DNA of 25,394 bases from positions 1 to 25,394 of IMG/VR virus record IMGVR_UViG_3300043411_000305, one strand, 5' to 3'. Position 1 is the first letter of the stretch. Each line of letters begins with the position of its first letter. Both the position numbers and the translations under genes were made by a program. This document shows positions 1-25,394 of this stretch, piece after piece. The notes under the pieces were generated by a model that saw only the letters and a list, made by a program, of their open reading frames with translations, made no database searches and was not told where the DNA came from. This DNA comes from a virus.

Positions 1-3000
1 CATTAGTTTCAAGTTGATTTGTGTGTGTAATCTCATCTCCTACTTTCATAGAACCAGTATCTACTCGTGTTCCATAATTTACATCAAACCATCTATTCTC
101 TCCCTGACCCAACCCCTCTATCTTCATAGCTGTCTCTCCTGTAGGGAATTGGAGCTTGGTTTTACCATCTTGAGATGCTTTCTTTATTTCTTCTCGTATC
201 ATTCTTTCGTGAGCTGTTCCGTTGGAGTATTGTTGGAGTTTGGCTACTTCACCTTTACGAGAATTTATTACTTTCTGTTCAAGGTCTTTTGCACTAGCTT
301 CAAGAGTTTCTCTAGCCTTTTGTAGTTCTTTTATTTCTACTTTGTAGTCTGCTGAATTTTCTGCGAATGTAAGGTCTGTGAGTCTTCTTTCAATTCTATT
401 GTATTCTTTTAGTTTATCTGCTGGTAAATAATCACTTGCATTTATATAACTTGGTACCTCTCTCTCCAAATTCCCCTTCTGATACAAATCACTCTGCACT
501 TCTATTACTCTACGAGTTTTATTGTCTGCCATATCTTCTATACGGGTGTGACCGAAGTAGTTAGGAGCTCTTTTCCCATCACCAGAACCAAAATGAGTGT
601 CACCCGCAGATGTTTTTATTGGAGATTCATATACATTTTCTGAATAATTTTTTACATTTCCACGCAATTCATCAGGAAGTGTAATATTTTCAAATTTTGC
701 AGAAAATCTATTTGGGAAATCTTTTTTAGCTTTTAGATAACTTTCTGTATCCCCAACATCTATGTTTGTTGGTATAGTTGAGTTTACTTTCAACGGCAAC
801 AGTTCACTCTTTACTTTATCAGCAAATTCTTTGACATTTATGGTGTCGGAAGAAGACGTTTTTTGAGGTAATCTTAACATAGACTCTCTCGTTGAGAAAT
901 CTTTATTTTTTCCAGCGTTTTCAACAAAGCCAAACTTCTTATAAAAGTCTTTCAGTCTTGAAACACTACTACCTCCGTAATCAGTAGATGGGGTTAGTAC
1001 TATCTTTTTACCACTTTGGTCGGCATACTTAATCAAGTCATTCATAGCAGAAGTTCCAGTCCCTGCTCCTCTTTCTGCTTTTGGTACAACAATTTTACTC
1101 AAAGTTATTTCACTAGGATTTTCGTATATTCCAAATTCAAGTTTCGGGTATTTACTTTTAATTTGAGGAATTGATATTAAAGGTTCTTTGTTTCTTGTCA
1201 TATCCTCTAACACTTGTCGAGTTATATCTCGTTCTATTTGTTTCAGTTCGCCTCTGTTTGTAGCATCTAGAATATACTGTTTAGATACAGTAGTTTTGCC
1301 TTCTAGGTCTTTGAGGATTTTAGTAGTGAGGTTACCTGTTTCTTTGTAAGGTATTTCACTTATAGCTTTAACTGCCTTGTCTTTAAACTTCTTAATAAAC
1401 TCATCACCTTGTTTAGAAGTTATTGTTCCCATAGCAAGCATACCTGCTACAGCTTTTTCTGGGTCAAATGAGATATTTCCTTCTTCATCTTGTTCTATAC
1501 CTGCTAAACCAGCAAAAGCGTTTTGTTGTCCCATATTCTTAGTTTGTCTTGCTATTGTAGATTCTGTTCTAGCTGGTAGGTTTAGAGTTTTACCGCTTCC
1601 AAATTGAGTTCTTGGTGCTCCAGCTTTAGGTGCTGGAAGTTGTGGTGTTTTTAGAACCTCAGCAATTTCTCGCATAAAGGCTCTCTTTTCAACATCAGGT
1701 AGTTCCTTAAGAACTGCATCTAGGTTTTGAGAGAGACCTATTTCTCTGAGTATTCTATTTCTTATTGGACCAGAGAACTTTGCATTTCTTATCATTTTAA
1801 GGAAAGCAGAAGCTCCCATCCATCCTAAAGCTGTTCCGATTATACCGCTTAGCCCTCCTGTTCCGACTGCTCCAGCTACTTGCATACCTGCGTTTGCGAA
1901 AATTAGACGAGTAAATAGCTCTGTTAGTCTGCCTCCCTCAATAGGTGTTCCGTTAACAGCTCTAGCCATATTCTTTACCTTGTATAGTTTAGCGAGTTCT
2001 GCATTTATAGCTCTGATTGTTTTGTCTCCTACTTTCTCGTCAATAACTTCTCTAGCTGTATCTCCTATAAGATTTTCAACTGATTGTCTTAGATTTTTAT
2101 CTGGGTCTGTAAAAGGTATCTTTTTAACTTTTCCGTTTTCTATAACTCTAATTTTATTTATAGTTCCAGCTCCAAATCTTTTTCCATAAACTCTTTCAAA
2201 GTCTTTAATAACTTCTGTTAGTTTAGAAACTGTTTTATCTGTTTCCCCCGCTAGATATGGGTCAGACTTTGCTTTGTTAATTGCTCTTTGTAGAAAGTCG
2301 TCAGAAGAAAGTGCGGAAGTTGGTGCTGATTTATCAAAATTATCTAGTGTTTTTTGGATTTGTGTAGCTACTCGTGGTATCTCATAATCTATATTATTAA
2401 TGAGTTCTGAAACATCTAATTTACCTTGTGCTGTCACCTTAGGCATATAACTTAATTTACCAAAAGTTATTGCTGGGTCTTCTCCAAATCTTGCAATAGC
2501 CTCTTGTTTATTCATTAGGGATTTCTTTGACTTAAATACATCATCCCAAGCACCAGATATAGCTTCTTGCTCTTGTTTAACTATTTGTGGGTTAGGTGTT
2601 CCTACCGCAGATTTGAATCTTCTTGATTGATTTATAGTTCCTTTAACACGATTAAGTCCAAAACCTAGTGTTGAACCTGCTATACCGAAAGGAATTGCTG
2701 ATAATCCTCCTAGAGCTGTTGAAAGTGCTGTATCTTTTATTATTTGACCTGCTGACTTGTCTTCTTGAAGACCTTGTCCTGCTGTAAATAGTCCAGAGCC
2801 AATAGCTCCTTCTGCCATTAGAGTAGGAATTGTTAATTTTCCATTTACTATTCGTGGAATATTCTGTTTAACAGCTTGTTTGAAACCGCCTTTTACCGCT
2901 TGATTTGCTACACCTACACCTTTTGTTGCTGCTCCAGCTATTGGCAAGAAGCTCGCTAATTGAGCACCTAATGCGACGCTTTTCCTTAGAGAGCCTGGGT

Positions 3001-3274
3001 CTGTTGCTTGTATAGGTGTTATTGTTTCTCCTAAAAATTTAGAATTAAAAGGGTCATTTTCTTCATTTTTAAATAAAGACCTTGCTTGAACTCCTGCTTG
3101 AACAATAGGTTTGGCTACATCACGAACAAGCATCCCACCGAATGTCTTTCCGTATAGGTTTTTAAAGTCATTAACAACAAACCTGATTTCTGAATCAGTC
3201 CTACCATCTGAGACCATTTTACCTACAATCCCGTCTAGTCTCTTCTTATCATTTTCTAGTAGAGTTTTTGCCAT
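1..3274 (-). CDS. Large polyvalent/ejection-type virion protein with GNAT-like domain, C-terminus beyond window
   Basis: An uninterrupted reading frame starts at ATG 3274 and runs off the left edge, giving at least 1091 residues without a stop. Gly/Ala-rich hydrophobic stretches lie near residues 99-121, 150-165, 184-207 and 457-492 and could insert in a membrane. Residues about 710-790 look like a GNAT N-acetyltransferase: an acetyl-CoA loop RGAGTG at 735-740 and a late motif YKKFGF at 778-783. Around 900-1070 the text resembles the associated domains of phage large polyvalent proteins, with EVQSD at 925-929 followed by a charged helical stretch. Such proteins are known to be packaged and delivered to the host. 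The gene starts 2 nt after the stop of its upstream neighbour and is preceded by an A/T-rich leader rather than a Shine-Dalgarno site. Ejection into the host and acetylation of a host target are inferences; the family assignment comes from motif reading only. Confidence 0.75.
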   Translation of the reverse strand, partial: MAKTLLENDKKRLDGIVGKMVSDGRTDSEIRFVVNDFKNLYGKTFGGMLVRDVAKPIVQAGVQARSLFKNEENDPFNSKFLGETITPIQATDPGSLRKSVALGAQLASFLPIAGAATKGVGVANQAVKGGFKQAVKQNIPRIVNGKLTIPTLMAEGAIGSGLFTAGQGLQEDKSAGQIIKDTALSTALGGLSAIPFGIAGSTLGFGLNRVKGTINQSRRFKSAVGTPNPQIVKQEQEAISGAWDDVFKSKKSLMNKQEAIARFGEDPAITFGKLSYMPKVTAQGKLDVSELINNIDYEIPRVATQIQKTLDNFDKSAPTSALSSDDFLQRAINKAKSDPYLAGETDKTVSKLTEVIKDFERVYGKRFGAGTINKIRVIENGKVKKIPFTDPDKNLRQSVENLIGDTAREVIDEKVGDKTIRAINAELAKLYKVKNMARAVNGTPIEGGRLTELFTRLIFANAGMQVAGAVGTGGLSGIIGTALGWMGASAFLKMIRNAKFSGPIRNRILREIGLSQNLDAVLKELPDVEKRAFMREIAEVLKTPQLPAPKAGAPRTQFGSGKTLNLPARTESTIARQTKNMGQQNAFAGLAGIEQDEEGNISFDPEKAVAGMLAMGTITSKQGDEFIKKFKDKAVKAISEIPYKETGNLTTKILKDLEGKTTVSKQYILDATNRGELKQIERDITRQVLEDMTRNKEPLISIPQIKSKYPKLEFGIYENPSEITLSKIVVPKAERGAGTGTSAMNDLIKYADQSGKKIVLTPSTDYGGSSVSRLKDFYKKFGFVENAGKNKDFSTRESMLRLPQKTSSSDTINVKEFADKVKSELLPLKVNSTIPTNIDVGDTESYLKAKKDFPNRFSAKFENITLPDELRGNVKNYSENVYESPIKTSAGDTHFGSGDGKRAPNYFGHTRIEDMADNKTRRVIEVQSDLYQKGNLEREVPSYINASDYLPADKLKEYNRIERRLTDLTFAENSADYKVEIKELQKARETLEASAKDLEQKVINSRKGEVAKLQQYSNGTAHERMIREEIKKASQDGKTKLQFPTGETAMKIEGLGQGENRWFDVNYGTRVDTGSMKVGDEITHTNQLETN

Positions 3275-3276
3275 AA

Positions 3277-4887
3277 TTAATTATATCCATAGATAGTTCT
3301 ATAATCTGTGCCTGTTGTTGTCCCAGAAGTAGATGGTATTGAAGTATTTGATGGGGTTGTTATGCCGTTTTGAGTGTCTGCTAATAGTTTCTTTTGTTGA
3401 GCAATATAACCAGCAACAGTTTGACTCATTGGAAGTCCAACCGCTTGTTTTAGTGTTCTTTCTTGAGATAGTTTTGATAGGTTAATCATTGTGTCCACTT
3501 TAAATTTAAGTGTAGCTGAGTTATCTTTTTCGTCTGGAAGAAAGTCTCTAGCTGAGGACTGTTCTCCTGATGTAAGGGAAGCTCCGAAGATTCTAAGTCT
3601 TTCTTCTGCCTTTCCTTTAGAGAATAAAGTTTTAATGCTTTCATAGTAAGGGTTACTTTTGCCGATTGTTCTTAGAAGTCTTTGTTGAGCAGATACGAAC
3701 GGACCAGACTTAAACTCTCCTGTTTCAAGAGCCATACTAACTGGAGATAGTGCTAACTCTATTCCTTGTGCTGAGTTGTAGTTTTCCATATCTTTTGGTT
3801 TTAGATATGAAGTTATGTAGTCTTTAACAAATAAATCCTTGTCTGGTGCTTGTTGATAGCCATAGTTAAATGCTTCTAGGACTGGTCCTGCATCTTTGTC
3901 AGTAACATTTCTAAGAATGAATGATTCTATTTGTCCTAGCCCACCTTGTCCTACGAATGAGGAAGTTGTTTGACCTCCTGTTTCCTCTTGGTATTGAGCT
4001 TGTAAGTCCTCCATAACTTGTGGATTTCCTGTGTCAAAACTCATTCCTTGAGCTTGTTCTTGCCCTGCCAACCACTCTTCAAATGAACCCCCTGTCTGTC
4101 CTGTTGTATCAAACCCACCCATTCCAAAACCGAAATCTGAACCAAAGCCCCCTCCCGTTGTAGGTGTAGCTCCTGCAAGTGTTTTTATAACCTCTCCTGT
4201 TTGAGTGTTTACTAATACTGTTGAACCATTATCTAATTGAACAACTTGTGTTTCCATTTTAGATTTTTCATCCATTAGTTGCTGAATCTTCATAAGATTG
4301 TTGTTCATATCAACTCCTGCGTTGTATTGAGACTGAGCTATTTGAATTTGTTGATTAATAGCATCTAATCCTGTTTGTCTTTGAGATTGAACTGTTCCTA
4401 GTTGTTCTGAAAGAGCTTGTCTGTCAATACCAGCTTGTCTTTGAATAGATGCTTGTTGACCTGTAATAAATGACATAGGAATAACTTTGTTTTCTGTATC
4501 AAGTAATCCTTGTCTTTCTGATTGGTTAAGTGCGTTTAGTTGTCCTGTTAAGTCTTGTTCTGTCTCAGATGGTTGCATAAATTGTCCGAGAGATTGATTT
4601 AGTTCTGAAATAGAATTTAGATAATCGTTGTAAGAATTTTGTTGACTTTCTATCAGAGAACGATAGTTAAATAAGTCTCCTGTTGAATTTGAAGAAGCCA
4701 TTGAAGAACTTGGGATTGTTTCTGGTATTGGAATTGAAAATCCTGACGGCGTAGGTGAAGACAAATTACCCGCACCAGCTTGATTGGCTAGATTGAGAGC
4801 TTCGTTATATTCCGCTGTTCCTACCATTGGGAGGGCTTCTCCTCCTTGATAGACCGCTTTTGCTACTGGTGTTCCTGTTGGGTTCAT
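3277..4887 (-). CDS. Gln-rich coiled-coil virion protein (probable internal/ejection protein)
   Basis: A 536-residue protein of low-complexity composition. Residues about 75-215 are rich in Gln, Ser, Asn and Leu and look like long helices or coiled coil. A short beta segment follows at 214-237 (DNGSTVLVNTQTGEV), then a Gly-rich linker at 243-266, a second Gln/Gly-rich stretch, and a helical C-terminal part with a Ser/Thr-rich end. No enzyme motif is visible. It lies between the fibre-tip-like gene and the giant polyvalent protein, with only 2 nt to the latter, and ends in TAA. Podoviruses often keep two or three internal virion proteins in this place, so an internal core or ejection protein is the likeliest role. 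That is from position and composition, not from a recognised domain. Confidence 0.7.
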   Translation of the reverse strand: MNPTGTPVAKAVYQGGEALPMVGTAEYNEALNLANQAGAGNLSSPTPSGFSIPIPETIPSSSMASSNSTGDLFNYRSLIESQQNSYNDYLNSISELNQSLGQFMQPSETEQDLTGQLNALNQSERQGLLDTENKVIPMSFITGQQASIQRQAGIDRQALSEQLGTVQSQRQTGLDAINQQIQIAQSQYNAGVDMNNNLMKIQQLMDEKSKMETQVVQLDNGSTVLVNTQTGEVIKTLAGATPTTGGGFGSDFGFGMGGFDTTGQTGGSFEEWLAGQEQAQGMSFDTGNPQVMEDLQAQYQEETGGQTTSSFVGQGGLGQIESFILRNVTDKDAGPVLEAFNYGYQQAPDKDLFVKDYITSYLKPKDMENYNSAQGIELALSPVSMALETGEFKSGPFVSAQQRLLRTIGKSNPYYESIKTLFSKGKAEERLRIFGASLTSGEQSSARDFLPDEKDNSATLKFKVDTMINLSKLSQERTLKQAVGLPMSQTVAGYIAQQKKLLADTQNGITTPSNTSIPSTSGTTTGTDYRTIYGYN

Positions 4888-4894
4888 ATTAAAT

Positions 4895-5137
4895 TTATTC
4901 TATTAGTTTTAAGTTTCGTAATGTTGTTATTATGGAATTGATTGCTGTCTTTTGGCTATTTAACATAGACTGCTCTGTTGCTGTATACGTTCCACCTGCT
5001 GTTCCTGAAATTGAAGTGACTGCAGCACCTGGAGCACCAATCAAAGAACTTCCTGGAATACGAGATGAATCAATACCATTGTGTTTGTGCTGAGGTATCT
5101 TATCTATTCCTTTTAAGTTGACTGTTGATTTATCCAT
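4895..5137 (-). CDS. Small fibre-tip-like virion protein
   Basis: An 80-residue protein. Near the N-terminus it has HKHNGIDSSRI at 18-28, a His/Gly/Asp-Ser pattern that recurs in phage fibre and tail-spike connector segments. A Gly/Ala/Ser/Thr-rich middle follows, then a C-terminal helix (about 51-80) with heptad-like spacing that could trimerise. It is 7 nt upstream of the Gln-rich protein and about 9 nt downstream of the 498-residue beta-rich gene, inside the tail cluster. A small trimeric fibre or fibre-anchor subunit is the best guess. The resemblance is to short, common phage segments, so the specific role is uncertain. Confidence 0.65.
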   Translation of the reverse strand: MDKSTVNLKGIDKIPQHKHNGIDSSRIPGSSLIGAPGAAVTSISGTAGGTYTATEQSMLNSQKTAINSIITTLRNLKLIE

Positions 5138-5146
5138 AAAATAATT

Positions 5147-6643
5147 TTACCAAAATTTAGCTAATAAGAGTTCTGGTGTCGTATCACTAGCTGAGCCTGT
5201 TGTCATTGCAATCTTAAATTGAATCGTTTGACAAGGAGGCACACTCTCCATAGGAATATTTATAACTGATACTGCTCCTAGATTATCATTATCTGCTCCT
5301 GTTGCTGAACCATATTCAAATGTGTCGATTTCTGTAAAAGTATCGTTTAAATTATTTCTATAAGAAACCTTTAAGCCTTCTCCTGTTGCTAATTCTTTAG
5401 CTAAAATCAATTCTCCTTGTTGAAACTTCTTTGGAGTTTTAATTCCTCCAACTGTATAAAGAGCTGACTCTATGTAAGCCGAGTATGCAGTTGCTCTAGT
5501 TGTTGTTGATAGGAAATCTATACCGTAAGTGATACTTGGACTTTCTCCTTTTTCCCAAGAAACAATAAAGGTATCAGCAGAAATAGATACAATGTGGTTA
5601 TATCGAATACCACCTGCTACATTTCCTTCTCCTGCTGAACCTACAAATTGAGTTAAAATACCATCTTTTAAATAGAAAATTCCACTTGTTGTGTTTTCAC
5701 TTGCTGTAGAACTTGTTTTTCCTAAAGCAACAAGTATTCCTTGGTCATGAATAGTCATAGGAACTCTCGTATCAGCGTCTAGTGTGTCAAAGCCCACAGA
5801 AGGAAAATCTGTGGATAGGGAAAATCGTTTAACTAATTCAGACTGAGATAAGTTTGTTGCATAAAGGTCTCCACTAAATCCAACTAAGAAATAAGCTAAC
5901 CCTTTAAATGAGATTGGGCAATAGCTTCCGTCTCCCCCCACTTTATGAATAATATCAAAAGACGCAGACACCCTATCCCACGGAATAATATCTGCACTCG
6001 TAAGATTATAGGCATCTCTGGCTGTTAAAATTAAGAATTGTCCTATTTCTGAAATACCTGTGATATTGTATGAACCAGAGAGGTCAAGTGCATTTGTATT
6101 TAAGGTTCCTGAATTGTTACCATCAGATAGACTTGTTAATGTATTTCTGAATCCTATATAGAGAAGTCCGTCTTGACCAACAAAAGATGGTGTTCGAATC
6201 GTGGAACCTGAACCAGTACCAAGTGTAGCCCAACTGGTTGTCCAAGAAGGGCTAAGTAGTGGGTTTGAGCATCTTGCTAGGACTATGTTTGGGCTAGAGT
6301 CATAGACTTTAAAAAGATACCCTTCAAACACGACAAGTTCCTTTGAAAGAGCAGCGGGACCCCCACTTATTGCTGAACCTAAAACCCCCGCGTCTGCAAC
6401 TATGTTAAAAGTTTTTACATCATTCCCTTCTCCAACAAAGACACCACCCTCGAGAGTATTAGATATTTTATCGACTCTTGAAGATGTTGATGCTCCTAAC
6501 TTTAGTTTCCTTGCTATCTTTAAAACACCAGGCTTTGAAGAAGCGTCTATGTTTATCATTTTGTGAATACCTAAAGCTGGAGAATTTTGCATCCCTTTCA
6601 TAAAGTCATCTCCCGATATTGTTATTTGTCCGTTTTTATCCAT
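5147..6643 (-). CDS. Beta-rich tail protein (possible nozzle or propeller-type stabilisation protein)
   Basis: A 498-residue protein that is almost entirely beta-strand-like and rich in Ser, Thr, Gly and Asp, with repeated short hydrophobic strands separated by turns. The N-terminal HKMINIDASSKPGVL region at 27-41 recalls the start of podovirus tail proteins that form a beta-propeller, such as tail nozzles and DNA-stabilisation proteins. Repeating blocks such as DGLLYIGF, GQFLILTA, GLAYFLVG and DQGILVAL fit propeller blades. The C-terminal 120 residues look like a separate beta-sandwich. It abuts the LamG gene with 1 nt between stop and start. No catalytic motif is seen. The beta-rich architecture is visible; nozzle or propeller identity is inference and could be tested by structure prediction. 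Confidence 0.7.
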   Translation of the reverse strand: MDKNGQITISGDDFMKGMQNSPALGIHKMINIDASSKPGVLKIARKLKLGASTSSRVDKISNTLEGGVFVGEGNDVKTFNIVADAGVLGSAISGGPAALSKELVVFEGYLFKVYDSSPNIVLARCSNPLLSPSWTTSWATLGTGSGSTIRTPSFVGQDGLLYIGFRNTLTSLSDGNNSGTLNTNALDLSGSYNITGISEIGQFLILTARDAYNLTSADIIPWDRVSASFDIIHKVGGDGSYCPISFKGLAYFLVGFSGDLYATNLSQSELVKRFSLSTDFPSVGFDTLDADTRVPMTIHDQGILVALGKTSSTASENTTSGIFYLKDGILTQFVGSAGEGNVAGGIRYNHIVSISADTFIVSWEKGESPSITYGIDFLSTTTRATAYSAYIESALYTVGGIKTPKKFQQGELILAKELATGEGLKVSYRNNLNDTFTEIDTFEYGSATGADNDNLGAVSVINIPMESVPPCQTIQFKIAMTTGSASDTTPELLLAKFW

Positions 6644-6644
6644 A

Positions 6645-7484
6645 TTAAGGTTTGTTTATTGCTGTCCAAGTTGTTGTAGGCTTTATAATTGAGTTCCATC
6701 CAGTCTTTGAAAACAAAGCTGATACTCCTGTTAAGATATAACTTCCAACTTCACAAGTTAAACGATATAGTTTTCCAGCACTAAATCCTGTTAAAACAAA
6801 AGTTCCTGTGTCTGCAACTAAATCAAATACACCTTGAAATGGGATATTTGTATTAAAGGTTGCATCTCCAGAAGCAGTTAAATCATTTGCATTAGAAGTT
6901 GAATCTACCCAACTGTTATTAAATTTGAAATATGCTACTAACCCAGATTCATTCCCCGCAAGTTCTCGCCTATCGTAGTCAGTCAATTCTGTAGGTGTTC
7001 TAACATCATCCCAGATTCTAACTTCATCTATTTCTCCGTCGAATAATGCAGACGCCGCTGCCGCAGGGTCAGACGCTATTCTTAGTCTAGTAGTTGTGGT
7101 GTTTGGAACTCCCATAACTGAGGATGTTGAAGTTAGTGCAGAGCCATCCATATAAGCCTTTATATTTGTTGTGTCATTCATATTTGACCCAGCAACATAG
7201 GTCACAGCTATGTGATGCCAAGAGTCATTAGTCACTCCTGTTGCAGTCCAATATTGATTTGCTCCTTCAATGGCGATACCAATCTTTCCAGATTCTACTT
7301 TAAATTCCCAACCACCTAACGCTGAATCATCACCAAAAGAGAAAACTGTTTGGCTTGAAGCATTTGCTGTTCTAACCCAAGCCTCAACTGTTCTAGCAGC
7401 TGAGCCCGAAGGAAGACCTGTAGGTGAGGATTTTGTAGCGTAATCCCCAGTCCCATCAAAAGTTGCGACATAGGTGTTCGCCAT
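6645..7484 (-). CDS. LamG/concanavalin-fold tail adhesin
   Basis: A 279-residue protein. Residues about 5-170 form a LamG-like jelly-roll: FDGTGDYAT near the start, WHHIAVTYVAG at 89-99, IKAYMDG at 108-114 and DEVRIWDDVRT near 151-161 are the standard strands of the Laminin_G_3 type. Such domains bind carbohydrates or act as structural caps in surface proteins. The C-terminal part has two similar short repeats (DTGTFVLTGFSA and EVGSYILTGVSA) of a kind seen in phage tail proteins. No signal peptide is present, as expected for a cytoplasmically assembled virion. It sits between a conserved virion protein and the beta-rich tail protein with 1-nt gaps. A receptor-binding or fibre role is inferred from the fold and position. 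Confidence 0.8.
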   Translation of the reverse strand: MANTYVATFDGTGDYATKSSPTGLPSGSAARTVEAWVRTANASSQTVFSFGDDSALGGWEFKVESGKIGIAIEGANQYWTATGVTNDSWHHIAVTYVAGSNMNDTTNIKAYMDGSALTSTSSVMGVPNTTTTRLRIASDPAAAASALFDGEIDEVRIWDDVRTPTELTDYDRRELAGNESGLVAYFKFNNSWVDSTSNANDLTASGDATFNTNIPFQGVFDLVADTGTFVLTGFSAGKLYRLTCEVGSYILTGVSALFSKTGWNSIIKPTTTWTAINKP

Positions 7485-7485
7485 A

Positions 7486-7896
7486 TTAAGCTATCGTTAG
7501 AAGTCCGTTTGTTCCGTCAAAGTTAACAGCCAAAGCGTCTCCATCTTGTAAGGTTATGTTTGTTCCGTAATCGTAATACGCAATCAAGTTATCGCTTGTT
7601 GAAGTATCGTTGTAGATAACAACATATCTGAATGGACCAACTGTTCCACCAGAAGCTGTTAAATCTATATCAGCTATAACCAACTTGTATGTTCCAGAAG
7701 TCTGAGCAGAAGTTGAAGTTGTTAGGTTTCTAGTAGAAAGGTTTGTGTAAGTAATCTCTGTTATTTGAGAAAGAGTTGCGTCTGTTGCGTTTGGTGCTGT
7801 ATTTGTTAGAGCTATTTTGAGCTGGTCTGAACCTAAGTTGTGTGTCTTCTCAGCTAGAGCCTCTACAAACGGTTGAAATTTTGTAAATGTTGCCAT
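7486..7896 (-). CDS. Conserved phage virion protein, small beta-sandwich type
   Basis: A 136-residue protein of a type seen in many tailed phages, recognisable by FVEALAEKTHNLGSDQLKIA near the start, ALTNTAPNATDATL, SAQTSGTYKLVIADI, GPFRYVVIYND and a final NFDGTNGLLTIA. It is predicted to be all beta. Family members usually sit among capsid or tail genes; their exact position in the virion (decoration, fibre or connector) is often not assigned. Here it follows the adaptor gene by 2 nt and precedes the LamG protein by 1 nt, so tail or fibre assembly is likely. No enzyme motif is present. The start ATG is preceded by AAATAATT with no Shine-Dalgarno site. Confidence 0.8.
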   Translation of the reverse strand: MATFTKFQPFVEALAEKTHNLGSDQLKIALTNTAPNATDATLSQITEITYTNLSTRNLTTSTSAQTSGTYKLVIADIDLTASGGTVGPFRYVVIYNDTSTSDNLIAYYDYGTNITLQDGDALAVNFDGTNGLLTIA

Positions 7897-7898
7897 AA

Positions 7899-8594
7899 TT
7901 ATTTGTAATCTAAATTAGATGCTTTTAAACTTGTAAATCTATCTTCTTGCTTATCTGAATAAAACTTTTTCATTCTGACTTTAATCTCCTCATACTCTCT
8001 TTTGATAGATTCTCTTTGAGGAAGATTGTTTGCAATTGAGTAATCAAGAGAAGGACCAAGAGCTAGTATTGAATGAAAGATTGAATCAAATCCAGGCTCT
8101 CTTGTTCCTGTTGTTAATTCTGTAGAAGTAAACTCAAATGGTCCACGAGAAATCCAGATTTTAAGACCTGCTGTGACATTCGCTGTAGGGATTGGGTAAA
8201 GGAATAATGCACCAGCTTGTAGGTCATAGTAAGGTTCTGATTGAGAGAAATCTCCTATTGCGTTAGAAGCTGTAGCAGTTCCTCTTTCTCCTATATCAAA
8301 AGCAGATACTTTAACCCAGTTTGTTCCATCATAAGAAATTTCTAATCTCTTTATTTCAAAAGTAGTAGGTGGAAGAATGTAGCTTTGTTGATTTGCAACA
8401 AGGTTTGTTGTAAGTATTGGGTAGTCTGTATAAGCACTATCATCATAATCCCACTCATCTTGGCTTTCTAAGATTAGAGTGTGAACATCATTGTAATGTT
8501 TATTAACAGTAATAAGCCTCTTTGCGTTAGTGAAAGAGTTGACATCTGCGTTAGTCAGAAAAGTAATGTATGTTGAAATATCTCCTATAGTCAT
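7899..8594 (-). CDS. Head-tail adaptor (SU10-type connector)
   Basis: A 231-residue protein with the outline of podovirus adaptors. A helical N-terminus (about 1-45) contains the pattern of a short helical bundle. A beta domain opens with TTNLVANQQSYILPP (about 63-77), continues with EIKRLEISYDGTNWVKV, and ends with a hydrophobic LFLYPIP strand. A C-terminal charged helix (about 192-225) follows. Adaptors of this kind dock on the portal and join it to the tail. It is the first gene after the glycan cassette and the first of the tail group, and it matches the SU10-like capsid and portal genes upstream. The assignment rests on pattern and context; a structural search would settle it. Confidence 0.7.
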   Translation of the reverse strand: MTIGDISTYITFLTNADVNSFTNAKRLITVNKHYNDVHTLILESQDEWDYDDSAYTDYPILTTNLVANQQSYILPPTTFEIKRLEISYDGTNWVKVSAFDIGERGTATASNAIGDFSQSEPYYDLQAGALFLYPIPTANVTAGLKIWISRGPFEFTSTELTTGTREPGFDSIFHSILALGPSLDYSIANNLPQRESIKREYEEIKVRMKKFYSDKQEDRFTSLKASNLDYK

Positions 8595-8622
8595 AGCTTA
8601 TTTATTCTTAGCTGACTACAAT

Positions 8623-8674
8623 CCTAACCTCTTAGAGTGTAATCATTTAAGACCAGACAAGGTAAGGGTTAACC
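8623..8674 (-). promoter_or_regulatory. Hairpin between glycan cassette and tail genes
   Basis: The 105-nt gap between the last cassette gene and the adaptor holds no gene. Plus-strand arms TAACCTCTTA (8625-8634) and TAAGGGTTA (8663-8671) pair over 9 bp with one bulge and one G-U pair, around a 28-nt loop. The loop and arm edge carry AGACAAGGTA (8655-8664), also present in the hairpin after the capsid gene. There is no T-run on the transcribed side, so this is not a standard intrinsic terminator. An RNA-processing or partial termination site is possible. The AT-rich stretch at 8685-8710 could hold a promoter but no clear boxes are readable. Confidence 0.4.
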
Positions 8675-8699
8675 GCCTTTGAATACATTATATTTTATA

Positions 8700-9365
8700 T
8701 TATATTTTACGAGTTAAATACTCTAGTTTATAGTCTCCCATTTCCGCTAAAACTCTTGTTTCATTTGCTCTTTTATCATTGTTAGGAAGTTTATTTCTGA
8801 AAGAATCATCTTCAACAAAATCGTGGTCAATTGCAACTCCTTCCATATCTGGTATGACTTCAAACTTATACTTTTTAAGTGCGTCTATTCTGTATGCAAT
8901 TTCACAATTCTCCCAACTCCAACCTTCACAAAATCTTTCATCAAATCCACCCACTTCATAGAACACTTCTAGTGGTGCTGACGCTAAATCTATCTCCCAT
9001 TCAAAAGGTCTGACTTCTCGTCTTTCTTTGTAGTGTCTCCAGTCCCAGTTAGGTTCTTCATTAAAATTGTTGACCTTTCCTACGGGAAATGTAAACAGAC
9101 TATTTGGCGATTCTTTGTGTAAAGTGTCAAGTTTCTCTAAGAAGTCAGGCTCAATCTTTATACAGTCTTGTAGCATAAAAACTATCTCTCCTTTAGCCTT
9201 AGCAATAGCTTTATTCCAGTCCTTTGGTAGTGTATAACCCCACCTAGTAAGTCCAGGCTCTATAATCCACTCAAAATCACTAAAAGTTTGTTCTTCTAGG
9301 CATTTCTTGGTTATATCTAGATATTGAGGTCTGATTGTTGGTGTTATTACACTTATTTTAGGCAT
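8700..9365 (-). CDS. GT-A glycosyltransferase (GT2-like)
   Basis: A 221-residue protein. The N-terminus KISVITPTIRPQYL at 3-16 is the first strand of a GT2-type nucleotide-sugar-binding fold. The usual DXD position reads QDC at 66-68 in FMLQDCIKIEPDFL, an atypical metal-binding triad. GGFDERFCEGWSWENCEIAYRI at 139-160 is the typical acceptor-side motif in which an acidic residue acts as base, here within WENCE. His181 may help metal binding. It should transfer a sugar from a nucleotide donor in the host cytoplasm; donor and acceptor cannot be read. Its start overlaps the methyltransferase stop by 13 nt, so the two are translationally coupled. It is the last gene of the cassette. The changed DXD is the main oddity. 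Confidence 0.85.
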   Translation of the reverse strand: MPKISVITPTIRPQYLDITKKCLEEQTFSDFEWIIEPGLTRWGYTLPKDWNKAIAKAKGEIVFMLQDCIKIEPDFLEKLDTLHKESPNSLFTFPVGKVNNFNEEPNWDWRHYKERREVRPFEWEIDLASAPLEVFYEVGGFDERFCEGWSWENCEIAYRIDALKKYKFEVIPDMEGVAIDHDFVEDDSFRNKLPNNDKRANETRVLAEMGDYKLEYLTRKI

Positions 9366-9955
9366 AGTAGGAATTGTTTACCTTCTAAGTCTACTTTTAT
9401 TTCATGTTTAGGTAAATGTTTTGCAAAAAACTCGTATGGATTTTTGTTAGGATGCCACTCTATAATCAGGTTAGGACATTTCTTGACTATCTTAGAGAAC
9501 TCTATAACATTTTCTTCTGCACCTTCAATGTCCATCTTTAGCAAATCTGGTTTTGGTAGTTTAAAAGATTCTAGTTCTTCTAGTTCCATTATTTCACCAT
9601 TAAAAATTATGTCTGGTCCTGTATCTATATGTTCTACAAAGAAAGCACCTATGTTTCCATCTCCCCTTGAAAGAACTCTCGAAGAAGACTGACCATAAAA
9701 TATACCTTTCTGTATGTGGTTTATGTCTGGCATGTATGTGACTAATGCTTCAAAGTTAGAAGCAATAGGCTCGAAAGCATATATTTTAACTTTATCGTAT
9801 TTATTTTTTATAAGATGACTAAAAGCACCTACGTTTGCACCTAAATCATAAAATACCTTTACCTCCCCTGGTAAGTTGTCCATGATTCTAGTAAATGGAT
9901 TATTTGTCCACTCTCTTATTGTATATTCCCAATGGTCCTTTGGTGTTGCTGGCAT
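9353..9955 (-). CDS. FkbM-family SAM-dependent methyltransferase
   Basis: A 200-residue class I methyltransferase of the FkbM family. The SAM-binding motif VFYDLGANVGAFS lies at 34-46, the acidic strand-2 motif AFEP at 60-63, and the family hallmark LLKMDIEGAEENVI at 138-151. FkbM enzymes O-methylate hydroxyl groups on sugars and other small molecules and often sit with glycosyltransferases. Here it lies between two glycosyltransferases, overlapping the upstream one by 40 nt and the downstream one by 13 nt, so methylation of a sugar made by its neighbours is the natural reading. The first Met is kept because the next one (25) is close to the first SAM motif. It is compact for the family but all core motifs are present. 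Confidence 0.9.
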   Translation of the reverse strand: MPATPKDHWEYTIREWTNNPFTRIMDNLPGEVKVFYDLGANVGAFSHLIKNKYDKVKIYAFEPIASNFEALVTYMPDINHIQKGIFYGQSSSRVLSRGDGNIGAFFVEHIDTGPDIIFNGEIMELEELESFKLPKPDLLKMDIEGAEENVIEFSKIVKKCPNLIIEWHPNKNPYEFFAKHLPKHEIKVDLEGKQFLLCLK

Positions 9956-10833
9956 ATATTTATTGCTTCTTTTAATTTACTTGCATAATGTTTTGATGTC
10001 CATTTCGACATGACATAATCTCTACCTGATTTTTTATCCCAATTTCTTATTTCTTCTACTGCCATTTTTATATGCTGTGGGTCTGGAGGTACAACCAAGC
10101 CCAATCCTGATTCTTCTACATATTCTCTGTTCTTTGGACTATCTTCCATACATACGACAGGTATATTACAAGCCATAGCCTCTAGTGTTGCACGTTGTCC
10201 ACCACCCCAGAAGTCTGAAGTCTGCAAAAGACACAATGATTGATTTAGAAGTTCTGCTATTTTCTCGTAAGGTTGTTCTGGCAAGACAGTCGTGCCTAGT
10301 TCTTCACACCTCTTAAATGGATATGGGTCGCTATCTTGAAACCTACCAACGACTATTCCCTTATCTCCTATTGATTCACCTACTAGCCATTGTCTTTTCC
10401 AACTTGCACAAGTCCCTTGATGGATTCCGTCATAGAGTTTATCTATCTCTTGAGGGAAGAATATGTCCTCGTTTATTCCAAATGCTGTAATGTTCTTAAC
10501 ACCTATGTTAGTAAATTCCTCTGCATTTATTTTACTTTCTACACATACTAAGTCAAAGCCTTCAACCCATTCCTTTTTAATAGGTCCACCAGCGAATAGA
10601 AGAACTTTCTTGTTAGGAAGATTCATTACCTTTTTATAGTTCTCTGCGTCTTTGCTGTTTATGGTGCAAGGTGCTTCCCAATAAAACACTATTCCTTCTT
10701 CTGGAATATCGTCTGTAGGCTCAAAGTATTTAACCTCATACTTTTCTTCTAAGTGTTTCATAGCTCGCCAAAGACCATCTTTCCAATGTCCGTATCTTCC
10801 GTCTATTCCTTGCCAGATGAAGTTAATTCTCAT
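9916..10833 (-). CDS. GT-B glycosyltransferase (GT4-like)
   Basis: A 305-residue protein with a GT4-like C-terminal nucleotide-sugar domain. FWGGGQRATLEAMACNIPVVCME at about 208-230 is the diagnostic segment, with Glu218 in the position of the donor-binding Glu; GLGLVVPPDP follows. The N-terminal domain is short (the family is usually 350-400 residues) and begins INFIWQGIDGRYGHW. Residues FAGGP and VCVESKIN resemble the linker strands of the first Rossmann domain. It probably adds a hexose-type sugar in the cytoplasm; donor and acceptor are unknown. It overlaps the FkbM gene by 40 nt and the upstream coiled-coil gene by 11 nt, so it belongs to the same transcript. Confidence 0.88.
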   Translation of the reverse strand: MRINFIWQGIDGRYGHWKDGLWRAMKHLEEKYEVKYFEPTDDIPEEGIVFYWEAPCTINSKDAENYKKVMNLPNKKVLLFAGGPIKKEWVEGFDLVCVESKINAEEFTNIGVKNITAFGINEDIFFPQEIDKLYDGIHQGTCASWKRQWLVGESIGDKGIVVGRFQDSDPYPFKRCEELGTTVLPEQPYEKIAELLNQSLCLLQTSDFWGGGQRATLEAMACNIPVVCMEDSPKNREYVEESGLGLVVPPDPQHIKMAVEEIRNWDKKSGRDYVMSKWTSKHYASKLKEAINICQQHQRTIGNIQ

Positions 10834-11257
10834 ATAGAGATAATTCTTCGTCTATGTTTTTTAGTTTTGATTCAAATTCTTTTATTTGCTTAAAGTGTTT
10901 AGAATAACTCTCTAGTTCTCCAATATCTGACCCTTTTTCTTCGCTGAACTTCACAAGGATTTCTTTCGAGTCGTTTAATTTATCTAGCTCTTTTTGATAT
11001 AAATCTTTCTCTTCTGCAATTTTTAGATACTCCCAGACAACAGAAAGAACATCTGTTCCTGCTTTCTTTAATGTTAGCTTCTTTAACAAAAAATCTCTGT
11101 TAGGCACATTACCTAGTTTTTCTACTATCTCTTTAAACTTTGAAAATCTTGAAGGTTCTATTAAATCATCAGAGTTAAGACCCATCACTTCCATAATATG
11201 GATTGAGTCTAATACCGAACTATTTATTCCATCTAATTTGTTTGCTAAATTATCCAT
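10823..11257 (-). CDS. Coiled-coil protein of unknown function within the glycan cassette
   Basis: A 144-residue acidic, Lys/Glu-rich protein. The C-terminal half (about 80-142) has heptad-like Leu/Ile/Phe spacing interrupted by charged residues and should form a coiled coil. The N-terminal half is helical with no recognisable domain, and no enzyme motif, Cys pair or signal peptide is present. It overlaps the 776-residue glycosyltransferase by 13 nt and the GT4-like gene by 11 nt, so it is co-translated with both. It may be a scaffold or specificity subunit for the sugar enzymes. That is inference from position only. Confidence 0.7.
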   Translation of the reverse strand: MDNLANKLDGINSSVLDSIHIMEVMGLNSDDLIEPSRFSKFKEIVEKLGNVPNRDFLLKKLTLKKAGTDVLSVVWEYLKIAEEKDLYQKELDKLNDSKEILVKFSEEKGSDIGELESYSKHFKQIKEFESKLKNIDEELSLYEN

Positions 11258-13575
11258 TGTTTTGCTATGGTTTCCCAGTTAAACTTATCTGTCCATTGTA
11301 TCATTTCGTCTCTGTTTCCTATAGGTTGTTTGAGTATCTTAACAACAGCGTCAACCCATTCCTTTTGTTTCTTTTCATCTTCTATACCGAAACTAAATTG
11401 ATATGGTTTAGCCCAATTATCTTTATTCTTGTCTGAGTGTATCTTTACCCCATACTTAATTGATTCGTCAAATGCTCCAAAGTCTGTTGCGACTGGTATA
11501 CAACCACAAGCCTGAGCCTTCTTAACTGAGATACAATCAATCTCTGCAAACTCTGATGGATAAGCTAGAACATTTCCTTCAAGATATAACTTGGCACATT
11601 CTGATTGAGGAATTTTACCTAGTGATTCTATTCCTGCTTCATCTATTTCTTTTTGTAGGTTAGTTCTCCATTCCATCATCTGTTTATTGTTTCCATAGTG
11701 CTGGTCAAATATGTCCCAACCATAAGCCCATTTCATTTTAACTTCTGGGACTTTTTCTTTTACCATCTTAAATAGCTTAGGCATAACATCCATACTTCTG
11801 TCTGGTGAGGAAGTGTTAACGAGTAGCATAGGGTCTTTCTTTACCTTTTGAGAGAATAGGTCAAAGTCCATACCATTCGGTAGCACTTGTATTTTATCTT
11901 CTGGTAGGTTAGGGAATAGTGACTTATGGAAGTTAGTCTTAACGAATACTTTTGTTACACGGGAAACTCTTTCAGGCGTGAATTCCTCGTTAGGGATAAC
12001 ATCGTGCATATCAACATAGATTCTGTCTGCATTGATTTCGTGGTCAAGCATTTGAGGGTGTCTCCATAGAATAACAATGTCTTGTTTGTCTCGGTAATTC
12101 CACATCCAGAAAGGCTTATATTTAACTCCGTCTGATTCCATTTCGTATGGTCCACAAGAGTTATAAACTGTCACATTGTAACCCATCTTAGTCCATTGTT
12201 TCGAGAGATTTATAACAGCTTCCTCAGAACCTCCGAAACCTTTAGTTTTAAATAACTCAGGATTCCATTCGTGGTCTGTCATCCCACAGAAATAAGCTAT
12301 ATCTTTTCCTGATGATTCCTTTTTAGGAAATCTCATATTTCTAAGATGGCAAACGCTAGGGTGAGAGCGAGATTCTACAGGTAGACTATCAATTTCTTTC
12401 TTGAGTTCTTCGTCAGGTAAGTCTTTAACCTTATCTATAAACACAACAACATCTTTAAGTCTTTCAACTTCCTTTTCCATTTGCTTTACCAAATCGGCTA
12501 GTGCTTTATCTTCTGGAGCTATTTGAGCACAGGCTTTCATAAGTGGTAGAGATAAGTCTTCCCTACCTTTCCACATATAAACCTTAGCAAGAGCCATCAT
12601 AGGGTTGTAGTCATAGTCTCTAGGATTGTAGACGATTATTGAGTGATATGGTGGTTTTAGTTTCAATCCATATAGTAGATAATACTCAGCTTTGTCATAG
12701 CTCTTATGCTTTTGGAAGAAATAACCTAACTGAATATAAGCGTCAGGGTAGTGAGGTTTCATTCCTATTGATTCATAGAAACAACGCTCTGCTTCGTCTA
12801 GTCTACCTATGTCTCCATTTAACAGGGCTATCCTTAGCTTAGCTAGATACTTTTCTTCATCTGATTGACTAGATTGCATAAACTTATTAAACATCTCAAG
12901 AGCTTCTTCTACCTGATTATTACCCCATAGAGAATTAGCCAAGTTCCAATAAGAACGAGGGTCTTGTGGCTCATCTTCTAATTGCTTTCTAGCAATTTCA
13001 ACATTTCTTTTTTTATTATTATTTACTCTCGTATCGTCTGAGAAGTGAAGTCTGTCTATCCCGTCTAGTAGTTTTATATCTACCTTTCTTTCATTTATTA
13101 AATCCTCGTGTAGTCTACCTACCCACTTAAAAGTTCCGTCATTCTTCACAATCATTGTTTTCTTATGAACAACTGTAGGGTTCTTTCTTTCGTCAAAGTC
13201 ATATAGATACCACATACCAAAAGCGTCAACATCTTTGTTTCCTTCAATTGTAGCTTTTAGTTTCTCTGCACCACGAATAACATCATCAGCGTCACACCAA
13301 AGTATATAATCATACTCTTTAGGAACTTGTGAGAAGTTAAAGTTTCTTGCCTTAGCAAAGTCGTCACACCATTCAAAAGTAGATACTTCTGCCTTGTGAA
13401 GTTTAGCTACTTTCTCTACTTGTTTATTAGGTTGCTCTCCCTTTTTAAAAGTAGAAGTGATAAACATCTTATCAACTGAACCATCTAAGGAAGAGAGACA
13501 TCTATCAAGGGCTACAGCTTCATCATCTGAACCTTTGACAATCATAGCTAGTGCTATCTTTTTTTCTTTTTTCAT
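11245..13575 (-). CDS. Fusion protein: GT2 glycosyltransferase, TPR repeats and GT-B glycosyltransferase
   Basis: A 776-residue protein with three parts. Residues 1-180 are a GT2 domain of the SPS/TPR-linked type: IALAMIVKG at 7-15, LDRCLSSL at 23-30, WCDDFAKARNF near 69-79, and the metal site ILWCDADD at 91-98. Residues about 195-380 hold TPR-like helix pairs such as RSYWNLANSLWGNNQVEEALEMF and PDAYIQLGYFFQKHKSYDKAEYYL. Residues about 424-776 form a GT-B fold, with GFGGSEEAVINL at 446-457 as the N-terminal glycine loop and EIDCISVKKAQACGCIPVA at 678-696 as the donor-binding segment. Two sugar-transfer sites joined by a protein-binding module suggest stepwise or repeated addition on a protein acceptor. 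It starts on the stop codon of the upstream gene and ends in TAG. Confidence 0.9.
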   Translation of the reverse strand: MKKEKKIALAMIVKGSDDEAVALDRCLSSLDGSVDKMFITSTFKKGEQPNKQVEKVAKLHKAEVSTFEWCDDFAKARNFNFSQVPKEYDYILWCDADDVIRGAEKLKATIEGNKDVDAFGMWYLYDFDERKNPTVVHKKTMIVKNDGTFKWVGRLHEDLINERKVDIKLLDGIDRLHFSDDTRVNNNKKRNVEIARKQLEDEPQDPRSYWNLANSLWGNNQVEEALEMFNKFMQSSQSDEEKYLAKLRIALLNGDIGRLDEAERCFYESIGMKPHYPDAYIQLGYFFQKHKSYDKAEYYLLYGLKLKPPYHSIIVYNPRDYDYNPMMALAKVYMWKGREDLSLPLMKACAQIAPEDKALADLVKQMEKEVERLKDVVVFIDKVKDLPDEELKKEIDSLPVESRSHPSVCHLRNMRFPKKESSGKDIAYFCGMTDHEWNPELFKTKGFGGSEEAVINLSKQWTKMGYNVTVYNSCGPYEMESDGVKYKPFWMWNYRDKQDIVILWRHPQMLDHEINADRIYVDMHDVIPNEEFTPERVSRVTKVFVKTNFHKSLFPNLPEDKIQVLPNGMDFDLFSQKVKKDPMLLVNTSSPDRSMDVMPKLFKMVKEKVPEVKMKWAYGWDIFDQHYGNNKQMMEWRTNLQKEIDEAGIESLGKIPQSECAKLYLEGNVLAYPSEFAEIDCISVKKAQACGCIPVATDFGAFDESIKYGVKIHSDKNKDNWAKPYQFSFGIEDEKKQKEWVDAVVKILKQPIGNRDEMIQWTDKFNWETIAKQWII

Positions 13576-13877
13576 TATATTTTGTCGGCAACTCTAAATT
13601 CTCTAAATGTATTAGCGAACCAGCGTGCACCTTCTTTACTTTTAAAGTATTCAAGTTCCTCAACATCAAGGTTCTTTATTATTAGTGATTGTAGTTTCTC
13701 AGGTGTCTCATAGAGTATTCTACCTACAAAGTTAGAGCCATCTTGGGTTGAACCAAACTCGTCTTTTTGTAGTCTCCTAGACATTTCTATGCCCTCACAG
13801 ACTGTCTTGTATTCCTCTGGGAATGTTTCCTTATATAGCTTTACTACATTTTTTATTTTGTTTTGTGTTTTTTGCAT
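13575..13877 (-). CDS. Small protein of unknown function after the capsid gene
   Basis: A 100-residue, mostly helical, charged protein with a conserved-looking aromatic C-terminus (GARWFANTFREFRV). No known domain is recognised and there are no transmembrane segments or Cys pairs. It follows the hairpin downstream of the major capsid gene, and its stop codon overlaps the start of the 776-residue glycosyltransferase (TAATG). It could be a head-completion protein, from its place, or the first gene of the glycan cassette, from its coupling. The sequence does not decide between these. Confidence 0.7.
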   Translation of the reverse strand: MQKTQNKIKNVVKLYKETFPEEYKTVCEGIEMSRRLQKDEFGSTQDGSNFVGRILYETPEKLQSLIIKNLDVEELEYFKSKEGARWFANTFREFRVADKI

Positions 13878-13891
13878 TAGATTATTTTCTC

Positions 13892-13936
13892 ATTGTATCG
13901 CCTACCCCGAATGAGACAAGGTAGGCGATAAACAAT
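13892..13936 (-). terminator. Strong hairpin downstream of the major capsid gene
   Basis: An 11-bp perfect stem, TATCGCCTACC (13896-13906) with GGTAGGCGATA (13920-13930), encloses a 13-nt loop. The stem extends by 4 bp (13892-13895 with 13933-13936) past a 2-nt bulge. It fills the gap between the capsid stop and the next gene. Phages commonly place a terminator or RNase site here so that capsid mRNA exceeds downstream mRNA. The transcribed 3' side lacks a U-run, so partial termination or processing is more likely than full intrinsic termination. Confidence 0.5.
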
Positions 13937-13947
13937 CTTAATTAAGT

Positions 13948-14874
13948 TTAAGCAGACTTTAGGAATCCAGAAGCAAAGAAGTTTGCATCTTGGTTTCTAA
14001 CTTCAAGAGTTAGAGCACCAGTAATCATTTTCTTTGTGTAAGAACCGCTTTCTGCCAAATCCTTCATTTCAGGTTTGTATAGATATGCGATTTTTAGTTT
14101 TTCTGGTCGTAGTCCTAGAACTCTACCAGTTGCATCGTTTGTGTCTTGCACATATCGGTGCTTGTGGATAGATAGTGTTCCGAACGCTGTTTCGTATGTA
14201 GACACTGTCTTAACGATATTTACAGCTGAGCTTGGTGTATTAACTACAATGTTGCTCTTTTGTGTAAATCCGTCAATAACTCGTCTCATAACTCCTCCAA
14301 CTAGAAGGTCTGTTGCAACATCTCCATTTGAGTTGTCCCAGTTTCCTTGCATCAATCCATCAAGAATTGTTGCTGAGAATACTGTTCCAGAAGTGTGAGC
14401 TGTTGTGTTTGTTGATTTGCTGATTGCGGCTATTACTCCAGCCATTTTTGCTGTAGTTCCAGATAATCCAGAAACTAGAGTTGAACGAACTAGGTCATAT
14501 TCTGCAGCATTACCCCAGTTCATAAGACCCTTTTGTGTTTGTCTTGCAGTCTCGTTTTGTCCGTGGTAGTGCTGAACTTTCTCTTGCTGTTTAGCAATTT
14601 GGAATCCGTATTCGATTTGCTCAACAATGTTTGAAAGTCTTGTAGGTGTTGTAAGTGTTGTCAAAGAAACATCTGTTCCCATAGCTGTTGCTAGAGATGC
14701 AGGTGTAACCAATGTATCAACTAGGAAAGAGTGAACTGTGTCAATCGCTTCTGTTTTACCAAGAAGTCTCATAACTGTGTTTTCTTCCGCAGTCAATATT
14801 TCGACAGCGTTTAATACAACATCTTCTTTTCTTGATACATCTCCGTATGTAAGAAGTGTGCTTGCTATTGCCAT
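13948..14874 (-). CDS. Major capsid protein (DUF5309/SU10-type, HK97 fold)
   Basis: A 308-residue protein matching the layout of DUF5309 capsid proteins of SU10-like podoviruses. The N-terminal TAEENTVMRLLGKTEAIDTVHSF (about 29-51) corresponds to the family's start, where a short 'x-T-P-F' type loop precedes strands. TTPTRLSNIVEQIEYGFQIAKQQEKVQHY (about 75-103) is the typical stretch that follows. A long central helix (QKGLMNWGNAAEYDLVRSTL) is the likely spine helix. The C-terminal strands carry ALTLEVRNQDANFFASG. No prohead protease is visible here. The scaffold-like gene lies 9 nt upstream and a strong hairpin lies downstream. The leader AAATATAAAAT before ATG is typical of this genome. Capsid identity is well supported by family pattern and context. 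Confidence 0.85.
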   Translation of the reverse strand: MAIASTLLTYGDVSRKEDVVLNAVEILTAEENTVMRLLGKTEAIDTVHSFLVDTLVTPASLATAMGTDVSLTTLTTPTRLSNIVEQIEYGFQIAKQQEKVQHYHGQNETARQTQKGLMNWGNAAEYDLVRSTLVSGLSGTTAKMAGVIAAISKSTNTTAHTSGTVFSATILDGLMQGNWDNSNGDVATDLLVGGVMRRVIDGFTQKSNIVVNTPSSAVNIVKTVSTYETAFGTLSIHKHRYVQDTNDATGRVLGLRPEKLKIAYLYKPEMKDLAESGSYTKKMITGALTLEVRNQDANFFASGFLKSA

Positions 14875-14883
14875 ATTTTATAT

Positions 14884-15510
14884 TTATTTATCAAGTGCTT
14901 CAAGAACAGCTCTCGTTATAAGGTCTCTACCAGCTTCTTTTTGGGCTGAATCGCCGTTGAATACTAGGTCTTTACCTTCTGAGAGTTTGCTCTTTGATGA
15001 AGCAATGCGTGGGTTGCTTTCAAGCACAGATTTCATCTCTTGAGACTTTTTGAATCCTGATACAGAACCAAAAATATCTTTAAATGTGTCAGTCTTAACA
15101 ACTTCTGACACTGGGATTTTCTCTGTTACGCTAATAGCTTCTATTACTTTTTGAATAGATGGGTCATTATACTCAGGGTTTCGTGAGTAGAACATATCTT
15201 TCTCATATTGCTCCCGTGTAATAAACTGTTCCCCGCTAAATTCTTTTTTAACTTCTTCGGCAATAGAATCTTTCTTTTTGCCTACATAGCTAAATGTATC
15301 TTTAAATGCTTTCAGAGCTGTTTCTTTGTTAGGGAATTTCTTTCCTAACGCTTGTTCTATCTCCTCTAGCGAGATACTTCCACTATTAGTGCTTGTATCT
15401 GTAGTCTCGGATTTAGAGTCAGCTCTTGCCTCGTCTGATGCCACAATATTGTTATCACTAGCGTCACCAGTTAAGAGGTCTTGAGTAATTAACTCATTAT
15501 TATCTTCCAT
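14884..15510 (-). CDS. Probable capsid scaffolding protein
   Basis: A 208-residue acidic, low-complexity protein. The first 45 residues are Asp/Ser/Thr/Asn-rich and disordered-looking. The middle (about 46-100) and C-terminal parts are charged helices, and the protein ends RDLITRAVLEALDK. This composition and the position immediately before the major capsid gene, 9 nt away, are the usual signature of a scaffolding protein that guides procapsid assembly. No protease motif is seen. Scaffold proteins share little sequence, so the call rests on composition and gene order. Confidence 0.75.
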   Translation of the reverse strand: MEDNNELITQDLLTGDASDNNIVASDEARADSKSETTDTSTNSGSISLEEIEQALGKKFPNKETALKAFKDTFSYVGKKKDSIAEEVKKEFSGEQFITREQYEKDMFYSRNPEYNDPSIQKVIEAISVTEKIPVSEVVKTDTFKDIFGSVSGFKKSQEMKSVLESNPRIASSKSKLSEGKDLVFNGDSAQKEAGRDLITRAVLEALDK

Positions 15511-15519
15511 AGATTTTAA

Positions 15520-15575
15520 ATGTGCTTATCTTATAATTTGGGAACAAATGTCCCCACGGGAGGTATCGTGGAAAC
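15520..15575 (-). promoter_or_regulatory. Hairpin-bearing gap before scaffold and capsid genes
   Basis: The 67-nt gap upstream of the scaffold gene has two short plus-strand hairpins: GGGA...TCCC (15541-15555) and CCACG...CGTGG (15554-15571). They share the CC boundary and could be alternatives. A T-run is missing, so no standard terminator is claimed. The AT-rich side nearest the scaffold start (TTATAAGATAAG on the minus strand) could be part of a promoter that boosts scaffold and capsid expression, but no paired box is clear. Confidence 0.3.
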
Positions 15576-15577
15576 AC

Positions 15578-15880
15578 TTATTTCTTTATTATAAAGTTCT
15601 TCTCGTTGTTTATCAGGGATATGTTCTCTAGTGATTTACTAGCAGTTCCTTTTATACTGTCTAATATCTTTTTAACACAAGCTACAGCTAGTCTTCGGCT
15701 TTTTATCTCCGAAGCTAGGTCTGCGTCTGTGTCTATCTCTAAAATACTTGTGAGGCTTGCCATCTCTTTTGAGAAGATTTCCTCTATCAAGTGCCAACCT
15801 TCGTGATTAACAATCTGTTCGATAAGTTTCTCTTGACTTATTAAATTACTTGTTTCTAAATCAATTTTACTATCTTGCAT
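15578..15880 (-). CDS. Small helical protein of unknown function between portal and scaffold
   Basis: A 100-residue, largely helical protein. HEGWHLIEEIFSKEMASLTSIL at 27-48 is the most distinctive part; its His and Glu residues do not form a complete metalloprotease motif. There are no Cys pairs or membrane segments. It starts 12 nt after the portal stop, preceded by ACTCGTAAAAT, and sits where many phages encode a small head-assembly or portal-associated protein. That placement is the only hint of function. Confidence 0.7.
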   Translation of the reverse strand: MQDSKIDLETSNLISQEKLIEQIVNHEGWHLIEEIFSKEMASLTSILEIDTDADLASEIKSRRLAVACVKKILDSIKGTASKSLENISLINNEKNFIIKK

Positions 15881-15892
15881 ATTTTACGAGTA

Positions 15893-17677
15893 TTAAACTT
15901 GTGGTAATACTGCTTGTTCTGTTAAGTTTTGCATATCAGGCATTGTTTGTTCTTGTGGCATTTGTCCTTGAACTTGTGACATTTGAGGTGGTCTCATCTT
16001 AGGCATAGGAAGATTTAGCAAATCAAATATCTGTCTCATTATAGGTTCTTTGTCCTCTACGAATGCTAACATTTCTTTTAGGTTTTGAACAGTCACAGAA
16101 GTATCTAGGTCTTCATTAGTTATTCTAACATCAGTTTCTAGGCTCTCAGCTACTATTTCTTGAACAAGCTCCATAAATAATTGTGGACTTCTTGAAAGTC
16201 TTTCTCTTGCACTATCAACTGCCATAGATAATTCTTGTTCTGTTGGAAGAGTTGGGCTATTGTCTATTGCTTCTCTTGCGTATTGTAGAACAACTCTGTC
16301 TACTATTTCCTTGAAGAAAGCGTCATCACTAGAGAATTTAATAACATCTCCTTTCTTTATTCCTTTAGCTAGAATAGGTAGGTATTGTCTATCAATCCAT
16401 CTTTCTAGGAACATCCCGATTGCTTCTTTGATTATTGTGTAAGTAGACTTAGCGTTAGTGCTTTGTATTGCAACCGCTGTAGCAGAGCTTGAAGCTGGTA
16501 GAGCTTCTCCCGCTGTGACAGGAAATGCTTGTGTTGTCTTAGTAGCCCATTCCTTAAACACTTCTTCGTCTTGATAAGAAGTATTGTCTACAGGATTGAT
16601 ATTGAATTGTTCTATATCTTCAAGGTTATCTAGTGTGATTGCTCCGTTAGAAGGAAGTCTTGAAAGTTGTTGAGCTGTAACTCCTGCTCCTTTTCTAATC
16701 TTAAACAAACCAAGTTGAGCCATAACATTTCTGTTAAGTCTTATGTTTGCAGTTAGGTTTATTCCCTCTTGTAGTGCCATTAGAGCTTCTGCAAATCCTA
16801 TTCCATAGAATCTTCCTGATACTTTAGCAATTCTTAGTTCTTCGTAAGGTTTTATGTAACAACCTTCTTCATCTTGTCTTGTATAAGTTTCAATTAGGTG
16901 GACTCTCATATCTCCAGAATCAAGTCCTGAAACTATAATATGCCCATTTGGAATCATTCCTTTATCTTTCTTGCTTCCTGTTATAAGAAACTTAGGAATG
17001 TAACCCCATAGTTCCCAAACATCTGTTAACTCTCCTGTTGTAGTAGTAGCCTGTGAATCATCTCCATCTGTTTTGCTTAGGTCTGTAGAACCTTTTATAT
17101 CTTCTGTGTTCTTCCATCCAGTCATTGAAGCAATTTCTTCTGGTGTTGAAATAGAACGCTCTGTGACTCTATAAGCCTTTTGAAGATTATCTTCTGTAGG
17201 GTCAAGGTATAGGTTTAGAAGCTCAACTGTTTTTCTCTTTGGCTTTCCGTTCTCTTCCCAAGTCTTCCAAACAACAGTTCCATCTATAAATAGTTGTCTT
17301 TGTGTTTCATCAAGAACTTCTCCAAAGTGCATTTTATCTAGCTTCTCTCTAACATAAGAACGAACAAAGTCTGTAATACCGAAACCATCTTTTGTTTTAG
17401 CTTTGAATCCTATATCTTTTGAATCTAGGTCAACATTCTTTACAGCGTCTTCAATTAGTGAGCGAGTTAGAGGAATCCAAATCTTTTCTCTCTGTGTTAT
17501 AGGGTCAATAGGACTATCAAATACACCCCAGTAGTTCTTTCTGAAATAACGAATAAGGTCTCTCATCTTGAAACCTACTTTTTCTGTCACCCAACACACC
17601 TCGTCTTCCCACTTGCTTTTTTCTTCTAAGACTAATTGTATTGCAAGACGCTTTGCTTCATCAGTATATTTTGCCAT
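15893..17677 (-). CDS. Portal protein (podovirus type)
   Basis: A 594-residue protein of portal size and layout. The N-terminal helical part contains IPLTRSLIEDAVKNV near 67-81; the wing and stem follow, with QRQLFIDGTVVWKTW at about 125-139, where the family has a 'd.l..G......w' strand. A helix-rich region at about 400-520 includes the SSSATAVAIQSTNAKS stretch typical of the region near the crown. The C-terminus is Pro/Gln/Met-rich and low complexity. Portals form a dodecameric ring through which DNA is packaged and ejected. It lies directly between the large terminase and head assembly genes, the expected place. A motif ACTCGTAAAA lies just before the leader. No oddity in length. Confidence 0.87.
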   Translation of the reverse strand: MAKYTDEAKRLAIQLVLEEKSKWEDEVCWVTEKVGFKMRDLIRYFRKNYWGVFDSPIDPITQREKIWIPLTRSLIEDAVKNVDLDSKDIGFKAKTKDGFGITDFVRSYVREKLDKMHFGEVLDETQRQLFIDGTVVWKTWEENGKPKRKTVELLNLYLDPTEDNLQKAYRVTERSISTPEEIASMTGWKNTEDIKGSTDLSKTDGDDSQATTTTGELTDVWELWGYIPKFLITGSKKDKGMIPNGHIIVSGLDSGDMRVHLIETYTRQDEEGCYIKPYEELRIAKVSGRFYGIGFAEALMALQEGINLTANIRLNRNVMAQLGLFKIRKGAGVTAQQLSRLPSNGAITLDNLEDIEQFNINPVDNTSYQDEEVFKEWATKTTQAFPVTAGEALPASSSATAVAIQSTNAKSTYTIIKEAIGMFLERWIDRQYLPILAKGIKKGDVIKFSSDDAFFKEIVDRVVLQYAREAIDNSPTLPTEQELSMAVDSARERLSRSPQLFMELVQEIVAESLETDVRITNEDLDTSVTVQNLKEMLAFVEDKEPIMRQIFDLLNLPMPKMRPPQMSQVQGQMPQEQTMPDMQNLTEQAVLPQV

Positions 17678-17704
17678 TGAAATTATTATATTATTGTTTT
17701 CTTT

Positions 17705-18916
17705 TTACGAGTAGGAAACTTTGTATAAATTGAAGTCTTCTTGCCTAGAATTATCTATCGGTCTTTGATTAAATAGAACATATCTTAGTGCATCAAGAGC
17801 GTGGTCATTTTCTTTAACAGGTTCTTCTGGATTGTTTCCTTCTCCGCTATGTTCTTTGTATCTGTATGTTTCTAGCTCTGCTATTAGGTTCTGACAAGAG
17901 TTGTGTATGTGTATTCTGTTAGTTTTAAATAGCTCTCTAACGCTGTCTATTCCTTTCTCTACATCCTTTGATACTTCTTGAACATTAAGTCCAGCTCTTT
18001 TCATTTCTTCTATTCTGTCTGGCTCTGCTGGGTCTGGGTAATACTTTTCAGCTCTTATACTTTTACACCAATCTATTATTTCCACATTTGTTTTCTCTCT
18101 CTTATACCACTCTGAGGTAATCCAGAAGTGATTATCAAAGTCCTGTATAACTGTTAGAACTGCTGTTGGGTTAGTAAATCCAAAGTCTATACCTGACAAT
18201 ATCCTGTTTACTCTTATATCAGCTACCTCGTATGTATGTCTCTCTCTGTTAAATTCTTTATAGACTAATCCTTCTGCCTTTCTAAAGTCTGCAAGATACT
18301 CTTGAGCAAAAGCGTTCTCTGGTTTACTTGCTTTCTCTCTCGCTATTTCTTCTACAGGTATGTGAGGGTTATCGTATGAGGTAAAGTGAAATGATTTGTA
18401 GTCACTATTATTCTCTTGCATATTATATAAATCATAGAAGTGATTGAATCCTTTAGGTGTTGAGATAAATAACGCTTCTCCCTTTCTATCAATCAAGGTA
18501 GGTGATAATACTTCGTTCCATCCTTCCCAGAATCCTCTGTAGAACGCTACCTCGTCTAATACAATGAAGTCATTAGCTAGTCCTCTACCTTTTCCTCTGT
18601 CTTTAACAGCTTCCCATCCATATAGAGTTATAGAAGATTCTCCTCCGTCTATTGTCATTATCTTAACTTCTAGTCTCTGCTCGTTCTTGTATGTGATTAT
18701 GTTCTCACACTTTGATACAAGCATACCCCAAGTGATTTCTCTTGCGTCATCTCTAGTAGGAGCAAAGTAGGCTATTCTTCTACCTTTCTTTGCCATAGCC
18801 TTTCCTACCATTTCTTCTACAGCTAGAAGTGTTTTACCAAATCTTCTTCCACAGTTTAGAACTCTAAATCTATGAGAGTCTCTAGCTATTTCCTTCTGGG
18901 CTGGTGTTAGATTCAC
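17705..18916 (-). CDS. terL: Terminase large subunit (packaging ATPase and nuclease)
   Basis: A 403-residue two-domain packaging motor. The ATPase has Walker A CGRRFGKT at 22-29, Walker B FIVLDEVAF at 117-125 with catalytic Glu122, and the coupling motif STP at 152-154. The C-terminal RNase H-like nuclease has Asp244 in IDFGFTNPT, a second acidic site at 295 in YPDPAEPD, and Asp371/Asp375 in ENDHALDAL. The start is GTG at 18916: an in-frame stop lies two codons upstream, and the next Met (36) is already past Walker A. It overlaps the small terminase by 35 nt. The length is near the lower end for the family, but both active sites are intact. Confidence 0.95.
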   Translation of the reverse strand: MNLTPAQKEIARDSHRFRVLNCGRRFGKTLLAVEEMVGKAMAKKGRRIAYFAPTRDDAREITWGMLVSKCENIITYKNEQRLEVKIMTIDGGESSITLYGWEAVKDRGKGRGLANDFIVLDEVAFYRGFWEGWNEVLSPTLIDRKGEALFISTPKGFNHFYDLYNMQENNSDYKSFHFTSYDNPHIPVEEIAREKASKPENAFAQEYLADFRKAEGLVYKEFNRERHTYEVADIRVNRILSGIDFGFTNPTAVLTVIQDFDNHFWITSEWYKREKTNVEIIDWCKSIRAEKYYPDPAEPDRIEEMKRAGLNVQEVSKDVEKGIDSVRELFKTNRIHIHNSCQNLIAELETYRYKEHSGEGNNPEEPVKENDHALDALRYVLFNQRPIDNSRQEDFNLYKVSYS

Positions 18917-19316
18917 GGTTTATGTCTAAGTTATTCTTTTCTACTATTTCACTAGCTATTTGTATTATAGGTTTTCCTCCACTTGTTATATCTGTCTCTG
19001 TCTTCTTTGAGTAGTCTTTCTTTCCTAGTGTTTCTAGGACAAAAGTGTTTGCCTGTAGGTTTACTCTTTCATCTTCACTCTCTTGTAGAACTTCTATGTT
19101 TAGCTCTGCTTTTCTTAACATTCTCTCGTGTCTGTATGAAAGTAGTTTATCTTGGAAACTCTCATAGTTCTTCCACTTCCAATAATCCCAAGTTCCCTTT
19201 GGTATATCTAGTTTTTGTTGCATTATTTCCTCTGTGTCTCCATTCAACACGAGTTCTCTAATTTTCAATAAAAACTGGTCGTCTTTAAGTTCTGAGGGTC
19301 TTCCTACATCTGCCAT
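18882..19316 (-). CDS. terS: Terminase small subunit
   Basis: A 144-residue protein. The N-terminal GRPSELKDDQFLLKIRELVLNG is followed by a helix-turn-helix region (about 20-60) with WDYWKWKNYESFQDKLLSYRHE, as in phage small terminases that read the packaging site. The middle helix (70-100) would build the ring, and a Gly-rich tail TSGGKPIIQIAS at about 112-123 is typical of the family's C-terminus. It overlaps the large terminase start by 35 nt and ends in TAG. Function: recognises phage DNA and loads the large subunit. Assignment rests on pattern plus position. Confidence 0.85.
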   Translation of the reverse strand: MADVGRPSELKDDQFLLKIRELVLNGDTEEIMQQKLDIPKGTWDYWKWKNYESFQDKLLSYRHERMLRKAELNIEVLQESEDERVNLQANTFVLETLGKKDYSKKTETDITSGGKPIIQIASEIVEKNNLDINRESNTSPEGNS

Positions 19317-19334
19317 ATAATCTAGTATAACATA

Positions 19335-19760
19335 TTAATTTAAAGTCAAGTATTTATCCATTATCTCAAAGTATTCATCATTGAACCAGTTGTTGTCTTT
19401 TAGGAATTGTCTAAACTCTTTCAGTCCATTATACCAATCTTGTTTAGGTGGCTCAAAGTTTCCTAGTATGTAGTATCTGTCCCATTGTCCATTTACTTTG
19501 CATTTCTTATCTTCTCTTTCGTATAATCCTTCATTTCCATTCTCTCTTTTAAAGTATTTACAATAATTCATAACTCCATCTAGTTGAGCTAATCCGATGG
19601 TTGTTTCTTTAAACCATTTATCAAATTCTTCCCTTGAACTAAATACTATGTCTAATTCATCTGGCTCTTGTCCTTTCCTTTGAGGTGTCTCTGGTTGTTT
19701 CCCACCATTAAAACCTATGTGTTTATGCCTGTATATGTATTTTGTCTGTTCCTTAGTCAT
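19335..19760 (-). CDS. Protein of unknown function between chaperonin and terminase
   Basis: A 141-residue protein rich in Lys, Asp and aromatic residues (Tyr, Trp, Phe). The N-terminus has HKHIGFNGGKQPETPQRKG, then a charged helical region, and the C-terminal half ends in FRQFLKDNNWFNDEYFEIMDKY. No domain is recognised. It does not look like GroES, being longer and lacking the mobile-loop pattern. It overlaps the GroEL-like gene by 8 nt, so it is translated with it, and lies 18 nt upstream of the small terminase. It may work with either neighbour. Confidence 0.7.
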   Translation of the reverse strand: MTKEQTKYIYRHKHIGFNGGKQPETPQRKGQEPDELDIVFSSREEFDKWFKETTIGLAQLDGVMNYCKYFKRENGNEGLYEREDKKCKVNGQWDRYYILGNFEPPKQDWYNGLKEFRQFLKDNNWFNDEYFEIMDKYLTLN

Positions 19761-21231
19761 CTATTGTCAAATCTTTTGGCTTCTCTAACTTATCTGCGAT
19801 TGCTACATCTGTTGTTATTAGTAGTCCTGCGTATGAGCAAGCGTTCTCTAGTGCTACTCTCATAACTTTTGTAGAATCTATTACTGTATCAGGTATTTCT
19901 ATCTTTCCTCCTGCGTTCTCTACTATCTTTAGGTATGGTGCTCTTAGGGTGTTGTATAGGATTGAGTCTTTCATTTCGTTTGCTATCTCGTATAGAGCCA
20001 TTCCCCCTCCTTTAACATAACCTTCTTCTAGGGCACATCTAGTTGCATTTACAGCGTCTTCTACTTTTAGGTTGAGGTATTCTCTTTCTGAATCAGTTGT
20101 TGCTCCTACCTTTATAGTTCCAATTACTCCACCTAGATTACCTATTCTCTTTGTTAGTAGCTCTTTGTCGTATAGACTTTCAGCTTTGTCTTTCTTTTCC
20201 TTTAAGTCTTGAACCGCTTTTTTTACATCACCATTTCCTTTGATTATTATGGTTTCGTCTTTAGATATTATAACCTTTTTTGCCTTTCCCAAGAAATCTT
20301 CTACTACATTTTCTAGCTTAATATCCTTTGTTTCATCAATCATCTTTCCTCCACAAAGAGATACTAAATCCTCAAATGTTTCTTGTTTACTTGATGGAAT
20401 CTTTACCACAACTGTTTGAAATCCACTTTCAAGTCTTAGCTCTAGTAGTTTCTTTACTACTTCTATTTCTATTTGCTCTGTGAAGATAACAAGTGACTTA
20501 GACAAAGGGCTAACAACCCCAAGAACTGTTCTTAGTTGTGAGAGAGAGTTTATCTTGTTATTTGTGTATAAAATTAATGGGCTTTCTAGCTCTGCTTGTC
20601 CTTTGTTATTGTTTTCCATAGACGGAACAATGAACCCGTGATTAAACTTTGAGCCATCTTCAAATGAGTATGAAGTTGTGAACTCTAAACTTTGCTCTGT
20701 CTTTACAGCTCCGTCTTTACCTACTTTATTTAAAACTTCTGCAATAACAGAACCTATCTCTTCATTCTCCATTGAGATAGAAGCTATGTGTTTTAGTTCT
20801 TCTTTTGTTTTTATCTTTTTAGATTTACCAGCGAGTAGTTGAACAGCTCTTGCACATTCTCTGTCTATTTCTCTTTTAATATCCATAGGATTTTTCTGTT
20901 CTAGGATATTGCCAGCTTTTTTAAATGCTTCGTTAGCTAGTGATTGTAGAAGACAAGTAGTAGTCGTTGTCCCATCTCCAGCTTTTTCGTTAGTCTTTCT
21001 AGTCGCCGCCTTAATTATAGAACCCCCTAGCTCCTCAATCTCATCTTCTAGGTTTATGTTCTTAGCGACTGTTTCCCCGTCGTTTGTTATAAGTGGGTCT
21101 TGGTATGGTCTTCCTATAACTGCATTTCTTCCTGATGGTCCTAAAGTGGACACCACAGAATCAGCTACTTTATTTAATCCTCTTAATAGACTATCCCTTG
21201 CTTCTTGATTTGTTTTTAGAATCTTTAACAT
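19753..21231 (-). CDS. GroEL-type chaperonin, compact phage form
   Basis: A 492-residue group I chaperonin. Equatorial motifs are present: TLGPSGRN at 29-36, ITNDGETVA at 48-56 (ADP-phosphate Asp51), AGDGTTTTT near 84-92 (Asp86), and the catalytic region KVEDAVNATR with Asp392, the counterpart of Asp398 in E. coli. KGGGMAL at 407-413 and VIDSTKVMRVALENACSYAGLLITTD near 450-475 complete the C-terminal equatorial domain. It is about 55 residues shorter than E. coli GroEL (548). Nearly all the loss is after Asp392: the segment before the final 'DPTKV'-like motif (here IDSTKV) that normally carries the NYGYNA loop is missing, and there is no GGM tail. ATPase residues are kept, so it should be active. 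No GroES is in the window; it may borrow a host one. It overlaps the zinc-ribbon gene by 7 nt. Confidence 0.95.
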   Translation of the reverse strand: MLKILKTNQEARDSLLRGLNKVADSVVSTLGPSGRNAVIGRPYQDPLITNDGETVAKNINLEDEIEELGGSIIKAATRKTNEKAGDGTTTTTCLLQSLANEAFKKAGNILEQKNPMDIKREIDRECARAVQLLAGKSKKIKTKEELKHIASISMENEEIGSVIAEVLNKVGKDGAVKTEQSLEFTTSYSFEDGSKFNHGFIVPSMENNNKGQAELESPLILYTNNKINSLSQLRTVLGVVSPLSKSLVIFTEQIEIEVVKKLLELRLESGFQTVVVKIPSSKQETFEDLVSLCGGKMIDETKDIKLENVVEDFLGKAKKVIISKDETIIIKGNGDVKKAVQDLKEKKDKAESLYDKELLTKRIGNLGGVIGTIKVGATTDSEREYLNLKVEDAVNATRCALEEGYVKGGGMALYEIANEMKDSILYNTLRAPYLKIVENAGGKIEIPDTVIDSTKVMRVALENACSYAGLLITTDVAIADKLEKPKDLTIDD

Positions 21232-21536
21232 AGTAGGTTGTTTATATCTTGATTAAAATTCTTGTAGTGTTTGTTGCAATATTTACAGCCGTCTTCGTGT
21301 ATTAAAATTCCGCAATATTGACATCGTGGGTGGCTTTTCATCTTAGCCCCACACTTCTCACACCCCCCGTAATTAAAAAACTTTTTTATTCTCTTTGAAT
21401 CATCCTCATCTAGCCATAAGTCTATTGTTGCTATTGAACACTTAAACTTTCTAGCCAGACTTTTCATTGTGTAGTCACCTGTATTATATAGTTCTCTAAT
21501 CTGCTTAACTTGTTCGTCAGATAAAGAGCGTTTCAT
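21225..21536 (-). CDS. Helix-turn-helix plus zinc-ribbon protein
   Basis: A 103-residue protein. Residues 1-42 read like a helix-turn-helix of the resolvase/transposase type (SDEQVKQIRELYNTGDYTMKSLARKFKCSIATIDLWL). The rest has three Cys pairs, CEKC (59-62), CQYC (72-75) and CKYC (84-87), likely to bind one or two zinc ions. Its likely role is DNA or RNA binding, perhaps regulating the neighbouring genes. It overlaps the GroEL-like gene start by 7 nt, so the two are co-translated. It could also be a phage late regulator; the target cannot be read. Confidence 0.8.
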   Translation of the reverse strand: MKRSLSDEQVKQIRELYNTGDYTMKSLARKFKCSIATIDLWLDEDDSKRIKKFFNYGGCEKCGAKMKSHPRCQYCGILIHEDGCKYCNKHYKNFNQDINNLLC

Positions 21537-21538
21537 TT

Positions 21539-21706
21539 TTATTTCTCTTGTTTTTCTACTTTCTCAGGTTTCTGGGGTTCTTCGTTTCTTTTTGCTATTT
21601 CATTGTTAATTATTTGCAAATCTGACTGCGACCTTTCCATTATTCCTATTAAATCATAAGCATAACCTTTCAATTCTATAATAGACATCTCATTTATTTT
21701 CTTCAT
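21539..21706 (-). CDS. 55-residue protein of unknown function
   Basis: A short reading frame from ATG 21706 to TAA 21539 fills an otherwise empty gap between two genes in the same orientation. It encodes a Lys/Glu/Ile-rich peptide, MKKINEMSIIELKGYAYDLI at the start, then a helix and a Glu/Lys/Gln/Pro-rich tail. The leader is AATAAGAT, like its neighbours. It ends 2 nt before the zinc-ribbon gene start. The helical part (7-40) may form a short coiled coil. No function can be assigned. Confidence 0.65.
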   Translation of the reverse strand: MKKINEMSIIELKGYAYDLIGIMERSQSDLQIINNEIAKRNEEPQKPEKVEKQEK

Positions 21707-21739
21707 ATCTTATTATTATAATACTTTATAATTATTTGT

Positions 21740-21955
21740 CTATTCTTTACCTGATAAATCTATTTCCTTTATTTCACCATAGTTGTCTATGTGTATTTTT
21801 CGTATTGGTGTTCTGAGTATTAGAACTATGTCATTTGCTATAAACTCTGTGTTTGCCTTCGTATACCATTCTATTAAACCAAATAAATAGTTTTTCTTTT
21901 TATAAGATACCTCTCTTGTTTCTATTACTTTTAATATCGGTTTTTGTGTTTCCAT
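21740..21955 (-). CDS. 71-residue protein of unknown function
   Basis: A small basic-to-neutral protein with alternating hydrophobic residues that suggest beta strands (ILKVIETREVSYKKKNYLFGL and FIANDIVLILRTPIRKIHI). There are no Cys pairs or membrane segments and no domain I recognise. It lies 33 nt upstream of the 55-residue gene and 7 nt downstream of the zinc-binding gene, and ends in TAG. The leader is AATAAGTAT. Confidence 0.65.
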   Translation of the reverse strand: METQKPILKVIETREVSYKKKNYLFGLIEWYTKANTEFIANDIVLILRTPIRKIHIDNYGEIKEIDLSGKE

Positions 21956-21962
21956 ATACTTA

Positions 21963-22652
21963 TTACTCTGTTATTTTTGGTAAGAGACCGCGAGCTGTTA
22001 AAAAGTCAATGATACCTTCTCTTGTCCATGCCATCATGCCTGTTTTTATTCCGTCTATTATTTTCGGTTCTTCACCGAGTTGTTTTATTATTTCCTCTGC
22101 AAGAGAACGCTGTGCTGCTAGGCGTTGTTGGAGGATGAAATCTTTAATCTTTTCTAAATCATATTCACAGTGATATTTTCCTTTTGGATAGCGTTCTTCT
22201 CGTCTATCTACCAATTCAAAACCGCCACATTCTGAACATCCCTGTGACTCAAGTTCAAATCTATCATCAAACTCCTTCTCCCAATCTTCATTACTTGAGG
22301 GAGCGACAATATCAGACTGCTTAAAATCTTTTCTAGCGACCACTCCCCACTTTTCTCTTTCGTCACGCTGTCCTTGTAGGCGAGCTTCCTTTAAATTATC
22401 AAGTGCCTTAGCACACCATCTTTCCTCACTTAGTGGAGATTGAGGGGAGATACACTTAGGACAACTTGGCTGTGGTTTAATAAACCCGTGCTCACTACAG
22501 TGAAAGTTTTTGATATTTAATGTTGCTTCTTTTTTGGTATTGTTTGGCATAGAAGAACCAACTTTTCTACCACAGAATATACACCTACCATCTTCCGATA
22601 CTTTTATGATACTTCCGTTATGTATTATTTCGCAGTTTTTACATTTCTCCAT
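21963..22652 (-). CDS. Multi-zinc-ribbon protein of unknown function
   Basis: A 229-residue protein with Cys pairs CKNC (4-7), CIFC (24-27), CPKC (64-67, with Cys52 and His55 just before) and CSEC (139-142, with Cys162 after). At least two zinc-binding knuckles are likely. The middle (about 80-135) is charged, and DWEKEFDDRFEL at 123-134 plus the C-terminal helix LQQRLAAQRSLAEEIIKQLG resemble patchwork proteins common in phage metagenomes. Function is unknown. Another zinc-ribbon gene lies two genes downstream, which makes a nucleic-acid-binding role plausible but unproved. Confidence 0.75.
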   Translation of the reverse strand: MEKCKNCEIIHNGSIIKVSEDGRCIFCGRKVGSSMPNNTKKEATLNIKNFHCSEHGFIKPQPSCPKCISPQSPLSEERWCAKALDNLKEARLQGQRDEREKWGVVARKDFKQSDIVAPSSNEDWEKEFDDRFELESQGCSECGGFELVDRREERYPKGKYHCEYDLEKIKDFILQQRLAAQRSLAEEIIKQLGEEPKIIDGIKTGMMAWTREGIIDFLTARGLLPKITE

Positions 22653-22656
22653 AGTA

Positions 22657-22992
22657 TTACTTGTTTCTTATTAGGGCTAAAATGTCTTGGCAACAAATAT
22701 ACACTTCGTTTGGTTCAACATGTTCGTCTGCGGTTTTTTCATATTCCTCTATCTCCCTCACCATCCGCTCCTCTGTTTCTTTTATTGCGAGGTCAGATAT
22801 TTCTGCTAGGATATTTTTCAAATCCTCTCTGTCCCATTCTCCTGAAATAGCGATTGTCGCCTCCATATCTTCTATAACAGGCTCAAGATGTTCCTCCTCG
22901 CCAGTCACGTTATTCGTACTTTTTACAAAGACATTTTTATCTAGTCCTTTGAGAAGTATCTCTAACATTTTCTCCTTTTGTGTTTTGTCCAT
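22657..22992 (-). CDS. Acidic protein of unknown function
   Basis: A 111-residue, Glu/Asp-rich, helical protein. Its start, MDKTQKEKMLEILLKGLD, and the middle IKETEERMVREIEEYEKTADEH suggest helices with some coiled-coil character. A short CC pair occurs at 101-102 (YICCQD). No known domain. It lies 4 nt after the zinc-ribbon gene start region on the transcript and 3 nt below the methyltransferase stop, so the three are one operon. DNA-mimic behaviour is possible for such acidic phage proteins but is not supported further. Confidence 0.7.
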   Translation of the reverse strand: MDKTQKEKMLEILLKGLDKNVFVKSTNNVTGEEEHLEPVIEDMEATIAISGEWDREDLKNILAEISDLAIKETEERMVREIEEYEKTADEHVEPNEVYICCQDILALIRNK

Positions 22993-22995
22993 AAA

Positions 22996-23751
22996 TTATA
23001 TAAGTCTTTTATTTATAATGTCTATGTATTCAGGTGATATTTCTATTCCGATATAGTTTCTATTGTTTTTCTTTGCCATTTTAAGAGTTGTTCCACTTCC
23101 TGCCATCGGGTCTAAGATTGTATCTCCTTCGTTACTCCAAGATAGTATGTGGTCTTCTGCTAGTTTTTCTGGGAAAACTGCGGGGTGATTACTTCCATTC
23201 CCACCACCAACTTGATAAAACCACAAATTACTAGCTGGTTTAGTCTTTTTACCATTATCAACTACTAATTTTCTAACTAATTCTCCATTGGTTTTTCTAA
23301 ATGCTTTTTTACCTTGCCCAAGACCCATTTTTTCTACCTGTATTGGATTAAATGTCTCTGGTTTTCCTTTACTGAAAACAAACATATATTCAAACTGATT
23401 AGCGTATCTTCTTAATGTAGGATAAGCGGGAGGATAATCTTTTTTAGCAAAAATCATTGTGTCTAATAAATTAAACCCAATTTCATTGAAATATATAGCC
23501 TGTTTGAAGGAGGATAAACTTTCACAAAACTTACTCGTCTCATCTCCTACTACCCATACGACTACACCGCCTTGTTTTGTTACCCGATACAATTCTTTTG
23601 CCACACCCACAAAGTCAAATGCGTAGCCGTTATAAGTACGCAGATTGTCGTAAGGTGGAGAGGTCAAAATCATGTCAATACTCTTATCGGGTATATCTTT
23701 CATTACCTCAAGGCAATCTCCTTGTATTACTTTGTTTGTCCAGTCTTCCAT
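22996..23751 (-). CDS. DNA methyltransferase, N6-adenine or N4-cytosine (beta class)
   Basis: A 251-residue stand-alone methyltransferase. The catalytic motif IV TSPPY at 30-34 comes first, and the SAM-binding motif I DPMAGSGTT at 214-222 is near the C-terminus; this order defines the beta class. QGDCLEVMKDIPDKSIDMI at 10-28 and YIGIEISPEYIDI at the end are standard surroundings. The target base cannot be told from TSPPY alone. No restriction endonuclease is near, so it is an orphan that may protect phage DNA from host restriction or mark its DNA. The target recognition region is the variable middle (about 80-200). Confidence 0.93.
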   Translation of the reverse strand: MEDWTNKVIQGDCLEVMKDIPDKSIDMILTSPPYDNLRTYNGYAFDFVGVAKELYRVTKQGGVVVWVVGDETSKFCESLSSFKQAIYFNEIGFNLLDTMIFAKKDYPPAYPTLRRYANQFEYMFVFSKGKPETFNPIQVEKMGLGQGKKAFRKTNGELVRKLVVDNGKKTKPASNLWFYQVGGGNGSNHPAVFPEKLAEDHILSWSNEGDTILDPMAGSGTTLKMAKKNNRNYIGIEISPEYIDIINKRLI

Positions 23752-23776
23752 ACTCTAGTTTGGGTTAGTTAGTAAA

Positions 23777-24037
23777 TTACTTTTTTATCCAGTAACTGTT
23801 TAGCTTTGGTAGATTATTCAATACTAATTCAATATCAGAACGAGATACTTTAGCTCTCAAATCTGGCATATCCATAAGTAGTGTTACGATAGCTCTGTTT
23901 GTCAGTTTTGTTTGAGAAAGTGCCTCAAATCCTTTACCGATTGAAATGATTGCCTCGGCTAGTATTTCTGGTGTCTCTGGCTTTTCTTCGTTCTTAATTA
24001 CTCTTACATTTTGTGCTTTTTGTGTTTGTTTTTTCAT
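23777..24037 (-). CDS. 86-residue protein of unknown function
   Basis: A small protein with a basic, Lys/Gln-rich start (MKKQTQKAQNVRVIKNEEKP) and a helical remainder containing ILAEAIISIGKGFEAL and SDIELVLNNLPKLNSYW. Possible helix-turn-helix character around 43-82 is suggested by NRAIVTLLMDMPDLRAKVSRSDI, but I do not recognise a family. It lies 25 nt upstream of the methyltransferase in the same operon. Confidence 0.65.
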   Translation of the reverse strand: MKKQTQKAQNVRVIKNEEKPETPEILAEAIISIGKGFEALSQTKLTNRAIVTLLMDMPDLRAKVSRSDIELVLNNLPKLNSYWIKK

Positions 24038-24052
24038 CTTATTTAATGTTAG

Positions 24053-24235
24053 TTATTTGTTATCTTTGGTAATGGTGGAGAAAAATAGTTCTCGTGCCTT
24101 TCTTTTTTCGTATATGCGGAGCTTTCTGTTTATTCGTCTTGCACACATTCTCGCCACAATTTCCTGTAAAAATGGGTTACTTATGTACTCTGAGTATGAT
24201 GGTAGTTCGTATTTTAATAGTTCTTCCTTTTCCAT
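24053..24235 (-). CDS. 60-residue basic protein of unknown function
   Basis: A short gene in the operon orientation: MEKEELLKYELPSYSEYISN, then an Arg/Lys-rich helix (ARMCARRINRKLRIYEKRKARE). The basic helix could bind nucleic acid. It starts after a small inverted repeat (24244-24256) and ends 15 nt before the 86-residue gene. Opposite-strand frames in this area are less credible because all other genes run leftward. Confidence 0.6.
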   Translation of the reverse strand: MEKEELLKYELPSYSEYISNPFLQEIVARMCARRINRKLRIYEKRKARELFFSTITKDNK

Positions 24236-24243
24236 GTTCTTTA

Positions 24244-24256
24244 TTCTCTAACTTAG
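24244..24256 (-). promoter_or_regulatory. Short inverted repeat before the 60-residue gene
   Basis: CTCTAACTTAGAG is a 6-bp inverted repeat around one base, in the gap between the 72-residue gene and the 60-residue gene. It could be an operator or a small RNA hairpin (CTCT/AGAG with a 5-nt loop). It may have no function. Confidence 0.25.
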
Positions 24257-24267
24257 AGGGTGGGTGG

Positions 24268-24486
24268 TTAAAAGTTTTCTAATACACTTTTTCTAATGGC
24301 TTCAAATTGTTCGTTGGTGATTTCTACATCCATCATTCCTTCAAAGTATTTTTCTATACCAAAAGGGGTTAGTTCGTTATATCTATTCAACCCACCAAAA
24401 TTATTATTCTTTCTTTGCCACTCTTCTCGTGCCTTGTTTTCTTCTTCTGTGAAGTCTCTGTATCTTTCTATTTTTAGTTTAATCAT
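24268..24486 (-). CDS. 72-residue protein of unknown function
   Basis: The frame is open further upstream, but the longer form would begin inside tRNA-Leu and read through its T arm. The ATG at 24486 is chosen because AAGGA sits 5 nt before it, the only good Shine-Dalgarno site in the window. The peptide has a charged helix (DFTEEENKAREEWQRKNN), a short aromatic region (NNFGGLNRYNELTPFGIEKYFEG) and a final helix. No domain is recognised. Confidence 0.7.
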   Translation of the reverse strand: MIKLKIERYRDFTEEENKAREEWQRKNNNFGGLNRYNELTPFGIEKYFEGMMDVEITNEQFEAIRKSVLENF

Positions 24487-24529
24487 ATATTCCTTACTTA
24501 TGTTTAATTTATAATTCTCACAGAGGCTA

Positions 24530-24616
24530 TGGTGAGGGCGACAGGACTCGAACCTGCACAGTATTTCTACCACTGAGGCTTAAACCCAGCGTGTCTACCA
24601 ATTCCACCAAGCCCTC
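24530..24616 (-). tRNA. tRNA-Leu(UAA) with encoded CCA
   Basis: A class II cloverleaf on the minus strand. Acceptor GAGGGCT pairs with CGCCCTC (one mismatch next to the core). The D arm contains GTGGAATTGGTAGACAC, typical of tRNA-Leu. The anticodon loop TTTAAGC reads UAA, between stems CTGGG and CTCAG. A 15-nt variable arm follows. The T arm GCAGG-TTCGAGT-CCTGT is intact. Discriminator A and the CCA end are encoded. It decodes UUA, the common Leu codon of AT-rich genes, so it fits the phage's own codon needs. Confidence 0.93.
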
Positions 24617-24634
24617 ATTACAACCTCCGTGATT

Positions 24635-24780
24635 CACAAACACTAGACATCGGGAGCTAGACAGGATTCGAACCTGTGAACCCGCCCATCTTGGAAAGGG
24701 TCAAGTTAATCTCCAAGTTTCCATTGATTTGCATTAGACCGTTACTCTCTGCCACTACCTCCCGAAGGCTAATGTTTGTG
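24635..24780 (-). other. 12-bp helix enclosing the tRNA-like element
   Basis: CACAAACATTAG (24780-24769) and CTAGTGTTTGTG (24646-24635) on the minus strand pair over 12 bp, with a 4-by-4 internal loop before the tRNA-like stem. One pair is U-G in the minus-strand RNA; on the plus strand it would be a C-A mismatch. That supports a minus-strand RNA. It could be a processing substrate for a double-strand RNase. Confidence 0.6.
24652..24763 (-). tRNA. Unusual tRNA-like element, anticodon not assignable
   Basis: A minus-strand element with a canonical T arm (ACAGG-TTCGAAT-CCTGT) and a class II D arm (TG, 3-bp stem GCA/TGC, loop with the conserved GG). Its closing stem GGGAGGTAG/CTAGCTCCC is 9 bp with one G-G mismatch instead of 7. 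Total length is about 112 nt, about 20 more than a tRNA-Ser. The 53 nt between D and T arms form no standard 5-bp, 7-nt anticodon arm; a 6-bp hairpin CTTGGA/TCCAAG (24712-24717 with 24690-24695) and a rival TGGAAA/TTTCCA stem compete. GGA appears in an anticodon-like context but U33 is not in place. It may be a degenerate tRNA-Ser, a tRNA with a short insertion, or a tRNA mimic. No CCA is encoded. Confidence 0.55.
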
Positions 24781-24792
24781 TGTGGATAAAGA

Positions 24793-25242
24793 CTAAATCT
24801 GTGCTTTTAACTGGTTAAACTCTGACTGTGGCAACTCTTTATATTCTGGTACGGACAATTCTTTTTGTAATTCACCCGATACTAGACGTTTTGTGAACTC
24901 AATTTGCTGTTCTGATTTAGCGATTTCTTCTTTTGCTTTTACGATTTTATCTTCTAGGCGACCGATTGCTCCATTAAACTCGCCTTGAAAGTCAGAAAGC
25001 TCTGCTGGGAAAATTGTAAAATCTTGGTCGCCCTTTATCACCTTGTCTTGCATTTCAATACTTGACCATCCGTTACGATACTCTGTGGCTTCGATGATAG
25101 TTTTCTCACCATCATTGTGAACTCCTTTGACTACTCCGTACCATGTGTAATTATCGTCAAAACGCTTATAAATATTACCTTTCACGATGTTTGTAATACG
25201 GATTACATTTGCACTTGTTTGAACTATTTGTTTTGTTTGCAT
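24793..25242 (-). CDS. 149-residue protein of unknown function with C-terminal coiled coil
   Basis: Residues about 15-80 look beta-rich (NIVKGNIYKRFDDNYTWYGV and KTIIEATEYRNGWSSIEM), like a small barrel or SH3-type domain. Residues about 88-130 are a charged coiled coil (GRLEDKIVKAKEEIAKSEQQ). No catalytic motif or Cys pair. It is preceded by AATTTATAAAAT and by the structured RNA, so that RNA could be its 5' leader. It ends in TAG 13 nt before the 12-bp helix of the tRNA-like element. Confidence 0.7.
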   Translation of the reverse strand: MQTKQIVQTSANVIRITNIVKGNIYKRFDDNYTWYGVVKGVHNDGEKTIIEATEYRNGWSSIEMQDKVIKGDQDFTIFPAELSDFQGEFNGAIGRLEDKIVKAKEEIAKSEQQIEFTKRLVSGELQKELSVPEYKELPQSEFNQLKAQI

Positions 25243-25285
25243 ATATTTTATAAATTATTTAATAACTTCTATCTTCATCCAGTGT

Positions 25286-25391
25286 GATGGGACTAGCTCT
25301 ATAATCAATCTTGCAAGATTTGTTTCTCGGTTTATTAGCCAAGAATTTGACTAGCTATTCGCTATCGTCTGATTATAGAATTAGACCCACC
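25286..25391 (-). ncRNA. Predicted four-way-junction structured RNA
   Basis: On the minus strand, GGTGGG/CCCATC (25391-25386 with 25291-25286) and TCTATAATCA/TGATTATAGA (25379-25370 with 25307-25298) make a long closing stem with an internal loop that can form CTA/TAG. Inside are three hairpins: GAC-GA-TAGC/GCTA-GTC (25369-25349), CTTGG/CCGAG (25343-25326) and ATCTTGCAAGAT (25319-25308). Two of them abut the closing stem with no spacer, giving a cloverleaf-like junction. G-U pairs in three helices would be A-C mismatches on the other strand, which favours a minus-strand RNA. No known family is recognised. It may continue past the right edge. It could be a free RNA or a leader for the 149-residue gene. 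Confidence 0.5.
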
Positions 25392-25394
25392 ACT

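Follow-up and report, generated by a model that had tools for sequence, protein, structure and literature searches.

A putative protein-glycosylation cassette in the head-gene module of SU10-like phages, probably of Patescibacteria

In a few mycobacteriophages, glycosylation of the virion shields the particles from antibodies. Two papers, citing Freeman et al. 2023, report that Che8, Corndog and Myrna have glycosylated virion proteins (PMC12363180, PMC11256854), and Corndog carries an O-methyltransferase gene together with three glycosyltransferase (GT) genes between its portal and protease genes (PMC4351075). Flagellin is glycosylated by GmaR, a protein in which the GT domain precedes a TPR domain that its authors propose to be the recogniser of flagellin (PMC9638930).

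The DNA considered here, all of which is referred to below as the window, is a virus contig of 25.4 kb (25,394 nucleotides; IMG/VR record IMGVR_UViG_3300043411_000305). On its minus strand, at 8700-13575, it carries a cassette of five genes, four of which encode glycan enzymes, in a series of genes that reads: groEL, a 141-aa ORF, TerS, TerL, portal, scaffold-like, capsid (SU10_MCP), a 100-aa ORF, the five-gene cassette, adaptor (SU10) and more structural genes. We put at roughly 60% the probability that this block is a cytoplasmic protein-glycosylation cassette in the head module of an SU10-like phage clade that probably lives on Patescibacteria, with a virion protein as its presumed target.

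The left flank of the block is the gene of a major capsid protein of the SU10_MCP family (13948-14874, minus strand), for which there are 53 relatives and whose assignment is secure (PF17236, E 3.2e-43, above cutoff; PHROG 1328, major head protein). The right flank is the gene of a head-tail adaptor of SU10 type (7899-8594, minus strand) that has an equivalent place in relatives and for which the match is marginal (PF24175, 1.7e-5; 25.8 bits against a cutoff of 27); the head module is classed as SU10-type on these two matches. An earlier note, made from the sequence alone, had placed five ORFs between the capsid and adaptor genes, and all five are present on the minus strand at the coordinates that it gave, flanked as just described; the arrangement is not due to chance, since it recurs in every contig recruited with the capsid protein that reaches far enough. 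Successive genes inside the cassette overlap by 13, 11, 40 and 13 nt, and the first of them overlaps the preceding 100-aa gene by 1 nt. One detail of that description needs amending: this 100-aa gene (13575-13877, minus strand), which is nearly constant in relatives, had been left out of the block, to which it belongs; it keeps its place beside the lead enzyme of the cassette even in relatives in which groEL has been inserted behind the capsid gene. Its product is predicted to consist of five helices (AlphaFold pLDDT 83.5). A known decoration protein was considered for this position and rejected, since even the best PDB hit of the AlphaFold model falls short of significance (Z 2.4).

No minus-strand terminator was found between the capsid and adaptor genes, and counts of promoters and terminators were at or below those of shuffled sequences. 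Most of the cassette genes resemble the head genes in GC and GC3 (the 144-aa gene alone is lower in GC), and a compositional signature of horizontal transfer was accordingly rejected, as was a defence system, there being no PADLOC match. The cassette proteins have no membrane segments, the highest 19-residue hydropathy being 0.87. Elsewhere in the window, a DNA-methyltransferase-like ORF can be read at 23751-22996.

The lead enzyme of the cassette (776 aa; 11245-13575, minus strand) had been described as a GT2-TPR-GTB fusion. That description holds and can be sharpened to GT2-TPR-GT4, with a GT2 half whose only sequence matches among solved structures are polypeptide glycosyltransferases. Pfam and NCBIfam find the TPR part (TPR_8, 3.4e-8) and, weakly, GT2 and GT1; the domains extend over residues about 1-180 (GT2, of the GT-A fold), about 181-415 (TPR/helical) and about 422-776 (GT4-type GT-B). 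Compared with PDB sequences, a profile built on residues 1-200 retrieves only GmaR (2.8e-21), SunS (1.4e-7) and ThuS (3.9e-5), all of them polypeptide glycosyltransferases. In a structure model built from 14 relatives (pLDDT 88.6, pTM 0.64), residues 1-286 fit SunS closely (Z 24.5; rmsd 2.4 A over 269 residues; 16% identity), while residues 422-776 superpose on GT4 enzymes with Z about 25-27 (PimA: Z 27.2, 3.1 A, 303 residues). Fourteen fusion sequences, which are about 50-58% identical, share invariant DADD (D95, D97, D98), WxxDFxxARN (from W69) and WxGxxHED (H156/E157) motifs, and WxxDFxxARN, DADD and GxxHE align with GmaR, SunS and ThuS. The phage protein has what these enzymes have: a GT2 domain of GT-A fold with DxD and HE motifs, followed directly by a TPR/helical domain that is of the same fold in the SunS superposition. 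On this evidence the GT2 half looks like a polypeptide glycosyltransferase and is predicted to transfer sugar to a polypeptide. Some doubt attaches to the GT-B enzymes: the canonical E-x7-E motif is altered in the fusion (E678/K686) and also in the separate GT4-like enzyme (G210/E218), each departure being conserved within its own family, so that the activity of both is uncertain.

Three of the other four assignments that had been made from the window alone are borne out by profile searches. The GT4-like GT-B enzyme (305 aa; 9916-10833, minus strand) matches GT group 1 (PF00534, 3.7e-10). The FkbM-family methyltransferase (200 aa; 9353-9955, minus strand) matches PF05050 (1.9e-10) and TIGR01444 (3.8e-15), above cutoff. 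The last gene of the cassette (221 aa; 8700-9365, minus strand) encodes a GT-A, GT2-like enzyme whose call is weak from the single sequence (Pfam E 0.02, below cutoff) and becomes firm with its relatives, in which it is conserved (NCBIfam EpsD, 3e-8; profile match to SpsA, 1.4e-3). The ORF of the supposed coiled-coil protein (144 aa; 10823-11257, minus strand) exists and has weak homologues in several relatives, but its product belongs to no family and "coiled-coil" describes only its helical look.

A scan with the fusion enzyme yielded 15 viral contigs, each with the order capsid-100 aa-fusion. Since such a scan selects for the enzyme, the recruitment was redone with the capsid protein alone, giving 53 contigs. 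The fusion enzyme is present, 332-2133 nt behind the capsid gene, in every one of the 44 contigs that extend far enough; the remaining nine either end too early or end inside a groEL gene placed between. Clustering at 95% capsid identity gives 34 groups. Its pairwise distances correlate with those of the capsid protein (n=14) about as well as do those of portal and scaffold (r 0.78, against 0.80 and 0.78, respectively; TerL, 0.46). Universality, together with divergence that tracks the capsid protein, makes the fusion a core gene of the head module rather than an occasional passenger, and part of this co-inheritance may come from close physical linkage rather than from function.

The arrangement extends to more distant phages. 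In the complete Manatee Spring phage MW202524, it is kept with a fusion of 28.6% identity, GT partners and a related capsid protein, and the cassette runs in the direction of the terminase, portal and capsid genes, with a block that holds replication-type genes pointing the other way. A second Manatee Spring phage, MW202497, has the enzyme (25.3% identity) split into two halves around groEL, between terminase and portal. Other relatives show what may be an empty site: in MW202481, MW202710 and MW202879, which have no cassette, the capsid gene is followed by one small gene and then by a 205-aa gene, and MW202462 has at the cassette position a single gene that appears GT-A-like by eye. The correspondence of these sites is only positional, since neither the 100-aa protein nor the adaptor shows, by profile comparison, any detectable homology to the proteins in the same places of the cassette-less relatives.

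What lies behind the fusion was scored in the 22 intervals that extend all the way to the adaptor. Of these, 17 have the GT4-like enzyme and 18 the GT-A enzyme. Two intervals have only two small genes of no assigned family behind the fusion, and others contain methyltransferases of several families, extra GT2s, a cytidylyltransferase, a polysaccharide deacetylase or a nitroreductase; a DegT aminotransferase is found among the variable genes of one prophage. FkbM is rare: it occurs in three contigs, the window's included, always in the same slot, which elsewhere holds other methyltransferases or tailoring enzymes. Among the variable genes scanned, there is no membrane flippase or membrane-bound GT family. 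It had been suggested that a comparison of gene order in relatives might show the cassette to be inserted as a unit; it does not, the fusion being fixed in the capsid clade and the genes behind it differing from phage to phage. To judge from their family assignments, these variable genes are glycan-tailoring types.

Evidence on the host comes from bacterial genomes. Among GTDB genomes, a Candidatus Taylorbacteria MAG provides the strong full-length match, on a contig that carries groEL-100 aa-fusion, and one further genome, among 380 of the same phylum, has the capsid gene, full cassette and adaptor. In the latter, the prophage lies on a 67.8-kb contig of even GC, on which it is followed by a tyrosine integrase and then by cellular genes, those of peptide deformylase, Fmt, QueA and a RarA-type ATPase. 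At E below 1e-60, the fusion is found in only these two genomes of the phylum sample; thus it does not belong to the hosts' own gene set in that sample. When 383 genomes from the class to which the first one belongs were searched with the capsid protein, none gave a match, so that the link to Patescibacteria rests on two genomes, with one chromosome junction seen and binning errors possible. A control with 297 Acidobacteriota genomes gave two weaker capsid matches, and the cassette enzyme is absent from the stretches read. On balance, Patescibacteria are the likely hosts of the clade.

That one relative is a prophage is compatible with the cassette remodelling a host protein or a surface glycan of the host (pilin and cell-wall polymers are examples of targets), whether to exclude superinfecting phages or to aid attachment. 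Groundwater Patescibacteriota phages do carry O-antigen nucleotide-sugar and lectin-like genes that have been read as host-surface modifiers (PMC12911398). However, the cassette encodes neither a flippase nor a lipid-carrier transferase, none of its proteins has a membrane segment, and this want of membrane proteins disfavours serotype conversion; it sits among the head genes in their operon and accompanies the capsid gene universally, and the closest solved homologues of its lead enzyme act on polypeptides in the cytoplasm. We consider host remodelling improbable, though it deserves to be kept in mind. DNA is a frequent target of phage GTs (PMC12619734), and the DNA-methyltransferase-like ORF of the window would suit enzymes that glucosylate or hypermodify bases as a protection against restriction. 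This is very unlikely: the sequence matches are to polypeptide GTs rather than DNA GTs, no base-modifying gene is named among the annotated genes of MW202524, a complete relative, and a TPR fusion with methyltransferase, deacetylase and aminotransferase partners is better suited to a protein glycan. In the window, which is a fragment, Pfam, PHROG and NCBIfam give no match to a DNA GT or a base-modifying enzyme. The phage chaperonin or another non-virion phage protein, glycosylated in the service of assembly rather than for the particle surface, is a highly improbable acceptor despite the fact that groEL directly adjoins the cassette in many relatives and lies between the halves of the split fusion in MW202497, for many other enzyme-bearing contigs show no groEL in their available sequence and the divergence of GroEL has no significant correlation with that of the capsid protein (r 0.29, p 0.12, n=7).

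Glycosylation of a virion protein is what the cytoplasmic enzymes, the polypeptide-GT ancestry, the TPR domain, the position in the head operon and the co-inheritance with the capsid gene together suggest. The earlier note had a glycan decorating capsid or tail proteins, for which these features, and the lack of a terminator-like site on the coding strand between the capsid and adaptor genes, argue without settling the matter; its further notion, that the glycan serves to hide from the host or to bind to it, is something that we infer only. The scheme that we have in mind is as follows. The cassette would be expressed late, with the head genes. The TPR of the lead enzyme would bind a newly made virion protein, on which the GT2 half would place the first sugar, a step modelled on the action of GmaR on flagellin and of SunS on sublancin. 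Further sugars might then be added by the fused GT-B half and by the two other transferases of the cassette, GT4-like and GT-A, and the occupant of the tailoring slot, here the FkbM methyltransferase, would modify or cap it. The decorated protein would be built into the particle; candidates are the capsid protein, its 100-aa neighbour and a protein of the neck or tail. Composition was tried as a guide to the capsid protein as acceptor and nothing was gained: Ser/Thr content is 14-21% in phages with the cassette and 18-21% in four relatives lacking a multi-gene cassette. The capsid protein of the window has no Cys, and an O-link is therefore more likely if that protein is the acceptor.

If this is correct, a group of environmental phages has a priming enzyme no less universal than its capsid protein, and particle glycosylation would not be mainly about animal immunity; perhaps its role is structural or directed at the host. 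One might go further and propose that protein glycosylation is obligatory for head-making in the whole clade of Patescibacteria phages, with a two-active-site polypeptide glycosyltransferase inherited like a structural gene and swappable tailoring genes giving each phage's particle a "glycotype" that may decide which surface, of the episymbiont or of its own host, is stuck to or escaped; we offer this as a speculation that is rather doubtful as it stands. The fusion enzyme is small, soluble and self-contained, which makes it amenable to co-expression in E. coli with no need of the uncultured host. The cassette also offers a genetic handle on Patescibacteria phages, and the GT2-TPR-GT4 fusion is a possible tool enzyme for protein glycosylation.

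How, then, does the cassette compare with what has been described? The findings suggest a target different from the host-surface role given to the sugar-nucleotide genes of Patescibacteria phages (PMC12911398), and the membrane flippase and membrane-bound GT of serotype-conversion (gtr) operons have no counterpart in it. OGT and SPINDLY (GT41), to which Foldseek matches the whole model, are likewise TPR and GT-B protein glycosyltransferases, but they superpose poorly as a whole (rmsd about 20 A), the phage GT-B half fits GT4 and the phage protein has a GT-A domain besides. The glycocin S-glycosyltransferases SunS (from the SPbeta prophage) and ThuS share the GT-A and TPR-like helical fold; SunS, however, targets a Cys of a small peptide, a residue lacking in the window's capsid protein. 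GmaR, the Listeria flagellin GlcNAc transferase and antirepressor, has the same order of GT2 and TPR and also acts on a protein of a large assembly, but ends in an antirepressor domain where the phage protein has a GT4-type GT-B. The Manatee Spring phages share with the window the fusion type, the GT partners and a related capsid protein under records that name only glycosyltransferases or hypothetical proteins, and MW202497 differs in that its enzyme is in two pieces and precedes the portal gene. With Corndog, Che8 and Myrna the cassette shares phage-encoded GTs and, as in Corndog, a methyltransferase gene in or beside the structural operon, glycosylation being predicted here and shown for virion proteins there. 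A tblastn search of 50,697 phage records with the fusion, GT4 and FkbM proteins found, at the sequence level, no homology to mycobacteriophage cassette proteins; the head type of those phages is another, and no GT2-TPR-GTB fusion is reported for them. Virion glycosylation by phage enzymes is thus already known from mycobacteriophages, and what appears to be new here is a priming-type enzyme of a different sort, with no detectable homology to theirs, that is universal in its capsid clade.

TerL identity among the relatives (viral contigs sharing the window's capsid protein or fusion enzyme) is 23-68%, as against 53-70% for the capsid protein. Judged from these sequence comparisons, TerL (17705-18916 in the window) is exchanged among the relatives, the packaging gene swapping more than does the cassette enzyme. 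The gene for the phage-encoded GroEL (492 aa; 19753-21231) is mobile in position among phages (the window and loci L003, L008, L009, L015 and L022): it precedes TerS in the window, in many relatives it stands after the capsid gene and before the gene for the 100-aa protein, and it was not seen in the available sequence of some others. Capsid protein divergence is not tracked by GroEL divergence.

In phage MW202497 the fusion enzyme is in two parts, GT2-TPR and GT-B, with groEL between them and the whole arrangement (L019:3472-7791) upstream of the portal gene. Granulicella MAGs encode proteins of 1,100-1,300 aa with a GT-B part 37-47% identical to the fusion enzyme of the phages (L024:3362-7273, L023:8851-12777 and L025:5593-9003); these large proteins are a possible cellular source, or recipient.

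No clear Shine-Dalgarno sequence lies upstream of the start codons of the window's head and cassette genes (7899-17677). Near the cassette is a protein with a concanavalin/laminin-G-like lectin domain (6645-7484); far bigger, multi-LamG proteins occur in other relatives (L089:13394-16225).

The distantly related phage capsid region of an Acidobacteriota genome (L096), in which no cassette enzyme was detected, has a 458-aa protein, TPR-like by eye, between its capsid and adaptor-like genes (10672-12048). MW202462 has, at the junction that holds the cassette in the window, a single gene judged by eye to be GT-A-like (L020:13278-13895), and an FkbM-like and mannosyltransferase pair upstream of TerL (L020:3132-4197).
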